DNA of 64,000 bases, from the NCBI RefSeq assembly GCF_025972045.1, contig NZ_JAPDHX010000006.1, forward strand, positions 1 through 64,000, read 5' to 3'. Origin of the DNA: Micropruina sonneratiae. Its GTDB lineage: Bacteria; Actinomycetota; Actinomycetes; Propionibacteriales; Propionibacteriaceae. The translations under genes and the position numbers were made by a program. Under the pieces are notes generated by a model that saw only the letters and a list, made by a program, of their open reading frames with translations, was not told the DNA's origin and did not search any database. This document shows positions 1 through 64,000 of this stretch, in pieces (position 1 is the first letter of the stretch; each line of letters opens with the position of its first letter).

Positions 1-1
1 C

Positions 2-202
2 TGGCAGAACGGCAAGGTCGAACGACTCAACCGCACCCTGGCCACCGAGTGGGCCTACCGACGAGCCTTCACCAGTAACACCGAACGGCAAGCGGCCCTT
101 GCGCCCTGGATCGAGCACTACAACACTACGACGCCACAGCGCACTCGGAGGACACCCCCCGATCAGCCGCCTGCCACCAACGTGATGGCCGGATACACCT
201 AG
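2..202 (+). pseudogene. IS481/IS3-type transposase, C-terminal end, with two compensating frameshifts
   Basis: The left window edge cuts this gene, so only the last 66 codons are seen. WQNGKVERLNRTL and WIEHYNT are the end of the DDE integrase-core domain (the conserved Glu region) of IS481/IS3 transposases. After HYNT the expected family tail RRHSALGGHPPISRL is present, but in another frame (129-173). The original frame is resumed for TNVMAGYT and the TAG at 200-202. One extra base near 128 and one lost near 174-179 explain this, so the tail peptide is scrambled but the stop is retained. No clear terminal inverted repeat is seen; the next gene starts within 7 nt. Confidence 0.75.
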
Positions 203-208
203 GGGAGT

Positions 209-1703
209 GTGGCGCGCAATACGGGATCGACCGGACAGAGTTCGCGCGGGGGCTTCGAGCGGAAGCGGCGGCGGTCCTTTGGGTCGATCCGACGCCAGCG
301 GAGCGGCCGCTACCAGGCGAGCTACGTCGGTCCCGACCGAGTCCGCTACTACTCAGCCGAGAACTATGACGCCAAGGCTGATGCCGAAGGCTGGCTTTCG
401 GGACGAACGCCGACTGATCGAATGGAACGAGTGGACCGACCCTGCTGCACGAGCAGCCGGGGAGGCCGACGTAGGCAGCGAGGTCGACCTGCAGCCAGCA
501 GCGGTCCCGACGTTGGACACCTACGCGCGCGCCTGGATTGAGACCCGAATTACCACGAAGGGCGCACCCCTCCATCCGCGCACGCGGCGGGAGTACATCT
601 CGTATCTTGACTCGGTCCTGGAGCCGCTCGCGAGCGAGCTGCTCAACGCGATCTCTGCCAGCGCCATTGCCCTCTGGCATGCGAGCCGCTCGAACACGCC
701 TTCGCTGCGGCATAAGGCGTACAGCTTCATGAAGTCTGTGTTCCGGACTGCAGTTTAAGTCGACGAGTTGATCGAACGGAACCCGTGCCGCATCGACAAC
801 GCCGGCCGTCGGCCCAAGCAGCAAAGCAAGCCTGACCGCGTTGTGAGATCCGTCACGCACGACACGATCCGTGAGCTTGTCGATCTCGTCCAGCCCAGGG
901 ACAAGGCCTTCATTCTGCTACTCGCCTACTGCTGCATACGGTCAGGTGAGGCTTGTGCCCTGCGTCGTGCGGACCTTGAACTCGGTATCGGGCAGGACGG
1001 CATTCCCTTCGGATGGCTGACCGTAGAGCGTGGGGTGAGCAGTTACGACGGCCAGCGCCATGAGGGCGACACCAAGACGGGCGAACTCGGTGAGCGTCTC
1101 GTGCCCATCCCGCCGCACATCGTCGCTGACCTCATCCACCACTTGGAGACCTGGGCGGCCCCTGGGCGGCAGGGCCTCCTGTTCCCCTCGACAAACCCAG
1201 CGATGCAGTTCCGCACCACGCAGCAAATCAACGGCCATTCCGCGGTCTACCGCGAAGACGGCACGGTCAGAAAGAAGGGCTACGGCTGGTATCACGCGCG
1301 TCAGGTGATCGGCATGCCCACCCTTCATCTGCACTGGCTCCGCCACTGGGCCAGCACGGTGTGGGACGAGGCCGGCACCCCTGAGGGGCTTCGGCGGGCC
1401 ATCATGGGCCACGTCCAGCGAGGCATGACCGGTCTCTACACTCACCCGGACACCACCAAGGCCGTTCCATACGCTATCCGCGTCTCGGAACTGGCCGGCT
1501 GGCAGCGCCCAACTCTCGCCGTGTCGTCCTCCACGACTGCGCCACCCACCGTCATGGCCAAGCTACTGGCCACATTGGATCCGGGAGCGCTGGCAGCTGC
1601 GCTGGCGCACATGACGAGCGAGGAGCTCGGCGAGCTCATTCCACTCCTCCCGGCGGACAAGATCGCAGCAGTGCTTGCTTCGAGACTCGGTGAATCCAGG
1701 TGA
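209..1703 (+). pseudogene. tyrosine recombinase (phage/ICE-type integrase), broken by frameshift and in-frame stop
   Basis: The pieces together read as one tyrosine integrase. An N-terminal arm-binding part (SFGSIRRQRSGRYQASYVGP, KADAEGWL) is in the frame starting at 209. The frame changes between 397 and 402, after which DERRLIEWNEWTDP and the SAM-like core-binding domain (TLDTYARAWIETR) follow. A TAA at 756-758 lies in the same frame as the catalytic domain, which continues as DELIERNPCRI. Catalytic residues are intact: Arg in IRSGE, HWLRH, MGH, and the nucleophile Tyr in GLYTH. The catalytic half alone (from TTG 768, about 311 aa) could be translated but would lack its DNA-binding domains. 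Two independent lesions argue for a dead integrase rather than one sequencing error. Confidence 0.85.
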
Positions 1704-1731
1704 GTGGCGGAGCCGGCAGCGGCTCAGGATC

Positions 1732-1754
1732 TGCGACCTTATTGCGACCTTAAG
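1732..1754. repeat. paired TGCGACC repeat, copy 1 (candidate integrase arm site)
   Basis: TGCGACCT occurs twice 11 bp apart (1732 and 1743), within a 23-bp block ending in TTAAG. The block recurs at 1964-1986 with one mismatch. It lies 28 bp after the integrase stop and upstream of the tRNA fragment at 1885-1907. Phased short repeats beside an integrase gene are typical of arm-type or excisionase sites; that role is inferred. Confidence 0.6.
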
Positions 1755-1884
1755 CTGCGGAAAGCTGCGGATCAACGCACATAGAAGCTGCGAGGCGCCC
1801 TGGGACATAGTGCCCTAGTGGGAGGCCACAAAATGGCTCCCGCTAGGACCGAATCGCTGTATGGCGCGAAGCGCTTGTAGCTCC

Positions 1885-1907
1885 TTCAAGTCCAGTTAGG
1901 CCCACCA
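1885..1907 (+). other. tRNA 3'-end fragment, candidate attachment-site core
   Basis: TTCAAGT reads as a T-loop, CCAGT as the 3' T-stem, TAGGCCC as the 3' acceptor strand, followed by A and CCA. The acceptor would pair with GGGCCTA, as in many actinobacterial tRNA-Ile genes (family knowledge). No tRNA body precedes it: the upstream GCTCC does not pair properly with CCAGT. A bare tRNA 3' end next to an integrase is the classical footprint of site-specific integration into a tRNA gene. The matching intact tRNA is not in this window. Confidence 0.65.
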
Positions 1908-1963
1908 CGCGAAACCCTGTTGACTAGGTGTTTCACCAGATTTCAAGAAGTCGCTTCGAGATT

Positions 1964-1986
1964 TGCGACCCTATTGCGACCTTAAG
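1964..1986. repeat. paired TGCGACC repeat, copy 2
   Basis: Second copy of the block at 1732-1754, 22 of 23 bases identical, again with TGCGACC twice at 11-bp spacing (1964 and 1975) and TTAAG at its end. It lies on the far side of the tRNA fragment, so the two copies flank the putative core as P and P' arms would. Confidence 0.6.
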
Positions 1987-2445
1987 GATCCAAGCCGCAG
2001 TCGGGGACCGGGGCCTTCGTGTCCATTGTTGAGTGCCCGTGAGCAGCGAAGGACGCGGAGAGGGGTTTGCGGAGTCCGCAAGCTGACTGGGCGCTCGTCC
2101 AAGTGGTCACCTGGTGCGCTTGGTCACGTCAGGCGCTAGGACGGGGGTCGCTGTCTCCCTGCGTCGCCTCACGACCAACGTCATGTTCCGCAGGTGCACT
2201 GGATGGCGCGAGTACCTCGGATAACCGTTTAGACAAGGTGCTGGTCTCGCATTGCCGCACTCCGCTCGGGGCACATTCACCGGCCCACTTTGGGTGGCAC
2301 TCCCCACCAAGCGAGGAGCTCGGCCAGAACCTAGTGCGAGCGGCAAGTCGAGGTCGCCTTGATATACCCCTGCCGGCAGTCAGGCAACCGCAGTGACCGG
2401 GAGGGCTCGCCGAACCGCGCGGCACGCGCCACTACGGTGGTGCCC
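1987..2445. other. intergenic stretch without a recognisable gene
   Basis: Open frames exist here, the longest about 109 codons, but none shows a family resemblance, a ribosome-binding site or a plausible domain composition. The stretch separates the integrase/attachment region from the LuxR-type regulator and probably contains that gene's promoter. No convincing -35/-10 pair can be picked. Confidence 0.5.
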
Positions 2446-5226
2446 ATGACGGTCAGCGCCAGGTTGCGGGTGCCGGTCGCGCGCCGAAGCCTGCTTGAGC
2501 GGCCGCGCCTGGCCAATCCCCTCGTCGCCGAACCGTTCCCGCGGCTGGTGCTGCTTTCCGCCGCCGCCGGATCAGGCAAGACCACGCTGCTGCAGCAGTG
2601 GCTGGGCCAGGTGCTCGGCGGCGCGGGACGGGCCGGATGTCCGGGCGCCCGGGTGGCCTGGGTCAGCCTCAATGAATCGGATGCCGACTCAGGGCAGTTT
2701 TTGTGCGACCTGGTCGCGGCCCTCGGGGCGGTCGACGGAGACTTGGCGGCGCGCTCCCTGGCAATGCTGGCCGATGGCCGGGCGCAAACCGAGGACGTCC
2801 TGGTGGGCCTCGTCGAGGATTTGGACAATGCGCCTGGTCGGACGGTCATCGCGCTGGACGACTTACACCTGATGGCCTCCGGACCGGCTGCGGCGGGCGC
2901 GGTCGCGTTTCTGGTGGACAACCTGCCGCCTCGTGTGGTGGTCGCGGCCACCAGCCGCACCGATCCCGCGCTGCCGCTAGCCCGCCTCCGGGCGCGCGGT
3001 GAACTGGTCGAAGTCCGCGATGCCGACCTCCGATTCAACGACGGCGAGGCAGCCGCGTTCTTGCGCGAGGCACTCGGGCTGGATCTCCAGCCCGACCAGA
3101 TCCAGGCGCTGGCGTCGAGAACCGAGGGGTGGGCAGCTGGGCTCCAACTCGCCGCGATGTCGGCCCGTGCCCACGTCGCTGAAGGGCCGGGCGCCATTGA
3201 TGCTTTCATCCGGGCGTTCAGCGGCACGCACCGATTCGTGTTCGACTACCTCGTGGAGGAGGTGCTCGACGCACAGCCCGTCGAGACCCGCGCCTTCCTT
3301 TTGAGCACGTCGGTGCTCGACCGGCTGTCGGGGTCGCTGTGCGATGCCCTCACCGGAGGGTCGGACGGGCGCCGGCAACTCGACCGGTTGGAGCGTTCCA
3401 ATGTCTTTCTGACCGCCCTCGACGACGGCGGCTGGTACCGCTACCACGCGTTATTCGCCGAGGCGGTGCGGGGCCGGCTGGCGGTGGTGCGGCCCGACGC
3501 CGTCGCGAGCCTGCATCGGCGCGCGAGCGGTTGGTACGCAATGCAGGGGATGCTGGAGGACGCGTTGCGGCATGCGGCCCAAGCGGACGACCCGGGCTGG
3601 TTCGCCGATCTTCTGGAGTGCGCCGCCCCGGTCTTTCGCCAGGAGCGCCGCGATCGCCTGCTGATCGAATGGCTCGATGGACTGCCGGACGTCATGGTGC
3701 GACAGCGCCCGCTGCTCGCCACCACCCGGGCGGCGGCCGGCATATCCCAGGGACACCTGGCCGCGGCGGCGCAGTGGCTGGACGCTGCCGAGGCGGCGTG
3801 GGGCGGCATCGACAGTGCTCCTGACGTCGCGGACCTGCCCGTCACCGTCCTGGCGGCCAGGAATGATGCCCAGCGGACCGTACCGGCCAACATCGAGCTG
3901 TTCCGCGCGTCCCTCGCTCAGGCATCCGGCGACGTCGCGGCCACTGTGCGCCACGCGGAAGCGGCGTTGGGGGTGGCCGGGCCGGCCGACCATTTCGTCC
4001 GCGGAGCGGCGGCCGGCTTCGTGGGCCTGGCCCATTGGGCCAGGGGGGAGTTGGGGCCCGGCATCGAAACGTTCGGCGGGGTGGTGGACCACCTGGCGGC
4101 TGCCGGCAACCACACCGACGCCAGCGGGGCGAGCGTCGTCATCGGTGAGATGACGCTCGCAAACGGGAAGCCGGCAGCCGCCGAGCGGCTGTACCGGGTC
4201 GCGTTGGCGCGGGCCGCCGGTGGAGCGTCGGGCGGGGAGGCGGTGCTCGGCGATCTGCACGTGGGGCTTGCGGACGTGCTCCGCGAGGGCGATCGCCTGG
4301 AGGAAGCCGCGGAGCAGTTGAACCAGGCGGCCGTGCTCGGTGAGAGCGCGAGCCTGCCCGAGAACAGGTTCCGATGGTTCGCGGTGCGTGCCGGCTTACA
4401 GGTCGCCGTCGGACAGTTCGACGCGGCACTGGCCGACATCGCCGAATCCGAGCAGCGCCACCGCCCTGGTTTCCTGCCCGACACTCGTCCGTTGCACGCG
4501 GCACGAGCGCGGGTGCTGATCAGGTCCGGACGACTGTCAGAGGCCAGGGCGTGGGTCGGTGAGCATGCCGTGGCCGGCGCCGACCCGGCCGACTTCGCGC
4601 GCGAGGACGAAGTCCTCACCTATGCGCGGTTGGTCGCCGCCGAGCGCCGGGCCGGACGCTCGAGCGGCCCCGAGGTCGAGCGTGTCCTGACCCTGACCGA
4701 GCAAATCGTCTCGGCGGCCGAGCGGGCCGACCGGGCGGGCAGTTGGATCGAAGGTCTGACGGTGCGCTCGCTGGTGTTGGCGGCGGCCGGTGCCCCGGCC
4801 GTCGAACCCCTTGCGGCGGCGGTGACCGCGGGCGTCGCGGCCGGCTACGCCCGCCTGTTCCTCGATGAGGGAGCCCCGCTGCTCGAACTGCTGGCACGCC
4901 TGGCCGCCTCGGGCGGCCCGGCCGCCGACGCTGCCCGGCGCCTGCTGCACGCCGAGCCTCGCGCCGCGGGGCTGGCGTTACCGCTGGAGAAGGGCGGCAC
5001 GCTCAGCGAACGAGAGGCCGAAGTGCTTCGGCTGCTGGCCACCGATCTGAGCGGACCAGAGATCGCCGCCCGGCTGTTCGTGTCGATCAACACCTTGCGT
5101 ACGCACACGAAGCACATCTTCTCGAAGCTGGACGTGCGCACGCGCCGGGCCGCGGTGAGTCGGGCCCGCGAGCGCGGCTTGCTGCGAGAGCGCTCGGATC
5201 ATCCCGGCGGTCACATCATCGTGTGA
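2446..5226 (+). CDS. LAL-type (MalT-like) ATPase transcriptional regulator with LuxR HTH
   Basis: A 926-residue signal-transduction ATPase of the LuxR/MalT (LAL) class. The Walker A motif AAAGSGKT is at residues 39-46 and Walker B ends in ALDD at 138-139. A long helical, TPR-like sensor region follows, then a C-terminal LuxR helix-turn-helix from about 853 (LSEREAEVLRLLA, IAARLFVSINTLRTHTKHI). ATG 2446 was chosen because GGTGG lies just upstream and the N-terminus then matches the usual family start; the open frame extends further upstream without support. Such proteins bind ATP and an inducer and activate nearby promoters. The membrane-protein set starting at 5313 on the same strand is the obvious candidate target, which is inference from position. 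Confidence 0.85.
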   Translation: MTVSARLRVPVARRSLLERPRLANPLVAEPFPRLVLLSAAAGSGKTTLLQQWLGQVLGGAGRAGCPGARVAWVSLNESDADSGQFLCDLVAALGAVDGDLAARSLAMLADGRAQTEDVLVGLVEDLDNAPGRTVIALDDLHLMASGPAAAGAVAFLVDNLPPRVVVAATSRTDPALPLARLRARGELVEVRDADLRFNDGEAAAFLREALGLDLQPDQIQALASRTEGWAAGLQLAAMSARAHVAEGPGAIDAFIRAFSGTHRFVFDYLVEEVLDAQPVETRAFLLSTSVLDRLSGSLCDALTGGSDGRRQLDRLERSNVFLTALDDGGWYRYHALFAEAVRGRLAVVRPDAVASLHRRASGWYAMQGMLEDALRHAAQADDPGWFADLLECAAPVFRQERRDRLLIEWLDGLPDVMVRQRPLLATTRAAAGISQGHLAAAAQWLDAAEAAWGGIDSAPDVADLPVTVLAARNDAQRTVPANIELFRASLAQASGDVAATVRHAEAALGVAGPADHFVRGAAAGFVGLAHWARGELGPGIETFGGVVDHLAAAGNHTDASGASVVIGEMTLANGKPAAAERLYRVALARAAGGASGGEAVLGDLHVGLADVLREGDRLEEAAEQLNQAAVLGESASLPENRFRWFAVRAGLQVAVGQFDAALADIAESEQRHRPGFLPDTRPLHAARARVLIRSGRLSEARAWVGEHAVAGADPADFAREDEVLTYARLVAAERRAGRSSGPEVERVLTLTEQIVSAAERADRAGSWIEGLTVRSLVLAAAGAPAVEPLAAAVTAGVAAGYARLFLDEGAPLLELLARLAASGGPAADAARRLLHAEPRAAGLALPLEKGGTLSEREAEVLRLLATDLSGPEIAARLFVSINTLRTHTKHIFSKLDVRTRRAAVSRARERGLLRERSDHPGGHIIV

Positions 5227-5266
5227 TTCGGGCGTGGCACCCACCGGCCTAGCGTCGTCAGCGTGC

Positions 5267-5285
5267 CCCGGGAAGCCGCCCCGGG
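5267..5285. terminator. CCCGGG hairpin downstream of the LAL regulator
   Basis: CCCGGG at 5267-5272 and again at 5280-5285 can form a 6-bp GC stem with a 7-nt loop between the regulator stop and the next start. There is no T-run. It is a weak terminator or attenuator candidate only. Confidence 0.3.
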
Positions 5286-5312
5286 CCTCTGACTGACTAG
5301 GAGTCCTTGCCC

Positions 5313-5984
5313 GTGCAACCCACAACGAAGCGCCTTGGACGGATCGCCGGCAGCGCCCTCGCCGGTGCCGGCGCCCTCTTCCTCGCCGTCCAGATCAATC
5401 ACCCGGAGCTCACCCTCGAGTTCGTCGGGTCGCGCGAGTTCCTGCTGCGCGAAAGCGCCAAGATGCTGATGGCCGGCTTGGGTGGTGTCGGCGTGGTCAC
5501 CCTGACGATGTGGCACGGTCGCCTCATCGGTGCGGTGGGTGTGGTGGGTGCCGCCGTCTTCGCCGTCGGCTACCTGGTGATGCTCGTCGTGCAGGCGATC
5601 GCGGCCTTCGTGTTGCCTGCCATCGTCACGACCTCGCCCGACTACGTCCGGGACGTCCTCGTGGCTGCCCTCGGTGTCCGGCCGGCGTCCGACATCGGCG
5701 GCGTACAGGTGCTGCTCAGCCTGTCGGGGGCCGGCTACCTGGCCGGCGGCCTACTGTTCGGCATAGCGCTGTTCCGCGCCAGGGTGGTGGCCCGTTGGGC
5801 GAGCGCGCTGCTGGCCGTGGCCACGACCAGCACGGTGGCGTTGGCGGTTCTGCCGGCTTCCTTCGATCGGCTGTTCGCCGTTCCGGCCGGGGTCGCCCTG
5901 ATCGGTATCGGCTGGTCGGCCTGGTGCCGAGCCGGTGGGCGTGGGGTCGAACCGCGGGCCGGCGTTTCGGAGGCCGTCCGATGA
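5313..5984 (+). CDS. multi-pass membrane protein of unknown function (DUF4386-like)
   Basis: A 223-residue protein with about six hydrophobic segments, for example GSALAGAGALFLAVQ, VVGAAVFAVGYLVMLVV and LLAVATTSTVALAVLP. There is no catalytic motif. GTG 5313 is preferred over TTG 5307 because AGGAG at 5299-5303 is then at normal spacing. The overall pattern resembles the DUF4386-type actinobacterial membrane proteins often placed beside regulators, but the match is by general appearance. Its stop overlaps the ATG of the small ORF at 5981 (ATGA), so the downstream genes are probably co-translated with it. Confidence 0.7.
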   Translation: MQPTTKRLGRIAGSALAGAGALFLAVQINHPELTLEFVGSREFLLRESAKMLMAGLGGVGVVTLTMWHGRLIGAVGVVGAAVFAVGYLVMLVVQAIAAFVLPAIVTTSPDYVRDVLVAALGVRPASDIGGVQVLLSLSGAGYLAGGLLFGIALFRARVVARWASALLAVATTSTVALAVLPASFDRLFAVPAGVALIGIGWSAWCRAGGRGVEPRAGVSEAVR

Positions 5985-6091
5985 GGCTCGCGAACGGTTC
6001 AGTCGCGCGCGCGGCCCTCGTCGCCATCGTCGTGCCGGCCCCCCTCTCGGCGGTGTCCGGCCGTCCGGGCGACGCACGGCAGGCATCGTGA
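5981..6091 (+). CDS. small 36-aa coupled ORF
   Basis: A short frame that starts in an ATGA overlap with the gene before it and ends in a GTGA overlap with the gene after it. The peptide starts MRLANGSVARAALVAIVV, a basic N-terminus followed by a short hydrophobic stretch, then a polar Ser/Gly/Arg tail. Double coupling makes translation plausible: it would carry ribosomes across the 103-nt gap to the GTG at 6088. It may be only a coupling peptide, or a small secreted or membrane peptide. No homologue is recognised. Confidence 0.45.
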   Translation: MRLANGSVARAALVAIVVPAPLSAVSGRPGDARQAS

Positions 6092-6873
6092 CCGGCCGCC
6101 TTATCGGCGTCGACCGGGGCTTGGCTCAGGTAGTGGTCATTGCGTCGCTGCTGGCGGCGATCGTGGTCGTTCCGTGGCCGCTCGCCTCGTGGCTGGCAAA
6201 GGCCGACTGGCCCGGCCCAGGTTCGCTTGCCCACGCTGTCGCAGACGCGCTGGCGCTGGACTGGCGCTCCGGCGTCGTGCCGGGCGGCGCCGGTTCCGCT
6301 CTCGACGGGCCGACCCGGTTCTGGCAGGTCTTCCACCTTGTGAAGGCCCTGCTGTCCATCGGCCTACTGGCGGCCGGCATCCGGGCCCTCATGCGTTCGT
6401 GGACGCTGTCCGCAGCCAGCGGGTCTGCAGCGGGACGGCTCGCGCGCTGGGTCGGCAGCCTGGCCGCACTCGCCTGCGCTGGAGTCGCCCTGCTGCTCAC
6501 CGTCGCCAACCTGCAGGGCGTCATCGCCCCGTTGACGTCGGTTCTGGGTTTCCTGCCCGACGCCGGTCCGTCGGCGTCCACGGGCGCCGTCGCCATCCGC
6601 GGCGCCCTTGCCGGCACGCCCGTCCCGGCGTCCGAGGCCATCGTGACCGACTTCGCCCGGTACCACCTGGCGCTGGCCGTGATCGGCATGCTCGCTGCGT
6701 TGGCGGTGGCCGGCTTGGCGGTGCGTGCGTGGCTGTGCCACCGAACGATCGAGTGCGTCGTGCTCGGCCTCGCGGTTGCGTCCATCGGCGTCGTCGTCGC
6801 GGCGAACATCGGCACCGGGCTCGACCCGGTCCCCGCCCTGGACGCCTTTCTGGCCGGCGTCCCGACTCGCTGA
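6088..6873 (+). CDS. multi-pass membrane protein, unknown
   Basis: A 261-residue membrane protein with about five hydrophobic helices (VVIASLLAAIVVVPWPL, LVKALLSIGLLAAGI, SLAALACAGVALLLTVA, LALAVIGMLAALAVAGLAV, VLGLAVASIGVVVAA). GTG 6088 sits in a GTGA overlap with the small ORF's stop. The frame is open further upstream, but that part (from 5935) has a composition unlike a protein start and overlaps the previous gene. No enzyme motif is visible. It is likely co-expressed with the acyltransferase at 6918. Confidence 0.65.
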   Translation: MTGRLIGVDRGLAQVVVIASLLAAIVVVPWPLASWLAKADWPGPGSLAHAVADALALDWRSGVVPGGAGSALDGPTRFWQVFHLVKALLSIGLLAAGIRALMRSWTLSAASGSAAGRLARWVGSLAALACAGVALLLTVANLQGVIAPLTSVLGFLPDAGPSASTGAVAIRGALAGTPVPASEAIVTDFARYHLALAVIGMLAALAVAGLAVRAWLCHRTIECVVLGLAVASIGVVVAANIGTGLDPVPALDAFLAGVPTR

Positions 6874-6917
6874 GCGGTACTCCCACCCAACCCTCAACCC
6901 TGACAACGAAGGAACTC

Positions 6918-8120
6918 ATGCCTGCGATCTCCGCTCCCACCGTTGCCGACCCGCTGGTCCAGCGGCTGTTCAGCATGGACGCCCTGCGCGGTTTGGCGCT
7001 GCTGTTGGGCGTCGTGCTTCATTCGCTGATGAGCCTGGGCACCATTCCGTGGGTGGTGACCGACGTCTCGCGCACGCCGGCGGCCGACGCGATCGTCGGG
7101 TGGATCCACATGTTCCGGGTGCCGCTGTTCTTCGCCCTGGCCGGCTACTTCGCGCGCTCGGCGCTGGCTCGCAAAGGACCGCGCGGCTTCGCCGCCGACC
7201 GAGGGAAGCGAATCCTTTTGCCCCTGGTTGTGTTCTGGCCGGTGGCGGTCCTGCCGGTGATCGTGGTCGCGATCGCTTTCGCGCTCACCCATCCCCAGTT
7301 GCCTGCGGCACCGGCGAGTGACGACCCGCTGGCCATCGCTACGCCCGGCCACCTGTGGTTCCTGTGGTCGCTGACTCAGTTCTACCTGGTGCTGCTGGCC
7401 GTCCAGTGGTTGATTCCGCGGATCGTCCCGCTCGCCGTCCGCGAGCGCTGCTCGGCTGGTCTAGGGCGAGCGTTCACAGGCCCGCTCGCGCCGCTGTGGG
7501 CGGCCGTCCCGTTCGCGGTGGCGCTCTGGCTGCAACCGACGGGCATCGTCGGACCGGCCACGCTGCGGCCCGAACTGCCCGCCAGCATCGCTTTCGGCGG
7601 AGCATTCTGGGTCGGCTGGTGCTGGGGTGGTGCCGCGGACGCACTGAACCGGATCCGCCGGCACTGGCTCGCCCGTCTCGCCGTGGCGGCCGTGCTGACC
7701 ATCGGCTGTTTGGTCGTGGGCGCCCCCAGCGCTTCGTCGTGGGGCGCCTCGCCAGCCATGCTGATGGCGACGCTGGTGGCCTACCCCGTCGCGGCCTGGC
7801 TGTGGGTCTACGGGCTGGTGGGCGTCGCGGTCACCTACCTACACCGCGAGAGTCCCGTCCTCCGTTACCTCGCCGACGCGTCGTACTGGGTATACCTCAC
7901 CCATCTCGGCTGGGTCTGCACCCTCCAACTGGTCATGGCGGACCTCGCCTGGCCGTGGCCGCTGAAGTTCTTGGTGATCCTTGGCGGATCCCTCGCCGCC
8001 ACCCTCCTGACCTACCAGGTCCTCGTCAGGAGCACCCGGATCGGCCGCTGGCTCAACGGGCGGACCTACCCGGTGCGGCAGCGAAGCGAACGGTCGGCTG
8101 CCACTGGGACGGCGCGATGA
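6918..8120 (+). CDS. acyltransferase family 3 membrane protein
   Basis: A 400-residue protein with about ten transmembrane helices. Near the N-terminus it has the acyltransferase-3 signature (OafA/MdoC/OpgC class): SMDALRGLALLLGVVLHS, with the conserved Arg-Gly and His. A second typical patch is MFRVPLFFALAGYF. Members transfer acyl groups to sugars or other envelope molecules from the membrane; the substrate here is unknown. ATG 6918 is backed by AAGGAA a few bases upstream. The longer open frame from 6174 is antisense-type noise over the previous gene. Its stop overlaps the next start (ATGA at 8117). Confidence 0.85.
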   Translation: MPAISAPTVADPLVQRLFSMDALRGLALLLGVVLHSLMSLGTIPWVVTDVSRTPAADAIVGWIHMFRVPLFFALAGYFARSALARKGPRGFAADRGKRILLPLVVFWPVAVLPVIVVAIAFALTHPQLPAAPASDDPLAIATPGHLWFLWSLTQFYLVLLAVQWLIPRIVPLAVRERCSAGLGRAFTGPLAPLWAAVPFAVALWLQPTGIVGPATLRPELPASIAFGGAFWVGWCWGGAADALNRIRRHWLARLAVAAVLTIGCLVVGAPSASSWGASPAMLMATLVAYPVAAWLWVYGLVGVAVTYLHRESPVLRYLADASYWVYLTHLGWVCTLQLVMADLAWPWPLKFLVILGGSLAATLLTYQVLVRSTRIGRWLNGRTYPVRQRSERSAATGTAR

Positions 8121-8652
8121 ACCGGCCAGATCCCCTGCCGGCGGGCACTGAGCCCGGCCGCTCCGCCGCCCTGGCGACCGCCGTCCGGGTATTCCCGCTG
8201 GTACTACTGGCTGTAGGAGTAGGCCTGACTGTCGGGATCCATGAAGGAGACCTAAGCCCGCGCGAGGTCCTGTTGATCCTCGGGCTCGGCGGCGCCCTCG
8301 CCACCTACCGTGTCGTCCTCGCCGCCCGACCCGTCTCTTTGCGGCCCGGCAGGTCGGCTTCTGGATCACCCTGCCACTCGTCGCCGTCCTGGTCGTCGTA
8401 GCGCCCATGTTCGCCCTCTACGCACTGGCCGGCTTCTTCGAAGCAGTCATATTGTTCGCCGGCCTCGCCGAATGGGTGGCCGACGCCTCGACCAGCGCGA
8501 TCTGCGTCCTCGCGGTTACCGGCGAGGTCGGCACCACCTTGTCGTCCTGGGCGACGCGAGCAGCCCTCTACGCGTTGTTCCTCGTCATCGCCCGCCTCGT
8601 TCGGCCGGTCCTACGGTCGGTCGCACCGCACAATACATCTGAAGGCGATTGA
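8117..8652 (+). pseudogene. small membrane protein gene with an internal frameshift
   Basis: ATG 8117 overlaps the acyltransferase stop. The first frame encodes two hydrophobic helices (VFPLVLLAVGVGLTVGI, LLILGLGGALATYRVVL), then degrades into a Ser/Pro/Arg-rich tail and stops at 8399-8401. From about 8325-8345 another frame gives a natural membrane continuation (ARQVGFWITLPLVAVLVVV, then FALYALAGFFEAVILFAGL) to the TGA at 8650-8652. One small indel near 8330-8345 accounts for this. Alternatively a separate 81-aa protein starts at ATG 8407, but the helix upstream of that ATG argues for one original gene of about 178 aa. Confidence 0.6.
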
Positions 8653-9313
8653 CGACGAGCTGGGGCCGGCGGCTGAACGTGTGCCCCAGCGCCGCATCGC
8701 CGTGGCGCGCTTCTTCGTGGGTGGCATCCACGAGCCTCTCAACGCTAAGAAGAACTCCGGCCGACGTGCCATTCAGCAACTCGATGCTCTGCTGGACCTG
8801 CTCGCACACCCAGAGACTGCCGTCGGGACGGGCGAGAGCCGTCCCGTGTTCAACAGGATGAACCTGTCGGTGGCAGTGATGGAGGCAGCGAAGACATTCC
8901 ATTCGAAGTGGCGTGGACTGCTCGGACTCCACTACAACCCCGATGCGGAGCGGTAGTCGAATGGCGAGCCCAATGAGGACCAGCGGCAGGCCACGCTCGA
9001 TGAGTTGAGCAATGCTGTGACGAACCGCCTGATCGAGTTGAGCAACCGGCGCCTGCGCGACGAGGTGCGGACGGGGTGGCAGCGGGCCTACGTGCAGAAG
9101 GGTCCGGGGTCGACGTTCGTCCGGACGCGGATCATCGCGAACGACGTCTACGCCCGCGGGCGTCACGTCGTGCTGGCCGTGGCCGCGGGCGACCTGCATC
9201 GGGCCGGCTACCGGTTCGCTCGCTCGGCGAACGGAGTGTGGCTCGTCGATCACGTGCCGGCGGACTACCTGTCGCGCGTCGATGACGGCATGGACACTCG
9301 CCCTGCGACGTAA
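8642..9313 (+). pseudogene. unknown gene, possibly headless, interrupted by in-frame TAG
   Basis: A single frame codes for a charged soluble protein from about 8642 (KAIDDELGPAAERV, RRIAVARFFVGGIHEPLN) to YNPDAER, then a TAG at 8954-8956. It resumes in the same frame without shift (SNGEPNEDQRQATLDEL) and ends at 9313 with AGYRFARSANGVWLVDHV. Codon use is equally natural on both sides of the stop. No start codon with a ribosome-binding site is visible: coding similarity runs back into the end of the previous gene, so the 5' end may have been lost. I do not recognise the family. Confidence 0.55.
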
Positions 9314-9330
9314 CGGCGCGCGAAGCCCGC

Positions 9331-10296
9331 TCAGTCGCCGAGGCGGGCCAATTGCTCGTCCATGATCCGCCGGGTCGCCAGGCTCAGGTCGCGCCAGCGC
9401 GGGTCGAGCGTTCCGGCGTCCACCTGGTCGACGAAGTCGTTGAGCTCATGGTGCATGGTGTCGACGGGCTGCACCGGCGGGTCGGCCAGCAGCACCGAGG
9501 GTGCACCGTCCCGCTCGTGCAGCACGATCTTCGACAGCTCGCCGGGGTCGTTGAACTCCAGGGCGGCGTCCTCGCCGTGGATGACGCTCGGGCCGAGCCC
9601 GGCGACCACCTTGCCGTAGACCACGTCGACGACCAGCGATCCGTAATGCAGTTGCAGCGTGCCGGCGCCCTCGAACCCGTTGTCGAGGCGCACCCCGGCA
9701 CCGGACGTGGTGGCCGGGACGCCGAACAGGTCGAGGGCCGGCTGCAGGCAGTAGACGCCGATGTCGGCCAGCGAGGAGTTGCCCAGTGCCGGGTCGAAGG
9801 CGTTGGCGTACTCGCCGGCGCGCACCTTGTCGTAGCGGGAGGAGTACTGCAACTTCTCGATCCGCGCGTACCGCAGGGTGCCCAGGCGGGGCAGGGTCTC
9901 ACGCAGCAGCCGGTGCGCCTGGGTGTGCACGTTGCGCATCGCCTCCATCGCGATCACGCCACGGGCCTCGGCCGCCTCGAAGATGCGTTCCACCTCGGCC
10001 GTCGTGGTGCCGATCGTCTTCTCGACCAGCACATGCCTGCCGGCGGCGATCGCCTGCAGGGCCTGGTGGGCGTGCAGCTTGTTCGGGCTGGCCACGTAGA
10101 CGGCGTCGACCGCCTCGATCATCGCCGCCGGGTCGTCGAAGGCGTCCGTGATGCCGTGTGCGTCGGCGAACGCCCGGCCGCGGGTCAACTCCCTGGAGTA
10201 CACCGCGGCCGCCGAGGCCCGCCCGCCGGTGGCGCCGCAGGCCGCGGTGAACCATTCGCTGATGAAGTTGGTGCCGATCAGGCCGAACCGGATCAC
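9331..10296 (-). CDS. Gfo/Idh/MocA-family oxidoreductase
   Basis: A 321-residue NAD(P)-dependent oxidoreductase. The N-terminal Rossmann start is IRFGLIGTNFISEWF, followed by the family's VLVEKTIGTT (the EK motif, with the Lys that contacts nicotinamide and substrate). The C-terminal half is the alpha/beta substrate domain with DIGVYCLQPAL, which carries the family's conserved G-x-Y pattern. Members oxidise or reduce sugars, inositols or related alcohols; the specific substrate cannot be read. The start is GTG at 10296. It is separated by 7 bp from the HdeD-like gene on the same strand. Confidence 0.85.
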   Translation of the reverse strand: MIRFGLIGTNFISEWFTAACGATGGRASAAAVYSRELTRGRAFADAHGITDAFDDPAAMIEAVDAVYVASPNKLHAHQALQAIAAGRHVLVEKTIGTTTAEVERIFEAAEARGVIAMEAMRNVHTQAHRLLRETLPRLGTLRYARIEKLQYSSRYDKVRAGEYANAFDPALGNSSLADIGVYCLQPALDLFGVPATTSGAGVRLDNGFEGAGTLQLHYGSLVVDVVYGKVVAGLGPSVIHGEDAALEFNDPGELSKIVLHERDGAPSVLLADPPVQPVDTMHHELNDFVDQVDAGTLDPRWRDLSLATRRIMDEQLARLGD

Positions 10297-10303
10297 GCTG
10301 GCC

Positions 10304-10918
10304 TCAGGCGGTCGGGCCGGCCGGCGGGACCGACGGCGGCGGAACCGAGGGCGAGGCGTCCGAGGCCTCGCCCTTGATCGGCTCGCCCTCGTTCGCGATC
10401 CCGCGGACGTGGAACCCGACGATCAGCAGGACGATGCCCCAGATCATGGCCAGCACGCCCAGCCACAGCGCGACCGTGAGCGCCGCGACGCCAGGGTTCG
10501 CCATGATCAGCCAGCCGGCGAGCAGCCAGAAGACGCCGCCGAGCACCAGCAGCCAGCGGTCGCCGGCACCGCGCTGGGTGAACGCGGCGATGATCTCGAG
10601 CACACCGCGAACCATCAGCCACACGCCCAGCACCCACACCAGCGCGCCACCGGCGGTGACCGGAGACGAGACCGCCATCAGGCCCGCGGCGATGCCGACA
10701 ACGGCGGTGAAGATCAGCAAGCCACGGGACTGGCCGGGGCCGGGCCGGAAGGCCATCGCGGCGGCGGCCACCCCGTCGATCAGGGCGTAGACGCCCCAGA
10801 CGATGACCAGGGTCAGCGCGGTCGCGATGGGGAAGAAGGCCGCGACGATCCCGAACAGGACGGCCAGTGCGCCGGAAACGATCAGATAGGTCGACGAGCG
10901 CTTCATCAGTTCGTTCAT
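10304..10918 (-). CDS. HdeD/DUF308 family membrane protein
   Basis: A 204-residue protein with six hydrophobic helices in three repeated pairs (YLIVSGALAVLFGIVAAFF, LTLVIVWGVYALIDGVAAA, and a similar pair later, MIWGIVLLIVGFHVRGI). This is the DUF308/HdeD arrangement. The C-terminal tail is Pro/Ser-rich and cytoplasmic. ATG 10918 follows GAGGAG on the minus strand. In enterobacteria HdeD is linked to acid stress; here no function can be assigned beyond family. The long upstream extension of the frame is antisense to the glycosyltransferase and not real. Confidence 0.8.
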   Translation of the reverse strand: MNELMKRSSTYLIVSGALAVLFGIVAAFFPIATALTLVIVWGVYALIDGVAAAAMAFRPGPGQSRGLLIFTAVVGIAAGLMAVSSPVTAGGALVWVLGVWLMVRGVLEIIAAFTQRGAGDRWLLVLGGVFWLLAGWLIMANPGVAALTVALWLGVLAMIWGIVLLIVGFHVRGIANEGEPIKGEASDASPSVPPPSVPPAGPTA

Positions 10919-11155
10919 CAGGTAACTCCTCTGGGAGCTGGCTGGTCGGCGTCGCCCGCCGCCCGGCAAGGCCAATCCTGGCACTGCGGGTGACAACGGC
11001 GCGGAGGCTGGACGGCGGTTCGGACGCCGTGGCTGCCGGCTGCACCGTCGGGCGGCGCGTGCGCGGGGCGTCCCAGCACGTCGGCATGGCGTCCCCCTAG
11101 ACTGTGGAGCCAATGCCGGGGCCAACCGGTGCCCCCAGGACAAGGAGCCAACCCG

Positions 11156-12463
11156 GTGCCTGTGCTCGATGTGATCGGCTGGATCCTCCAGACGATCATG
11201 GTGATCGGTGCCGTCTACGGGCTCTATCACGTGGTGGTCGGGCTGAACGCCTTCGGCGAACTGAAGCTCCCCGAACCGAAGCCGGGGGAGAAGCACCACA
11301 GGTTCGCCATCCTGGTGTGTGCCAAGAACGAGTCGACGGTGATCGACCAGCTGTTGATCACCGTGGCGCAACTGGACTACCCCCGCGAGTGCTACGACGT
11401 GTTCGTGGTCGCCGACAACTGCACCGACGACACCGCCGAGATCTGCCGCCGGGCCGGCGCGTACGTGTACGAGCGCACCGACACCAAGCGCAAGGGCAAG
11501 GGCTTCGCGATGAAGTGGTTCTTCGAGCGCTTCGCAGTCGACCACGCCGGACGCTACGACGCCTGCGTGGTGTTCGACGCCGACAACGTGGTCGAGGTCG
11601 GCTTCCTGGAGGCGCTGAACACCCGGTTCAACGACGGCGAGACCATCGTGGTCGGCTACCGCACCGGCAAGAACCCGTCCTCGTCGTGGGTCGCCGGCTG
11701 CAGCACCCTCTACTGGCTGCTGCAGACCCGCTTCTTCCACCTTCCGCGCAACCGGTTCGGGTGGTCGTTGTTCTCGGTCAGCGGCACCGGTTTCGGCTTC
11801 CTGCTGTCGGTCCTGGACGGCAAGGGCTGGGACACCCACACCCAGTGCGAGGACATCGAGTTCACCCTGAACGCCATCGCCGAGGGTCACCGGGCCGTCC
11901 TGGAACCCCGGGCGGTGTTCTTCGACGAGCAGCCCCAGGGGCTGTGGACCTCGATCAAGCAGCGGTACCGCTGGGCCCTGGGCGGCGTCCAGATCGTGCC
12001 GATCTGCACGCCCAGGCTGTGGCGGCGGGTCCGGTCGGGCGACCGGCGGGCCATCGACGGGCTGGTCTACAGCGTCGGGCTGCTGGTGTCGGCGATCGCC
12101 GGTTGGTCCGGCATGGCGTTCAGCCTGTTGACCGCCTTCCGCACCGGCGCCTGGGGGACGCTGGTGCTGGTGTCGGCGGCGTTCGGCCTGTTCGCGTACG
12201 TGTTCACCGGCATCTTCGGCTGGATTACCGTGGTGCTCGAGGATGCCCGCTGGCCGGGCCGCTGGAAGACGCTGCTGCTGTTCCCGCTGCATCTGGGCAT
12301 CTGGTGGGTGCTGATGCTGGTGGCGCTGTTCTACCGCGACTCGACCTGGCACGACATTCCGCACACGGTGCGACTGAGCCTGTCCGAGATCGAGGCGGAG
12401 CACCACACCGGACGCCTACCGCTGCGCCGGGCGCCGCGGATCGAGCCCGACGGGGAGAACTGA
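11156..12463 (+). CDS. processive family-2 glycosyltransferase (membrane)
   Basis: A 435-residue protein: an N-terminal helix (VIGWILQTIMVIGAVYGL), a GT-A catalytic domain, and about four C-terminal helices. Active-site features are present: the FAILVCAKNE start of the GT2 fold, FDADN with Asp141 and Asp143 (DxD), CEDIEF (catalytic Asp of the ED motif) and QRYRW at 269-273 (QxxRW of processive synthases). Such enzymes build polysaccharides, or transfer single sugars, from nucleotide sugars at the membrane. GTG 11156 was chosen because AAGGAG ends 8 nt upstream. It stands alone, divergent from the HdeD-like gene. Confidence 0.87.
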   Translation: MPVLDVIGWILQTIMVIGAVYGLYHVVVGLNAFGELKLPEPKPGEKHHRFAILVCAKNESTVIDQLLITVAQLDYPRECYDVFVVADNCTDDTAEICRRAGAYVYERTDTKRKGKGFAMKWFFERFAVDHAGRYDACVVFDADNVVEVGFLEALNTRFNDGETIVVGYRTGKNPSSSWVAGCSTLYWLLQTRFFHLPRNRFGWSLFSVSGTGFGFLLSVLDGKGWDTHTQCEDIEFTLNAIAEGHRAVLEPRAVFFDEQPQGLWTSIKQRYRWALGGVQIVPICTPRLWRRVRSGDRRAIDGLVYSVGLLVSAIAGWSGMAFSLLTAFRTGAWGTLVLVSAAFGLFAYVFTGIFGWITVVLEDARWPGRWKTLLLFPLHLGIWWVLMLVALFYRDSTWHDIPHTVRLSLSEIEAEHHTGRLPLRRAPRIEPDGEN

Positions 12464-12479
12464 CCGCGCCGCTCGCGGT
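12463..12479. terminator. short hairpin between convergent genes
   Basis: ACCGCG at 12463-12468 pairs with CGCGGT at 12474-12479 around a 5-nt loop. It overlaps the glycosyltransferase stop and lies before the 3' end of the convergent Nudix-like gene. There is no T-run; it is a modest bidirectional terminator candidate. Confidence 0.4.
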
Positions 12480-12488
12480 TCGCGCCGC

Positions 12489-13136
12489 TCAGGCGGCGCT
12501 GGCGTCCCATTCCCACACGGTGCCGGGCCGGCCGCGGCCGAGCACGACGCGCTTGCTGCTGACCGTGAGGCCGCGCAGCGAGGCGAGCCGGCGGTTTAGG
12601 TTGCCGCGGTCGGGGGCCACGCCGCTGAGCGTCTGGGTGATGCCGACGGCGGCCGAAACCGGGAAGACCGGCCCGGTGAGGGCGCGGGTGAACTCCAGGT
12701 CGCGCCACAGCATGTCGACCAGCAACGCGCGGCACTCGAACAGCATCACGTTGTGGTCGAAGGCGAGTTTCGGCACCTCGTCGTAGCCGTACCAGTCGGC
12801 GTCGCCGTCACCGACCGCCCACATGGCGACCGACAGCGAGTACCCGCGGGGGTCCCGGTTGGGCTGGTCGAACACGGTCAGCTGACCGAGGGCGTCCACA
12901 TCGAAGCCGACCTTGCTGGTGACCGCCCGGTGGGCGGCGGCGGCGAGTCGTTCCCCCTCGCGCAGCAGGACGCCGGGTAGGGCGGGGCGGTCGAGGTACG
13001 GTTCGGTCGTGCGCGGCTTGGTGGCGACCTCCACGCGGCGCCGGTTCGGGTTGTAGCGCAGCGTGATGACGTCCACCGAAACCAGGGATGCGACGTTGGA
13101 CATGGGGCGCTTTCCGGATCGGGCGACTGACTTCAT
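12489..13136 (-). CDS. NrtR-like regulator: degenerate Nudix domain plus winged helix
   Basis: A 215-residue protein. Residues about 15-140 follow the Nudix fold, with LPGVLLREGERLAAAAHRAV where the Nudix box should be. The REx2EE metal ligands are replaced (RAVTSK) and the leading Gly is Val, so hydrolysis is unlikely. The C-terminal part (about 150-215: LNRRLASLRGL, TVWEWD) matches the winged-helix domain of NrtR-type regulators that sense ADP-ribose-like ligands. ATG 13136 abuts a palindrome (13137-13151); an alternative ATG is at 13103. Divergent position to the exporter at 13222 suggests it controls itself and that gene. Confidence 0.7.
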   Translation of the reverse strand: MKSVARSGKRPMSNVASLVSVDVITLRYNPNRRRVEVATKPRTTEPYLDRPALPGVLLREGERLAAAAHRAVTSKVGFDVDALGQLTVFDQPNRDPRGYSLSVAMWAVGDGDADWYGYDEVPKLAFDHNVMLFECRALLVDMLWRDLEFTRALTGPVFPVSAAVGITQTLSGVAPDRGNLNRRLASLRGLTVSSKRVVLGRGRPGTVWEWDASAA

Positions 13137-13151
13137 TAGTCTACCTGACTA
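13137..13151. promoter_or_regulatory. TAGTC-N5-GACTA palindrome, likely operator
   Basis: A perfect 5-5-5 inverted repeat in the 85-bp gap between the Nudix-like regulator and the DMT exporter, directly against the regulator's first ATG. The position fits autoregulation by the neighbouring NrtR-like protein. Only this one site is seen. Confidence 0.55.
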
Positions 13152-13209
13152 TAAGCCGCGGGTGGGATCTGCGCGGGGAAATCGCGCAGTCGGTGCCGAA
13201 CGCGTATGG

Positions 13210-13215
13210 CATAGT
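13210..13215 (+). promoter_or_regulatory. -10 element (CATAGT) of a probably leaderless transcript
   Basis: CATAGT ends 6 nt before the GTG at 13222, and no purine-rich ribosome-binding site intervenes. That geometry puts the transcription start at or near the start codon, as in many actinobacterial leaderless mRNAs. Confidence 0.4.
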
Positions 13216-13221
13216 CCCGGG

Positions 13222-14082
13222 GTGCGTACCGCCCTGACCCGGATCGATCCCGTCTGGCTGGTGCTGATCGCGATCGCCTCGGTGCAACTGGGCGCCGCCT
13301 TCGCCAAGGACCTGTTCGCGACCACCACACCGACGGCGACCGCCTGGCTGCGGCTGTGCTTCGCCAGCCTGATCTTCCTCACCTTCGCCAGACCCCGGCT
13401 GCGTGGCCGCAGCGCCCGCGAGTGGTTGATCGCGCTGGGCTACGGGCTGGCCCTGGCGGGAATGAACTGGGCGATCTACGCCAGCTTCGCCAGGATTCCG
13501 ATCGGGGTGGCGGTGACGATCGAGTTCCTCGGCCCGCTCGGCGTCGCGGTGGCGACCTCGCGCCGCCTCCGCGACCTGCTGTGGGTGGCCCTCGCGGCGT
13601 TGGGGGTGGCGCTGCTCGGCCTTCAACCCGTCGACCCGGACTGGATCGGGCTCGGCCTGGCCGTGCTGGCCGGCGCCCTGTGGGCGGGCTACATCCTTCT
13701 CGCCGGGCCGACCGGGCGCCACTTCGAGGGCGTCTCCGGGGTCACCCTGGCCAGCGTGGTCGGTGCGGTGCTGCTCGCGCCGTTCGCCTTCGCGCTCGGC
13801 ACCCCGGTGTTCAACACCCACGTGCTGCTGGTGGCGCTCGCGGTCGGTTTGCTCTCCTCCGTCATTCCCTACGGGCTCGAAATGGTGGCGCTGCGGCGGC
13901 TGAAGCCGGGTCTGTTCGGCATCCTGATGAGTCTGGAGCCGGCCGCGGCGGCGCTGTTCGCGCTGTTGGTGCTGGGTGAGGGACTGACCGTGATCGAATG
14001 TGCCGCGATGGCGTGCGTCATCTTCGCCAGCGTCGGCGCCACCCGGTCGCGCAGCCGCGAAGATCCCGAACTGCGCGACTGA
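13222..14082 (+). CDS. EamA/DMT-family (RhtA-like) exporter
   Basis: A 286-residue inner-membrane protein with ten helices in two EamA repeats. The first repeat includes TATAWLRLCFASLIFL and GMNWAIYASFARIPIGVAV; the second ends LVLGEGLTVIECAAMACVIF. The pattern PIGVAVTIEFLGPLGVAV is typical of RhtA-like threonine/homoserine exporters, but the substrate is not certain. GTG 13222 is preferred because it follows a -10-like CATAGT with no room for a Shine-Dalgarno site. The frame is open upstream to 13063, over the divergent regulator's 5' end. Confidence 0.82.
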   Translation: MRTALTRIDPVWLVLIAIASVQLGAAFAKDLFATTTPTATAWLRLCFASLIFLTFARPRLRGRSAREWLIALGYGLALAGMNWAIYASFARIPIGVAVTIEFLGPLGVAVATSRRLRDLLWVALAALGVALLGLQPVDPDWIGLGLAVLAGALWAGYILLAGPTGRHFEGVSGVTLASVVGAVLLAPFAFALGTPVFNTHVLLVALAVGLLSSVIPYGLEMVALRRLKPGLFGILMSLEPAAAALFALLVLGEGLTVIECAAMACVIFASVGATRSRSREDPELRD

Positions 14083-14094
14083 ACCCCGTCCGGT

Positions 14095-14125
14095 GGTCTC
14101 GACAAGCGCCGACGATCCCGAGACC
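14095..14125. repeat. inverted repeat GGTCTCG/CGAGACC
   Basis: Seven-base arms (14095-14101 and 14119-14125) around a 17-nt spacer, between the DMT exporter and the SDR. The preceding CCGGTGGTCTCGACAAGC resembles a palindromic dispersed repeat common in high-GC actinobacteria (recalled, not checked). It could also act as a weak terminator. Confidence 0.35.
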
Positions 14126-14156
14126 CTGACAACACGCTCGAGGAGGAGGGTGGCCC

Positions 14157-15029
14157 ATGCCGCTCGAACAGTTGCCCCTGGCCGGTCGCACCGCCCTGGT
14201 GACGGGGGTGTCACGCCGCCGTGGAATCGGTTTCGCGGTGGCCCGCCGACTCGCGGAACTGGGAGCCGGGCTGTGCATCCAGCACCACCGGCCGCACGAC
14301 GTGGACCAGCCCTGGGGCGGCGACGACCTGGACGCCGTCTGTGCCGAGCTCCGGGCGGTGCTTGCGCCGGGTGCGGACTTCACCGACGTGGCGGCGGACC
14401 TGGCCGACCCGGCGTCCGTGCCGATGCTGATCGAGGCCGCTCGCGGGCTCGGCGGGCGGCTCGAACTGCTGGTCTGCAACCACGCGAAGAGCGGTGACGA
14501 CGGCAGCATCCTCGACATGACGCCCGAGCGGCTGGACGCCTTCTGGCAGGTCAACACCCGCTCGACCCTGCTGCTCACCGCCGCGTTCGCCCGCACGGTC
14601 GGCGGTGACCCGGACGCCGCACCCCGGCGTCCGGGGGAGCGTCTCGGCGGTCGCGGCCCCTACCCGGAACCGACGGCCCGGGTGTTCTGGATGACCTCCG
14701 GTCAGCAACTGGGACCGATGCGCGGCGAGGTCGCCTACGCCACCAGCAAGGCCGCCCTGGCCGGGGTGACGGCGACGGTGGCCGCTGAACTGCTCGAGCT
14801 GGGCATCGTGCTCAACACCATCAATCCCGGACCGGTGAACACCGGCTACCTCGACCCCGAAACCACCGACCGGCCGCTGGGGGAACTCCAGGACCATCTC
14901 GCCGGCACGCCGTTCGGCCGGGTGGGCAGACCGGAGGACCCGGCCGCCCTCATTGCCTGGCTGGCCACCGGCGGCGGCTGGGTGGTCGGTCAGGTGCTGA
15001 CCAGCGACGGCGGCTTCTCGTTGGCCTGA
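14157..15029 (+). CDS. short-chain dehydrogenase/reductase
   Basis: A 290-residue SDR. The cofactor motif TGVSRRRGIG is at 16-25, the NAG-equivalent is VCNHAKSG, and the active site has Ser in WMTSGQ and YATSK. The C-terminal LNTINPGPVNTGYLDPE is the usual SDR substrate loop. The cofactor loop RRRG suggests NADP preference. ATG 14157 has a strong GAGGAGGAGGG upstream. An insertion of about 15 residues (PGERLGGRGPYPEPTAR) before the catalytic Ser is characteristic of a branch of bacterial SDRs annotated as 3-oxoacyl-ACP reductase-like. The substrate is unknown. Confidence 0.82.
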   Translation: MPLEQLPLAGRTALVTGVSRRRGIGFAVARRLAELGAGLCIQHHRPHDVDQPWGGDDLDAVCAELRAVLAPGADFTDVAADLADPASVPMLIEAARGLGGRLELLVCNHAKSGDDGSILDMTPERLDAFWQVNTRSTLLLTAAFARTVGGDPDAAPRRPGERLGGRGPYPEPTARVFWMTSGQQLGPMRGEVAYATSKAALAGVTATVAAELLELGIVLNTINPGPVNTGYLDPETTDRPLGELQDHLAGTPFGRVGRPEDPAALIAWLATGGGWVVGQVLTSDGGFSLA

Positions 15030-15041
15030 ACGGCCGGCGGC

Positions 15042-15908
15042 TCACAGCGTCGGTGGCGTGGGCAGCACCCGGGGACCCTTCACCCCGGCGTCCTTGAGTG
15101 CCTGCAGGCCCCGGTCGAGGATCACCCGCTGGACGCCCGCGGCCTGGTTGGGCTGGGTCTTGGCGATGACCCGGATCGTCATCCGGCCCGCCTCGACCGA
15201 TTGGACGCCGACCACCTTCGGCGTCTCGAGCAGCACCGACGACCAATCGGGGTCTGCGTGCACGGCGTCGACCACGGCGTCCAGCACCTCGATCACCCTG
15301 GTCGAGTTCTCGGTGGTGTCGACCGGGATGTCGACGACGGCCGTCGACCAGCCCTGCGACTGGTTGCCCACCCGGACGATCTCACCGTTGCGGACGTACC
15401 AGACCTGACCGCTGCCGTCCCGCACCCGGGTGACCCGCAGACCGACGTCCTCGACGGTGCCGGTGACGTCGCCGAGGTCGACCAGGTCACCGACGCCGTA
15501 CTGGTCCTCGACGATCATGAAGATGCCGGACAGGTAGTCCTTCACCAGGCTCTGCGCACCGAAGCCCAGAGCGACGCCACCGACGCCGGCCGAGGCCAGC
15601 AGCGGGGTGAGCGGAATGTTCAGGATGGCCAGCACGGTCAGCACCGCCAGCACGGCGATGGTCGCGTTCACGACGCTGCGCAGCAGCGAACCCATCGTGG
15701 CGGCCCGGGCGGCGTGCCGGGCGGCGAGCAGGGCCTCGGAATCGCTGCCCTGCTGCTGACGCCTGGCGTTGGCCCGCTCGACCGCGAGTCGGGAGGCGCG
15801 TCGGATGCCCCGCAGCAGCAACCAACGGGCCACGACGGCGACCGCGATCGTGATCGCGATGGCCAGCGGTGTCTCCGGCCAGCTCCATTCGATCGCGTAG
15901 GGCACCAC
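15042..15908 (-). CDS. MscS-family small-conductance mechanosensitive channel
   Basis: A 288-residue channel protein. Two N-terminal helices are followed by the pore helix (LLASAGVGGVALGFGAQSLV), with the small-residue Gly/Ala packing of MscS TM3. The beta domain follows (FMIVEDQYGVGDLVDLG, GTVEDVGLRVTRVRDGSG, YVRNGEIVRVGNQS). It releases osmolytes on hypo-osmotic shock. No ATG is available; GTG 15908 is chosen so the protein begins just before TM1. The frame extends to TTG 15944. Transcription is probably independent of the liv genes because the hairpin at 15959-16028 lies between. Confidence 0.83.
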   Translation of the reverse strand: MVPYAIEWSWPETPLAIAITIAVAVVARWLLLRGIRRASRLAVERANARRQQQGSDSEALLAARHAARAATMGSLLRSVVNATIAVLAVLTVLAILNIPLTPLLASAGVGGVALGFGAQSLVKDYLSGIFMIVEDQYGVGDLVDLGDVTGTVEDVGLRVTRVRDGSGQVWYVRNGEIVRVGNQSQGWSTAVVDIPVDTTENSTRVIEVLDAVVDAVHADPDWSSVLLETPKVVGVQSVEAGRMTIRVIAKTQPNQAAGVQRVILDRGLQALKDAGVKGPRVLPTPPTL

Positions 15909-15958
15909 CCGGTCATTGTCGCGGGCCGGGCGACCAACAGCCAACTACGCCTGAGATT

Positions 15959-16028
15959 GGCCTGAAACGGGGACGTTCCTTGTTCGGCCAACTCTTGGCC
16001 TGAAAAGGAACCGTCCCCATTTCAGGCC
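15959..16028. repeat. 70-bp near-perfect inverted repeat (REP-like element or terminator)
   Basis: The left arm (15959-15981, starting GGCCTGAAACGGGGACG) matches the reverse complement of the right arm (16005-16028) except for one substitution and one extra base, with a 23-nt loop. It starts 3 bp after the livF stop. The GGGGACGG-TTCC type sequence resembles REP palindromes associated with RAYT (Y1) transposases seen in diverse genomes (recalled). It would also terminate liv transcription. AT-rich tails like TTCCTT suit either role. Confidence 0.55.
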
Positions 16029-16030
16029 GG

Positions 16031-16738
16031 TCAGTCCTCGCCGAGGTAGGCGCGCTTCACCCGGTCGTCGCCGAGCAGCTGCTCGCCGGTGCCGTCCAGG
16101 GTGATCTGACCGACCTCGAGCACGTAGGCGCGGTCGGACAGCTTCAGGGCCGCGGCGGCGTTCTGTTCGACCAGCAGGATCGTCACGCCCTCGGACTGCA
16201 GCGCCCTGATCGTCGACATGATCCGCTGCATCATGATCGGCGAGAGCCCCATCGACGGCTCGTCGAGCATCAGCAGCCGCGGGCGGCTCATCATCGCCCG
16301 GCCGATGGCGAGCATCTGCTGCTCGCCACCGGAGAACGTGCCGGCCGGCTGGGCGCGCCGCTCGTAGAGGATCTCGAACAGGTCGTACACCCGCTTGAGG
16401 TCCCTGGCGATGCCGTCGGTGTCCTTGCGGGCGAAGGCGCCGAGCCGCAGGTTGTCCTCGACGGTGAGCCGGGGAAAGATCTTGCGGCCCTCGGGGGAGT
16501 GCGCCAGACCCTTCATGACCACCTTGTGGGCGGGCGTCCGGTCGATCCGCTCACCCTCGAACCAGATCTCGCCAGACTCGGAGCGCAGCAGGCCCGAGAT
16601 CGTCCTCAGCGTCGTGGTCTTGCCGGCGCCGTTGGTGCCGAGCAGCGACACCACCTGGCCCTGCTCGACGCTGAAGCTGATGCCCTTGACCGCCTTCACC
16701 TTGCCGTAGGCGACCACCAGGTCCTTGACCTCAAGCAT
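16031..16738 (-). CDS. livF: branched-chain amino acid ABC transporter ATP-binding protein LivF
   Basis: A 235-residue ABC ATPase of LivF length. Walker A is GTNGAGKTT, the signature is FSGGEQQMLAIGRAM, Walker B is LLMLDEPSMG, and the H-loop region is ILLVEQN. The start MLEVKDLVVAYG at 16738 overlaps the livG stop by 8 bp, the usual LivG-LivF coupling; a longer frame to 16789 is not needed. It powers uptake together with LivG, LivM and LivH. It is the last gene of the liv operon and is followed immediately by the palindrome at 15959-16028. Confidence 0.93.
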   Translation of the reverse strand: MLEVKDLVVAYGKVKAVKGISFSVEQGQVVSLLGTNGAGKTTTLRTISGLLRSESGEIWFEGERIDRTPAHKVVMKGLAHSPEGRKIFPRLTVEDNLRLGAFARKDTDGIARDLKRVYDLFEILYERRAQPAGTFSGGEQQMLAIGRAMMSRPRLLMLDEPSMGLSPIMMQRIMSTIRALQSEGVTILLVEQNAAAALKLSDRAYVLEVGQITLDGTGEQLLGDDRVKRAYLGED

Positions 16739-17600
16739 TGCCGGCCTCACCTTCGGTTGCCACGTCCGAGCCGGACGCCTCGTCGTCACTGTCCGGAGAC
16801 CCGATGTAGGCCTCGATCACCCGCGGGTCGGACTGCACCTCAGCGGCCGTTCCCTCGATCAGGGTCTTGCCGCGGACCAGGCACAGCACCCGGTCGCACA
16901 GGTTGAAGATGAAGCGCATGTCGTGCTCGATCACGACGATCGCCAGCCCCGAGTCACGGATCTTGAAGATCAGCTCCTCGGCCTGCCGGGTCTCCTGCGG
17001 GTTCATGCCGGCGGTCGGCTCGTCCAGCAGCAGCAGCTTCGGGTCGGTGGCCAGCGCCCGGGCGATCTCGAGCCGCCGCTGGTCGCCGTAGGGCAGGTTG
17101 CGGGCCAGGTGGCCGCCCTGGCCCTTCATGCCCACGTAGTCCAGCAACTCCACCGCCCTGGCGCGGGTCGCCTCCTCCTCGCGGCGGTACTTGGGCCCGC
17201 GCAGGATCGAGGTGAGCGCCATCGCCGAGGTGCGGCAGTAGCGTCCGACCATCACGTTCTCGAGGGCGGTCATGTTCGGGAACAGCCGGATGTTCTGGAA
17301 CGTCCGCGCCATGCCGGCCACCACGACGCTGCGTGGTTTCGGCGGCAGCACCTGGCCGGAGAACCGCACCTCGCCCGAGGTCGGTTTGTACAGCCCTGTC
17401 AGGCAGTTGAAGAAGGTGGTCTTGCCGGCGCCGTTGGGACCGATCAGCCCGACGATCTCGCCGGAATGGACGGTGAAGTCGACATTGTCGACCGCCACCA
17501 GGCCGCCGAACCGCATGGTCACCGAGCGGGCGGCGAGGATCTCCTCCTTGCCGACGTGACGGGACTCGGTGCTCGCCACCGTCGGGGTCTGGCTGCTCAT
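16731..17600 (-). CDS. livG: branched-chain amino acid ABC transporter ATP-binding protein LivG
   Basis: A 289-residue ATPase with an N-terminal extension of about 25 residues before the ABC domain (LAARSVTMRFGGLVAVDNVD). It has Walker A GPNGAGKTT, signature LPYGDQRRLEIARAL, Walker B LLLLDEPTAGM, and the LivG-type NPQE and VVIEHDM sequences. ATG 17600 overlaps the livM stop in ATGA. The C-terminal tail is acidic (about 20 residues rich in Asp/Glu/Ser). Partner of LivF. Confidence 0.93.
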   Translation of the reverse strand: MSSQTPTVASTESRHVGKEEILAARSVTMRFGGLVAVDNVDFTVHSGEIVGLIGPNGAGKTTFFNCLTGLYKPTSGEVRFSGQVLPPKPRSVVVAGMARTFQNIRLFPNMTALENVMVGRYCRTSAMALTSILRGPKYRREEEATRARAVELLDYVGMKGQGGHLARNLPYGDQRRLEIARALATDPKLLLLDEPTAGMNPQETRQAEELIFKIRDSGLAIVVIEHDMRFIFNLCDRVLCLVRGKTLIEGTAAEVQSDPRVIEAYIGSPDSDDEASGSDVATEGEAGNA

Positions 17601-19336
17601 CAGTGCTCCTCCGCGAACTCGTAGGGCAGGTCTTCCTCGATCTCCTCGACCAACTCCTCGTCGTCGGAGTGGAACTCCAGGACGCGGCGCTGATTCGGGA
17701 TCATGCCCTCGGGACGGAACCGCATCATCAGCACCATCAGCAGGCCGAAGATCAGCATCCGGTACTCGTTGACGAAGCGCAGCTTCTCGGGCACGAGCTT
17801 GAGCAGCGCGGCGCCCAGCAGGACGCCCATCACGGTGCCCATGCCGCCCAGCACCACCGCGGCCAGCAGGAAGGCCGACTCGAGGAAGATGTACTGGTCG
17901 GGGGTGACCGACTGGTCGACGTGCGCCTTCACCGCCCCGGCCAGGCCGGCCAGGAACGCGCCGCCGGCGAAGGCCAGCAGCTTGAGGCCGAAGACGTTGA
18001 CGCCCATGGCCTCGGCGGCCTTCTCGTCCTCGCGGATGGCGACCCAGCCGCGTCCGATCCGGGAGTGGTTGAGCCGGGTGAACACCAGCACGATCAACGC
18101 CATGATCAGCAGCATCAGGAAGAAGTAGTTGCTGAACCGGCCCAGAGGAATGCCGAGCACGGTGTGCACCTTGCCGAAGTCGAAGCCGAACAGGTTCAGG
18201 TTCGGGATCGCCGGGATGCCGGACGAGCCGTGCACCAGGTCGGGGCCGTCCGAGCCGTCCAGGTTGCTCATCGAGATCCGGAAGATCTCACCGAAGGCGA
18301 GCGTGACGATCGCCAGGTAGTCGCCGGAGACCCGCAGGGTGGGCGAGCCGATGATCAGGCCGAGGGTGGCCGAGACCAGGCCGGCGATCAGCATGACCAC
18401 GATGAACGGCGGCTTCCAGCCGATGGTGGCGAAGGCCGACTGGCTCATCGTCGCTGCGGTGAACGCGCCGGCGCCGAGGAAGGCGATGTAGCCCAGATCG
18501 AGCAGGCCGGCCAGGCCGACCACGATGTTGAGCCCGACCGCGGTGGCGGCGAAGATCAGCACCTGCGTCGCGATGGACATGTTGGCGTCCGAGCCGTTCT
18601 GGGTGAACGGGAACAGGAACGCGACCGCGAACGACGAGAAGACCAAGACGTTGCGGTGCCGTTGCCCGGCCGCCGACAGCCAGCCCCCGGCGCCCACCCG
18701 CAGGATGAACGCCACCAGCGCACCGATGAAGGCCAGGATGGAAAGGAAGGTGCCGCCGTCGTTCTGGTTCAGCGCGTAGGCGGCCAGCAGCAGGGCGACC
18801 AGCAGCAGCACCGCGATCGAGACGATCTCGAGCCAGGCCGGGGTCTTCACCTTCTCCAGGCTCGGGGCGCGGCCGGGGGTCAGCAGCCGGCTGCCGACGA
18901 AGCCCAGCAGGGCACCGGCCAGCGCCACCCAGCCGCCGTACTCGATGGTGACCAGGCCGCCCAGTTCGAGAGCGATGGCGATCAGCACCACCGCGATGAA
19001 ACCGAGCAGGCCCACCCCCAGCGCCTTGGTGCCGCGGGTCCAGCCGGCCCGGCGGCTCACCATCAGCAGCCGCGGAAGGATGCCCTTGCGGTCGGCCCAC
19101 GGCTCGACCCAGGCCATCCCGGCCGAGACGGCCAGCAACAGGCCGAGCAGTGCGCCGAGGAACTGCAGGGTGGAGGGACCGCCCAGGAAGGCCATGTTGT
19201 CCAGGGCGTCCCCGTCGTAGGCCCACGGCAGGTAGGCGGACGCCGCGAGCAGCAGCCCGCCGGCCAGGGCCGCGATCCGGCCCGGCACGTGGAACCGCTT
19301 CTGCAGCTCGGGGGTGACGATCGTCGGAACGTTCAT
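17600..19336 (-). CDS. livM: branched-chain amino acid ABC transporter permease LivM with N-terminal membrane extension
   Basis: A 578-residue protein. The C-terminal 340 residues are the LivM permease (GLNIVVGLAGLLDLGYIAF, TLRVSGDYLAIVTLAFGEI, AFFLAGLAGAVKAH in related form, VLGGMGTVMGVLLGA). The first ~235 residues add about six more hydrophobic helices (IAALAGGLLLAASAYLPWAY, LQFLGALLGLLLAVSAGMAW, ALGVGLLGFIAVVLIAIAL and others) not found in enteric LivM. ATG 19336 overlaps livH's stop in ATGA. The acidic C-terminus (DDEELVEEIEED) is unusual. Extended LivM proteins occur in actinobacteria; the role of the extra domain is unknown. Confidence 0.9.
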   Translation of the reverse strand: MNVPTIVTPELQKRFHVPGRIAALAGGLLLAASAYLPWAYDGDALDNMAFLGGPSTLQFLGALLGLLLAVSAGMAWVEPWADRKGILPRLLMVSRRAGWTRGTKALGVGLLGFIAVVLIAIALELGGLVTIEYGGWVALAGALLGFVGSRLLTPGRAPSLEKVKTPAWLEIVSIAVLLLVALLLAAYALNQNDGGTFLSILAFIGALVAFILRVGAGGWLSAAGQRHRNVLVFSSFAVAFLFPFTQNGSDANMSIATQVLIFAATAVGLNIVVGLAGLLDLGYIAFLGAGAFTAATMSQSAFATIGWKPPFIVVMLIAGLVSATLGLIIGSPTLRVSGDYLAIVTLAFGEIFRISMSNLDGSDGPDLVHGSSGIPAIPNLNLFGFDFGKVHTVLGIPLGRFSNYFFLMLLIMALIVLVFTRLNHSRIGRGWVAIREDEKAAEAMGVNVFGLKLLAFAGGAFLAGLAGAVKAHVDQSVTPDQYIFLESAFLLAAVVLGGMGTVMGVLLGAALLKLVPEKLRFVNEYRMLIFGLLMVLMMRFRPEGMIPNQRRVLEFHSDDEELVEEIEEDLPYEFAEEH

Positions 19337-20283
19337 GCCCGGTCCACCACCTTCGCTCCGAGCAGGCCCTGTGGCCTGAAGACCAGGATCAGGATGAGCA
19401 GCACGAACGCCCAGACGTCCTTCCAGGCCGGGCCGCCGAACTGACCGGGGATCAGCGTGGTGGCCATCGCCTCGACCACGCCGAGGGTGAGGCCGCCCAC
19501 CACCGCGCCGTTGATGTTGCCGATGCCGCCGAGCACTGCGGCGGTGAACGCCTTCAGGCCGGCGAGGAAGCCCATCTTGAAGTCGATGTTGCCGTACCGC
19601 AGGCCGCTGGCCAGGCCGGCGACGGCGGCCAGCGAGGCACCCACGGCGAAGGCGACGACGATGATCCGGTCGACGTCGATGCCCATCAGCCGTGAGGTGT
19701 CGGGGTCCTGCGAGACGGCCTGCATGGCGCGTCCGGTCGCGGTGCGGTTGACGAACCACCACAGGAAGATCCAGCAGATCAGCAGCGCGGCCATCACGAA
19801 GAAGTTGCCGCGGTGCACCTGCAGGCCGCCGACATCGATCGCGGGTCCGGTGAAGAACTCCAGCTGCGGGAAGGGGATGGCCGCCTTGGCGTCCGGGAAG
19901 CCAGGGATCTGGCCGTAGAAGAGGCGGACGAACTCCTGCAGGAAGATCGAGATGCCGATCGCGGTGATGAGTGGCGCCAGTCGTGGCGCGTTGCGCAGTG
20001 GACGGTAGGCGAATCTCTCCATCAGTACCGCGGTCAGCACCGCGACGATCATGCCGCCCACCAGCATCAGCGGCAGGTTCCACCAGGCGGTGGAACCGCC
20101 GGTCACCCAGCTCAGGACGATCCAGGTCGACAGTGCCCCGAAGGCGCCGATCATGAAGATCTCACCGTGGGCGAAGTTGATCAGCTGGACGATGCCGTAC
20201 ACCACTGTGTACCCGACCGCGATCAACGCGTAGAGGGAGCCCAGTGACAGGCCGTTCAGCAACTGGTCGAGGTAGTACGTCAC
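19333..20283 (-). CDS. livH: branched-chain amino acid ABC transporter permease LivH
   Basis: A 316-residue permease with eight to nine helices. It has the LivH hallmarks LLNGLSLGSLYALIAVGYTVVY at the N-terminus, INFAHGEIFMIGAF (the conserved NFAHGE), and GLKAFTAAVLGGIGNINGA near the C-terminus. It starts at ATG 20283 and overlaps livM by 4 bp. It forms the membrane channel with LivM. The 69-bp gap upstream to livK contains a strong hairpin. Confidence 0.94.
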   Translation of the reverse strand: MTYYLDQLLNGLSLGSLYALIAVGYTVVYGIVQLINFAHGEIFMIGAFGALSTWIVLSWVTGGSTAWWNLPLMLVGGMIVAVLTAVLMERFAYRPLRNAPRLAPLITAIGISIFLQEFVRLFYGQIPGFPDAKAAIPFPQLEFFTGPAIDVGGLQVHRGNFFVMAALLICWIFLWWFVNRTATGRAMQAVSQDPDTSRLMGIDVDRIIVVAFAVGASLAAVAGLASGLRYGNIDFKMGFLAGLKAFTAAVLGGIGNINGAVVGGLTLGVVEAMATTLIPGQFGGPAWKDVWAFVLLILILVFRPQGLLGAKVVDRA

Positions 20284-20302
20284 GCAGGTGCTCCCTTCGG
20301 TT

Positions 20303-20335
20303 CTGTGGGGAGCCGCCGGAAGCGACTCCCCACAG
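20303..20335 (-). terminator. intercistronic hairpin between livK and livH
   Basis: CTGTGGGGAG (20303-20312) pairs perfectly with CTCCCCACAG (20326-20335) across a 13-nt loop. It lies 18 bp after the livK stop and upstream of livH. In binding-protein importers such hairpins lower downstream read-through or protect the upstream mRNA, so the binding protein outnumbers the permeases (general knowledge). Confidence 0.7.
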
Positions 20336-20352
20336 AGGTTCGAAACGACGGA

Positions 20353-21564
20353 CTACTTCAGTTCGCCGGTCTGCTTGGCGACCCAGGCGCCGTCGGTGAC
20401 CTCGTAGACGGTGAGCGTCTTGGTGACCGCATCGCCGAACTCGTCGAAGGCGACCTTGCCGGTGGCGCCGTCGAAGCTGACCGAGGACAGCCCGTCGATG
20501 GTGGCCTGCCGGGCCGACTTGGCGTCCGAGGCGCTGGCCAGGGACTGCTTCAGCGACGCGATGATCGCGTTGGCGGCGTCGTAGGCGTAGGCGCCGTAGG
20601 CGGAGTAGCCGTCGGAGAAGCCGGCGGCCTTGTAGGACTCGACGAACGACTTGCCCGACTCGAGGGTCTCGATGGGAGCGCCGACCGAGGTGGCCAGGTC
20701 CTTCTCACGGCCGCCCAGTTCGATGAACTTGGCGTCGTAGATGCCGTCGCCGCCCATCAGCGGAACGTTGAGGCCCTTGTCGCCCATCTGCTTGCTCATC
20801 GGGCCGGCCAGCTGGAACTCGGTGCCGAAGTAGACGGCCTCCGGGCTCTTGCTCTTGATGATGTCGATGACCGAGGAGAAGTCCTTGTCGTCCTTGTTCA
20901 CGGTCTCGTCGGCGACCACCTCGCCGCCCAACTCCTTGAACTTGGCCGCGACCGCCTCGGCCAGGCCCTGGCCGTACGGCTTCTTGTCGTTGACGACGGC
21001 CAGCTTCTTGATGCCCGACTCGAACAGGTACTGCGCCGCGAACGGGCCCTGGATGGCGTCGGTGGTGCAGGTCCGGAAGTAGTTGGGGTAGGTCCGGGTC
21101 GGGTTGGACAGGTCCGCGCCCTGGGTCAGATTCGGGCTGGTGTTGGCCGGGGAGACCATCGCGATGGTCGCGCTGTTGAGGATCGGCTGAACCGGCTGGG
21201 CGACACCCGAGTTCAGCGTCCCGACCACGGCGACGACATCGTCGTCGGCGGCCAGCTTGGTGGCGGCGTTCGCGCCGACGTCCGGGGTGGCCTGGTCGTC
21301 CTCGGCTGCCAGTTCCAGAGTCCAGCCGGGGATGGCGCCGGATTCGTTGGCCTGCTTGATGGCCAGGTCGACCGAGTTCTTGATGCCGAGACCCATCACG
21401 GCCAGGTCACCGGTGAGCGGAGCGATGACGCCGATCTTGGCGGTCTTCGTCGCGGTTCCTCCCGTGGCGCTGGCGCTGGACTCCGCGCGACTGCCACAGC
21501 CGGCGAACAGCAGCGACGCGCTCAGCAGGGCTACCGCGCCCCCGAGCAGCTTCTTGTTACGCAC
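20353..21564 (-). CDS. livK: branched-chain amino acid ABC transporter substrate-binding lipoprotein LivK
   Basis: A 403-residue periplasmic-binding-type lipoprotein. The signal peptide ends in the lipobox LFAGC with Cys23; a Ser/Ala/Thr linker follows. The Leu/Ile/Val-binding fold starts at AKIGVIAPLTGDLAVMG and continues with VVAVVGTLNSGVAQPV and MVSPANTSPNL (ligand-contact Ser/Thr region). GTG 21564 has AAGGAGG upstream. It captures branched-chain amino acids outside the membrane. A urea-type (UrtA) assignment is less likely given the length and these motifs. First gene of the liv operon. Confidence 0.9.
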   Translation of the reverse strand: MRNKKLLGGAVALLSASLLFAGCGSRAESSASATGGTATKTAKIGVIAPLTGDLAVMGLGIKNSVDLAIKQANESGAIPGWTLELAAEDDQATPDVGANAATKLAADDDVVAVVGTLNSGVAQPVQPILNSATIAMVSPANTSPNLTQGADLSNPTRTYPNYFRTCTTDAIQGPFAAQYLFESGIKKLAVVNDKKPYGQGLAEAVAAKFKELGGEVVADETVNKDDKDFSSVIDIIKSKSPEAVYFGTEFQLAGPMSKQMGDKGLNVPLMGGDGIYDAKFIELGGREKDLATSVGAPIETLESGKSFVESYKAAGFSDGYSAYGAYAYDAANAIIASLKQSLASASDAKSARQATIDGLSSVSFDGATGKVAFDEFGDAVTKTLTVYEVTDGAWVAKQTGELK

Positions 21565-21811
21565 AATTCCTCCTTGTCACTCGCGACCCGCCGTCGCGAT
21601 GATGCGGACACTATTGCGGGCGTGTGCGGCCAACAGAAGCGTGCAGGGCGATCGTTGATCGATTGTGACCATGCTGCAATGTTGGCTGTCCGAACCCCCG
21701 GTCGTGTTGGCTGCATCTAAGCGTTTCGACGTGTCCGGCGCCAGCAATCCGGGGTCCTTCTCACCGGGCGTCGCCGACGCCTCTTCGTAACATCGCAGGG
21801 GTACAAAGGGC

Positions 21812-22558
21812 TCAGGCGAGCAGCGCCGGGACGACGTCCACGATCGGCTGCCTGTGCACGCAGCGGGCCAACCGGTCGTAGTCGGTCGGTTCGCCGTTCA
21901 CGATGATGACCGCGGCGCCCCGGCGGTACGCGTAGGGCACGAGCCCCGCGGCGGGATGCACGGTGAGCGAGGTGCCGATCACCAGCAGCACCTCGGCGTC
22001 GTCGACGCTGGCCACCGCGGCGTCGATGGTGGTCGGGTCGAGCCCCTCCTCGAACAGGACGGTGGTGGCCCGCACGATGCCGCCGTCGAAGGGGCACCGC
22101 GGGTCGGGATCCCCGCCCCGCACCCGGTTGACCATCTCGATCATCGGCCCGGTGGCGCGGCAGGATTCGCAGCGCCAGGTGCGGCTGTTGCCGTGCAGCT
22201 CGATCACCAGTTCGGGGTTCGAGCCGGCCAGCTGGTGCAGGCCGTCGGTGTTCTGGGTGACCAGGCCGGTCAGCCGGGCGCCGCGTTCCAGTCCGACCAG
22301 GGCGACGTGCGCGGGGTTCGGACGCGCGTCGTAGACCGGCGACTCGGCGCGGAACCGCCAGGCCTTGGCGCGCACTGCGGGATCGTTGAGGTACCACGAG
22401 AGCGTGGAGACCTTCTCGGCGTCCGGGTCGAGGGTCCAACGGCCCTGTGGCCCGCGGAAGTCCCCGATCCCGGACGCCGTGGAGATGCCGGCCCCAGTGA
22501 GGACGGCCACCCGTTCGGCGCGGCGCAACAGGCCCCGGGACTCGGTGAGGTGGTCCAT
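21812..22558 (-). CDS. Sir2-family NAD-dependent protein deacylase with an altered zinc site
   Basis: A 248-residue sirtuin. NAD-binding GAGISTASGIGDFRGP, TQNTDGLH, the catalytic His in ELHGN, and GTSLTVHPAAGL are all present. The zinc module has CESC as its first pair, but the second pair reads CPFD, so the fourth Cys is Asp (codon GAC). ATG 22558 follows CTGGGGG; the longer frame to 22666 runs over the divergent promoter. It removes acyl groups from lysines using NAD. It is divergent from the monooxygenase gene. Confidence 0.85.
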   Translation of the reverse strand: MDHLTESRGLLRRAERVAVLTGAGISTASGIGDFRGPQGRWTLDPDAEKVSTLSWYLNDPAVRAKAWRFRAESPVYDARPNPAHVALVGLERGARLTGLVTQNTDGLHQLAGSNPELVIELHGNSRTWRCESCRATGPMIEMVNRVRGGDPDPRCPFDGGIVRATTVLFEEGLDPTTIDAAVASVDDAEVLLVIGTSLTVHPAAGLVPYAYRRGAAVIIVNGEPTDYDRLARCVHRQPIVDVVPALLA

Positions 22559-22634
22559 GCCCCCAGTGTGGCAAGGCGGGTCGCCGTTGGAACAGTCCGG
22601 GGAATAGTGCTGCGGGGGGAGACGTTTGGATGTA

Positions 22635-22652
22635 TAGTTGAAACTACAACTA
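22635..22652. promoter_or_regulatory. TAGTTG-N6-CAACTA palindrome upstream of the monooxygenase
   Basis: A perfect 6-6-6 inverted repeat ending 13 bp before TTG 22666. It lies in the divergent gap between the sirtuin and the luciferase-like gene, and partly overlaps a TATAGT-like -10. This is typical for a MarR- or TetR-sized dimer repressor site. No such regulator gene is adjacent. Confidence 0.55.
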
Positions 22653-22665
22653 CTTGGGAGCAGCA

Positions 22666-23826
22666 TTGCAGTTCGGCATCTTCAGCGTCGGCGACATCAC
22701 CGTCGACCCGACCACCGGCATCACCCCGTCCGAGCACGACCGGATCAAGGCTGCCGTCACCCTGGCGAAGAAGGCCGAGGAGATCGGCCTGGACGTGTTC
22801 GCCACCGGCGAGCACCACAACCCGCCGTTCCACCCGTCCAGCCCCACCACGCTGCTGGGCTACATCGCCGCGCAGACCGACCGGATCATGCTGTCGACGG
22901 CGACCACGCTGATCACCACCAACGACCCGGTGAAGATCGCCGAGGACTACTCGGTGCTGCAGCACCTGGCCGACGGCCGCGTCGACCTGATGCTCGGCCG
23001 CGGCAACACCGGTCCGGTGTACCCGTGGTTCGGCCGCGACATCCGCGACGGCATCAGCCTGGCGATCGAGAACTACGCCCTGCTGCGCCGGCTCTGGCGT
23101 GAACCGGTCGTCGACTGGGAGGGCAAGTTCCGCACCCCGCTGCAGGGCTTCACGCTCGCGCCGCAGCCGCTGGACGGCGTGCCGCCGTTCGTCTGGCACG
23201 GCTCGATCCGCAGCCCCGAGATCGCCGAACAGGCCGCCTTCTACGGCGACGGGTTCTTCCACAACAACATCTTCTGGCCGCAGACCCACACCCGGCAGAT
23301 GGTGAACCTGTACCGCCGGCGCTGGGAGCACTACGGCCACGGCCCCGCCGACACCGCGATCGTCGGGCTGGGCGGGCAGTTCTTCATGCGCCGCAACAGC
23401 CAGGACGCGGTGCGCGAGTTCCGTCCCTACTTCGACGAGGCGCCGGTCTACGGGCACGGGCCCAGCCTGGAGGAGTTCACCGCCCAGACCCCGCTGACGG
23501 TGGGCTCGCCGCAGCAGGTGATCGAGCGCACGCTGTCGTTCCGCGAGGTGGTCGGCGACTACCAGCGGCAGCTGTTCCTGCTCGACCACGCCGGTCTGCC
23601 GCTGAAGACCGTGCTGGAGCAACTCGACCTGCTCGGCGAGATCCTGCCCGAGCTGCGCGCCGGCTTCGAGGCCGGCCGCCCCGCCGGCGTGCCGGACGCC
23701 CCGACCCACGAGTCGCTGGTGGCCGCCGCCGACGCCGAGCGTAGGGTCGGCACCGAGCCGGCCGTGGCCGTCGACGACGTCACCGGCCGCAGCCCCTACG
23801 AGACCGTCGAGAGCGAGGTTCGATGA
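22666..23826 (+). CDS. luciferase-like FMN-dependent monooxygenase (CE1758 family)
   Basis: A 386-residue protein of the bacterial luciferase-like TIM-barrel class. QFGIFSVGDITVDPTTG, FATGEHHNPPF, STATTLITTNDPVKIAEDY and LGRGNTGPVYPWFG match the CE1758-type subfamily. The reduced-flavin site and FMN phosphate-binding elements are in the expected order. TTG 22666 is chosen because GGGAG lies 5 nt upstream and the protein then begins MQFGIF as in relatives; TTG 22654 is also open. The reductase that supplies FMNH2 is encoded next, with a 4-bp overlap. The substrate is unknown. Confidence 0.85.
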   Translation: MQFGIFSVGDITVDPTTGITPSEHDRIKAAVTLAKKAEEIGLDVFATGEHHNPPFHPSSPTTLLGYIAAQTDRIMLSTATTLITTNDPVKIAEDYSVLQHLADGRVDLMLGRGNTGPVYPWFGRDIRDGISLAIENYALLRRLWREPVVDWEGKFRTPLQGFTLAPQPLDGVPPFVWHGSIRSPEIAEQAAFYGDGFFHNNIFWPQTHTRQMVNLYRRRWEHYGHGPADTAIVGLGGQFFMRRNSQDAVREFRPYFDEAPVYGHGPSLEEFTAQTPLTVGSPQQVIERTLSFREVVGDYQRQLFLLDHAGLPLKTVLEQLDLLGEILPELRAGFEAGRPAGVPDAPTHESLVAAADAERRVGTEPAVAVDDVTGRSPYETVESEVR

Positions 23827-24428
23827 CCGCCCCCACCGTGGTGGTGATCAGCGCCGGCGTGGCGACGCCGTCGTCCAGCCAACTGCTGGGCGAACGGCTC
23901 GCGCGGGCCGGCCAGCGCGTGCTGGCCACCGCCGGCAGCCCCGTCGAGGTCCGGCACATCGAGCTGCGCACGCTGGCCTCCGACCTGGCGCACCAGCTGG
24001 TCAGCCACGTGCCGTCGCAGGCGCTGGCGGACGCCTACGCGGCGGTCGGCTCGGCGGTCGGGGTGATCGTGGTGACGCCGGTGTTCAACGCGTCGTACTC
24101 GGGCCTGTTCAAGCTGTTCTTCGACCTACTCGAGGAGGGCACGATGGCCGCCCGGCCGGTGCTGCTGGCCGCGACCGGCGGCACCGCCAGGCATTCGCTG
24201 GTGATCGACACCGCCATGCTGCCGCTGTTCCACTACCTGAAGGCCACGATCGCCCCGCTGGGTGTGTTCGGCGCCACCGGTGACTGGGGCGACCCGTCCG
24301 GTCACCTCGGTGCCCGGATCGATGCCGCCGCCCGGGCGTTCGCCGAACTGGTGGTGCAGCGGCCCGGCACCGAGGCGTCCGACGAGTTCGGTGCGGGCAT
24401 AGACTTCGCCGACCTGCTGAAGGGCTGA
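23823..24428 (+). CDS. NAD(P)H-dependent FMN reductase partnered with the monooxygenase (CE1759 family)
   Basis: A 201-residue flavodoxin-fold reductase. An N-terminal phosphate-loop region (VISAGVATPSSSQLLGERLA) is followed by VIVVTPVFNASYSGLFKLFFDLL, the flavin-binding stretch of NADPH-dependent FMN reductases. LLAATGGTARHSL is also typical. It starts in an ATGA overlap with the monooxygenase, so both are made together; it would supply reduced FMN. The pairing is that described for the CE1758/CE1759 families. Confidence 0.85.
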   Translation: MTAPTVVVISAGVATPSSSQLLGERLARAGQRVLATAGSPVEVRHIELRTLASDLAHQLVSHVPSQALADAYAAVGSAVGVIVVTPVFNASYSGLFKLFFDLLEEGTMAARPVLLAATGGTARHSLVIDTAMLPLFHYLKATIAPLGVFGATGDWGDPSGHLGARIDAAARAFAELVVQRPGTEASDEFGAGIDFADLLKG

Positions 24429-24490
24429 CGCCGGGTCCGTGCCCGGTCGGCCGCGAGCCGCCGACTTGACCGGTCTGGGATGGTTGCTGC

Positions 24491-25978
24491 GTGTCGCTGC
24501 ATCAACGGTTCTGGCTGGTGTTGACCGCGCTGGTGGTGGCCACCGTGGCAATCCTCGCGGCGCTCGGCGACCGCGTCTTCAGCGGTGCGCCCGGCCCGCT
24601 GCCGTCCCCGGCCGGCACCACCGCCGGCCCGTCCGCGGCCACTGCCGGGGCGGCCGGGCTGGGGGACCCCTACCTGCCCGAGGCGGGCGGCTCCGGGTAC
24701 GACGTCCAGAACTACGACGTCGTGGTGAGCGCGACCGGGGCGGGTGACCCGTTGAATGGCCGCACCACGATCACCGCCACCGCCCGGCAGGACCTGGACT
24801 CCTTCCACCTCGACCTGTTCCCGGTGGCCACGGCGGTCACCGTCGACGGGACCCCGGCCACCTTCGGCCAGCACGCCGACAACCTCGCGGTGACCGCCGT
24901 CCGCCCCGACCGGGACCGGCCCGCGATCGCCGCCGGCGCCACCTTCACCGTCACCGTCGACTACGCCGGTTCGCCGCACGACGTCCGGACCCCCGGCTTC
25001 CGCGCCTACTACGCCAACGGAGACGAGTTCGTCATCGCCGGGGAACCGGCCGCCGCATCGCTGTGGTACCCCGTCAACGACCATCCCCGTGACCCGGCCA
25101 CCATGCGGTTCACCGTGACCGTGCCCGACGGTGTCGAGGCGATCTGTGCCGGACGCCTGCTCGAGCACGGCGATTCGCCCGAGAACGCCGACGCCGACCG
25201 CTGGGTCTGGCAGGTCGACGCTCCGACCGTCACCTACGCCACGTTCCTGGGGGTCGGCCAGTTCGACGTCGAGCAGGGCACCGCCGGGGGCCGGCCCTAC
25301 ACCTACTCGGTGAGCCGACGGCTGGACGTCGCCGACCGAGCGGCCGCGCTGCGCTGGCTGGACCGCACCCCGAAGGCGGTGAAGAAGCTCGAGAAGTACC
25401 TCGGCCCCTACCCGTTCAGCGGGATCGGTGGCTTCGTGCCCTCGGTGCAGGTGGAGTGGGGCGGCCTGGAGACGGTGATGAACCCGGTCTACCACCCAGG
25501 GATGATCGGCGACGAGGCCCTGCTCAACCACGAGCTGGCGCACATGTGGTTCGGCGACACGGTGACCCTCTACGAGTGGAACGACATCTTCAACAACGAG
25601 AGCCTGACCACCTACGCCGAGTGGCTCACCACCGGCTCCGGGGACGCCGGGGCCAAGTTCGACCGGATCTACCACGGCCAGGCCGACCGGGCCGCGTTCT
25701 GGGCCCCGGCGCTGTCCGACCCGGGATTCGCGGGGCTGTTCGTCAGGGTCTATGACCGTGGGCCGCTGGTGGTGCACGCACTGCGGACGCGGTTGGGCGA
25801 CGACACGTTCTTCGACCTGTTCCGGACGTGGGCGCAGCAACAGGGCCCGCACAGCCTCGAGGACTTCCGCCGGGTCGCGGACGATGCCACCCCCGACGAC
25901 CTGACCACCTTCTTCGCCGAATGGCTCGACCAGACCGACCGGCCCGAGGCGACCGAGGCCAACGGCGTCCCGCGCTGA
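24491..25978 (+). CDS. membrane-anchored M1-family zinc metallopeptidase
   Basis: A 495-residue peptidase with an N-terminal anchor or signal (FWLVLTALVVATVAILAAL), then the beta-rich M1 N-domain, then the catalytic domain. Zinc ligands are HELAH at 347-351 and Glu370 in NES (HExxH-x18-E). The GAMEN-like exopeptidase motif reads GGLET. It lacks the large ERAP1-like C-terminal domain of aminopeptidase N, as in the short bacterial M1 group. GTG 24491 has only a weak upstream GGGATGG. It probably trims peptides outside the cell. Confidence 0.83.
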   Translation: MSLHQRFWLVLTALVVATVAILAALGDRVFSGAPGPLPSPAGTTAGPSAATAGAAGLGDPYLPEAGGSGYDVQNYDVVVSATGAGDPLNGRTTITATARQDLDSFHLDLFPVATAVTVDGTPATFGQHADNLAVTAVRPDRDRPAIAAGATFTVTVDYAGSPHDVRTPGFRAYYANGDEFVIAGEPAAASLWYPVNDHPRDPATMRFTVTVPDGVEAICAGRLLEHGDSPENADADRWVWQVDAPTVTYATFLGVGQFDVEQGTAGGRPYTYSVSRRLDVADRAAALRWLDRTPKAVKKLEKYLGPYPFSGIGGFVPSVQVEWGGLETVMNPVYHPGMIGDEALLNHELAHMWFGDTVTLYEWNDIFNNESLTTYAEWLTTGSGDAGAKFDRIYHGQADRAAFWAPALSDPGFAGLFVRVYDRGPLVVHALRTRLGDDTFFDLFRTWAQQQGPHSLEDFRRVADDATPDDLTTFFAEWLDQTDRPEATEANGVPR

Positions 25979-25982
25979 GTCC

Positions 25983-26018
25983 GGCCGGGTCGGCCGCCGC
26001 TGCTCAGCCGACCCGGCC
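25983..26018. terminator. 12-bp-stem bidirectional terminator hairpin
   Basis: GGCCGGGTCGGC (25983-25994) pairs perfectly with GCCGACCCGGCC (26007-26018) over a 12-nt loop. It lies between two convergent genes and overlaps the last codons of the minus-strand metallo-beta-lactamase gene. It would stop transcription from both sides. Confidence 0.65.
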
Positions 26019-27809
26019 GAGCACCTTCGGCACGTGCGCCAGCAACGCCACGATCGATTGCCCGCCGGGTGTTTCGACCGCTTCCGCCGCGGCGTAGAGC
26101 GCCTGGTTGGTCGCCTCCAGCAACGGGCCGGGTGCGCCGCCGGCCAGGGCAATGGCCCGCTGCAGGGCCACCGTGACCGCCGGTCGCTGCTCGGCCGGCA
26201 GGAACGGCACCTGCCCGAGCGCGGTGGCCAGGATCGCCCGGGCCTGGTCGCCGTCGTCGTCGCGCGTCGACGACGAAGGCAGCCGGTCGCCGGGCCCCGG
26301 GCTGGGCGGTGGCGGGCTGGGCGGTACCGGGGACGGTCCCGGCTGCGGTGACGGCTTCGGCGGGGAGAGCCGCACGGCCACGGCGGGCGGCGAGACGGGG
26401 ACGGCCGGGGCGAGCCCGTCGACAGGATCGAGTGAGACGACCTCGCGGTAGCGGGGCACCACCGCGACCAGGCCGAGTTCGCGGTGGATGCGGTCGGCGA
26501 GCGCGGCCGCGGCGTCCGGGTCGCCGTGCACGCAGAACACCGTCCTCGGCGGCGGGACCAGGGCGGCCAGCCAGTCGATCAGGTCGGAGCCGTCGGCATG
26601 CACCGAGAACTCCGAGTCCTGCACGATCTCGGCCCGCACCGGAATGAACCGGCCGCGGAACTTCAGCTCGGTGGCGCCTTCGAGCAGGCTGCGGCCCCGC
26701 GTCCCTACGCCCTGGTAGCCGGTGAAGATCACCGCGTTGCGCTCGTGGGGCAGCAGGTGTTCCAGGTGGTGCAGCACCCGGCCGCCGGTGGCCATGCCCG
26801 ACGACGACACGATGATGCAGGGCTGCTCGGGCCGGTTCAGCCGCTTGGACTCCTCGGGGTCGGTCACCTCGCGCAGGTTGGGCAGCCCGGTGAAGTCCGT
26901 CAGGTCGAGGTCGGGCCGCAACTGCCCCTTACGGCCGGCCTCGCGGTAGACGGCCAGCGCCGCCACCGCCATCGGTGAGTTGACGAAGATCGGGACGTCG
27001 GGAATGCGGCCTTCGCGACGCAGCCCGGCCAGCGCCTTCAGCACCACCGGCGTCCGGTCGACTGCGAAGGCGGGGATAAGCACGCTGCCGCCGCGGCCGA
27101 TGGCACGGCGGATCGCATCGGCCATCGCTTCGTGCGGACGCCCGGCGGGGTCGGGGTGCTCGCGGTCGCCGTAGGTGGACTCGACCAGCACGTAGCCGGC
27201 GCCCGGCGGAACATCCCGCGACTCCAGCAGTGGGTGGTCGTGCCGGCCCAGGTCCCCCGAGACCAGCACCGAGGTGTCGCCGCGACGCAGGGTCACGCTG
27301 GCCGAGCCCAGGATGTGTCCGGCCCTGGTGAGCCTCAGCAGCAGCCCGTCGCCGAGGTCGAGGTCGGTGTCGTACGGCACGGAGCGCAGCAGCGGGACGG
27401 TGCGCTCGACGTCGGCGACGGTGTACAGCGGCAACGGGTCGTCGTGCTTGGAGTAGCCGCCCTCGGCCGCGTAGCGCGCCTCCCGCTCCTGCAGGTGTCC
27501 GGCGTCCATCAGCACGATCTCGGTCAGCTTCAGCGTCTCGGCGGTGCACCAGATCGGGCCGTCGAAGCCTCGCGCGACGAGCGCGGGCAGGTAGCCGCAA
27601 TGGTCGAGGTGGGCGTGGGTGAGCACGATCTGTTCGATGGACGACGGTGGCACGGGGAACTCGGCCCAGTTGAGCTCGCGCCAGCGCTTCTCGCCCTGGA
27701 ACATCCCGGCGTCGACCAGCACCCGGCGGTTGCCGACGGTGAGCAGATGCTTGGAGCCGGTGACCGTACCCGCGCCGCCGAGGAAGCTGAGACTGATCGG
27801 TTCACTCAT
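26004..27809 (-). CDS. metallo-beta-lactamase/beta-CASP RNase-like protein with Pro-rich C-terminal extension
   Basis: A 601-residue protein. The first ~455 residues are an MBL/beta-CASP hydrolase of the CPSF73/RNase J-like RMMBL type (LSFLGGAGTVTGSKHLL, THAHLDHCG zinc motif, LGSASVTL, ESTYGDREH, IIVSSSGMATGGRVLHHL, FCVHGDPDAA). Relatives are RNA-specificity-domain exonucleases. After the catalytic part comes a Pro/Ser/Gly linker of about 40 residues, then an Ala-rich helical tail of about 90 residues (RAILATALGQVPFLPAEQRP) not part of the core family. The start is ATG 27809. A strong terminator (27857-27892) separates it from the upstream lipoprotein gene. Confidence 0.85.
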   Translation of the reverse strand: MSEPISLSFLGGAGTVTGSKHLLTVGNRRVLVDAGMFQGEKRWRELNWAEFPVPPSSIEQIVLTHAHLDHCGYLPALVARGFDGPIWCTAETLKLTEIVLMDAGHLQEREARYAAEGGYSKHDDPLPLYTVADVERTVPLLRSVPYDTDLDLGDGLLLRLTRAGHILGSASVTLRRGDTSVLVSGDLGRHDHPLLESRDVPPGAGYVLVESTYGDREHPDPAGRPHEAMADAIRRAIGRGGSVLIPAFAVDRTPVVLKALAGLRREGRIPDVPIFVNSPMAVAALAVYREAGRKGQLRPDLDLTDFTGLPNLREVTDPEESKRLNRPEQPCIIVSSSGMATGGRVLHHLEHLLPHERNAVIFTGYQGVGTRGRSLLEGATELKFRGRFIPVRAEIVQDSEFSVHADGSDLIDWLAALVPPPRTVFCVHGDPDAAAALADRIHRELGLVAVVPRYREVVSLDPVDGLAPAVPVSPPAVAVRLSPPKPSPQPGPSPVPPSPPPPSPGPGDRLPSSSTRDDDGDQARAILATALGQVPFLPAEQRPAVTVALQRAIALAGGAPGPLLEATNQALYAAAEAVETPGGQSIVALLAHVPKVLGRVG

Positions 27810-27856
27810 GGGCCAACCCTCGCCGATCAGGGGGTCGCTGGGAAGGCCGGCGACGG

Positions 27857-27892
27857 CGACGGGGCGGCCGCACGCTGCGGACCGCCCCGTCG
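27857..27892 (-). terminator. strong hairpin terminator after the lipoprotein gene
   Basis: CGACGGGGCGGCCGCA pairs with TGCGG plus CCGCCCCGTCG around a CGC loop. This gives a 16-bp stem interrupted by one bulged A at 27881. It lies downstream of the stop at 27912 on the minus strand and before the next gene. Confidence 0.75.
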
Positions 27893-27911
27893 GACGTCGA
27901 TGGGCCGAGCC

Positions 27912-28514
27912 TCAGGCGGAGGCCCACTTCCAGCCGCCCAGGATCTGCTGCGCCAGCGCGGCGGCCTTCTCGTCGGCAAGGTTCGTCGACACGGTCACCA
28001 CGAACATGTTGCCGTTGTTGAAGGCCATGAACTGAATGGTGTGCGCCTTCTCGGCACCCTTGGTGTGCGACCACACCTGCAGCGCCTCCTTGCCGTCGAG
28101 TTGGGCGTTCTCCTTGAACTCGATGTCGGTCGAGCCGGCGCCCTCGAGCTGGCTCTTGATGGCGCTCTGCAACTGGTCGAAGGGCACCTCGGCCGAGGCC
28201 TGGGTGATCACGTTGACGTTGTCGTTGAAGCCGTCGGAGGTGTCCTTGGTCTGCTTGGCGCCGCTGTCCACCTGGGGTTGCAGCTTCTGGAACGCCTCCG
28301 TGGCGTCCTCCCAGCCCTTCGGCAGGGTGAGGGTGTAGCCGCTGCCGCTCAGCGTCTCGCCGGTGCTCTGGGCGGTCGTGGGGCTGGCCGACGCCGACGT
28401 CGCGGGAGCGCTTGCGGTGGCGGGCGCCTCCGTCGTGGGGGTGGTCGTCGTGGCGGTCGAGCAGGCCGCCAGGGCAAAGAACGGAATCAGGGCGAGGGCG
28501 TGGATTCGGCGCAT
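27912..28514 (-). CDS. secreted lipoprotein, unknown
   Basis: A 200-residue lipoprotein: signal peptide with lipobox LAAC (Cys18), then about 50 residues of Thr/Ala/Ser/Pro linker, then a small globular domain (GSGYTLTLPKGWEDATEAF to FVVTVSTNLADEKAAALAQ). The domain looks like the PsbP/LpqN-type fold seen in many actinobacterial lipoproteins, by general pattern only. ATG 28514 begins the signal peptide; the longer frame to 28574 overlaps the divergent promoter. Confidence 0.75.
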   Translation of the reverse strand: MRRIHALALIPFFALAACSTATTTTPTTEAPATASAPATSASASPTTAQSTGETLSGSGYTLTLPKGWEDATEAFQKLQPQVDSGAKQTKDTSDGFNDNVNVITQASAEVPFDQLQSAIKSQLEGAGSTDIEFKENAQLDGKEALQVWSHTKGAEKAHTIQFMAFNNGNMFVVTVSTNLADEKAAALAQQILGGWKWASA

Positions 28515-28585
28515 GGTCGCGCAGTCTACGTCATCCCGGGGCCACCACCGGCAGCCCAGACGGTGCAGTCGCATAGGGTGGCGAC

Positions 28586-28990
28586 ATGGCCCGCAGCACC
28601 CGAGGTGAGGACGCCCGCCGCCGCCAGGAATTGGCCGAGGCGGCCCAGCGCAGCGAGGCCGCTGCCGCGCAGACCCTGATCAACGAGTTCATTGCGGCCA
28701 CCGCCGAGCGGGGACTACAGCCCGAACCCCTCAAAGCGGTGCTGATGGACGGCAGCCGGGTCAAGAGCGACCAGGTGGGCTGGTATCTCAACAAGGCGCG
28801 GACGATGGCGATCACCCCCGAGGGCCGGTTCGTCCAACTGTTGACCACCGGCGGCCGACTGAGCCGCTTCACCGGAGTCAAGCTGTCGCCCAGCCAGCCG
28901 CCGCTGGTGATCGGACGGGGTGGGCGCGACGGCGAGACCGGTGACCTGAAGGACTTCCTGGCCCGCGCCCTGGACGACTACGACCGCTGA
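28586..28990 (+). CDS. small cytoplasmic protein, unknown
   Basis: A 134-residue protein. Residues 1-35 are a charged Ala/Arg/Glu helix (RRQELAEAAQRSEAAAAQTL). A compact domain follows with LKAVLMDGSRVKSDQVGWYL and VIGRGGRDGETGDLKDFL. No known motif is recognised. ATG 28586 follows GGGTGG and a CATAGG -10-like element, so it could be read with a short or no leader. A hairpin at 29009-29044 follows the stop. Confidence 0.6.
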   Translation: MARSTRGEDARRRQELAEAAQRSEAAAAQTLINEFIAATAERGLQPEPLKAVLMDGSRVKSDQVGWYLNKARTMAITPEGRFVQLLTTGGRLSRFTGVKLSPSQPPLVIGRGGRDGETGDLKDFLARALDDYDR

Positions 28991-29008
28991 GCCGGGCCAG
29001 ACAAGGCT

Positions 29009-29044
29009 CCAGGGGGCTGCTGGAGCGTCCAAGCAACCCCCTGG
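29009..29044 (+). terminator. CCAGGGGG/CCCCCTGG hairpin
   Basis: Eight-base arms (29009-29016 and 29037-29044) with a 20-nt loop, 19 bp after the stop of the 134-aa gene. A plausible factor-independent terminator despite lacking a T-run. Confidence 0.55.
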
Positions 29045-29238
29045 GCGAACGTGATGGCTGATGTCCGGCAACCAAAACCCCGATGGTGACGTGTCAACTG
29101 TAAGGCCGGGCAGTTGCTCGTGGGGCCGCCTCGCCGGTTGCCCGGCGCAATGGTTATCGGATTGTGGCCATTCGACCGCCAACACCGGGGGCGACGCCGA
29201 CAACACTCGTGACAACACCTGCCCGGCAGCCTCTGGGC

Positions 29239-29889
29239 ATGACCGCGAGCAGCGACGCCAGCGCCCGGGCGCTGAACGCCGAATGGGCGCAGATGCAGCA
29301 CCGGGCCGTCCCGGCCGATTGGCCGCAACACCCGCGCAGCCTGGGCGAGGTGCTGGCCGGCATCGCCGACGATCCGGACGCCGTGCTGGGCGGACTCCTT
29401 CTCCGCAACGCCGCCGGTGACCGACTCGCCGGGCGGGTGGTGCTGCAGGCCCTGCTCGGCAAGCTGGTGCTGCTGGCCGCGCGCGACCCGGTGCATTCGC
29501 TGGGGGACTACCTGGCGGAATGCTGGCTGCGGCTGGCGAGCTATCCGTTGCGCCGGCGTCCGCGACGCATCGCCGCCAACCTGGTGCTCGACACCCGGCG
29601 AGCGGTGTGGTCCGACGTTGCAGCACCACCACCGGTCGATCCGGCTCGGCTGGAGAGCCACGGCGAGCCTTCCGGCCCGGGGGTGGCCGGGCTGCTGCGG
29701 GCCGCCACCCGGCTGGGCCTGCTCGACCGCGAGGCCGGAGCCTGCCTGTTCGCCGTCTACGGGCTGGGCCTGCGCAGCCACGAGGCCGCCCACCACCTGC
29801 GAATCAGCGCCGACCTGGTCCGCTGGCGCAACGCACGGTCGATCCGCCGGCTGGCGCCGCACGCTCGCAGCCTGGTCGAGGTGGCATGA
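29239..29889 (+). CDS. sigma-region-4-like helix-turn-helix protein
   Basis: A 216-residue Arg/Leu/Ala-rich protein. The C-terminal 60 residues (LLDREAGACLFAVYGLGL, then RISADLVRWRNARSIRRL) have the layout of a sigma-70 region 4 helix-turn-helix. The middle (DYLAECWLRLASYP, RRIAANLVLDTRRAVW) resembles the region-2-like part of small actinobacterial sigma-related proteins. There is no clear -10-recognition motif, so it may be an atypical sigma-like or DNA-binding regulator. Start uncertain: ATG 29239 or GTG 29164, neither with a strong ribosome-binding site. Confidence 0.5.
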   Translation: MTASSDASARALNAEWAQMQHRAVPADWPQHPRSLGEVLAGIADDPDAVLGGLLLRNAAGDRLAGRVVLQALLGKLVLLAARDPVHSLGDYLAECWLRLASYPLRRRPRRIAANLVLDTRRAVWSDVAAPPPVDPARLESHGEPSGPGVAGLLRAATRLGLLDREAGACLFAVYGLGLRSHEAAHHLRISADLVRWRNARSIRRLAPHARSLVEVA

Positions 29890-30055
29890 CCCGCGGCGCC
29901 GGGTCAGGCTCTGTGCCTCGATTGCTCCGTCTACTGATCGTGGTAGAGATCGCGATACGGACGCATACCTCCCAAGGGGTGGGGCTACTCGAACGGCGCG
30001 GAGCCGCGGCGCACGGGTGGGGTAATTTGACGCCCACACCACGAAGGGGGGACCC

Positions 30056-30934
30056 GTGTCACAGGCTCAGGCGCCGCTCCGCACGTTGCGGATCGGATGC
30101 GAGTTCAACCACGTCGCGCAGTCCGCCGTTCCCGCCAGCTTCCTCGTCAGGCCGGCCGTCGACACCGCGGTGCTGCGCGAGCTCTGGACGACCGACCCGG
30201 TCATCGAAACGGCCCGCTACACCGATCTGTACGGCAACGAGATCCGCCGGGTGATGCTTCCGCCCGGGCAGTCCCTGGTGTCGTACTACGCGGTGGTCGA
30301 GGTCCCCGACGAACTCGACGCCGCCGACGCCTCGGCGCCGGTCAACAGCCCCGAGGACCTGCCCGACGACACGTTGGTGTTCACCCTGCCCAGCCGCTAC
30401 TGCCAGTCGGACATGCTCAGCGGCTCGGCCTGGAACCTGTTCGGTGACCACGACCGCAACTACACGATGGTGGCAGCCATCCAGGACTGGGTGTGGAACC
30501 ACCTCGAGTACCGCACCGGCAGCACGGGATCGTTCTGGACGGCGAAGGATTCCTTCGAGTCCGGGTACGGGGTGTGCCGCGACTTCGCGCACCTGATGGT
30601 GACGCTGTGCCGGGCGATGAACGTGCCGGCGCGCTACTGCAGCGGCTACCTGCCCGACATGGACGTGCCGGTGCTGCCCACCCCGATGGACTTCCACGCG
30701 TGGGTCGAGGTGTACCTCGGTGACCGGTGGTGGACCTTCGATCCGCGGCACAATGCGCGGCGCAAGGGGCACGTGCCGATCGGCCGCGGCCGCGACGCGA
30801 CCGACCTGGCGATGGTCACGACCTGGGGTTCGCCCTGGCTGCGCAGGCTGACCGTGTGGGCGGACGAGGACGAGGTCGACCAGTGGCCGCCGGCCGACAC
30901 CTCGTTCGAGGCCCGCAACCCGTTCGAGGATTGA
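30056..30934 (+). CDS. transglutaminase-like cysteine peptidase/transferase
   Basis: A 292-residue protein with an N-terminal beta-rich domain (TLRIGCEFNHVAQSAVPASF) followed by a transglutaminase core. The triad is Cys174 in GVCRDFAHL, His214 in DFHAWVEVY and Asp229 in FDPRHN. It is the same superfamily as the two transglutaminases at 41636-48562 but belongs to a different branch, without ATP-grasp neighbours. GTG 30056 follows AAGGGGGG. Members cleave or form amide bonds; no substrate is known. It ends at a GCAA-loop hairpin. Confidence 0.8.
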   Translation: MSQAQAPLRTLRIGCEFNHVAQSAVPASFLVRPAVDTAVLRELWTTDPVIETARYTDLYGNEIRRVMLPPGQSLVSYYAVVEVPDELDAADASAPVNSPEDLPDDTLVFTLPSRYCQSDMLSGSAWNLFGDHDRNYTMVAAIQDWVWNHLEYRTGSTGSFWTAKDSFESGYGVCRDFAHLMVTLCRAMNVPARYCSGYLPDMDVPVLPTPMDFHAWVEVYLGDRWWTFDPRHNARRKGHVPIGRGRDATDLAMVTTWGSPWLRRLTVWADEDEVDQWPPADTSFEARNPFED

Positions 30935-30961
30935 AACCCCGTCCCCGAGGCGGGGGCGCCA

Positions 30962-30981
30962 CCGCGGGCGCAAGCCCGCGG
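30962..30981. terminator. GCAA-tetraloop hairpin between convergent genes
   Basis: CCGCGGGC, loop GCAA, GCCCGCGG: a perfect 8-bp stem with a GNRA tetraloop, 28 bp after the transglutaminase stop and 17 bp from the LacI gene's 3' end. A bidirectional terminator. Confidence 0.7.
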
Positions 30982-30997
30982 CTCGATCTGCGCAGGC

Positions 30998-31999
30998 TCA
31001 GGCGGACTCGCGGCGTACCAGCCGGCTGTCCAGGATCACCGGCGACTCCGGTTCGTGGCCGCCCAGCTTCGCCAGCAGCATCTGACCCGCGGTGCGGGCC
31101 AGCACGTCCGGCCGGTTCTCCATCGTGGTCAGTGTCGGAATACTCTGCCGGGCGATCACCGAGTCGTCGAAGCCGACCACCAGCAGGTCGTCCGGCACCC
31201 GGCGTCCGAGCCGTTCGGCCGCCCGGATGGCTCCCGAGGCCATCAGGTCGGAGGCGACGAACAGGGCGTCGATGTCGGAGTGATGGCTGAGCAGGCCGTA
31301 GGCGGCCTCGTCACCACCCGCGAACGTGAAGTCGCCCTCGGCGATCAGGTGACCGCTGCGACCTGCCGCTGCGAGTGCCTGCTGGAAACCGCGCAGCCGC
31401 TCGACACCGGCCGACATGTCCATCGGGCCGGTGATCGTCCCGATGGTGCGGGCGCCCCGGTCGAGCAGGTGCCTGGTCGCGGTCGCGGCCGCCTTGACAT
31501 GGTCCACGTCGACGTAGGCCAGCCCCGGCACGCCGGGATTGCCGACGAACACCACGGGACGCGAGGACGCCGCCACCGCCCGGGCGAAGTCCTGCCCGTG
31601 GTGGGAGATGACGATGGCGCCGTCGGAATGGTCGGACTGGAAGAACTGCAGCATCGGATCGACGCCGTCGTGCGGGTGGGCCATCGACAGCAGCACGTGG
31701 ATGCCGCTGTGCCGGAACGCCTCCAGTGCACCGTGGTAGGCGCTGGGGAAGAAGGGGTCGGAGAACACCCGCTCCTCGGTCTCGGGCACCAGCACGACCA
31801 CGGCACCGACCCGCCGGGTGACGAGGGCCCGGGCAGCGACATTGGGCCGGTAGCCGAGCATGGCGACCGCCCGGCGGACCGCCTCGGAGGCCGGCTTGGA
31901 GACCGGTACGACGCCGTTGATCACCCGGGACGCCGTCGCACGGGACACGCCGGCGGCACGGGCCACGTCGTCCAGGGTGGGCGCACTGCGCTCGCTCAT
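30998..31999 (-). CDS. LacI-family repressor of the adjacent sugar operon (CebR-like)
   Basis: A 333-residue repressor. The LacI HTH starts at residue 7 (TLDDVARAAGVSRATASRVI), followed by the hinge and a periplasmic-binding-like sugar domain (VVVLVPETEERVFSDPFF, VGFDDSVIARQSIPTLTT). ATG 31999 has AGGAGGTGA upstream; the longer frame to 32092 overlaps the glucosidase. It is the last gene of the operon it probably controls: two TGAAAGCG-type palindromes at 36739-36785 fit a LacI dimer. By analogy with Streptomyces CebR, the inducer would be a cello-oligosaccharide; that is inference. Confidence 0.87.
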   Translation of the reverse strand: MSERSAPTLDDVARAAGVSRATASRVINGVVPVSKPASEAVRRAVAMLGYRPNVAARALVTRRVGAVVVLVPETEERVFSDPFFPSAYHGALEAFRHSGIHVLLSMAHPHDGVDPMLQFFQSDHSDGAIVISHHGQDFARAVAASSRPVVFVGNPGVPGLAYVDVDHVKAAATATRHLLDRGARTIGTITGPMDMSAGVERLRGFQQALAAAGRSGHLIAEGDFTFAGGDEAAYGLLSHHSDIDALFVASDLMASGAIRAAERLGRRVPDDLLVVGFDDSVIARQSIPTLTTMENRPDVLARTAGQMLLAKLGGHEPESPVILDSRLVRRESA

Positions 32000-32030
32000 G
32001 CGGGTCACCTCCTGTCGTGCGGGCTGCGGT

Positions 32031-33407
32031 TCAAGCCTGCTCGGGCAGGCACAGAGTACCGAGCCGGCTGAGGTCGGAGTACCAGCCTGCACTCGCCTTC
32101 GGCAACCGGTTCAGCTCACTGTCGACGGCCACCAGGCCGAAGCGTTTGGTGTAGCCGAAAGCCCATTCGAAGTTGTCGATGATCGACCAGACCAGGTAGG
32201 TGTCGATGGCGGCGCCGGCCTCGATCGCCTCGTGCACCGCCCGGAGGTGGCCGGCCAGGTAGGCGATCCGCTCCACGTCGTCGATCGGACCGGCGGCCGG
32301 GTCGGGGTCATCGACCGCGCAGCCGTTCTCGGTGATCGCCATGGAGATGCCGGCCGGCCCGGTGTACTCGTGGTGCAGCCGCACCAGCAGGTCGCGGAAG
32401 GCGTCGGGGGTGATCTCCCAGCCCATGTCGGTGCGGGCGAGGTCCGGGCGGTCGACCACGACGGCGTCCGGTGCGGTGGTGTGCACGCCGACGCCGGGGG
32501 CCGCGGCGCCGGCCCGGATCAGCTGCGAAGTGTAGTAGTTGACGCCGAGCACGTCGATCGGCGTCGCGATGGCCGCCAGGTCGCCGTCGCGGACCAGTCC
32601 GCCGGGCCAGTCGGCTCCGGCGTCCGCGATCAGGTCGGCCGGATACTCGCCGTGGAAGACCGGTTCGGTGAAGAACCTGTGCTGGGTGCCGTCGGTGCGC
32701 CGCACGACGTCGACGTCGGCCGGGTTGTCCGGGTCGGCCGGGTAGCCGGGCGTGAAGTTCAGGCTGAGCCCGAGCGTGGCGTCCGGATCGGCGGCGCGTA
32801 GGGCCCAGGTGACCCAACCGTGCGCGAGCAGCAGGTGGTGACCGGCTGCGTACGCCTCGGCCGCGACCCGGTGACCCGGGGCGTGCTGGCCGCCCGCGTA
32901 GGACAGGAAGGACGCGCACCAGGGCTCGTTCAGCGTCGTCCAGATGCGCACCCGGTCGGACAGCCGGGCGTGGACCACCAGCGCATAGTCGACGAAGGCC
33001 TCGGCGGTGGCTCGGTTCGTCCAGCCCCCCGCCAGCCAGGCGGGCAGATCCCAGTGGTACAGCGTCAGCCACGGCCGGATGCCGGCCTCGCACAGGGCGT
33101 CCACCAGTTCGTCGTAGAAGTCGAGACCCGCCTCGTTGACCGAACCGTCGGGGTTCATCACCCGGGGCCAGGAGACCGAGAAGCGGTAGGTGTCGAGGCC
33201 GAGCCCGGCCAGCAGGGCGACGTCGTCGCGGAAGCGGTGGAAGTGGTCCACGGCCACCGTGCCGTCGGAGCCGTCGGCGATCGCCCCCGGCTGGCGGCAG
33301 AACACGTCCCAGATCGAGTCGCCGCGCAACTCGGCCGCCCCCTCGATCTGGAACGACGACGTCGCGGCACCCCAGTGGAAGTCCGCCGGGAACTGGAGAG
33401 TGGTCAT
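32031..33407 (-). CDS. glycoside hydrolase family 1 beta-glucosidase
   Basis: A 458-residue GH1 enzyme of normal length. It has the N-terminal signature FHWGAATSSFQIEGA, the acid/base Glu in TLNEPW, and the nucleophile Glu in ITENG. The aglycone region ends WSIIDNFEWAFGYTKRFGL. No signal peptide, so it hydrolyses imported beta-linked disaccharides in the cytoplasm. ATG 33407 overlaps the upstream permease stop by 4 bp. Its place after a disaccharide importer and before a LacI repressor matches bglC in cellobiose operons. Confidence 0.93.
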   Translation of the reverse strand: MTTLQFPADFHWGAATSSFQIEGAAELRGDSIWDVFCRQPGAIADGSDGTVAVDHFHRFRDDVALLAGLGLDTYRFSVSWPRVMNPDGSVNEAGLDFYDELVDALCEAGIRPWLTLYHWDLPAWLAGGWTNRATAEAFVDYALVVHARLSDRVRIWTTLNEPWCASFLSYAGGQHAPGHRVAAEAYAAGHHLLLAHGWVTWALRAADPDATLGLSLNFTPGYPADPDNPADVDVVRRTDGTQHRFFTEPVFHGEYPADLIADAGADWPGGLVRDGDLAAIATPIDVLGVNYYTSQLIRAGAAAPGVGVHTTAPDAVVVDRPDLARTDMGWEITPDAFRDLLVRLHHEYTGPAGISMAITENGCAVDDPDPAAGPIDDVERIAYLAGHLRAVHEAIEAGAAIDTYLVWSIIDNFEWAFGYTKRFGLVAVDSELNRLPKASAGWYSDLSRLGTLCLPEQA

Positions 33408-34312
33408 CCCTTGACTGCTCCTTGCATGATGCCGGAGACCAGCTGCCGGCCGGCGAAGATGAACAGGACCAGCAGGGGCACGGTGGCCAGCACGACACCG
33501 GCCATGATCAGTGCCAGGTCCTTGAAGTAGGACGCCTGCAGCAACTGCAGCGCGACCGGCAGGGTCGGGTTGGTCGAACCAAGCACGATGAACGGCCAGA
33601 AGAAGTTGGTCCAGGAACCGACGAAGGTGAACAGGCCGAGCATCGCTGCGGCGGGCCGGGCGGCCGGCAGCGCCACGTGCCAGAAGGTCCGGATCATCGA
33701 GCAGCCGTCGACCCGGGCGGCCTCGATGAGTTCATAGGGCAGGGCCTCGGACAGGTACTGGGTCATCCAGAACACCCCGAAGGCGGTGACCAGGCCGGGC
33801 ACGACGACGGCCTGCAGCTTGCCGGCCCAGCCCAGGTTCGACATCACGATGAACAGCGGGATCACGCCGAGCTGGGTGGGCACCGCCATCGTTCCGATCA
33901 CGAAGGCGAGCAGTCCGGAACGTCCCCGGAAGCGCAGTTTCGCGAACGCGTAGCCGGCCAGGGTGGAGAAGAAGATCACCGACACCGAGGTGATGACCGC
34001 GACGATGACGCTGTTCAGCAACGCCTGCCAGAAGCCGATGCCGGCGTCCAGCACCCGCTGCACGTTCTCGAGGAAGTGGCCCTGCGGGATCGGTGACGGG
34101 ATCGGCTGCTGGGCGATGTCGGCGGCGGTGGAGGTCGACAGCAGGAAGGCGTAGTACAGCGGCAGCGCCGAGATCAGGACGAAGGCGCCGAGCAGCAGGT
34201 AGGTGACCCAGCCGGGGCGGCGCACGCCGCCCTCCATCCGGACGCGGCGGCGCCTGGCGGCGTCGGCGGCCCCCTTGCCGGCCAGCTGGCCGGCCATCGC
34301 GACGGAACTCAT
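33404..34312 (-). CDS. carbohydrate ABC transporter permease, MalG/CebG type
   Basis: A 302-residue inner-membrane permease with six helices. The EAA loop that contacts the ATPase reads EAARVDGCSMIRTFWHVALP. The N-terminus has a basic cytoplasmic stretch (RRRRVRMEGG) and then helix 1. ATG 34312 overlaps the MalF-type permease by 4 bp and its stop overlaps the glucosidase start by 4 bp. No ATPase gene is present, so a shared MsiK-like ATPase encoded elsewhere is expected. Confidence 0.9.
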   Translation of the reverse strand: MSSVAMAGQLAGKGAADAARRRRVRMEGGVRRPGWVTYLLLGAFVLISALPLYYAFLLSTSTAADIAQQPIPSPIPQGHFLENVQRVLDAGIGFWQALLNSVIVAVITSVSVIFFSTLAGYAFAKLRFRGRSGLLAFVIGTMAVPTQLGVIPLFIVMSNLGWAGKLQAVVVPGLVTAFGVFWMTQYLSEALPYELIEAARVDGCSMIRTFWHVALPAARPAAAMLGLFTFVGSWTNFFWPFIVLGSTNPTLPVALQLLQASYFKDLALIMAGVVLATVPLLVLFIFAGRQLVSGIMQGAVKG

Positions 34313-35244
34313 CGGGCGACCCTCTTTCGCTTGCTGCGGGTGTCGGTGCTGGCGATCCGCCGGGTGATCCAGAAGTTGAGCAGGGCGAAGATGACGATGA
34401 TCAGGAACAACAGCCAGGCCACCGCGGCCGAACGGCCGAGGTTCCGCTGGCCCGCCCAGCCGAGCTCGTAGAGGTACATGGTGACGGTCATCCACTCCCG
34501 GTCGGGCCCGCCCAGCCCGAAGGTGTCGAACATCCGGGGCTCGTCGAAGATCTGCAGGCCACCGATGGTGGAGGTGATCACCACGAAGATGATCGTGGGG
34601 CGCAGCAGCGGAACGGTGACGCCGATGAAGGTGCGCCAGCGGTTCGCGCCGTCGACCACCGCCGCCTCGATGATGTCGCGCGGGATGGCCTGCATGGCTG
34701 CCAGGAAGATCAGCGCGTTGTAGCCGGTCCAGCGGAAGTTGACCATGGTGGCGATCGCCACGTGCGAGGCGAAGCGGTCGGCGTGCCACCCGATCGGGTC
34801 GACGCCGCTCGTGCCCAGCAGCGAGTTGATCACGCCGGACTGGTCGGCGAACAGTTGGCCGAAGACCAGCGAGACCGCCACGGGGGCGACCACGTAGGGC
34901 ACCAGGACGCCCATCCGCCAAAAGGTCTTGGCGCGCAGGTTGGCGTCCAGCACCGCGGCGATCGCGATGGCGGCGATGACCTGCGGCACCGAGGAGAGCA
35001 GGAAGATGCTGAACGTGTTGACCACGCCGTCCCAGAACCGGGGCTGGTCGAGCACGTAGGCGAAGTTGCCGAAGCCGATGAAGCCCTGGTTGCCGACGAT
35101 CAGGCTCCACTTGTGCAGGGCCACCCAGCCCGTGTAGAGCAACGGGAACAGCCCCACCAGCGCGAACAGCAGGAAGAAGGGCGAGATGTAGAGGTAGGGG
35201 GCGCTTCGCACGTCCCATCGGCTGAGCCGCTGCCGCCAGGTCAT
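34309..35244 (-). CDS. carbohydrate ABC transporter permease, MalF/CebF type
   Basis: A 311-residue permease with six helices (YLYISPFFLLFALVGLFPLL at the start). The EAA loop is EAAVVDGANRWRTFIGVTVP. ATG 35244 follows CGGAGG; a longer frame to 35310 would read through the hairpin at 35278-35311. It pairs with the MalG-type permease to form the sugar channel. Confidence 0.9.
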   Translation of the reverse strand: MTWRQRLSRWDVRSAPYLYISPFFLLFALVGLFPLLYTGWVALHKWSLIVGNQGFIGFGNFAYVLDQPRFWDGVVNTFSIFLLSSVPQVIAAIAIAAVLDANLRAKTFWRMGVLVPYVVAPVAVSLVFGQLFADQSGVINSLLGTSGVDPIGWHADRFASHVAIATMVNFRWTGYNALIFLAAMQAIPRDIIEAAVVDGANRWRTFIGVTVPLLRPTIIFVVITSTIGGLQIFDEPRMFDTFGLGGPDREWMTVTMYLYELGWAGQRNLGRSAAVAWLLFLIIVIFALLNFWITRRIASTDTRSKRKRVAR

Positions 35245-35277
35245 GGGCCTCCGTTCGGTTCGGGATGCGGTCGGACG

Positions 35278-35311
35278 CGTGGGCGGGGTGGTCGGTGCCA
35301 CCCCGCCCACG
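35278..35311 (-). terminator. 14-bp intercistronic hairpin between binding-protein and permease genes
   Basis: The arms 35278-35291 and 35298-35311 (core GTGGGCGGGGTGG and its complement) pair perfectly around a 6-nt loop. It lies 51 bp after the binding-protein stop and upstream of the permease start. It mirrors the livK-livH hairpin and likely lowers permease expression relative to the binding protein. Confidence 0.75.
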
Positions 35312-35362
35312 GGGTTCGGGTCACCACCGCTGACGGTGGTACCAGAGTCGGGTGTCGGGACC

Positions 35363-36673
35363 TCAGCCCAGAGCCTCGAACTCCTTGACCGCCTGCGTCC
35401 AGGACTCGTCGGCCGACTGCTTCTTGGTCACGTCCACCCGGTTGATGGCGTCGGAGATGACCTGCCGGACGGCGAAGTAGTTCGGGCCCTTGAACGGGTT
35501 CACGGTGACGGCGTTGGCGCGGTCGGCGAGGATCTGACCGGTCGGCGCGTCGTTGAAGAACTTGTTCGTGACGCTCAGCAGGTCCTGGCTGGTCAGCGCT
35601 TCCTTCTGGCTCGGGAAGGTGCCCTTGGCCTTGAACGCCTTGATCTGCTGCTCGGGAGCGGTCAGCCAGGCTGCCAGTTCACGGGCCGCCGCGGTGTTCT
35701 TGCCCTGGGCGGGCACGGTCAGGTACGAACCGCCCCAGTTGCCGCCGCCGCCGGGGAAGACGTTGGCGATGTCCCAGCCCTCGATGCCCTTGGCGTTGCC
35801 CTCGATGATGCCGAGCATCCAGCCCGGGCACAGCATCGTGGCGAACTTGCTCTTCTGGAAGGCGTTGACCCAGTCGGTGCTCCACTGCGAAAGACCGGCG
35901 GACAGCTTGTCGTTGGTGGAGACGTTCAGGATCGAGGTGTACATGTCCTTGACCGGCTGGTTCTGGTCGAGCGGGATCAGCGTCTCCTCGGGCTCGGTGG
36001 AGGAGAAGGCGTTCGGCAACTGGTTGATCTGGCCCTGCATGATCGCGTCGGCCGAGTCGAACCAGGCCACGCCGTTGGACTTGGCGACGAACTGCTTGCC
36101 GACCTCGAAGTACTTGTTCCAGTCACCCTGCAGCAGGGCGGCGACCTCGTCGCGGTCGGTGGGCAGGCCGGCCTTCTTGAACAGGTCGGAGCGGTAGCAC
36201 ACCGCCTCGGGGCCGATGTCGGTGCCGAAGCCGACCAGCTTGCCGTCGGGGGTGGTGGCGGCGGCGGCCTTCCAGTCGAGCCAGCGGTTGGCGACGTCGT
36301 CGCCGGACAGGTCGGTGAGCTTGTCGGCGGTCTGCATCACGTCGGGCAGCCAGTCGACCTCGATGGCCTCGATGTCGGACAAGCCCGAGCCGGCGGCCAG
36401 CTTGTTGAAGTAGTTCTCGCGCGCCTCGTTGGAGGTGGCGGCCTTCTTCGGTGTGATGGTGACGTTCGGATGGAGCTTGGTGTACTCCTTGAACAGGTCC
36501 TCGTAGCCGAACTCGTTGAACGTCGCCACGGTGAGGGTGACGGGCTCGGTCGAGGCGGCGGACTCGGACGCCGCCGGGCTGGAGGGGGCTGCCGCAGGCT
36601 GCGAGCAGCCGGTGGCGAGCAGGGCGAGCAGAGCGGCTGGTAGGACCGCTGTGCGAATGAACGTGGTGCGCAT
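35363..36673 (-). CDS. sugar ABC transporter substrate-binding lipoprotein (CebE-like)
   Basis: A 436-residue extracellular binding protein. The signal peptide ends in the lipobox LATGC (Cys23), then an Ala/Ser/Pro linker. The family-1 solute-binding fold begins at VTLTVATFNEFGYEDLFKEY and includes IEAIEVDWLPDVMQTADKL and GWMLGIIEGNAKGI. ATG 36673 follows AAGGAG. It is the first gene of the operon. Gene order (binding protein, two permeases, GH1, LacI) suggests cello- or other beta-glucoside uptake. Confidence 0.9.
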   Translation of the reverse strand: MRTTFIRTAVLPAALLALLATGCSQPAAAPSSPAASESAASTEPVTLTVATFNEFGYEDLFKEYTKLHPNVTITPKKAATSNEARENYFNKLAAGSGLSDIEAIEVDWLPDVMQTADKLTDLSGDDVANRWLDWKAAAATTPDGKLVGFGTDIGPEAVCYRSDLFKKAGLPTDRDEVAALLQGDWNKYFEVGKQFVAKSNGVAWFDSADAIMQGQINQLPNAFSSTEPEETLIPLDQNQPVKDMYTSILNVSTNDKLSAGLSQWSTDWVNAFQKSKFATMLCPGWMLGIIEGNAKGIEGWDIANVFPGGGGNWGGSYLTVPAQGKNTAAARELAAWLTAPEQQIKAFKAKGTFPSQKEALTSQDLLSVTNKFFNDAPTGQILADRANAVTVNPFKGPNYFAVRQVISDAINRVDVTKKQSADESWTQAVKEFEALG

Positions 36674-36718
36674 GTGACTCCTTCGTCGCTTCAGCGGGCC
36701 AGGGCCGGCGCCGCGAGG

Positions 36719-36734
36719 CGGGAGATTCCTCCCG
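36719..36734. promoter_or_regulatory. CGGGAG-N4-CTCCCG inverted repeat in the sugar-operon leader
   Basis: A perfect 6-bp inverted repeat with a 4-nt spacer just downstream of the first LacI box relative to the operon. It could be a third, divergent operator or a leader hairpin. Confidence 0.35.
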
Positions 36735-36738
36735 TGGA

Positions 36739-36752
36739 TGAAAGCGCTCTCA
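36739..36752. promoter_or_regulatory. LacI-type operator 1
   Basis: TGAAAGCGCTCTCA, a near-perfect palindrome with the central GCGC typical of LacI-family sites. It is 33 bp centre to centre from operator 2, on the same helix face, and lies between the divergent sugar operon and the debranching-enzyme gene. Confidence 0.8.
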
Positions 36753-36757
36753 TCCTG

Positions 36758-36763
36758 AGTCAA
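36758..36763 (-). promoter_or_regulatory. -35-like TTGACT between the operators
   Basis: Read on the minus strand, TTGACT lies between the two LacI boxes, so a -10 would fall inside operator 1. The -10 itself is not convincing, but the placement suits repression by occlusion. Confidence 0.35.
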
Positions 36764-36771
36764 ATGCTGCA

Positions 36772-36785
36772 TGAAAGCGCTTTCA
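36772..36785. promoter_or_regulatory. LacI-type operator 2
   Basis: TGAAAGCGCTTTCA, a perfect 14-bp palindrome. Together with operator 1 it probably binds the LacI-family protein encoded at the end of the operon. The site could also influence the divergent debranching-enzyme gene starting at 36925. Confidence 0.85.
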
Positions 36786-36924
36786 AGCGTCAAGGGTTTC
36801 AGCAAACGAGATCTTTTCGTGACCTTCGCCGCGTGGGGTCGGCGGCCACGTCGCGGAGGCGTCCGGCGCACCCGTAGGGTGTTGGCGCTCGACAATGCCG
36901 GTGAACGTCCAGAACGGAGCTCCG

Positions 36925-38808
36925 ATGGCCCTCCATCAACCCTTCCTGCACGACCTCACGGTCGCGCTGGCCGCTCCCGTCCAGGTCTGGTCAGCCGCCG
37001 GCGGCGACGTCGACGGCAGCGGCGTCCAGGGCTTCTACTACGGCGATCACCGGGTGCTGCAGGGCGTGTCGCTGCGCCTGGACGGACCGGACGGTCCGGT
37101 CGACCTGGTGGCCGGCTCGTCGTCGTCCGGGCTGGACGGCGCGGTCACCTTCCACGCCATCGCCCGGCTGGGCGAGGGAGTCGATCCGTGCGGCTCTGTG
37201 ACCCGGCGACGGGCGCCCCACACCGGCGGGGTGCGCGAAACGATCACGGTCGCGGGTTCACTGCCGGAGGCGATCGAGGTCGAACTCGTGGTCGAGGTGA
37301 CGCCCGATGTGGCGCCGTTGAACCTGATCAGGGCCGGCGTGGACACGACCGGGCGGGTCGAAGCCGGGCCGGACGGCTGGGGCTGGGACGAGTGCTCCCG
37401 CGTCCGCATCGACGCGCCCGGCGCGCAGGTGCGCACCACGCAGGCCGGCGAGGGCGCGCTGATCGAGCTGCGCTGGCGGCTCACCCTGCCGCGCTACGGC
37501 TCGGTGTCGTGCGGGTGGGAACTGCTGGCCGCCGATGCCGGGTCGCCGTTCGAGGGCTGCACCGCCGAGCCGGTCGCGGCGCCGGCGTTGCGGGGGGCGT
37601 CGGCGTCCCTGGAACGGCTGGTGCGGCGTTCGGTGGCCGACCTGAACGCGCTGCGGATGCAGGAGCCGGGCGACGCCGATCGCCGCTTCTACGCGGCCGG
37701 GGCGCCCTGGTTCTTCACGCTGTTCGGGCGCGACTCGCTGATCGCCGCCCGGCTGGCTCTGCCGCTGGACGCCTCGATGGCACTGGGCACGCTTCACACC
37801 CTGGCGGCGCGGCAGGGCCGGGTCGTCGATGTCGACCGGGCCGAGCAGCCGGGCAAGATCCTGCACGAGGTGCGCGCCGACACCATCGACCTGCAGCGAG
37901 GGGGCATCGTGCTGCCGCCGGAGTACTACGGCACGATCGACGCGACGCCGCTGTGGATCCTGCTGCTCGCCGAGGTCGACGCGGCCGGGCACGACGTCGG
38001 TGACCTGATCGGAGCGCTGCAGGCGGCACTGGGCTGGTTGCGCGACTTCTCCGACGCCGACGGCGACGGTTTCGCGGAGTACTTCGACGCGTCCGGTCAC
38101 GGGCTGGCCAATCAGGGCTGGAAGGACTCCGGCGACTCGATCCGGTTCAGCGACGGCCGGATCGCGCAGGGCCCGATCGCGCTCGCCGAGGTGCAGGGCT
38201 ACTGCCACGCCGCGGCATTGGCCGGTGCCGGCCTGCTCGAGCGGCACACCGGAGATGCGGCGCAGGCGGCCTGGTGGCGCGAGTGGGCGGGGCGCCTCGC
38301 CGACCGATTCCGGGCATCGTTCTGGGTGACCGACGAGCACGGCCGCTACCCGGCGCTGGCCCTGGACGCCGACAAGGCGCCGGTCGACACCCCCGCCTCG
38401 AATATGGGGCACCTGCTCGGCACCGGGCTGCTGGACGCCGCCGAGGAGGCGATCGTGGTGGACCGGCTGATGTCCCCGGAACTGTTCTCCGGCTACGGCA
38501 TTCGCACTGTTTCGACGAGCAACGCGGCGTATTGGCCGACGCGCTACCACGTCGGTTCGGTGTGGACCCACGACACCGCGATGATCCTCGACGGCATGCT
38601 GCGTTCAGGCTTCGACGGCCCGGCCGCGCGATTGGCGCAAGGGCTGCTGCGGGCCGCGGAGGGGTTCGAGTACCGGCTGCCAGAACTGTTCGGCGGGCAG
38701 GGCGCCGACGAGGTGTTCCCGCCGGTGCCGTACCCGGCGTCCTGCCGCCCGCAGGCGTGGGCGGCGGCATCCGGGGTGAGCGTGGCGCGGGCGCTGGGAG
38801 CGTTGTAG
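36925..38808 (+). CDS. glycogen-debranching-like enzyme (GDE_N_bis plus GH63/GH133-like catalytic domain)
   Basis: A 627-residue protein. The N-terminal ~230 residues form the beta-rich GDE_N_bis domain (GSGVQGFYYGDHRVLQGVSL). The rest is an (alpha/alpha)6 barrel: PWFFTLFGRDSLIAARLALP, then the GRIAQGPIALAEVQGYCH region, and ASNMGHLLGTGLL. GWKDSGDSI supplies an acidic residue typical of amylo-alpha-1,6-glucosidase relatives. ATG 36925 has CGGAG 5 nt upstream; an upstream ATG at 36895 is open. It probably trims alpha-glucans or related oligosaccharides in the cytoplasm. The LacI boxes in the shared upstream region may also control it. Confidence 0.82.
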   Translation: MALHQPFLHDLTVALAAPVQVWSAAGGDVDGSGVQGFYYGDHRVLQGVSLRLDGPDGPVDLVAGSSSSGLDGAVTFHAIARLGEGVDPCGSVTRRRAPHTGGVRETITVAGSLPEAIEVELVVEVTPDVAPLNLIRAGVDTTGRVEAGPDGWGWDECSRVRIDAPGAQVRTTQAGEGALIELRWRLTLPRYGSVSCGWELLAADAGSPFEGCTAEPVAAPALRGASASLERLVRRSVADLNALRMQEPGDADRRFYAAGAPWFFTLFGRDSLIAARLALPLDASMALGTLHTLAARQGRVVDVDRAEQPGKILHEVRADTIDLQRGGIVLPPEYYGTIDATPLWILLLAEVDAAGHDVGDLIGALQAALGWLRDFSDADGDGFAEYFDASGHGLANQGWKDSGDSIRFSDGRIAQGPIALAEVQGYCHAAALAGAGLLERHTGDAAQAAWWREWAGRLADRFRASFWVTDEHGRYPALALDADKAPVDTPASNMGHLLGTGLLDAAEEAIVVDRLMSPELFSGYGIRTVSTSNAAYWPTRYHVGSVWTHDTAMILDGMLRSGFDGPAARLAQGLLRAAEGFEYRLPELFGGQGADEVFPPVPYPASCRPQAWAAASGVSVARALGAL

Positions 38809-38854
38809 CCACCGTTGTCTCGACGGCGTTGGCGGTTGGCCGTAGGTTGGCGGC

Positions 38855-39604
38855 ATGACTGAGAGCCCGAGCATCGAGCGGCTTCCCGACGACGAGTTCA
38901 CCCGCGTGCTGTGCGTGGTGGCGCACCCCGACGACCTGGAGTACGGAACCTCGGCGGCGGTGGCCGAATGGACCGACCGCGGCGTCGAGGTGGCCTACCT
39001 GCTGCTGACCCGAGGCGAGGCCGGTATGCAGATCCCGCCCGAGGAGTGCGCCCGCATCCGCCGCGGCGAGCAGGAGCGGGCCTGCGAGCAGGTCGGGGTC
39101 AGCGAACTCGCCATGCTTACCCACCCCGACGGCATGCTGGTCTACAGCCTCGACCTGCGTCGCGACGTCGCCCGGGTGATCCGCGAGTTCAAGCCGGACG
39201 CCGTGGTCGGCATGACCTGGGACATCGAGGCGCCATGGGGGCTGAACATGGCCGACCACCGGGTGGCGGGACTGACGGTGATCGACGCCATCCGCGACGC
39301 CGACAACACCTGGGTACACCCCGAACTCGCCAAGGACGAGAACCTGCCCAAGTGGGGCGTCCGCTGGCTGCTTGTCGCCGGCCACCAGCAACCCACCCAC
39401 GGCGTGGTGGTCTCGGACGCCTCGGTCCAGCGGGCGGTGCGGTCGCTGGAGATGCACGAGGAGTATCTGGCGGCGATCCCGGGCCACCCGAAGCCGGCCG
39501 ACTTCATCCCGGAGATGCTGTCGGGCGGCGGCAAGGCGCTCGGTGCCGACCACGCGATGCTGTTCAAGGCCTACGACCTGCGCGGGCGTCCGGCCGGCCC
39601 GTAG
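38855..39604 (+). CDS. PIG-L (LmbE-like) zinc N-deacetylase
   Basis: A 249-residue PIG-L family enzyme. The zinc motif AHPDD is at 23-27 with LEYGTSAAVAEW following; TRGEAGMQI and a later NMADHRVAG supply the rest of the metal site and active site. Relatives in actinobacteria include mycothiol-pathway MshB and Mca, but the sequence looks like the general GlcNAc-deacetylase-like branch. ATG 38855. It could deacetylate amino sugars; its substrate is not evident from neighbours. Confidence 0.85.
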   Translation: MTESPSIERLPDDEFTRVLCVVAHPDDLEYGTSAAVAEWTDRGVEVAYLLLTRGEAGMQIPPEECARIRRGEQERACEQVGVSELAMLTHPDGMLVYSLDLRRDVARVIREFKPDAVVGMTWDIEAPWGLNMADHRVAGLTVIDAIRDADNTWVHPELAKDENLPKWGVRWLLVAGHQQPTHGVVVSDASVQRAVRSLEMHEEYLAAIPGHPKPADFIPEMLSGGGKALGADHAMLFKAYDLRGRPAGP

Positions 39605-39607
39605 CGG

Positions 39608-40534
39608 CTACCCGGGCAGGCCGTCGCGGTCGGCCCACTCGAGCAGCGTGTCCAGCCGATGGGCGACATCGTCGATGCGCTCGTGCAGGTCGCCCAGCTC
39701 GGCGAACCGGGCCGGCACCGACGCCAGCGTGAAGTCCCGCGGATCGAGGTCGGCCAGCTCCTCCCACTCGACCGGGGTCGAGACGGTGCCGGTCGGCGTC
39801 CCGCGCACCGAGTAGGCGCAGGCGATGGTGTGATCGCGGGCGTTCTGGTTGAAGTCGACGAACACCTTGGTGGGGTCGCGGTCCTTGCGCCACCACACCG
39901 TGGTCGCGTCGGGACACCGCCGCTCGACCTTGCGGGCGAAGGCCAACGCGGCGCGGCGCACCTCGGCGAAGCCCCAGGCCGGCTCGATCCGGACGTAGAT
40001 GTGAAAGCCGTTGCCACCGGAGGTCTTCGGGTAGCCGGTGATGTCGAGCTCGGCCAGCACCTCGCGGGCGACGGACGCCACCCGGGCCACCGCGGCGAAG
40101 TCGGCCTCGGGCATCGGGTCGAGATCGATGCGCCACTCGTCGGGCTGCTCGACGTGGCCGCGCCGGCTGTTCCAGGGGTGGAACTCGACCGTCGACATCT
40201 GCACCGCCCAGATCACCTGGGCCAGTTCGGTGACGCACAGCTCGTCGGCGGTGCGGCCGTAGCGCGGGAAGTACAACTCGACGGTCTGCACCCAGTCGGG
40301 CGCTCCGGCCGGCAGCCGCTTCTGGTGCACCTTCGGCCCCGCCAGACCGTCGGGGAAGCGGTGCAGCATGCACGGCCGCTCGCGCAGCGCCCGGACCACC
40401 CCGTCGCCCACCGCGAGGTAGTAGTCGACCAGGTCACGCTTCGTCCAGCCCGTCTCGGGGAAGTAGACCCGGTCGGGGTTGGTGAGTCGGACGACCCGGT
40501 CACCCACCTCGATCTCGACCGCAGGACTCGCCAT
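39608..40534 (-). CDS. stand-alone LigD-type polymerase/primase domain (NHEJ)
   Basis: A 308-residue protein covering just the PolDom (archaeo-eukaryotic primase-like) module of bacterial LigD: VVRLTNPDRVYFPETGWTKR, YFPRYGRTADELCVTELAQV, the metal ligands in RIDLDPM (DxD), and SGGNGFHIYVRI. It has no ligase or nuclease domain, and Ku is not in this window. Such stand-alone PolDoms add nucleotides or ribonucleotides during end joining in actinobacteria. ATG 40534 fits the family start; the longer frame to 40582 does not. Convergent with the PIG-L gene, 3 bp apart. Confidence 0.88.
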   Translation of the reverse strand: MASPAVEIEVGDRVVRLTNPDRVYFPETGWTKRDLVDYYLAVGDGVVRALRERPCMLHRFPDGLAGPKVHQKRLPAGAPDWVQTVELYFPRYGRTADELCVTELAQVIWAVQMSTVEFHPWNSRRGHVEQPDEWRIDLDPMPEADFAAVARVASVAREVLAELDITGYPKTSGGNGFHIYVRIEPAWGFAEVRRAALAFARKVERRCPDATTVWWRKDRDPTKVFVDFNQNARDHTIACAYSVRGTPTGTVSTPVEWEELADLDPRDFTLASVPARFAELGDLHERIDDVAHRLDTLLEWADRDGLPG

Positions 40535-40559
40535 GGCCCGACGGTAGTGCACGCCGGAG

Positions 40560-40568
40560 TTATCCACA
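40560..40568 (+). promoter_or_regulatory. consensus DnaA box
   Basis: TTATCCACA, a perfect DnaA 9-mer, in the 86-bp divergent gap between the PolDom gene and the DUF559 gene. A single box is not an origin. It could be a DnaA-regulated promoter element or chance. Confidence 0.4.
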
Positions 40569-40620
40569 GCCTGGAGGATCACTCGGTCGATCGGGACGAT
40601 TCCTGTGGCTGGATAGCGCG

Positions 40621-41511
40621 ATGGAGCGTTCTCCCGCGGGCGACCTGTTACTGGCGGCTCACAACGGCGTCCTGACCAGGAGTGAGCATTCCAGGAGTGC
40701 GATCAACGCTCTGCTCGCGCGTCAGGCGATCGTCACGGTGCATCCGGGCGTTTTCGTGGCGGCCGACCGACTCTGGGACCGGCACACCCGCTTCGCTGCA
40801 GCACTCGTGGCGCGCCCGGCGTCGGTGTTGTGGGGGCGGTCGGCGGTGGAGGCCATCCGGGCGGAGTCGCGTCCGTTCGAGCAACAGGAGCGGGTGCTGC
40901 TGGCTCAGCCGGGCGGCGGCGCCGGGGCGGGACTGACCATGGTGCGGCGGCGGGTCAGCCCGGCCCTGATCCGTGAGGCGCACGGCCTGCGCTGCCCGTC
41001 GCCCGCCATCGTCGCGGTCGACCTGGCCTGTGGCGATGAGGGCCGGGTGGCGGAACTGTTCCTGCGCGAAGGACTGGTGCGACCCGACGAACTGGTCGAC
41101 GCCCTGGCGGAGTTCAGCGGGCAGCGTGGCCTGGCGGAACGCCGGCGGGTGGTGGTGAGCTGCTCCGACAACCCGTGGTCCGGTGGTGAGCGGACGTTGC
41201 AGGCCTTGCTGCGGGATGCTGGCCTCGAGGGCTGGGTGGCCAATCCCCGGCTGAAGCTGGGCGGATTCGTCTGCCATCCCGATCTGCTGTTCGAGGCCAG
41301 ACGGTTGGTGGTCGAGTTCGACGGCTTCGAGGTACACAGCTCCAGGCAGGCGTTCGAGGCGGACCGGATCCGGCAGAACCGGCTGGTGCTGGCCGGCTAC
41401 CGGGTGCTGCGATACACGTGGCGGCGGCTGAGCGAAGACCCTGACGGGGTGGTGGAGGAGATCCGCGCCGCCGTGACCCCGATGCCCGACTGGGATTTCA
41501 GCCAGTGGTGA
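40621..41511 (+). CDS. DUF559-type endonuclease-fold protein
   Basis: A 296-residue protein. The N-terminal ~70 residues (LLLAAHNGVLTRSEHSRS, VTVHPGVFVAADR) look like the winged-helix domain found in AbiEi-like antitoxins and actinobacterial DUF559 proteins. The C-terminal third is the DUF559/Vsr-like nuclease fold: SGGERTLQALLRDAGL, then HPDLLFEARRLVVEFDGFEVH and RLVLAGYRVLRYTW, giving a Glu-Asp-(E/Q)xK-like site. ATG 40621 follows a GGATAG -10-like element at leaderless spacing. Function unknown; an 82-bp palindrome begins at its stop codon. Confidence 0.7.
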   Translation: MERSPAGDLLLAAHNGVLTRSEHSRSAINALLARQAIVTVHPGVFVAADRLWDRHTRFAAALVARPASVLWGRSAVEAIRAESRPFEQQERVLLAQPGGGAGAGLTMVRRRVSPALIREAHGLRCPSPAIVAVDLACGDEGRVAELFLREGLVRPDELVDALAEFSGQRGLAERRRVVVSCSDNPWSGGERTLQALLRDAGLEGWVANPRLKLGGFVCHPDLLFEARRLVVEFDGFEVHSSRQAFEADRIRQNRLVLAGYRVLRYTWRRLSEDPDGVVEEIRAAVTPMPDWDFSQW

Positions 41512-41591
41512 TATACCGATTTTCGACCTCGATGCCGGATTCGGGCGATGTAAACGTTTCGATCAGCATCGACGTCGAAAATCGGTATATC
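41510..41591. repeat. 82-bp palindromic element with 26-bp arms
   Basis: The arms at 41510-41535 and 41566-41591 are inverted copies, 25 of 26 bases matching, with a 30-nt loop. They start GATATACCGATTTTCGAC, AT-richer than the surroundings. The element lies between two convergent genes and overlaps the DUF559 stop codon. It could be a large bidirectional terminator (the arm carries AAAATCGG/CCGATTTT) or a palindromic mobile element. No other copy is seen in the window. Confidence 0.7.
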
Positions 41592-41635
41592 GGCGGCAGG
41601 TGAATTCACCCGATGGGGGAGCGAGGGTCAGGGCG

Positions 41636-42580
41636 TCAGCTCAGCGTGCCGTCGGGGTTGACGCGGAACACGTCGACCTTCACCGTCAGCTCGGACTTCT
41701 TCGCCTCGGTGTAGATGACCCCCTTCAGCGGAGACACGTCGCGAAAATCCCGTCCCCAGGCGGTGACGATGTAGCGTGAATCGGCGAAGTGGTCGTTGGT
41801 GGGGTCGATGTCGATCCACTCCCCGCCGGGGACCAGCACCGACGTCCAGGCGTGCGACGCGTCGGAGCCCTCCAGTTTCGGCTGGCCGGGTGGGGGCGAT
41901 GTCTCCACATAGCCCGACACGTACCGGGCCGGCAACCCCACCGAGCGCAGGCAGCCGACCGATAGGTGCGCAAAATCCTGGCAGACGCCCTTGCGCAGCT
42001 TGAGTAGCTCCGGCAGCCGGGTACGCACCGAGGTGGCGCCCAGTTCGTACTTGAAGTCGCGGTAGATCGTCGAGTACAGCCCCACCAGGGCGTCGCCCAG
42101 CGGGCGGTCGGACCACAGGATGCCCTCGGCGTACTGCGTCACCTCGGGGGCCAGGTCGACCAGCGCCGAGGGCAGCAGGAACTCGGCACGCTCCAGGGCG
42201 TCCGCCTCCTGCTCGACCCGGGCCGCCGCCTCGGCGACCGTGAACGAGTTCAGCGACTCCAGGTTGGGCCGCGGCCACGCCACATCGACGTAGGCCACCT
42301 TGCCGACCACGAGTTCGGTGTGCGGGGTGCGCACCTCGACGTAGAAGCTGTGGTTGCCGAAGTGGTCGACGTGCTGGGTGATGACGTCGGGCTCGGGGCT
42401 GACCAGCACCTCGTTCGAGACCACCTGCTGTGACCAGGTCTCCAGCGGGCGCAGGAAGCCGCGCTCGTAACACGCCTCGACCTCGGACTCGTAGCTGTAG
42501 ATCGTCGAGTGCCGGACGCGGTAGCGGCGCGGCGTGTAGTGGTCGGGCCGGCTGATCGCGGCCTGGGCGAGCTCAGTCAT
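41636..42580 (-). CDS. transglutaminase of the ATP-grasp/alpha-E module
   Basis: A 314-residue protein. The N-terminal bacterial transglutaminase-associated domain (YRVRHSTIYSYESEVEACYE) precedes the core with Cys200 in GVCQDFAHLSVG, His243 in SHAWTSV, and Asp in IDIDPTND. This architecture (Tgl_N plus core) accompanies circularly permuted ATP-grasp and alpha-E genes widely. ATG 42580 overlaps the ATP-grasp gene's stop by 8 bp, implying coupling; a longer frame to 42664 is antisense-like. It is predicted to hydrolyse or transfer amide bonds in a peptide-like product. Confidence 0.88.
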   Translation of the reverse strand: MTELAQAAISRPDHYTPRRYRVRHSTIYSYESEVEACYERGFLRPLETWSQQVVSNEVLVSPEPDVITQHVDHFGNHSFYVEVRTPHTELVVGKVAYVDVAWPRPNLESLNSFTVAEAAARVEQEADALERAEFLLPSALVDLAPEVTQYAEGILWSDRPLGDALVGLYSTIYRDFKYELGATSVRTRLPELLKLRKGVCQDFAHLSVGCLRSVGLPARYVSGYVETSPPPGQPKLEGSDASHAWTSVLVPGGEWIDIDPTNDHFADSRYIVTAWGRDFRDVSPLKGVIYTEAKKSELTVKVDVFRVNPDGTLS

Positions 42581-45083
42581 CGGCCACCTGCCACGGGCTG
42601 GCCCAGCCGGCGGATTGCGGACGACGCGGCGCCTGGCGCAGGAAGTGCCGCGGCGCCAACGCATCGGACAGCCTGCGGAACTCCTGGTCGATGGCGGCCA
42701 GCTGCACCGCCAGCACCGGAACGTCGAGCAACTGCTCGGGGTCGGTCGCCTCCAGTGCCTGCGCCAGCGCCAACGCCCGGGACGCCGACGCCTCGTCGCC
42801 CAGCAGGGTCAGGTCGGAGGCCATCGACTCCGCCTGGTAGATCACCGAGCGCGGGTTCAGCCGGTCGAGCAGCAGCAGGTCGATGGCGGACTCGAGGGCG
42901 ACCGTCGGGCCGGTTCCGGCGGCGGCGCGACGCCGGTGGGTGATGATCGACTCGCCGGCCCGCAGCACCGCCTCGACGACCAGGTCCTCGACCGGTCGGG
43001 GACGTTGCTGGGTCAGGGCGCTGCCGAGCAGCGCCAGCGTCATCTGTGCCCGTTCCATCCGGCAGCCGGCGTCGAGGAACGCCCACGATTCGTCGCGCAC
43101 CATGCTCTGCGCCATGATCCCGGCCAGGGCCAGCAGCGACTCCAGCACGTCGTCGAGCAGGGTCTGCAGCTGGTCGTCGTCGTCGGGGATCTCCTCCAGG
43201 GTCTGGTTGAGCCGGCCCAACACCGCCCAGGTGTCCACGCTGAGCAGGTCGCGCACGTGCTGGGCGGCGTTGATCACCTGGCTGGCGCAGTGCCGCACGG
43301 TGCCGGAGCGGCCGGCGTCCAGCACGGCGCGGCGCAGGTACGACACAGAAGACTCGCCCGCACCGATCGAGCCGGTCACGGTGACCCAGGCCACCGCCTG
43401 CAGCAGGACGTCGGTGGCCACGGCTCCCGGCGTTCCGGTGCGGCTGACGTTGTCCTCGGCGAAGTCGTCGACGACCTTCAGCAACCGGGCGGTGCCCTCG
43501 GCGCGTTCGGCGTAGCGGCCCATCCAGTACAGGTTGTCGGCCACGCGCGGCGACAGGCCGGTGGCCCGGACCACCAGCGGCGGGCCGAGCCGGCGGTCGC
43601 GGACGCTCAGCGCCGGCTGCTCGGCGTCCGAGGACAGCACCCAGACGTCCTTGGCCAGCGCGCCGGTGTAGTTCGAGACGGTGTACTCGCCGACCCGGGC
43701 CGCGACCCGGCCCAGACCGCCGGGCAGGAAGTGGTAGTCGTCGTCGTGGGCGACGCCGAAGGTGCGCAGCACGAACCGGCGGGGCTCCAGCCCGGCCCGG
43801 GTCACCACCGGCGCGGTGGACAGCTGCATCGGCTCCTGGCCGCACCACACCCACGGCTCGGCCCTCAGCCGGTCGGCCAGTTCGCCCCGTTCGGCTCCGT
43901 TCAGCTGCCAGCCGTAGCGCACCGGGCCCATCGCCCGCGAGATCGGCTTGATCACCAACGAATCCAGGTTGGCCAGAACATGCGAGAGCTCGTTCGGGCG
44001 GCCGCACCACCAGGTCGTCGGGCTGGGCAGCCGAAGATCCTCCCCGATCAGCGCCCGGGCGGCACTGCCGAGATGCGCCAGCAGGGCGGGGTTCTCCAGG
44101 ACGCCGGCACCGACCGGGTTGACCACGGCGACGGTGCGGTTCCGGGCCGCCTCGATCAGGCCCGGGACGCCGAGCTGGGAGTCGCCGCGCAGTTCGAGGG
44201 GATCGGCGTAGGCGGCGTCCACCCGGCGCAGGATGACGTCGACCTGCTCGAGCCGGTCGCCCGCCCGCAACCACACCTTGCCCTGCTCCATCACCAGGTC
44301 GTCCGCCTCGACCAGCGGAAAGCCCAGCAGGGTGGCCAGGTAGGCCTGCTCGAAGGCCGTCTCGCTGCCCGGCCCGGGGGTGAGCAGCACCACCCGGGGT
44401 GGCTCGGTCGCCGACGGCGAGGCGTCCTGCAGCGCCGCGGTGAAGGTCTGGAAGAAGCCGCGTAGCCGGGCCAGCGGGGTGGCGCGGTGCAGCCCCGCCA
44501 TCACCCTGGAGATGATCCGCCGGGTGGCCATCGCGTAGCCCGGTCCGGACGGTGCCTGAGTGCGGTCGGAGATCACCGTCCACGCTCCGTCGGCGTTGCG
44601 GGACAGGTCGGTCGCGGCCACCACCAGTTGCCGGTGGCCCGGCGCGTCGACTCCGACGGTTTGCCGGATGTAGCCGTCGTGGGCCAGCACCGCCTCGGGC
44701 GGGATCACCCGGCGGCGCAGCAGCGTCCGGTCGCCGTAGAGGTCCGAGAGCACCAGGTCGAGCAGCACCGCGCGCTGCCGCAGCCCGTCGGTCAGCGCGG
44801 TCCATTCGCTGCCGCCGATCAGCACCGGGATCGGGTCGATCGCCCAGTTGCGGGCGCCGGCCTGGCCGGTGCCGTAGGTCACGCCCTCGTCGGACGCCAG
44901 CGAACCGGCCTCCTCGCGCGCCTCCTGCAAGCCGGCCATCCCCATCGCGTCCAGGGCGGCGCCCAGCGCGGCCTGATCGGTGCGCAGCCCGTCGACGGTC
45001 ACCAACTCGTCGACGGCGTCCGGGCGCAGGCGTGCCCGGTACTCGTCGAGGACGCCCGATTCGAGCGGGACGGCTGCGGACAT
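42573..45083 (-). CDS. circularly permuted ATP-grasp fused to alpha-E domain
   Basis: An 836-residue fusion. Residues ~40-490 are the circularly permuted ATP-grasp peptide-ligase domain (YGTGQAGARNWAIDPIPVLI, LTPGPGSETAFEQAYLA, VVNPVGAGVLENPALLAHL, LVIKPISRAMG, FVLRTFGVAHDDDYHFLPGG). Residues ~495-800 are the all-helical alpha-E (DUF403) domain (LSPRVADNLYWMGRYAERAE). Often these are two genes; here they are fused. ATG 45083 begins the conserved part. ATP-grasp proteins join carboxylates to amines; the product of this family is unknown. It sits between two transglutaminases on the same strand. Confidence 0.9.
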   Translation of the reverse strand: MSAAVPLESGVLDEYRARLRPDAVDELVTVDGLRTDQAALGAALDAMGMAGLQEAREEAGSLASDEGVTYGTGQAGARNWAIDPIPVLIGGSEWTALTDGLRQRAVLLDLVLSDLYGDRTLLRRRVIPPEAVLAHDGYIRQTVGVDAPGHRQLVVAATDLSRNADGAWTVISDRTQAPSGPGYAMATRRIISRVMAGLHRATPLARLRGFFQTFTAALQDASPSATEPPRVVLLTPGPGSETAFEQAYLATLLGFPLVEADDLVMEQGKVWLRAGDRLEQVDVILRRVDAAYADPLELRGDSQLGVPGLIEAARNRTVAVVNPVGAGVLENPALLAHLGSAARALIGEDLRLPSPTTWWCGRPNELSHVLANLDSLVIKPISRAMGPVRYGWQLNGAERGELADRLRAEPWVWCGQEPMQLSTAPVVTRAGLEPRRFVLRTFGVAHDDDYHFLPGGLGRVAARVGEYTVSNYTGALAKDVWVLSSDAEQPALSVRDRRLGPPLVVRATGLSPRVADNLYWMGRYAERAEGTARLLKVVDDFAEDNVSRTGTPGAVATDVLLQAVAWVTVTGSIGAGESSVSYLRRAVLDAGRSGTVRHCASQVINAAQHVRDLLSVDTWAVLGRLNQTLEEIPDDDDQLQTLLDDVLESLLALAGIMAQSMVRDESWAFLDAGCRMERAQMTLALLGSALTQQRPRPVEDLVVEAVLRAGESIITHRRRAAAGTGPTVALESAIDLLLLDRLNPRSVIYQAESMASDLTLLGDEASASRALALAQALEATDPEQLLDVPVLAVQLAAIDQEFRRLSDALAPRHFLRQAPRRPQSAGWASPWQVADD

Positions 45084-45121
45084 GCTGGCCAACCTAGCGG
45101 GTGCGGACACCGCTTCCTCAC

Positions 45122-48100
45122 TCAGCCCACGTGGCCGGGCGAGTAGCGGCGCAGGTCGACGGTGCACGGGTACTCGGTGCCCATCGGCCCGAAAACGGCC
45201 TCGGCCGACGGCCAGCCCGAGGTGTCGACCGGGCCGGGGGTGTGGCCGAGTTCGCTGAACCTGGACGCCCGCCGCGACTCCGCCTCGACGGCGTTGACCG
45301 GGTAGTTGTCGTAGCTGCGCCCGCCCGGGTGAACGACGTGGTAGGTGAACCCGCCCAGCGACCGGTCGTTCCAGGTGTCGACTAGGTCGAACACCAGCGG
45401 CGAGTGGATGCCCATCGTCGGATGCAGCGCCGACCAGGGCGCCCAGGCGCGGTAGCGCACACCGCCCACGAACATGCCGGTGGTCGCCGGTGCGTCGTCG
45501 GAGCCCAGCGCCGTGCCCCAGCCACCGTTCTCGACCGGCACCATCGGTACCGGGACGCCGTTGCAGGTCACCACGTGCCGCCCTTCGACGAGGTCGGACA
45601 CCGCCAACTGCACCCGCTCGACGGAGGAGTCGACGTAGCGCGAGGTGCCGGACGCCGTCGCCTCCTCACCCAGCACGTGCCACGGCTCGATCGCCTGACG
45701 CAGCTCGAGGTGCACCCCCGAGATGCGGGTCTCGCCCAGCCGTGGGAACCGGAACTCCAGGAACGGGTCCAGCCAGGCCGGGTCGAAGTGCGCGCCGGGG
45801 GACGCCTGTGCCAGCCAGGCGTTCACGTCGGCGACCACCTCGCGCAGGTCGGCGGCGGCGAAGGCGGGCAGCAGGAAGCGGTCATGCAGCCGGGTGCCCC
45901 AGCGGATCAGCCGGCTGCGGTAGGGCTGCGACCAGAACATCGCTACCAGGCAGCGCACCAGCAGGGCCTGGACCAGCGCCATCCGCGCGTGCGGCGGCAT
46001 CTCGAAGCCGCGCAGCTCGAGCAGGCCGAGGCGTCCGCGCTGCGAATCGGGGGAGTACAGCTTGTCGATGCAGAACTCCGAGCGGTGGGTGTTGCCCGTC
46101 AGGTCGGTGAGCAGGTGCCGCAGCAGCCGGTCGGTGTTCCAGGGCAGCGACGGCAGGTCGTCGTCGGGGGCGAACGCGGCGGCGTCCGCAGTGACCCGGT
46201 CGAGCTCGGCGAAGGCGATCTCCATCTCGTACAGGGTCTCGGGCCGGCCCTCGTCGAACCGGGGGGCCTGCGAGGTGGGGCCGATGAACCGCCCGGAGAA
46301 CACGTACGACAAGGACGGATGGTGCTGCCAGTAGGTGAGCAGCGAGCGCAGCAGGTCGGGTCGCCGCAGCAGCGGGGAGTCGGTCGGGGTGGCGCCGCCC
46401 AGGGTGAAGTGGTTGCCGCCGCCGGTGCCGGTGTGGGTGCCGTCGAGGTCGAACTTCTCGGTCGCCAACCGGGTGCGGCGAGCGTCGTCGTAGAGGGACA
46501 GGGTCAGGTCGCGCTGCTCGGCCCAGCCGGAGGTGGGCTGGGTGTTGACCTCGATCACGCCCGGGTCGGGGGTCACCGAGAGGGTCTTGGTGCGCAGGTC
46601 GAACGGCAGCGGGTAGCCCTCGAGCACCACCGGCAACTCGACCGCGGACGCCGCCGTCTCGACGACGCTGAGCAGTTCGAGGGCGTCCTCGAGCCTGGCC
46701 AGCGGCGGCAGGAAGACGTACAGCCGGCCGTCGCGCTCTTCGACGCACAGCGCGGTGCGCGGCGCCTCCTCGATGTCGAGCACCTTCGCCGCCGGCGCCT
46801 CGCCCTCGACGATGAGGGGCAGCAGCCCGGTCATCTCGAACGGCGAGCGTTCGATCTCCTCGGGCACCGGCGACCAGGCGATCGCGTTCAACGGCAGCCG
46901 GAACCCCATCGGCGAGGTGCCACCGGTCAGCATCAGGTGCCGGCGCCGGGGCCGCCACTGCGTCGTGCCCCAGACGCCCTCGTCGGCGAGCCGGAACACC
47001 GGCACCACCCACCCGCGTGGGGCACCGCGGCCGGCGTCGATCGCGGCCAGTTCGTCGTCGGCCGACGCCTCGTCGTCGGCCGCGCCCGGCTCGGGGTCAT
47101 CGGGTCGGGCCCCGGCCGGCTTCAGCGCCTCGTTCATCAGCGCCAGCAACGGATCCTCGAAGGCCGGCACGACGTGGCTGCCGGGGACGCCGAGTCCCCC
47201 GGCGATGTAGGCGGCCAGGTCGCGCACCGCGGTCTGCGCCTCGGCCGAGCCGGGTTCGACGCTCGGCTCGTCCCACGGGTTGGCCAGCAGCGAGCGGTCC
47301 TCCCAGATCGGCACCCCGTCGGACCGCCAGGTGATCGCGATGTTCCAGCGCGGCAGGTCCTCGCCCGGGTACCACTTGCCCTGGCCGTGGTGGACGACGC
47401 CGCCGGGCGCCCAGCGCTGTTCGAGCCGGGCCGCGAGCTGCCGGGCCAGCGCCCGCTTCTCGGGACCGTCGGCGGCGCCCTCCCATTGCGGGGTGGCGGT
47501 GTCGTCGGCGGAGACGAAGGTGGGTTCACCGCCCATCGTCAGCCGGACGTCGCCCGCCGCCAGCAGTTCGTCGACGGTGCCGCCGAGGGCGTCCACGGCG
47601 TCCCACTGCTGGTCGGTGTAGGGCTTGGTCACCCGCGGGTCCTCGTGCACCCGACGGACGGTGTTCGCGAACGCCATGGTCACCGCGACCGGCGCCGTGG
47701 CACCCGAGATCGGCGCGGCGGACGCCGGGTGCGGGGTGGCCGACAGCGGAATGTGCCCCTCGCCGGCGAACAGGCCCGAGGTGGGGTCGAGGCCGATCCA
47801 GCCGGCCCCGGGCACGTACACCTCGGCCCAGGCGTGCAGGTCGGTGAAGTCCTCCTTGGGACCCGACGGGCCGTCCAGCGCCTCGACGTCGGAGGTGAGC
47901 TGGACGAGGTAGCCGGAGACGAAACGCGCGGCCAGCCCGGCCTCGCGCAGCACCGACACCAGCACCCAGGCCGAGTCGCGGCACGAGCCGAGCGCGTTGG
48001 CCAAGGTCGTGTCGGGGGTCTGGACGCCGTGCTCCATCCGCACCGTGTAGGCGATGTCGTGCTGCAGCGCGGTGTTCACCGCGACCAGGAAGTCGACCAT

Positions 48101-48562
48101 CCGGGGACGCTCGTCGCCGGTGAGCCCGGCGTAGCGGTCGGTGATGTGCTGCTGCACCCACTGCCTCAGCAGCGGGCCGGGCCCGTCGCCGGACTCGTCG
48201 ACCGGGCGCAGGTACGGTTCGAGGTCCGCCCGCAGCGCGGCCGGGTACTCGAAACCGAACCGTTCGGCGTACTCCTCGAGGAAGAAGTCGAACGGGTTGA
48301 TCACGGTCATGTCGGCCACCACGTCGACGGTGATGTCGAGTTCCTTCACCGGTTCCGGGAAGACCAGTCTCGCCAGGTAGTTCCCGAACGGATCCTGCTG
48401 CCAGTTGATGAAGTGGTTGCGCGGCTCGACGGTGAGCGAGTAGGCGGCGATCGGCGTCCTGGAATGCGGTGCGGGCCGCAGCCGCACCGTGTGCGGGTAC
48501 ACCTGCACCGGTTCGGCGAAGGTGTACGTGGTGCGGTGTTCGAGAGCTACCCGGATCGTCAC
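45122..48562 (-). CDS. transglutaminase plus DUF2126 large protein
   Basis: A 1146-residue protein. Residues 1-~100 are the transglutaminase N-terminal domain (IRVALEHRTTYTFAEPVQVY). The transglutaminase core has Cys194 (GSCRDSAWV), His243 (LHAWAEVY) and Asp259 (GLDPTSG). The remaining ~850 residues are DUF2126 (RLTMGGEPTFVSADD, FTLGGATPTDSPLLRRPDLL, GGRSYDNYPVNAVEAESRR). GTG 48562. It is the first gene of the three-gene minus-strand module; the ATP-grasp gene starts 38 bp downstream. DUF2126 has a putative catalytic core of its own, but no activity is established. Confidence 0.88.
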   Translation of the reverse strand: MTIRVALEHRTTYTFAEPVQVYPHTVRLRPAPHSRTPIAAYSLTVEPRNHFINWQQDPFGNYLARLVFPEPVKELDITVDVVADMTVINPFDFFLEEYAERFGFEYPAALRADLEPYLRPVDESGDGPGPLLRQWVQQHITDRYAGLTGDERPRMVDFLVAVNTALQHDIAYTVRMEHGVQTPDTTLANALGSCRDSAWVLVSVLREAGLAARFVSGYLVQLTSDVEALDGPSGPKEDFTDLHAWAEVYVPGAGWIGLDPTSGLFAGEGHIPLSATPHPASAAPISGATAPVAVTMAFANTVRRVHEDPRVTKPYTDQQWDAVDALGGTVDELLAAGDVRLTMGGEPTFVSADDTATPQWEGAADGPEKRALARQLAARLEQRWAPGGVVHHGQGKWYPGEDLPRWNIAITWRSDGVPIWEDRSLLANPWDEPSVEPGSAEAQTAVRDLAAYIAGGLGVPGSHVVPAFEDPLLALMNEALKPAGARPDDPEPGAADDEASADDELAAIDAGRGAPRGWVVPVFRLADEGVWGTTQWRPRRRHLMLTGGTSPMGFRLPLNAIAWSPVPEEIERSPFEMTGLLPLIVEGEAPAAKVLDIEEAPRTALCVEERDGRLYVFLPPLARLEDALELLSVVETAASAVELPVVLEGYPLPFDLRTKTLSVTPDPGVIEVNTQPTSGWAEQRDLTLSLYDDARRTRLATEKFDLDGTHTGTGGGNHFTLGGATPTDSPLLRRPDLLRSLLTYWQHHPSLSYVFSGRFIGPTSQAPRFDEGRPETLYEMEIAFAELDRVTADAAAFAPDDDLPSLPWNTDRLLRHLLTDLTGNTHRSEFCIDKLYSPDSQRGRLGLLELRGFEMPPHARMALVQALLVRCLVAMFWSQPYRSRLIRWGTRLHDRFLLPAFAAADLREVVADVNAWLAQASPGAHFDPAWLDPFLEFRFPRLGETRISGVHLELRQAIEPWHVLGEEATASGTSRYVDSSVERVQLAVSDLVEGRHVVTCNGVPVPMVPVENGGWGTALGSDDAPATTGMFVGGVRYRAWAPWSALHPTMGIHSPLVFDLVDTWNDRSLGGFTYHVVHPGGRSYDNYPVNAVEAESRRASRFSELGHTPGPVDTSGWPSAEAVFGPMGTEYPCTVDLRRYSPGHVG

Positions 48563-48661
48563 CCTCGCGAATCTAGTGGCCGCTGCGGTGCCGGGTCACC
48601 CGCGGGGCCGGACCGAAACCTCACTGAAACGCCCGGCGAGGCACCCCGCTAGCCTGTACCG

Positions 48662-49747
48662 GTGACTTCTCAGGTACCCGACGAGCACCCTGACCACCAG
48701 GGCAACGAGCCGGCGCCCGACGTGGAACCCGTCACCGACAGCCGCCCGGACGCCGAACCCGACGCCGCCGTCACGCCGCCCCGCTCGCGCAGCCGGTGGA
48801 TCGCCGCCGTCGCCTTCGTGGTGGTCGCTGTGCTGGTCGCCGGCATCGCCTGGCTGCTGCGGCCCCAGCCGCCGGCGTCCGGCGTGCCGTCGGCGACCCC
48901 GCAGGAGGCCGTGGCCGGCTATCTGGACGCCCTGGTCGCGGCCGACGCCGACCGGGCCCTGGAGTACGCACTGAACCGTCCCACCGACACCAGCCTGCTC
49001 ACCGCCGACGTGCTCAAGCGGTCCCAGAAGGAGGCCAAGCTGGCGGTCGTGAACGTGCCCGAGGTCGAGGGCGGCACGATGGTGACGGTACCGGCCGAGG
49101 TGACCCTCGACGGCGAGCCGGCCACCATCTCGTTCACGGTCAACGAGACCGAGGTGGGCTGGCGGCTCGGCCAGGTCACCTCGACGATCGATCCGGGGGC
49201 GCTGCCGTCCTCGCTGAAGGCCAGCCTGAACGGCGTGCGGCTCGCCGATTCGACGCACGTCGAGGTGTTTCCTGGCGTGTACGTCTTCGACCAGGAACTG
49301 CCCCAGCTCGAGCTGGAGGGCAACCGCGTGACGGTGAGCGCGGTCGGCGAGGACATTCCGGCCGGCCTGCACGCGGTGCTGACCGCGCGCGGTGAGAAGG
49401 CGGCCGGCAAGATCGCGGCCGCTGCGTTGAAGAAGTGCCTGGCGAAGAAGAACCCCAGCCCCGAGGGTTGTCCCAACAGCGTCGCGGTCGACAAGAACCA
49501 GAAGATCGCCACCAAGTCGATTCGCTGGAACCTGGTCGGCGACCCGTGGAAGGGCGCCACCTACACCCTGGACGCCGCCGACCCGACGCAGGCCCGTGGC
49601 GCGACCACGCTCAAGCTGCGCTTCCGCTGCACGCTCTCCGAGGGCGGCGAGACGTACGCCGTCGACCAGACCAACTCGGTCAAGGTCCGCTACGCGCTGT
49701 CGGTGGTCGACACCAAGGATCCGGTTGTCTGGCAGCGGGTCGCCTGA
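48662..49747 (+). CDS. membrane-anchored extracytoplasmic protein, unknown
   Basis: A 361-residue protein. The cytoplasmic N-terminus is Pro/Asp-rich (about 40 residues), then one helix (WIAAVAFVVVAVLVAGIAWLL), then an extracytoplasmic region with an NTF2-like first part (TPQEAVAGYLDALVAADADRA) and a second beta-rich part. Two Cys in KKCLAKKNPSPEGCPNSVAV may form a disulfide, with a third in RFRCTL. GTG 48662. No ligand or enzyme motif. Its coding sequence overlaps the patatin gene's proposed start by 23 bp. Confidence 0.65.
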   Translation: MTSQVPDEHPDHQGNEPAPDVEPVTDSRPDAEPDAAVTPPRSRSRWIAAVAFVVVAVLVAGIAWLLRPQPPASGVPSATPQEAVAGYLDALVAADADRALEYALNRPTDTSLLTADVLKRSQKEAKLAVVNVPEVEGGTMVTVPAEVTLDGEPATISFTVNETEVGWRLGQVTSTIDPGALPSSLKASLNGVRLADSTHVEVFPGVYVFDQELPQLELEGNRVTVSAVGEDIPAGLHAVLTARGEKAAGKIAAAALKKCLAKKNPSPEGCPNSVAVDKNQKIATKSIRWNLVGDPWKGATYTLDAADPTQARGATTLKLRFRCTLSEGGETYAVDQTNSVKVRYALSVVDTKDPVVWQRVA

Positions 49748-50585
49748 GCGTCCGTCCGGGCCGGACGCCGCGCCGCGGGCGGTGGTGCTGGGCGGCGGCG
49801 GTCTGACCGGGCTGGCCTGGCTGCAGGGCGTGCTGGCCGAGCTGCCCGACGTGGCCGGCACCGCCGACCGGGTGGTCGGGACGTCGGCCGGCGCCCTCGC
49901 CGCGACCCTGATGCTGACCGGGGCGGACGCCGACGACCCGGCGCCGCTGCTGGCCGAACTGGCCGGCGTCCGGGTGGGGGTGGCGGCTGCCGCGGCACTG
50001 CTGGCCGCCCAAGTCTGGCCCAGCCGCCGGCATGCGTTGCAGTGGCTCGGACGCCGCGCGGCCCGCGACGCCCACCGGGCCGGACGCCGCGGCCGGCTCA
50101 GCGAGGAGGCGTTCGTCGACCTGATCGGCCGCGCCATCGGCGATACGCACTGGCCGGCATCCCTGATCGTGGTGGCGGTGGACGCGGTCAGCGGCCGGCC
50201 CGCCTACTTCACCACCCGCTCGGGCGTCGAGCTGACCACGGCGATCGCGGCCAGTTGCGCCATGCCCGGGGTGTTCCCGGCGGTGCACCTCGAGGGTCGC
50301 GCCTATCTCGACGGCGGGCTGCGATCGCCCGCCAACGCCGACCTGGCCAGCGAGTGCGACCCGGTGCTGATCCTGGCGCCGCAGTCCCGCTCACTGCGTG
50401 AGTTGCGGCGTCCCGCCCACCAGGCGGCGCGGCTGCGTGCGCACGGGGCGTCGGTGGTGCTGGTGCAGAACGAGCGGCCGGCGCTCGACGTGCTGTCGGC
50501 CGCCCGGCTGGACGCCGCCCGCGAACAGGGCCGGCGGCAGGGCGGGCAGGCCCGCGACGAGCTCGCTGCCCTGTCCTGGGCCTGA
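49725..50585 (+). CDS. patatin-like phospholipase
   Basis: A 286-residue patatin: oxyanion loop GGGGLTGLAW, nucleophile Ser in VGTSAGA, and catalytic Asp in YLDGGLRSP. It hydrolyses acyl esters, probably lipids. The start is not obvious. TTG 49725 is favoured because AAGGA lies 5 nt upstream and gives about 18 residues before the beta-strand APRAVVLGGGG; GTG 49782 would cut into that strand. Overlap with the upstream gene suggests coupling. Confidence 0.78.
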   Translation: MSGSGSPERPSGPDAAPRAVVLGGGGLTGLAWLQGVLAELPDVAGTADRVVGTSAGALAATLMLTGADADDPAPLLAELAGVRVGVAAAAALLAAQVWPSRRHALQWLGRRAARDAHRAGRRGRLSEEAFVDLIGRAIGDTHWPASLIVVAVDAVSGRPAYFTTRSGVELTTAIAASCAMPGVFPAVHLEGRAYLDGGLRSPANADLASECDPVLILAPQSRSLRELRRPAHQAARLRAHGASVVLVQNERPALDVLSAARLDAAREQGRRQGGQARDELAALSWA

Positions 50586-50684
50586 GCTGCACCCGCGGCG
50601 CCCCGGTCGGCGCAACCGGTCCCGCTGCCGGGGTCATACCGGACCCTGCCCCGGTTTGCTTCAAACAAATGCCCGTTTGCAAAG

Positions 50685-50960
50685 ATGAAACGCGGCCGGC
50701 TGGTCGACGTCGCCATCCACGCCGCCCCGCGGCCGATCAACCTGCACCGGGTGTTCTGGCGCGAGCTGGAGATGTACGGCGCGCGGCTGTACCACCTCGA
50801 GGACATGCGCACGGCCGCCGAACTGGTCGGCCAGGGCCGCGTCCCGGTCGCCAGGCTGATCTCGAAGGTCACCGACCTCGGTCAGGTCGGCGCCGCCTTC
50901 GCCGAACTCAGCCGGGGCGAGGCGATGAAGGTGCTGATCAAGGTGGACCCGGCCGCCTGA
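50685..50960 (+). pseudogene. C-terminal fragment of a zinc-binding (idonate-type) dehydrogenase
   Basis: The 91 codons match the end of medium-chain zinc alcohol/polyol dehydrogenases: GRLVDVAIH, then FWRELEMYGARLY, and AMKVLIKV at the end. The catalytic zinc domain and most of the Rossmann fold (about 250 residues) are missing. The following gene was a gluconate-5-dehydrogenase-like SDR, so the pair recalls L-idonate 5-dehydrogenase and its partner. ATG 50685 lies within the fragment by chance. Confidence 0.7.
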
Positions 50961-51003
50961 ACCAAACCCCGACGAACCCCCAGAAAACCAGAAAGAGGAC
51001 GAC

Positions 51004-51195
51004 ATGACAGCAGCTCTCGGGATCTTCGACCTGACCGGCCGCGTGGCGTTGGTCACCAGCGCCGTGCACGGCTACGCCTTCGACGTCACCGACGAGGCCC
51101 AGGTCACCGCCGCGGTGGCCAGGATCGCCGACGAGGTGGGCGGTGTCGACGTGCTGGTCAACAACGCCGGCAAGATCAAGCGGACGCCGATGACT
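51004..51195 (+). pseudogene. SDR (gluconate 5-dehydrogenase-like) remnant with internal deletion
   Basis: ATG 51004 has AAAGAGG upstream and starts FDLTGRVALVTS, the SDR N-terminus. It then jumps directly to AVHGYAFDVTDEAQV, missing the GxxxGxG cofactor loop and about 45 residues. VDVLVNNAG follows, and homology ends at KRTPM near 51195, where the sequence becomes part of an IclR-like frame. The frame runs on to 51543 with nonsense composition. Clearly non-functional. Confidence 0.75.
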
Positions 51196-51790
51196 CGAGA
51201 TCGAGCGGCCGGCGACGGCGGCATCCAGGCCTACATCGGAAGGCCCGGCCACCGGGCTGCTGTCGCGGTGGTGGCTCGACGCGAACCGCATTGTGGGGCA
51301 ACTGCACCCGGTGCTGAGCGGCATCACCGCACGGGCCCACCAGCTGACCAACCTGGGCCGGCTCACCGAGCGGTCCATCGTCTATCTCGACAAGGTCGAG
51401 CCCGAGCGGCCGGTGCGGGTGTGGTCCGAGATCGGCTTCACCAGTCCCGCCGTGACCACCGCGCTGGGTCGCGCCATCATGGGCGCCCGCGGCGTCGACG
51501 CGGCCGCGCTGCCGGAGTGGCTGAGCGCCGCACCCGGGGCTGATCCGGGACTTCGCGACCGGGTCGGACGTGAACTCGCCCGGGTCCGCGACGCGGGCTA
51601 CGCCATCGAGACCGACGAGAACGAGCGCGGCGTCTCGTGCGTCGGCGTCCCCCTGGCCGTGATGGGGGTCGTCGTCGCGGCCGTGTCGGTGACGATGCCG
51701 TCAAATCGGTTGAGCACCGACCGGGCCGCGGAACTCGCCGCGATCGTGGTCGACGAGGTTACCGCGGCCGCCCTGCCCGGCACTCGACTA
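51194..51790 (+). pseudogene. IclR-family regulator, effector-binding domain only
   Basis: From about 51245 the frame reads as an IclR ligand-binding domain: GQLHPVLSGITARAHQ, TERSIVYLDKVEPERP, SPAVTTALGRAIMG, GYAIETDENERGVSCVGVPL, and VVAAVSVTMPSNRL. The N-terminal winged helix is absent; before GLLSRWWLDANRIV there is only unrelated sequence. There is no proper stop: the frame runs on antisense into the PAP2 gene until 52369. Headless and tailless, it is not expected to work. It likely regulated the idonate-type genes next to it. Confidence 0.72.
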
Positions 51791-52654
51791 GCGGTTGTCG
51801 CCGCCCCCGCCCTCGACCTGGCGGTGTCCCCCCAGGCGGTGGTCCTGATGCTGGGTGAGCCACAATCGGTGGCTGGTGATCACCACCGTCAGCCACGCCA
51901 CCCCCAGGGACCAGGCGGCCAGCACGTCGGTGAGCCAGTGGTGCCCCAGGTACACCCGCGACAGTCCCATCGCCAGTACGTACAGCACGGTGAGGGTGAC
52001 GGTCACGGCCCGGGCGGCCGTGCTGGTCAGGTGCGACACCAGCAGGTAGCAGAACATGCCGGCGATCACGATCGAGTTGAGCGAGTGCCCCGACGGGAAG
52101 GACGCCGACGTCTCGTAGGGCGGCACGGCGTCGGCCAACGCAGGGCGGGCCCGCTCGGTCATCCGCTTGCCGGCCACGGTCATCGCCAGCGAGCCGCCGA
52201 CGGCGATCAGCATCAGCACCAGCGGCGTCCAGCGCCTCCACAGCAGGCACAGCGCCGTCACCGCGACGGCGGTGATGATCGTCATGTAGAGCTGACCGCC
52301 GGAGTTGCTGAACGCCGCGATCGCCGCGGTGAGTTCGGGCGTCCGGACGGTGAGGATCCAGGCCAGTAGCGGCTCATCGACGCGGGCGATGCCGTGCCCG
52401 GTGGAGACGGCCTCGTAGATTTCGCCGGCCAGCACGGTGCCGCCGACCGCCAGCGCCACCGACAACCCGAGCAGCAGCAGCACGGCGACCTCGGTGTTGC
52501 GGACCCGGTCGACCAGCGCGCCGAAGCTGTCGCGCAGCCAGCGGCCGGCGGTGCTGCGCCAATCGGTGAGGTCGCGCGAACCGATCGTCCGCTCGGACTC
52601 TGAGGGCCGCAGGGGCTGCGGAGGCTGGGGCGGCTCGGGCTGCTGGGGGTGCAT
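51788..52654 (-). CDS. PAP2-family membrane phosphatase
   Basis: A 288-residue PAP2 enzyme with six helices. The three motifs are in order: KRMTERARP, PSGHSLNS, and SRVYLGHHWLTDV. The N-terminus has a Pro/Gln-rich cytoplasmic tail of about 20 residues. It dephosphorylates lipid pyrophosphates or phosphatidic-acid-type lipids at the membrane. The start is ATG 52654. The C-terminal 20 residues (Gln/His/Gly-rich) abut the decayed IclR fragment and may be partly replaced by that rearrangement. Confidence 0.85.
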   Translation of the reverse strand: MHPQQPEPPQPPQPLRPSESERTIGSRDLTDWRSTAGRWLRDSFGALVDRVRNTEVAVLLLLGLSVALAVGGTVLAGEIYEAVSTGHGIARVDEPLLAWILTVRTPELTAAIAAFSNSGGQLYMTIITAVAVTALCLLWRRWTPLVLMLIAVGGSLAMTVAGKRMTERARPALADAVPPYETSASFPSGHSLNSIVIAGMFCYLLVSHLTSTAARAVTVTLTVLYVLAMGLSRVYLGHHWLTDVLAAWSLGVAWLTVVITSHRLWLTQHQDHRLGGHRQVEGGGGDNR

Positions 52655-52777
52655 TGGCCAAGTGTGTCAGGTGTTCCGGGTGCCCCGATCAGTACCGCGG
52701 GCGGCGGCAGTGTGTCAGGCTGTCGCTGACGGTGTGGTCGCGACGACGGTGCTGCGTCGGGACCGGGGAGGAGTCCG

Positions 52778-55700
52778 ATGTTCCGCAAGATCCTGGTCGC
52801 CAACCGGGGTGAGATCGCTGTCCGGGCGTTCCGCGCAGCCACCGAACTGGGGGTCGCAACGGTCGCGGTCTTCCCCCACGAGGACCGGTTCGCGGAGTAC
52901 CGGTTGAAGGCGGACGAGAGCTACCAGATCGGCGAGGTGGGACACCCGGTCCGGGCCTATCTCGACGTCGAGGGCATCATCGCCGCCGCCCTCGAGGCAG
53001 GCGTGGACGCGATCTACCCGGGCTACGGGTTCCTGTCCGAGAACCCCGACCTGGCCCAGGCCTGCGAGGACAACGGCATCACCTTCGTCGGACCCGACCA
53101 CAGCATCCTCGAACTGACCGGTGACAAGGCCGCCGCCATCGCAGCGGCCCGCGCGGCGGGCCTGCCGACGCTGGGCGGCAGCGACCCCTCCGACGACCCT
53201 GCGGTGCTGATCGCCGCTGCCCAGCAGGTCGGTTTCCCGGTGTTCGTCAAAGCGGTCTCGGGCGGCGGTGGACGCGGCATGCGCCGGGTCGAGACCGCCG
53301 AGGCACTGCCCGCGGCGCTCGCCGAGGCGATGCGCGAGGCGACGGCGGCCTTCGGGGACGCCCGGATGTACCTCGAGCAGGCGGTGCTGGGCCCCCGGCA
53401 CATCGAGGTGCAGATCCTGGCCGACAGCCACGGCGACGTGATCCACCTGTACGAGCGGGACTGCTCGGTGCAGCGCCGGCACCAGAAGGTGATCGAGTTG
53501 GCTCCGGCGCCGAACCTCGACCCGGCGCTGCGGGACGCCATCTGCGCCGACGCGGTGCGGTTCGCCCGGCACATCGGCTACGTCAACGCGGGCACCGTGG
53601 AGTTCCTGCTCGGCTCCGACGGCCGCTACGTGTTCATCGAGATGAACCCGCGCATCCAGGTCGAGCACACGGTGACCGAGGAGGTCACCGACGTCGATCT
53701 GGTCTCCTCCCAGCTGCGCATCGCTGCCGGCGAGTCGCTGGCCGACCTGGGCCTCAGCCAGCAATCGATCGAGGTGCGCGGCCAGGCCCTGCAGTGCCGG
53801 GTCACGACCGAGGACCCGAGCAACGGTTTCCGCCCGGACACCGGCCGGCTGTCGGTCTACCGGACGCCCGGCGGCGCCGGCGTCCGGCTGGACGGCGGCG
53901 TGGTGTTCGCAGGCGCCGAGGTCAGCGCCCACTTCGACTCGATGCTGGTCAAGCTGACCTGCCGGGGACGCGACCTGCAGTCCGCCGCCCGGCGCGCCTA
54001 CCGGGCGCTTACCGAGTTCCGCATCCGGGGCGTCTCCACCAACATCCCGTTCCTGGAGGCGGTGATCACCGACCCGGACTTCCTGGCCGGGCGCGCCACG
54101 ACGTCCTTCATCGACGAGCGCCCGCACCTGCTCAACCACCACCTGCCCGCCGACCGCGGCACCAAGCTGCTCAAGTACCTGGCCGGGATCGCGGTCAACA
54201 AGCCGCACGGCGAGCCGCGGACCACGCTGGTGGCCCGCACGAAGCTGCCGGCCCTCAGCCGGGACGTGCTGGCCGCGCCGCCGCCGCCCGGCTCGAAGCA
54301 GCTGCTGCTCGAGCTGGGCCCGGAACGGTTCGCCCAGGCGCTGCGCAACCAGACCGCCGTGGCGGTCACCGACACCACCTTCCGCGACGCCCACCAGTCG
54401 CTGCTGGCCACACGGGTGCGCACCCGCGACCTGCTGCACGTGGCACCGCACATCGCGCGGATGCTGCCGGGCCTGTTCTCGATGGAGTCGTGGGGCGGAG
54501 CCACCTACGACGTCACGCTGCGCTTCCTCAAGGAGGATCCCTGGGACCGGCTGGCGAAGTTCGCCCAAGCCATGCCGAACATTCCACAGCAGATGCTGCT
54601 GCGCGGCCGCAACACCGTCGGCTACACCCCCTACCCGCTCAAGGTCACCCGAGCCTTCGTGCACGAGGCGGCGCGCACCGGTTGCGACATCTTCCGGATC
54701 TTCGACGCGCTGAACAACGTCGACCAGATCCGCCCGGCGATCGAGGCGGTTCGTGAGACCGACCACGGGGTGGCCGAGGCAGCCCTGTGCTACACCGGCA
54801 ACCTGACCAGTCCGGCCGAGGCCCTCTACACCCTCGACTACTACCTGCGCCTCGCCGAGCAACTGGTCGAGGCCGGAGCGCACATCCTGGCGATCAAGGA
54901 CATGGCCGGACTGCTGCGGGCGCCGGCGGCGGCGAAGCTGGTCACTGCGCTGCGCGAGCGCTTCGACCTGCCGGTGCACCTGCACACCCACGACACCGCC
55001 GGCGGCCAGCTGGGCACGTTGCTGGCGGCGATCGGGGCCGGGGTGGACGCCGTCGACGTCGCCTCGGCTGCCTGGGCCGGTACGACGTCCCAGGTGTCGA
55101 TGTCGGCACTGATCGCGGCCACCGACGATACCGAGCGGGCGACCGGGCTGTCGCTGCAGTCCGCCACCGACCTGGAACCGTACTTCGAGGCGGTGCGGCT
55201 GCTGTACGCGCCGTTCGAGTCGGGGCTGCCCGGGCCGACCGGCCGGGTCTACACCCACGAGATCCCGGGCGGGCAGCTCTCCAACCTGCGGCAACAGGCG
55301 ATCGCACTGGGTCTGGGCCACCGCTTCGAGGACGTCGAGAACATGTACGCCGCGGCCAACCGCATCCTCGGCAACATCGTCAAGGTGACCCCGTCGTCCA
55401 AGGTGGTCGGCGACCTGGCGTTGGCACTGGTCGGCGCCAACGCCGACCCCGCCGACTTCGAGGCGAACCCGGGCCGCTACGACATCCCCGACTCGGTGAT
55501 CGGCTTTCTCGGCGGCGAGCTCGGTGACCCGCCAGGCGGCTGGCCGGAGCCGTTCCGGACCCGTGCCCTGGCCGGACGGACAGTCCGGCCGGTCGAGACC
55601 GAGCTTTCGGCCGACGACGAGCACGCGCTCGCCGAGCAGCCCCGGCGCACCCTCAACCGGCTGCTGTTCCCCGGCCCGACCAGGGACTACGAGGATGCCG

Positions 55701-56164
55701 TCGAGGAGTTCTCCGAGCTGTCGGTGCTGGCCACCCGCGAGTTCCTGCACGGTTTGGGCGTGCATTCCGAGCACGAGGTCGAGATCGAACGCGGCAAGAA
55801 ACTGCTGCTCGGGCTCGAGGCGATCGGCGAGCCGGACGCCCGCGGCTACCGGCAGGTGGTGTGCACCATCAACGGACAGCTGCGGGTGGTGTCGGTGCGC
55901 GACCATTCGGTCGAGTCGCACGTCGCGACGCGCGAGCGGGCCGACCTCGGCCGGCCGGGTCAGGTCCCGGCTCCGTTCGCCGGGGTGGTGACGCTGACCG
56001 TCGAGGTGGGCGACGAGGTCGCCGCCGGGGCGCCGGTCGCGACCATCGAGGCGATGAAGATGGAGGCCGCGATCACCGCGCCCGTGGCCGGCACCGTCGA
56101 GCGCCTGGCGATCGGCCACGCCCAGGCTGTCGAGGGGGGCGACCTGCTGCTGGTGATCGGCTGA
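52778..56164 (+). CDS. pyc: pyruvate carboxylase
   Basis: A complete single-chain pyruvate carboxylase of 1128 residues. The biotin carboxylase domain starts FRKILVANRGEIAVRAFRA and includes SGGGGRGMR and the MNPRIQVEHTVTEEVT active-site region. The carboxyltransferase domain begins near 527 (VTDTTFRDAHQSLLATRVR). The biotin carrier is C-terminal, with Lys1094 in EAMKMEA. It converts pyruvate, bicarbonate and ATP to oxaloacetate for anaplerosis and gluconeogenesis. ATG 52778 follows GGGGAGGAG. It stands alone. Confidence 0.97.
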   Translation: MFRKILVANRGEIAVRAFRAATELGVATVAVFPHEDRFAEYRLKADESYQIGEVGHPVRAYLDVEGIIAAALEAGVDAIYPGYGFLSENPDLAQACEDNGITFVGPDHSILELTGDKAAAIAAARAAGLPTLGGSDPSDDPAVLIAAAQQVGFPVFVKAVSGGGGRGMRRVETAEALPAALAEAMREATAAFGDARMYLEQAVLGPRHIEVQILADSHGDVIHLYERDCSVQRRHQKVIELAPAPNLDPALRDAICADAVRFARHIGYVNAGTVEFLLGSDGRYVFIEMNPRIQVEHTVTEEVTDVDLVSSQLRIAAGESLADLGLSQQSIEVRGQALQCRVTTEDPSNGFRPDTGRLSVYRTPGGAGVRLDGGVVFAGAEVSAHFDSMLVKLTCRGRDLQSAARRAYRALTEFRIRGVSTNIPFLEAVITDPDFLAGRATTSFIDERPHLLNHHLPADRGTKLLKYLAGIAVNKPHGEPRTTLVARTKLPALSRDVLAAPPPPGSKQLLLELGPERFAQALRNQTAVAVTDTTFRDAHQSLLATRVRTRDLLHVAPHIARMLPGLFSMESWGGATYDVTLRFLKEDPWDRLAKFAQAMPNIPQQMLLRGRNTVGYTPYPLKVTRAFVHEAARTGCDIFRIFDALNNVDQIRPAIEAVRETDHGVAEAALCYTGNLTSPAEALYTLDYYLRLAEQLVEAGAHILAIKDMAGLLRAPAAAKLVTALRERFDLPVHLHTHDTAGGQLGTLLAAIGAGVDAVDVASAAWAGTTSQVSMSALIAATDDTERATGLSLQSATDLEPYFEAVRLLYAPFESGLPGPTGRVYTHEIPGGQLSNLRQQAIALGLGHRFEDVENMYAAANRILGNIVKVTPSSKVVGDLALALVGANADPADFEANPGRYDIPDSVIGFLGGELGDPPGGWPEPFRTRALAGRTVRPVETELSADDEHALAEQPRRTLNRLLFPGPTRDYEDAVEEFSELSVLATREFLHGLGVHSEHEVEIERGKKLLLGLEAIGEPDARGYRQVVCTINGQLRVVSVRDHSVESHVATRERADLGRPGQVPAPFAGVVTLTVEVGDEVAAGAPVATIEAMKMEAAITAPVAGTVERLAIGHAQAVEGGDLLLVIG

Positions 56165-56242
56165 GCCGGCGCGCGCGGCCCGGTCGTGTCACCCGCGTGG
56201 GGGGCACCCGGAGGGTTCGCCAAACGGCCGCGAAGGATATCA

Positions 56243-56256
56243 TGGTCCGTGGACCA
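56243..56256. promoter_or_regulatory. TGGTCC-GT-GGACCA palindrome upstream of the LCP gene
   Basis: A perfect 14-bp palindrome 45 bp before the LCP start. A second inverted pair, GTCCG and CGGAC, follows immediately, so the leader could fold or bind a dimeric regulator. No partner regulator is seen. Confidence 0.4.
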
Positions 56257-56300
56257 GAGTCCGCCGGGGGGTCGGACGTGGTACCAGGGGGGTAATACAC

Positions 56301-57341
56301 ATGTCGGCTGACGATGCCGTGCGGACTGGCGCGTCCGCAGCAAGCGAACCTGTCGCGCTCGACGAGCTGATGAGCGCAGAACCGCAACGCAAGCCGAGGT
56401 CCCGGCGTGTCCTGCGCCGCTGGCTGGTCGTGCTGGCCAGCCTCGTGCTGGCGCTGTTCGTGGGAGCCGGGGGGCTCGCCGTGTCCGCGGTGAACGTGCT
56501 CAACTCGGTCAAGCGCGAGCCGAGCATGCTGCCGTCCGGTCACGCCACGCTCGCGCCCAGCGACCTCAACGCCAAGCCGATCAACTTCCTGCTGCTCGGC
56601 TCGGACTCGCGCGGCGAGGATCGCGGCCGCTCCGACGTGATGATGCTGGTGCACTCCGATCCGTCCCGGCAGAAGCTGTACCTGATCTCGATGCCGCGTG
56701 ACCTGTGGGTCGACATTCCCGGGCACGGCACGAACAAGATCAACGCCGCCTACGCCTTCGGCGGCGCGTCCTTGGCCGTCGAGACGGTGGAGGATCTTCT
56801 GGGGGTGCGGATCGAGAACGTCGCCGTCACCGATTTCGACGGCTTCTTCTCCATCATCGACGACCTGGGCGGGGTGACCGTCACCAACGAGCTCGCCTCG
56901 GCCAGCCGCGGCTACACCTTCCCCAAGGGAGAACTGACCCTGGACGGCGCAGCGGCCTTGGTCTACGTGCGCGAGCGCTACGACCTGCCCCGCGGAGACT
57001 TCGACCGCGCCGAACGCCAGCGGCTGGTGATGAAGGCGATCATCGACAAGCTGAGCAGCCCCGAGACCCTGGCCAACCCGGTTAAGCTGCTCTCGGTCAT
57101 CAACCGGCTGTCGGCAAATGTCGTGGTCGACGACACCGCCACCACCCAGCACATCGTCGGCATGGTCGGGGAGTTGAACCTCACCAACCGGCCGGACGTC
57201 GTCCAGTTGCAGGTGCCGGTCGCCGGCTTCGGGACGTCGTCGGCGGGCGCGAGCTTCGTCCGGGTCGACGAGGCGGGCATGAACCGGCTCTCGCAGGCGC
57301 TGGTCAACGGCACGATGGACAGCTACTCGAGCGAAAAGTGA
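56301..57341 (+). CDS. LytR-CpsA-Psr (LCP) cell-wall glycopolymer ligase
   Basis: A 346-residue membrane protein: a ~35-residue cytoplasmic tail, one helix (WLVVLASLVLALFVGAGGL), then the LCP domain (LLLGSDSRGEDRGRSDVMML, LISMPRDLWVDIPGHGTNKI, and the YVRERYDLPRGDFDRAERQ Arg-rich active-site segment). LCP enzymes attach undecaprenyl-linked polymers to peptidoglycan outside the membrane. ATG 56301 follows AGGGGGG. There are no C-terminal extra domains. Confidence 0.9.
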   Translation: MSADDAVRTGASAASEPVALDELMSAEPQRKPRSRRVLRRWLVVLASLVLALFVGAGGLAVSAVNVLNSVKREPSMLPSGHATLAPSDLNAKPINFLLLGSDSRGEDRGRSDVMMLVHSDPSRQKLYLISMPRDLWVDIPGHGTNKINAAYAFGGASLAVETVEDLLGVRIENVAVTDFDGFFSIIDDLGGVTVTNELASASRGYTFPKGELTLDGAAALVYVRERYDLPRGDFDRAERQRLVMKAIIDKLSSPETLANPVKLLSVINRLSANVVVDDTATTQHIVGMVGELNLTNRPDVVQLQVPVAGFGTSSAGASFVRVDEAGMNRLSQALVNGTMDSYSSEK

Positions 57342-57422
57342 CAGCCGGTCGACGGCCTGCGTTCATGTGGTCGTAACCGTTGGCTGCGATGCTCCGGGCA
57401 GATCCTGCCGAAGGAGGTTCGG

Positions 57423-57830
57423 ATGACCGTACGCACGGTGCTCTTCGTCTGCACCCAGAACGCCGGCCGCTCACAGATGGCCGCCGGGTTCCTCAACCAG
57501 TTGGGCGGCGGTGAGATCGTGGCTACCTCGGCGGGCACCGAACCGGCCGACGCCCTCTACCCGGTGGTGATCGCGGCGATGCTCGAGCAGGGAGTCGACC
57601 TGCGGGAGGCCGAACCGGCCGCGGTCAGCCTCGAAGCCATCGCCGCCGCCGATTTGGTGATCACCCTCGGTGCCGACCTGCGGGGGCTGGTTTCCGGCTC
57701 GCACTTCGCCGACTGGGACTTCCCGAGTTCAGCCGACAGCCGGCTCGCGCAGGTCCGGCCGACCCGAGACGCGATCCGGGACCGGGTGGTGGCGTTGCTC
57801 GCGGAGTTGAAGGTGCCCGCAGCCGCCTGA
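57423..57830 (+). CDS. low-molecular-weight phosphatase-type arsenate reductase-like protein
   Basis: A 135-residue LMW-PTPase fold protein. The P-loop is CTQNAGRS with Cys10 and Arg16. DWDFPSSAD near residue 100 is the Asp-Pro-like loop of ArsC2/ArsC enzymes in actinobacteria. It could reduce arsenate with mycothiol or mycoredoxin, or act as a tyrosine phosphatase. No other ars gene is adjacent. ATG 57423 follows GAAGGAGG. Confidence 0.8.
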   Translation: MTVRTVLFVCTQNAGRSQMAAGFLNQLGGGEIVATSAGTEPADALYPVVIAAMLEQGVDLREAEPAAVSLEAIAAADLVITLGADLRGLVSGSHFADWDFPSSADSRLAQVRPTRDAIRDRVVALLAELKVPAAA

Positions 57831-57927
57831 CCCGCACCCCTTGTGCCCGGGCCTGGGACATGCTTGGGTCGAGGCGGCCCCATCGAGGCGCGGTGCCCCG
57901 GCGGAGCCACCAGAGAGGCCGGTCCCC

Positions 57928-60900
57928 GTGAAGATCGCTGTCCACCGTCCCCTGACCACCGCCGGCGTGCTGCTCGCCGCCCTGGTGCTGATCGCGACGC
58001 CGCCGACCCCCGCCCTGGCCGAGCCCGATCCGCCGGGCATCGACATTCCCACCGAGCCGCTGAAACTGCGCAAGACCGTGGCGGACGCCGAGGGCACGGC
58101 TTCCACCGAGGCCAAGGTGAGCGTCCGGCTGCTCGCCGACGACACCGCCAGGCAGTCGGTCTTCGTGCGGTTCAGCGGGCGTAGCGCGGTCGACGTCAAC
58201 AGTGAGGCCCGCGCCGACGGGGCCGGAAAGTCGACCTCGGCCCGGGCGGCCCGTGTCCGGCGGGCCGAGGTGCAGCGGGTCTCCGATTCGGTCACCGAAC
58301 TCGCTCGCAAGTCGGACGGCCGTGCCCGGCAGCTGTTCTCGATCAGCAACGGGCTGCCCGGCGTGGCGCTGCGCACCGACCTGGCCGGGATCAAGGCGAT
58401 CGCCCGGCGCAGCGATGTGCTGAGCGTCACCCCGCTCGCCCGCTACCGGGTCGAGACGGCCAGCGCCGACGTCCTCACCCGTGCACTGCTGACCTGGCAG
58501 AAGAGCAAGCTGGCCGGCAGCGGCGTGAAGGTCGGGGTGCTGGACACCGGTATCGACTACACCCACGCGGACTTCGGCGGCGCCGGGACCGAAGCGGCCT
58601 ATGCGGCGGCCGCCGCCGCCGACACCGAGCCGGGCTGGGAGACCAGGAAGGTCGCCGGCGGCTGGGACTTCGCCGGCAACGACTACAACGCCGACGACGA
58701 CGACCCGGTGATCGCCCCCGACCCGAACCCGCTCGACTGCGCCGACGCCGGTCACGGCACGCACGTCGCGGGCATCGCCGCGGGCTACGGGGTCAACGGG
58801 GACGGGTCGAGCTTCACCGGTGCCTACAGCAAGCTGTCCGGGACGCTGCTCAAGTCGATGCGGATCGGGCCCGGAACCGCGCCGCGGGCGACGCTGTACG
58901 CGTTGCGGGTGTTCGGCTGCGAGGGGTCGACCGACCTGGTGATGCCCGCGCTGGACTGGGCGCTGGACCCCGACGGCGACGGTGACTTCTCCGACCACCT
59001 CGACGTTCTCAACATGTCGCTGGGCTCCGACTACGACGCGCCCGACGATCCCGCCAACACCCTGATCGACGAACTCGCCGGCCACGGAGTGCTGACGGTC
59101 AACTCGGCTGGCAACGCCGGCGACTACACCGACGCCGGCTCGGCGGCGGGACGCGCCCTGACCGTGGCCAGCAGTGTCGACGCATACAGCCTGCAGGACG
59201 GCCTGGTCGTCGACGCTCCCACCGCTGTCGCCGGCGACGTCGGCGACGTCGGCGGCCAGGTGTCGGTCGCCTACCCCTGGCAGACCGCGCCGGAGGTCTC
59301 CGGCACGGTGGCGCTGCCGCTGTCGTCGAGCAACTCCGACGGGTGCGGCACCATCAGCCAGTCGGACGCCGCCAAGCTGGCCGGCCGGATCGCCTGGCTG
59401 GAATGGACCGAGGACGATGCCACCCGGCGGTGCGGGTCGGCCGATCGCGCCGCCAACGTGAAGGCCGCCGGTGCGATCGGCGCGCTGTTCACCACCGATG
59501 CGCCGGACTTCGCCGGCGGGATCACCGGCGACGACACGATCCCGGTCTTCCAGTTGAGCCTGAACGCGACCCGGGAGCTGCGTTCCGCGGCGTCCGCCGG
59601 CACCCTGCGGGTCACGTTCACCGACAGCCTGCTCGCCTCGGTGAAGGACTACGCCGATTCGGCGACCGACCTGCTCAGCGGGTTCAGCTCACGCGGCACC
59701 CACGGCGGGCCGGGAACGCTGAAACCGGACGTGACCGCACCCGGCTCGACCATCGTGTCGGCCGGTGTGGCGAGCGGGGCCGGCGCCCGGAGCATGAGCG
59801 GCACGTCGATGGCCAGCCCCGACGTGGCCGGCATCGCCGCGCTGGTGCGGGGCAAGAACCCGACCTGGTCGGTCACCAGGGTGAAGGCCGCCATCATGAA
59901 CACCGCCGTCCACGACCTGTACACCGAGCCCGACGAGACCGGCCGCAGGTACGGCCCGAACCGGGTGGGGGCCGGGCGGGTGGACGCCAACTACGCCACC
60001 ACCACCCAGCTGGTCGCCTATAACACCACCGATTCCGGCCTGGTCAGCGTCGGCTTCGGGGTGGTCGAGGCGCCGATCACCTCCAGCACGGTGACCCGGA
60101 CGGCTCAGGTCACGGTGCGCAACCTGGGCAGCTCGACCCAGAAGGTCTCGCTGAGCTATGCGGGCACGGTCAGCCAGCCGGGCGTCGGCTACTCGGTCTC
60201 GCCGAGCGCGGTGACCATCAAGGGCAAGAGCACCCGCACCGTCACCGTCACGATGACGATCAAGCCGAGCAAGCTGCGCCGCACGCTCGACCCCACCATG
60301 TCGGACATCACCAACAGCTCGTGGACGGGCCCGGGCAGCCGGCAGTTCGTCGCCGACGCGTCCGGCAACCTGCTGGTCAAACCGTCGGGCAAGACCGCGC
60401 TGCGGGTGCCGGTGTACGGCGCCGCCAAGCCGGTCTCCGTGACGGCGGCGTCGGTGGGCGCGACGCGGGTCACCCTGCGCGGCACCGGTGTCGCTCAGGG
60501 GTCGGGCTCGGAGGGGTACCTCTCCAAGGCGTCCCTGCTCACCCTGGGGGCGACGAGCCGCAAGCTGCCCTCGTGCGTGCTCGGCCAGCTCGGCGGGTGC
60601 GCCCTGAACTCCACCGGGCGATCCTCCGACCTGCGCTACACCGGTGCCGGCTACGTGCAGGAGGGTGCCACCCCCGACGACGGCGTGCTGTGGTTCGGGG
60701 TCACCATGTGGGGCAACTCGCCGATCCTGGGCGGCGGCCGGGAGACCGACGTGGCGATCGACGTCGACGGGGACCAGGAGACCGACTACATCGTGGCCGC
60801 CTTCACCCCCGCGGACAGTGACCAGCCGTTCGCGCTGTTGGTGGACGCCGCAGGCAATGCGATCAGCGCCTACCCGATCAACTTCCTGGACGGCTCGACC

Positions 60901-61278
60901 GACACCAACGCCTACGACAGCGACTCGTTCCTGCTGCCGGTCTACGCCGGCGACCTCGGCGTCCAGTCGAACGCGACCAGCTTCCCGATCAGCTACCGCG
61001 TCTACACCTTCAGCGAGGCCGACCTCGACGGGGGAGCCTTCGACTCCACCGACTGGGTCGACTACGACGTGGTGAACCCGACCGTCGTGACGGACTACGC
61101 GCTGTACGCCGATCTGCCCGGGGTCGAGATCGACTACACGGTGGCCGCGCCGCAGGGTGCCGGCGGCGCCGATGCCGATGGCACCCCCGACGACGCGGCG
61201 GCGACGGTTCGGGCGCTGCTGATCCACCTCAACGGGGCAAGCGGCCGGCGCAGCGAGGTGCTCACGCTGCCCGCTTAG
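57928..61278 (+). CDS. secreted subtilisin-family (S8) serine protease
   Basis: A 1116-residue secreted protease. The signal peptide ends near PTPALA-EPD. A propeptide-like region (residues ~60-170) precedes the S8 domain with Asp206 (VGVLDTGIDYTHADF), His276 (GHGTHVAG) and Ser627 (MSGTSMASPDVAG). A PA-type insert (VSVAYPWQTAPEVSG to FTTDAPDFAGGI) lies between His and Ser. The C-terminal ~430 residues are beta-sandwich-type domains. GTG 57928 follows GAGAGG; the longer frame to 57841 would bury the signal peptide. It probably degrades extracellular protein. Confidence 0.9.
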   Translation: MKIAVHRPLTTAGVLLAALVLIATPPTPALAEPDPPGIDIPTEPLKLRKTVADAEGTASTEAKVSVRLLADDTARQSVFVRFSGRSAVDVNSEARADGAGKSTSARAARVRRAEVQRVSDSVTELARKSDGRARQLFSISNGLPGVALRTDLAGIKAIARRSDVLSVTPLARYRVETASADVLTRALLTWQKSKLAGSGVKVGVLDTGIDYTHADFGGAGTEAAYAAAAAADTEPGWETRKVAGGWDFAGNDYNADDDDPVIAPDPNPLDCADAGHGTHVAGIAAGYGVNGDGSSFTGAYSKLSGTLLKSMRIGPGTAPRATLYALRVFGCEGSTDLVMPALDWALDPDGDGDFSDHLDVLNMSLGSDYDAPDDPANTLIDELAGHGVLTVNSAGNAGDYTDAGSAAGRALTVASSVDAYSLQDGLVVDAPTAVAGDVGDVGGQVSVAYPWQTAPEVSGTVALPLSSSNSDGCGTISQSDAAKLAGRIAWLEWTEDDATRRCGSADRAANVKAAGAIGALFTTDAPDFAGGITGDDTIPVFQLSLNATRELRSAASAGTLRVTFTDSLLASVKDYADSATDLLSGFSSRGTHGGPGTLKPDVTAPGSTIVSAGVASGAGARSMSGTSMASPDVAGIAALVRGKNPTWSVTRVKAAIMNTAVHDLYTEPDETGRRYGPNRVGAGRVDANYATTTQLVAYNTTDSGLVSVGFGVVEAPITSSTVTRTAQVTVRNLGSSTQKVSLSYAGTVSQPGVGYSVSPSAVTIKGKSTRTVTVTMTIKPSKLRRTLDPTMSDITNSSWTGPGSRQFVADASGNLLVKPSGKTALRVPVYGAAKPVSVTAASVGATRVTLRGTGVAQGSGSEGYLSKASLLTLGATSRKLPSCVLGQLGGCALNSTGRSSDLRYTGAGYVQEGATPDDGVLWFGVTMWGNSPILGGGRETDVAIDVDGDQETDYIVAAFTPADSDQPFALLVDAAGNAISAYPINFLDGSTDTNAYDSDSFLLPVYAGDLGVQSNATSFPISYRVYTFSEADLDGGAFDSTDWVDYDVVNPTVVTDYALYADLPGVEIDYTVAAPQGAGGADADGTPDDAAATVRALLIHLNGASGRRSEVLTLPA

Positions 61279-61627
61279 CGCCACCCACCAGCTTGAGCCC
61301 CACCATCGCTGCGACCAGGCCCGAGAGCAGCAGCACGCGGACGGGACCCAGTGGGTCGTCGAAGGCGATCGCGCCGACGAGCACGGTGCCGACGGCGCCG
61401 ATACCCGTCCACAGTGCGTAGGCGAGTCCGAGCGGGATGGACGCGATGGCGCGGGAAAGGCACTGGTAGCCGAGCACCGCACAGGCCAGGAACAGCCACA
61501 GGTAGCGCCCGTCGGCCTGTTCGAGCTTCAGTGTCGTGGTCATCCCGATCTCGAACCCGCCGGCCAGCAGCAGCCACCACCAGGCACGGTGCCCCGCCGG
61601 GCGGGCCTGTGCCGTGTGCGCGGTCAT
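61262..61627 (-). CDS. SMR-family small multidrug efflux protein
   Basis: A 121-residue SMR protein with four helices. It has a longer, basic N-terminus (about 15 residues), then WWWLLLAGGFEIGMTTTLKL with the essential Glu of helix 1, and LGLAYALWTGIGAVGTVLVG. It overlaps the 3' end of the subtilase gene by 17 bp. ATG 61627 overlaps the stop of a second SMR gene by 4 bp, so the two once formed a heteromeric pair as in EbrAB-type pumps. The partner is now truncated. Confidence 0.85.
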   Translation of the reverse strand: MTAHTAQARPAGHRAWWWLLLAGGFEIGMTTTLKLEQADGRYLWLFLACAVLGYQCLSRAIASIPLGLAYALWTGIGAVGTVLVGAIAFDDPLGPVRVLLLSGLVAAMVGLKLVGGAKRAA

Positions 61628-61809
61628 GCGATCACCTTCAGGCCCACGATCATGGCCACGACGAGACCGAGCAGGGCCAGCATGGCCGGCCGCAGCTTCT
61701 CGCCGAAGGCGAACGCCCCGACCAGGACGGTGCCGACCGCACCGATGCCGTTCCAGACCGCGTAGGCGGTACCCAGGGGGATCGTCTCCATCGCCCGAGA
61801 CAGCAGGGG
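61624..61809 (-). pseudogene. second SMR efflux subunit, N-terminally truncated
   Basis: Only the last ~60 residues are SMR-like: LLSRAMETIPLGTAYAVWNG, GAVGTVLVGAFAFGEKLRP, and AMIVGLKVIA. Helix 1 with the essential Glu and most of helix 2 are missing. Beyond LLSR the frame (open to ATG 61893) reads antisense of a TetR fragment. Since the lost 5' end included its promoter, the intact SMR gene downstream may be silent too. Confidence 0.8.
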
Positions 61810-61819
61810 AAGCTGGCCG

Positions 61820-62116
61820 CGGCGCAGCCGCGCCTCCCAGGTCTGGCTGGCGTTCGTCGGCCCGGCCGCGGGGGACGAGGGCCTCGACGACATCCGGGGA
61901 ATCGTCTACCGCGACCTGCACGCGGTGCTGGTCGGACTGCTCGAACAGCTGGCCGCCTCGGGGCACGCCGTCGACGGCGGGGTGTCGGCCGCGGCGCGCG
62001 AGCTGCAGGCCCTGATCGACGGGCTGACGCTGCACGTCCTGCTCGGCCGGGTGCCGGCCGGGTCGGCCGAGCGGATCGTGCGCGCGGCGGTCGGCCGGCT
62101 GGTCACCCGGTCCTGA
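61820..62116 (+). pseudogene. TetR-family regulator, C-terminal ligand domain only
   Basis: The plus-strand frame RRSRASQVWLAFVGPAAGDE and onward, with IVYRDLHAVLVGLLEQL and ALIDGLTLHVLLGRVPAG, to TGA 62116 is the end of a TetR (BetI/AcrR-type) regulator. The helix-turn-helix N-terminus is gone; upstream is the truncated SMR gene on the other strand. Original layout: TetR regulator divergent from the SMR pair. Confidence 0.7.
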
Positions 62117-62137
62117 GTCCGGCGCCGGTCCCGGCCG

Positions 62138-62692
62138 TCAGGGGCGCCAGTGGGGATCGCGGCCGATGAAGGCGACCAGCCGGTCCTGCGCGAGGGCGTC
62201 CGCCGCGACGGGTCGCTGGACGCCGAACTGGCCGGACTCCCGCAGCATCGGTCCCATCGCCTCCATCCCAGCCAGCAGGCCGGCGCAGGTCGCCTCGTCG
62301 AGGCGTACCTCGAGACCGGCCGAGCGGGCCAGATCCCAGGTGTGCATGAACACGTCGGGGGTGTAGAAGGTGTCGATGGCGCCGCCCAGCCGATGGGTGC
62401 CCACCTGGGGGTGGGTGAAGGGTGCCGCAGCGCGGTCGGGATCGTCGAGCAGCGCCTGCACCGCCGCGCTCTGGGCGACCCACGAGCCGGCCGGATCGCC
62501 GGGGTCCCCGGACGGGACGGCGACCCCGCCGGCGGCCAGGAACGCAGGGAACCAGGTGGTCAGGTGACCCACGACGTCGCGGGCCTTCCATTCCGCGACC
62601 GGGGTGGGGGCGTCCCAGTCGGTGACCTGCTCGACGACCCGGCTGAAGGTGGCGGCCCGCTCGCGGTGGTGCCGCGCGAACTCAGCCGACAT
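62138..62692 (-). CDS. DinB-like metalloprotein (TIGR03086/maleylpyruvate-isomerase type)
   Basis: A 184-residue helical-bundle protein. AEWKARDVVGHLTTWFP supplies one His ligand and DVFMHTWDLARSAGL the others, as in the mycothiol-dependent maleylpyruvate isomerase/DinB superfamily. ATG 62692 overlaps the SRPBCC gene's end by 11 bp. Third gene of the ArsR-SRPBCC operon. Its reaction is unknown. Confidence 0.8.
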   Translation of the reverse strand: MSAEFARHHRERAATFSRVVEQVTDWDAPTPVAEWKARDVVGHLTTWFPAFLAAGGVAVPSGDPGDPAGSWVAQSAAVQALLDDPDRAAAPFTHPQVGTHRLGGAIDTFYTPDVFMHTWDLARSAGLEVRLDEATCAGLLAGMEAMGPMLRESGQFGVQRPVAADALAQDRLVAFIGRDPHWRP

Positions 62693-63164
62693 CGGCCAGC
62701 AGGGCGTCGAGCTTGGCGTAGCCGCTGTTGACGCCGCTCTCCATGCCGGAGTTCAGCCAGGCGTCTCGGCCCTCGAAGCTGTCGGTCAGCGACTGGGCGT
62801 GCAGCCGGGTCCAGCCGTCGCCCAGGTCGGTGACGGTCAGGGTCTCCAGCGCCACGCCGTCGGGCATCCCCTCCCAGGTGAAGGTCTGCACGATGCGGTC
62901 GTCGGTGAGCTGGTGGAAGCAGCCCCGGAAGGTCTGGACGTCGTCGGGGCCCCGGTCGAAGTAGCGCCAGCTGCCGCCGTCGCGGGCGTCCCAGTAGTCG
63001 ATCTCGGCGGTTCGGCTGTCGGGGCCGATCCACCGCACGAACAGTTCAGGGTCGAGGTGGGCGCGCACGACCAGCGCCGGGGTGGCCCTGAAGTCGCGGG
63101 TGACATGGATGATCGGCACGGTCGGGTCGGCCTCGATCGAGGCGGTGGTCAGGTGTTCGGTCAT
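62682..63164 (-). CDS. SRPBCC (AHSA1-type) domain protein
   Basis: A 160-residue START/AHSA1-fold protein. IIHVTRDFRATPALVVRAHL begins the fold; FVRWIGPDSRTAEIDYWDAR and GGSWRYFDRGPDD are the typical Trp-Gly patch; the end is LHAQSLTDSFEGRDAW. It binds a hydrophobic ligand in a cavity. ATG 63164 overlaps the ArsR stop by 4 bp. ArsR plus SRPBCC pairs are common in actinobacteria. Confidence 0.85.
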   Translation of the reverse strand: MTEHLTTASIEADPTVPIIHVTRDFRATPALVVRAHLDPELFVRWIGPDSRTAEIDYWDARDGGSWRYFDRGPDDVQTFRGCFHQLTDDRIVQTFTWEGMPDGVALETLTVTDLGDGWTRLHAQSLTDSFEGRDAWLNSGMESGVNSGYAKLDALLADVG

Positions 63165-63496
63165 GGTGACTCCTCGGTGTCTGCCAGCTGCACCAGCACC
63201 TCGTCGAGGCGCCGGTAGCGCTGGTCGGCCAGCTGGGCGTAGTGCTGCACCCAGTCGGTCAGCCGGCGCAGGGCGTCGGCCTCCAGGTGGATCAGTCGGC
63301 GCTGCGCCTGCGCCGACTTGGTGACCAGCCCTGCGGCCGCCAGCACGTTCAGGTGCTTGGACACCGCCTGGATGGTCATGTCGTAGGGGGCGGCCAGCTC
63401 TGAGACCGTCGCGTCGCCGAGTGCCAGCCGGGCGACAAGGTCGCGCCGGGTGGGGTCGGACAGTGCCGCGAAGGACGCGTCGAGCGGGTCCGTCAT
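63161..63496 (-). CDS. ArsR-family winged-helix regulator
   Basis: A 111-residue ArsR/SmtB-type regulator. It begins LDASFAALSDPTRRDLVARL, then the recognition helix area (YDMTIQAVSKHLNVLAAAGL), and lacks the Cys metal sites, like SdpR/GntR-unlike ArsR proteins paired with SRPBCC genes. ATG 63496 leads a three-gene operon. Repeats at 63514-63569 upstream probably bind it. Confidence 0.88.
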   Translation of the reverse strand: MTDPLDASFAALSDPTRRDLVARLALGDATVSELAAPYDMTIQAVSKHLNVLAAAGLVTKSAQAQRRLIHLEADALRRLTDWVQHYAQLADQRYRRLDEVLVQLADTEESP

Positions 63497-63513
63497 GGTC
63501 CTCCTAAACCGGT

Positions 63514-63569
63514 CGGTTGAATAAACCCTAGAACGACCCCCGGCTCATTGTCAACCATTCGGTTGAATA
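63514..63569. promoter_or_regulatory. two CGGTTGAATA direct repeats, one within a palindrome (ArsR operator)
   Basis: CGGTTGAATA occurs at 63514-63523 and 63560-63569, 46 bp apart. The second copy is part of TCAACC-ATTC-GGTTGA (63551-63566), a perfect inverted repeat. The sites lie within 75 bp of the ArsR start, fitting autorepression. Confidence 0.6.
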
Positions 63570-63607
63570 TCGTCCGGACCGAGTCCGCAGAGGGTCCGTG
63601 GCCGGGC

Positions 63608-64000
63608 TCAGATCTCGGCCAGGGCCTCGGTCGGGGACGCCTTGGCGGCCCGGCGCCCGGGCAGCACGGACGCCAGCGCCGCGGCCACCACCGCGATGAG
63701 GACCATGCCGAGGGTCTGCGGCAGGTTCACCACGAGGCCGGCGTTCGAGCCGAGCGCGGAGGCCACCGCCTCGGCGCCGAGCCAACCGAACCAGATGCCT
63801 GCCGCGATTCCGACTGCCACCCCGACCAGAGCCAGCAGCAGCGCCTCGACGAGCAGCATCAGGCGTAGTGAGCGCGCCTGCAAGCCGAGCGCACGCATCA
63901 ACGCCGACTCGCGGGTGCGCTCCAGCACCGACAGCCCCAGGGTGTTGCTGACCCCGATCAGGGCGATCAGGACGGCCACCCCCAGCAGGGCGGTGGTGAT
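63608..64000 (-). CDS. FtsX-like ABC transporter permease, C-terminal part (cut by window edge)
   Basis: The last ~130 residues of an FtsX/MacB-type permease: [19 protein letters not shown], a helix ([20 protein letters not shown]), and a last helix followed by [19 protein letters not shown], the standard family end. The 5' part lies beyond 64000. It would work with an ABC ATPase in lipid or peptide transport or in cell-envelope processes. Confidence 0.85.

Follow-up and report, generated by a model that had tools for sequence, protein, structure and literature searches.

Nitrogen-type regulatory site patterns at a transglutaminase-DUF2126 module of Micropruina sonneratiae and a second, unlinked operon

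Bacteria of several groups carry linked genes for predicted amide-bond chemistry. The closest known set is the Anbu operon of Pseudomonas, Yersinia and others, comprising Anbu, a transglutaminase-fold protein (TG), alpha-E and a circularly permuted (CP) ATP-grasp, which the available excerpts of PMC5666114 and PMC6376114 trace to a prediction by Iyer et al. in 2009. The Yersinia ATP-grasp frees phosphate from ATP, according to the same part of PMC6376114. In Pseudomonas putida the response of PP_2685-2688 to nitrogen limitation was assigned to NtrB/NtrC (excerpts of PMC7801951 and PMC8050072), with PP_2686-2688 increased 11- to 37-fold and the Anbu gene PP_2685 hardly altered in two of three columns (PMC7801951). 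The B. cenocepacia genes I35_5080-83 are described as NtrC-dependent in the portion of PMC5491218 available, and published transcriptomics thus already places these related operons under NtrC. A second relevant group is the Rv2566-type proteins, known to us from their description as a TG joined to a carboxylate-amine ligase, and the same source sets DUF2126-type proteins in the context of glutamine-synthetase (GS)-fold carboxylate-amine ligases (excerpts of PMC2588565). Among the literature matches listed, no function of Rv2566-type proteins was found in print. Anbu and DUF2126 sets are widespread and their chemistry is predicted, with no agreed physiological role among those matches. E. coli Gss (glutathionylspermidine synthetase/amidase), a bifunctional polypeptide that unites amide ligase and thiol amidase, offers an analogy of working principle.

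The window analyzed here is a stretch of 64,000 nucleotides from Micropruina sonneratiae, in which three minus-strand open reading frames occupy 41636-48562 (Table 1). Their Pfam scores lie far beyond chance for the families named in the original prediction, and its description of an uncharacterised, widespread module for a predicted amide bond is supported. CP ATP-grasp, alpha-E and TG are the families common to this locus and the Anbu operon. The conserved start of the ATP-grasp-alpha-E gene is ATG 45083, inside a frame open up to 45167, and that of the small TG is ATG 42580, which overlaps the stop of the upstream ATP-grasp-alpha-E gene (ATGACTGA), an arrangement consistent with translational coupling of the small TG. 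Gene order recurs in relatives: of 67 loci, 43 have an ATP-grasp on the same strand no more than about 1 kb after DUF2126, a number that rises to 53 when 2.8 kb is allowed, and a TG lies downstream of the ATP-grasp in all 41 relatives' loci with the ATP-grasp about 1 kb from DUF2126 and room for the gene. The fusion of ATP-grasp and alpha-E is present as predicted but is not peculiar to this genome, a possibility ruled out by the fused-length frames (at least 780 aa, judged from ORF length) of 55 of 80 related loci. Pfam also assigns the gene at 30056 to the TG family, and its C, H and D can be seen. Among the window ORFs scanned, however, this is the third and not the fourth TG-fold gene known; the 300 bp upstream of it contain no nitrogen box.

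Table 1. Features of the module and its upstream region, in window coordinates.
Feature	Position	Strand	Basis
TG-DUF2126, TG-fold thiol enzyme with putative GS-fold ligase domain	45122..48562	-	Pfam, alignment, fold
TG part of TG-DUF2126	about residues 1-285		
DUF2126 part of TG-DUF2126	residues 293-1138, about 47686-45149		
CP ATP-grasp and alpha-E fusion	42573..45083	-	Pfam, conserved start, 3n6x, residues
Second TG-fold protein (small TG)	41636..42580	-	Pfam, triad, conserved start, order in relatives
GlnR-type nitrogen box, predicted	48615..48630	.	pattern GAAAC-n6-GAAAC

At an E value of 0.001, Pfam finds in 45122-48562 DUF2126 (PF09899; 1118.9 bits against a cut-off of 27, profile positions 4-826 of 826), Bact_transglu_N (4e-26) and Transglut_core (6e-16), and nothing else. 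This two-domain layout is that of the Rv2566-type proteins as described in PMC2588565. The small TG (frame 41636-42664) matches Bact_transglu_N at 1.6e-18 and Transglut_core at 3.2e-19. Both catalytic triads, of the bacterial transglutaminase-like type (PF01841), are intact, as had been claimed: C194/H243/D259 is kept in 48 of 48 aligned TG-DUF2126 sequences and C228/H271/D287 in 28 of 28 small TGs, their identity resting on Pfam ranges and alignments to solved TG-like proteins. The DUF2126 part has 54 charged, His or Asn residues unchanged across the 48 sequences. A predicted model of the protein (average pLDDT 78) matched the GS fold in VIA-align with Z of 15-17 over 257-284 residues and rmsd of 3.6-4.3 in the rows shown, including GmaS (7cqn, Z 15.6); Foldseek alone was weak (best GS-like match E 0.02). 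In contrast to GlnA and GmaS, with which it has 8-13% identity, DUF2126 is fused to a TG. These results suggest a putative ATP-dependent ligase and, because DUF2126 would itself be a GS-fold ligase, make it the likelier active ligase compared with the fused ATP-grasp. The GS fold, the second operon and the nitrogen-type sites had all been missed by the original prediction. Rv2569c is presumably a mycobacterial TG homologue. It has been reported as a serine protease in the available text of PMC11081392.

The frame 42573-45167 scores 1.4e-129 for CP_ATPgrasp_2 and 5.7e-63 for Alpha-E. Its ATP-grasp part belongs to the CP ATP-grasp family (PF14403) by profile and by fold, with Z 41.7 and 31% identity (Foldseek) to 3n6x (Mfla_0391), while alpha-E gave helical-bundle matches only, at Z of 10 or less. 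The synthetase fold of Gss is also shared (2iob, Z 21.4); the thiol domain differs, since in the window it is a TG with a GS-fold ligase as its fusion partner, and the Pfam scan found no CHAP amidase domain in the module proteins. Unlike 3n6x, a standalone protein with EDN and GSGGYG in the alignment, the window's copy has S200, R202 and R411 and lacks GGG. We compared 56 fused and 30 standalone ATP-grasps, leaving out three fragments: E200, N202 and the GGG loop were present in 30/30 standalone and 0/56 fused sequences. The fused copies instead keep R202 (47/56), R411 (44/56) and Q204 (54/56), and K506, D507, W509 and R468 occur in all 56. Glutathione synthetases have a metal-binding E-x-N motif and a K-x-x-x-E-x-GGG loop, to which E200/N202 and GGG would correspond by register; the replaced residues are probably metal ligands and a glycine loop. 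The view of the fused ATP-grasp as the ligase of the module is therefore not supported. Its ATP-binding residues have probably been lost, which the original prediction had named as a refuting outcome; as the TG triads are intact, this does not overturn the prediction for the entire module.

The window holds half of the system. The other half is an unlinked operon elsewhere in the genome (operon B; the window genes are operon A) encoding a canonical-type standalone ATP-grasp, alpha-E and a TG. The operon B ATP-grasp has VLEDN and NSSQGGGSKDTW; its loop, GSGGKG, has two of the three glycines and resembles GSGGYG of 3n6x. In the order sample, a standalone-type ATP-grasp was found in 39 of 39 DUF2126 genomes and 116 of 245 genomes overall. 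The genome also encodes GlnR (PF21695, 129.6 bits). Unlike Anbu operon genomes, it gave no hit with the proteasome profile PF00227 (0/1, the window's own genome, one candidate scored); the Anbu of locus L035 reaches 34.8 bits with this profile, whose cut-off is 22.4, and a divergent Anbu could escape it. Operon A further differs from the Anbu operon by its DUF2126, its fused ATP-grasp-alpha-E with replaced site residues, and a GlnR-type box in place of sigma-54 sites. Nitrogen control may be a further point in common: in P. putida the response to nitrogen limitation has been attributed to NtrC, and for the present module such control is suggested by site patterns. TG-DUF2126 is not a member of the Pup-ligase family PF03136, of which the genome has two places; a role as a pupylation stand-in was ruled out by these two places, though PF00227 has no match, and by Pup-ligase matches in 36 of 39 DUF2126 genomes (179/245 overall; order sample).

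Comparative neighbourhood analysis, proposed with the original prediction, placed Anbu within 10 kb of at least 14 of 80 loci and a zinc-ribbon metallopeptidase (PF15887) within 10 kb of at least 13 of 80, both lower bounds due to short flanks at many loci. Peptidase identity is mostly by BLAST clustering, with Pfam scans covering one member of the Anbu group and three of the metallopeptidase group. The two occurred together in 0 of 80 loci, where about 2 are expected by chance, which is not significant. The only PF10005 metallopeptidase homologue of the window's genome has a frame change near its end.

The GlnR-type box pattern upstream of TG-DUF2126 is new here; among the titles and abstract openings listed, none joins GlnR to the DUF2126 module. 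The predicted box of the window, comparable to the GlnR consensus Gn2AC-n6-GnAACA given in the available part of PMC3662644, occupies the positions 53-68 bp ahead of the start of TG-DUF2126. It reads 5'-3' on the plus strand, reversed relative to TG-DUF2126, inside a 99-bp region common to this gene and the divergent gene 48662, and since it sits between divergent genes it could serve the latter instead. Of 25 actinobacterial loci, 15 have the pattern ahead of TG-DUF2126, the window among them, a count reached by 0 of 500 letter-permuted decoys; other spacings gave 0 to 4, and 4 of 183 control upstream windows had a box. This set is without L012 and L047, which have little or no upstream sequence. 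In a validation set from other genomes the box was present in 18 of 39 loci (decoy mean 0.77, maximum 5). This second set excludes L006-L008, whose genomes are kept as L009-L011; L111, L114, L161 and L162, identical to the first set; and two more genomes that are L023 and L025 of the first set. No box was found in the remaining 10/25 and 21/39 loci, nor in 6 of 7 genomes of a phylum-wide draw. The 33 boxes fall mostly at -38/-39 (20), -49/-50 (4) and -60/-61 (3), positions spaced 11 bp, and the window's box at -68 is outside these. GlnR repeats are likewise 11 bp apart in the excerpts of PMC10704036. A box near -38 might cover part of the promoter, which would allow for repression.

A stricter pattern has 18 exact matches in the genome against 4 for its reversed form. 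Each of the two glutamine synthetase genes is preceded by one match, at 24 and 37 bp; another lies before operon A and another 22 bp before the operon B ATP-grasp. The other 14, part of which were checked with Pfam, have no nitrogen link that we could see. Standalone loci of the first set had a box in 8 of 15 loci from 14 genomes, found in 8 of 11 genomes with an operon A box and 0 of 3 without one; for one of the eight, L227, the box and that of L049 are apparently one and the same site. In the best 30 operon B loci of the order sample, no upstream box was found and four matches lay inside the coding start.

Nitrogen-type sites of a different kind were detected among 39 proteobacterial loci picked by record title. 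Upstream of module units there were 22 sigma-54-like sites against 1.03 expected (15/39 loci) and 13 distinct NtrC-like sites against 1.83 expected (10/39 loci), palindromes in shared divergent regions being counted once; Poisson significance is overstated for both because close relatives are included (three Nitrincola, several Methylobacter). An A. caldus plasmid carries ntrC and glnL near the module.

Several other explanations deserve consideration. MtrA reportedly also binds GlnR boxes, to judge from the title of one study, and the window's box could be an MtrA site or serve 48662, in which case the actinobacterial module would not be a nitrogen system and its product might be an envelope or secreted peptide-like compound. 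The shared 99-bp region and the many boxless loci agree with this, yet the distance from box to TG-DUF2126 is constant in most boxed loci, a box precedes both glutamine synthetase genes of the same genome, and the proteobacterial sites and published transcriptomes agree with nitrogen; we consider this explanation improbable. Another possibility concerns the fused ATP-grasp, which could still act as a ligase through a changed metal and nucleotide site, its replacements reflecting specialisation rather than loss. The replacing residues are themselves conserved and the fold agrees with 3n6x, but residues universal in standalone copies are absent from every fused one, and we find such activity possible though rather doubtful. 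This question touches one domain and is compatible with nitrogen salvage.

It is also conceivable that the ligases put a peptide or glutamyl tag on proteins and that Anbu or the zinc metallopeptidase removes or degrades this tag, recycling amino acids in nitrogen starvation. Tagging has been proposed for the Anbu operon (excerpts of PMC6376114), the Pup ligase PafA is among the GS-fold ligases (PMC2588565, in part), peptidase genes neighbour the module in the counts above, and the nitrogen-site evidence applies equally. Against it are the lack of a PF00227 match in the window's genome (which a divergent Anbu could escape), the frame-shifted sole PF10005 homologue, the two Pup-ligase-family places already present, the reported lack of peptidase activity and of specific complexes for Anbu (same part of PMC6376114), and the absence of a Pup-like small gene adjoining the family in the available text of PMC2588565. 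On balance, we regard protein tagging as unlikely.

The explanation that we favor, with our confidence evenly poised, is a two-operon, cytosolic, nitrogen-switched system that would make and break amides with net nitrogen salvage. The system would most likely be on under nitrogen scarcity. The GS-fold DUF2126 of operon A would use ATP to activate a carboxylate, probably that of a glutamyl side chain, for joining to an amine or peptide. The TG-fold thiol enzymes, whether fused to DUF2126 or separate, would cleave these amides by hydrolysis or transfer them. A second ligation would come from operon B, through its canonical-type ATP-grasp, which resembles glutathione synthetase, with the fused ATP-grasp-alpha-E as a non-canonical, perhaps non-catalytic partner. 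The net role may be to recover nitrogen from amines, from peptides or from amides that derive from proteins, via conjugated intermediates. We infer GlnR and NtrC binding, the direction of control, the cytosolic location and the chemistry of the module; its architecture, folds, triads, residue replacement, second operon, co-occurrence and site-pattern enrichment were computed here. Nitrogen salvage is suggested by the boxes, including those of both glutamine synthetase genes, the GlnR gene, the sigma-54/NtrC sites, the published transcriptomes, the 39/39 co-occurrence of standalone ATP-grasps, ntrC/glnL in A. caldus, the GS fold and the triads. Counted against it are boxless loci, including operon B in the best 30, the reversed, off-position and divergent box of the window, reported MtrA binding, the 14/18 matches with no nitrogen link that we could see, possible repression, the scarcely changing PP_2685, and the serine protease report for Rv2569c.

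More tentatively, and with rather less conviction, these genes could represent a conserved nitrogen-starvation pathway new to biochemistry, in which two co-regulated operons build and dismantle a conjugated amide, either a metabolite or a protein tag. The GS-fold-TG fusion and the glutathione-synthetase-like enzyme would be its ligases and the pseudo-ATP-grasp-alpha-E a sensor or carrier, with GlnR recruited in actinobacteria and NtrC/sigma-54 independently in proteobacteria. That two bacterial groups show site patterns of nitrogen regulators unrelated to each other points to nitrogen starvation as the time to look. DUF2126 and the standalone ATP-grasp should be purified before the fused one, and a clean knockout would take both operons. 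If true, bacteria would have a further route of nitrogen salvage or tagging in addition to glutamine synthetase, urease and pupylation, and a long-unexplained gene set would gain a testable physiological role.

Three consecutive genes (operon A, see table), which belong to a 3.52 Mb genome in 17 contigs, receive overwhelming Pfam scores as TG-DUF2126 (a transglutaminase-fold domain, TG, joined to PF09899), as a fusion of circularly permuted (CP) ATP-grasp (PF14403) with alpha-E (PF04168), and as a small TG, in agreement with the original prediction of a linked module. No family was found for these genes in an NCBIfam search at E 0.001. By TG-DUF2126 the nearest named relatives are Micropruina (85-86% identity, among the matches listed). 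TAGGTT and TAGATT hexamers seen by eye a few bases upstream of two start codons point to leaderless transcription and perhaps to an internal promoter.

Features of the module in the window and elsewhere in the same genome
Feature	Position	Strand or orientation	Details
Operon A	48562-41636	minus	TG-DUF2126, CP-ATP-grasp-alphaE, TG
Start of ATP-grasp-alphaE	45083		ATG, conserved in alignments of relatives
Start of third gene (TG)	42580		ATG, conserved in alignments of relatives; overlaps stop of preceding gene
Hexamers 5' of ATP-grasp-alphaE and TG-DUF2126	45083-45122, 48562-48580
Predicted GlnR-type box	48615-48630	reversed	pattern match
Additional transglutaminase-like gene	30056-30934	plus	C, H and D visible
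Operon B	contig C1		standalone ATP-grasp (EDN, NSSQGGGSKDTW, GSGGKG loop), then alpha-E, then TG
PF10005 zinc-ribbon metallopeptidase homologue	L092:725-1737 (contig C12)	minus	only one in the genome

Related loci (n=80) come, by title, from actinobacteria, proteobacteria, Dyadobacter, Poribacteria, Verrucomicrobia and others, many of them MAGs; because at least 588 stretches were confirmed and the set holds the 80 best, it is biased to close relatives. Of the 67 testable loci, 43 have a same-strand ATP-grasp gene at most about 1 kb beyond DUF2126, and 53 have one at most 2.8 kb beyond it; the next gene is a TG in all 50 of those 53 loci that have room for one.

Several neighbouring features were also seen. 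A citrate synthase gene lies directly 3' of DUF2126 in nine methanotroph loci (L037-L053; cluster 6, one member scanned). In seven (L037-L053; cluster 7, one scanned), a gene near the TG gives a sub-threshold ParA/MinD-like match. On an A. caldus plasmid (NZ_CP005987.1, locus L173), TG-DUF2126 is split into TG and DUF2126 parts about 1.5 kb apart, with a CDS listed for the DUF2126 part only and ntrC, glnL and insertion sequences nearby. The PF10005 homologue, of a family that often neighbours the module in other genomes, has a frame change near residue 250, past an intact HExxH, which is either real or an assembly error. Two Pup-ligase-family places and no match to the proteasome family were found in the window's genome; this pattern of pupylation without a proteasome is shared by the C. 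glutamicum control. No GlnR-type nitrogen box was found within 300 bp 5' of the additional transglutaminase-like gene.

Both transglutaminase triads are intact, as had been predicted, and are invariant in the aligned TG-DUF2126 (48/48) and small TG (28/28) sequences. DUF2126 is annotated by Pfam as a putative amidoligase, and proteins that combine a TG with a carboxylate-amine ligase domain are on record, Rv2566 among them (PMC2588565). Rv2569c of M. tuberculosis, whose number adjoins Rv2566, is reported as a YebA-superfamily serine protease in an article whose main text does not use the word transglutaminase (PMC11081392). In the TG-DUF2126 model (1146 residues, mean pLDDT 78) the first 308 residues match TG-like 3isr (Z 21.6), and residues about 310-955 match glutamine synthetases (in the rows shown, Z 15-17 over 257-284 residues, rmsd 3.6-4.3, 8-13% identity); with Foldseek alone, such matches start only at E 0.02. 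The DUF2126 domain has 54 invariant charged, His or Asn residues (48 sequences), whereas an alignment of 35 fused proteins shows 13 in their ATP-grasp domain; the contrast is soft because the sequence sets are not equally diverged (mean column identities of 54% and 38%, respectively).

The fused ATP-grasp had been predicted to be a ligase, and this was not borne out for a ligase of the canonical type. We compared 56 fused copies, the window's included, with 30 standalone copies taken from the same loci, excluding three fragments. All 30 standalone proteins have D187, E200, D201, N202, K407, GGG at 413-415, and N-S-S-Q-G-G-G preceding K506-D507, whereas none of the 56 fused proteins keeps E200, N202 or GGG. 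Position 200 is instead D (13), S (11), G (11), A (10) or N (8), position 202 is Arg in 47, and position 411 is Arg in 44 versus E in 21 of the 30 standalone copies. Retained in the fused set are D187 (45), D201 (52) and K407 (43, with Arg in 12), and R468, K506, D507 and W509 are each present in 56/56. The model of the fused protein shares the glutathione synthetase fold (3n6x, Z 41.7; 2hgs, Z 25.0), and the lost positions presumably correspond to the metal ligands and phosphate-binding loop of these enzymes, as judged by motif register. By the same register, the ATP-binding residues, whose loss had been named as evidence against the prediction, are probably lost from the window's copy. The ATP-grasp of the Yersinia operon for the proteasome-like protein Anbu releases phosphate from ATP (PMC6376114) and, judging from the operon description, would be of the standalone type. 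The loss of these site residues, set against phosphate release by the Yersinia enzyme, makes it unlikely that the fused copy is a ligase of the canonical kind. Conservation of the replacement residues speaks for a role rather than for decay.

The genome contains two PF14403 and two PF04168 places. In operon B, a set unlinked to operon A, C, H and D of the TG are visible by eye; the loop in 3n6x is GSGGYG, versus GSGGKG in the operon B ATP-grasp. In an order-wide draw of 245 genomes, the window's included, DUF2126 was present in 39 and an ATP-grasp of the standalone type (514 bits or more) in 116 (table reading); none of the 39 DUF2126 genomes lacks the standalone type or has fewer than two PF14403 places (co-occurrence hypergeometric 10 to the -14.4, kinship ignored). 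At least two places were also found in 16/16 searched genomes behind the first-set loci, some of them also in the order sample, and in two of the 16 the standalone-type copy is partial or split. Since every DUF2126 genome of the draw has the standalone type, DUF2126 looks like an addition to a standalone system. Fused-length copies also occur in genomes lacking DUF2126, and the fusion therefore does not depend on it.

Nitrogen control is suggested by upstream sites. The GlnR consensus in M. smegmatis is Gn2AC-n6-GnAACA (PMC3662644). Exact GnnAC-n6-GnAAC, picked out of three related patterns scanned first, occurs within 200 bp 5' of TG-DUF2126 in 15 of the 25 loci scanned, with the window counted as one of them, compared with a mean of 0.4 loci for letter-permuted decoys (0/500 reach 15) and 4/183 ordinary upstream windows. 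Spacings of 2-5 and 7-10 gave 0 or 1 loci and a spacing of 11 gave 4. Among independent genomes the box was found in 18/39 (decoy mean 0.77, maximum 5), but in only 1/7 of the phylum-wide draw within these. Boxes (n=33) lie at -38/-39 (20), -49/-50 (4) and -60/-61 (3), 11 bp steps that resemble the 11-nt repeats of GlnR sites (PMC10704036); another is at -80, and five are reversed, four at -67/-68, including the window's, and one at -144. The genome encodes GlnR. A stricter pattern gave 18 matches there versus 4 for its reverse: 24 and 37 bp 5' of the two glutamine synthetase genes, before operon A, 22 bp 5' of the operon B ATP-grasp ORF, and 14 before or inside other ORFs (including two integrase genes, a transporter and a histidine kinase), which we take as background. 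The operon B box recurs in 8/14 first-set genomes and was found upstream at 0/30 loci of the order sample, mostly one other family.

At 39 proteobacterial loci we searched upstream of module units for sigma-54-like sites (at most 2 mismatches to TGGCACG-N4-TTGCW) and found 22 versus 1.03 expected, spread over 15 loci. There were 21 in 71 module windows versus 9 in 180 control upstream windows; the 9 on the opposite strand of the module windows are expected because some units diverge. Wrong spacings gave 0 or 1 sites and letter-swapped cores 0 to 6. Distinct NtrC-like palindromes with at most 2 mismatches numbered 13 versus 1.83 expected (10/39 loci), and those with three mismatches 29 versus 14.9. 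Both site types lie 5' of the standalone ATP-grasp in four of six later plasmid loci (two Burkholderia, two Caballeronia), and on the A. caldus plasmid ntrC and glnL are within about 7 kb of the module. These sites agree with published data: nitrogen limitation raises P. putida PP_2686-2688 11- to 37-fold, with PP_2685-2688 assigned to NtrB/NtrC (PMC7801951; see also PMC8050072), and B. cenocepacia I35_5080-83 are 6- to 9-fold lower in an ntrC mutant (PMC5491218). Marine metagenome data have also tied the ATP-grasp, alpha-E and TG domains to urea metabolism (PMC3597751).

Earlier work predicted that the module synthesises peptides or attaches tags, and has reported NtrC control of its relatives. 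Among the literature matches listed, with the key 2009 paper outside the comparison, we saw no report of GlnR-type control in actinobacteria, of replaced site residues in the fused ATP-grasp, or of DUF2126 dependence on a second operon. We consider it likely that the two operons form a predicted nitrogen-controlled system of amide ligation and hydrolysis. We rate it about as likely as not that this system would serve nitrogen salvage via conjugated intermediates, as opposed to tagging proteins or making some other product.
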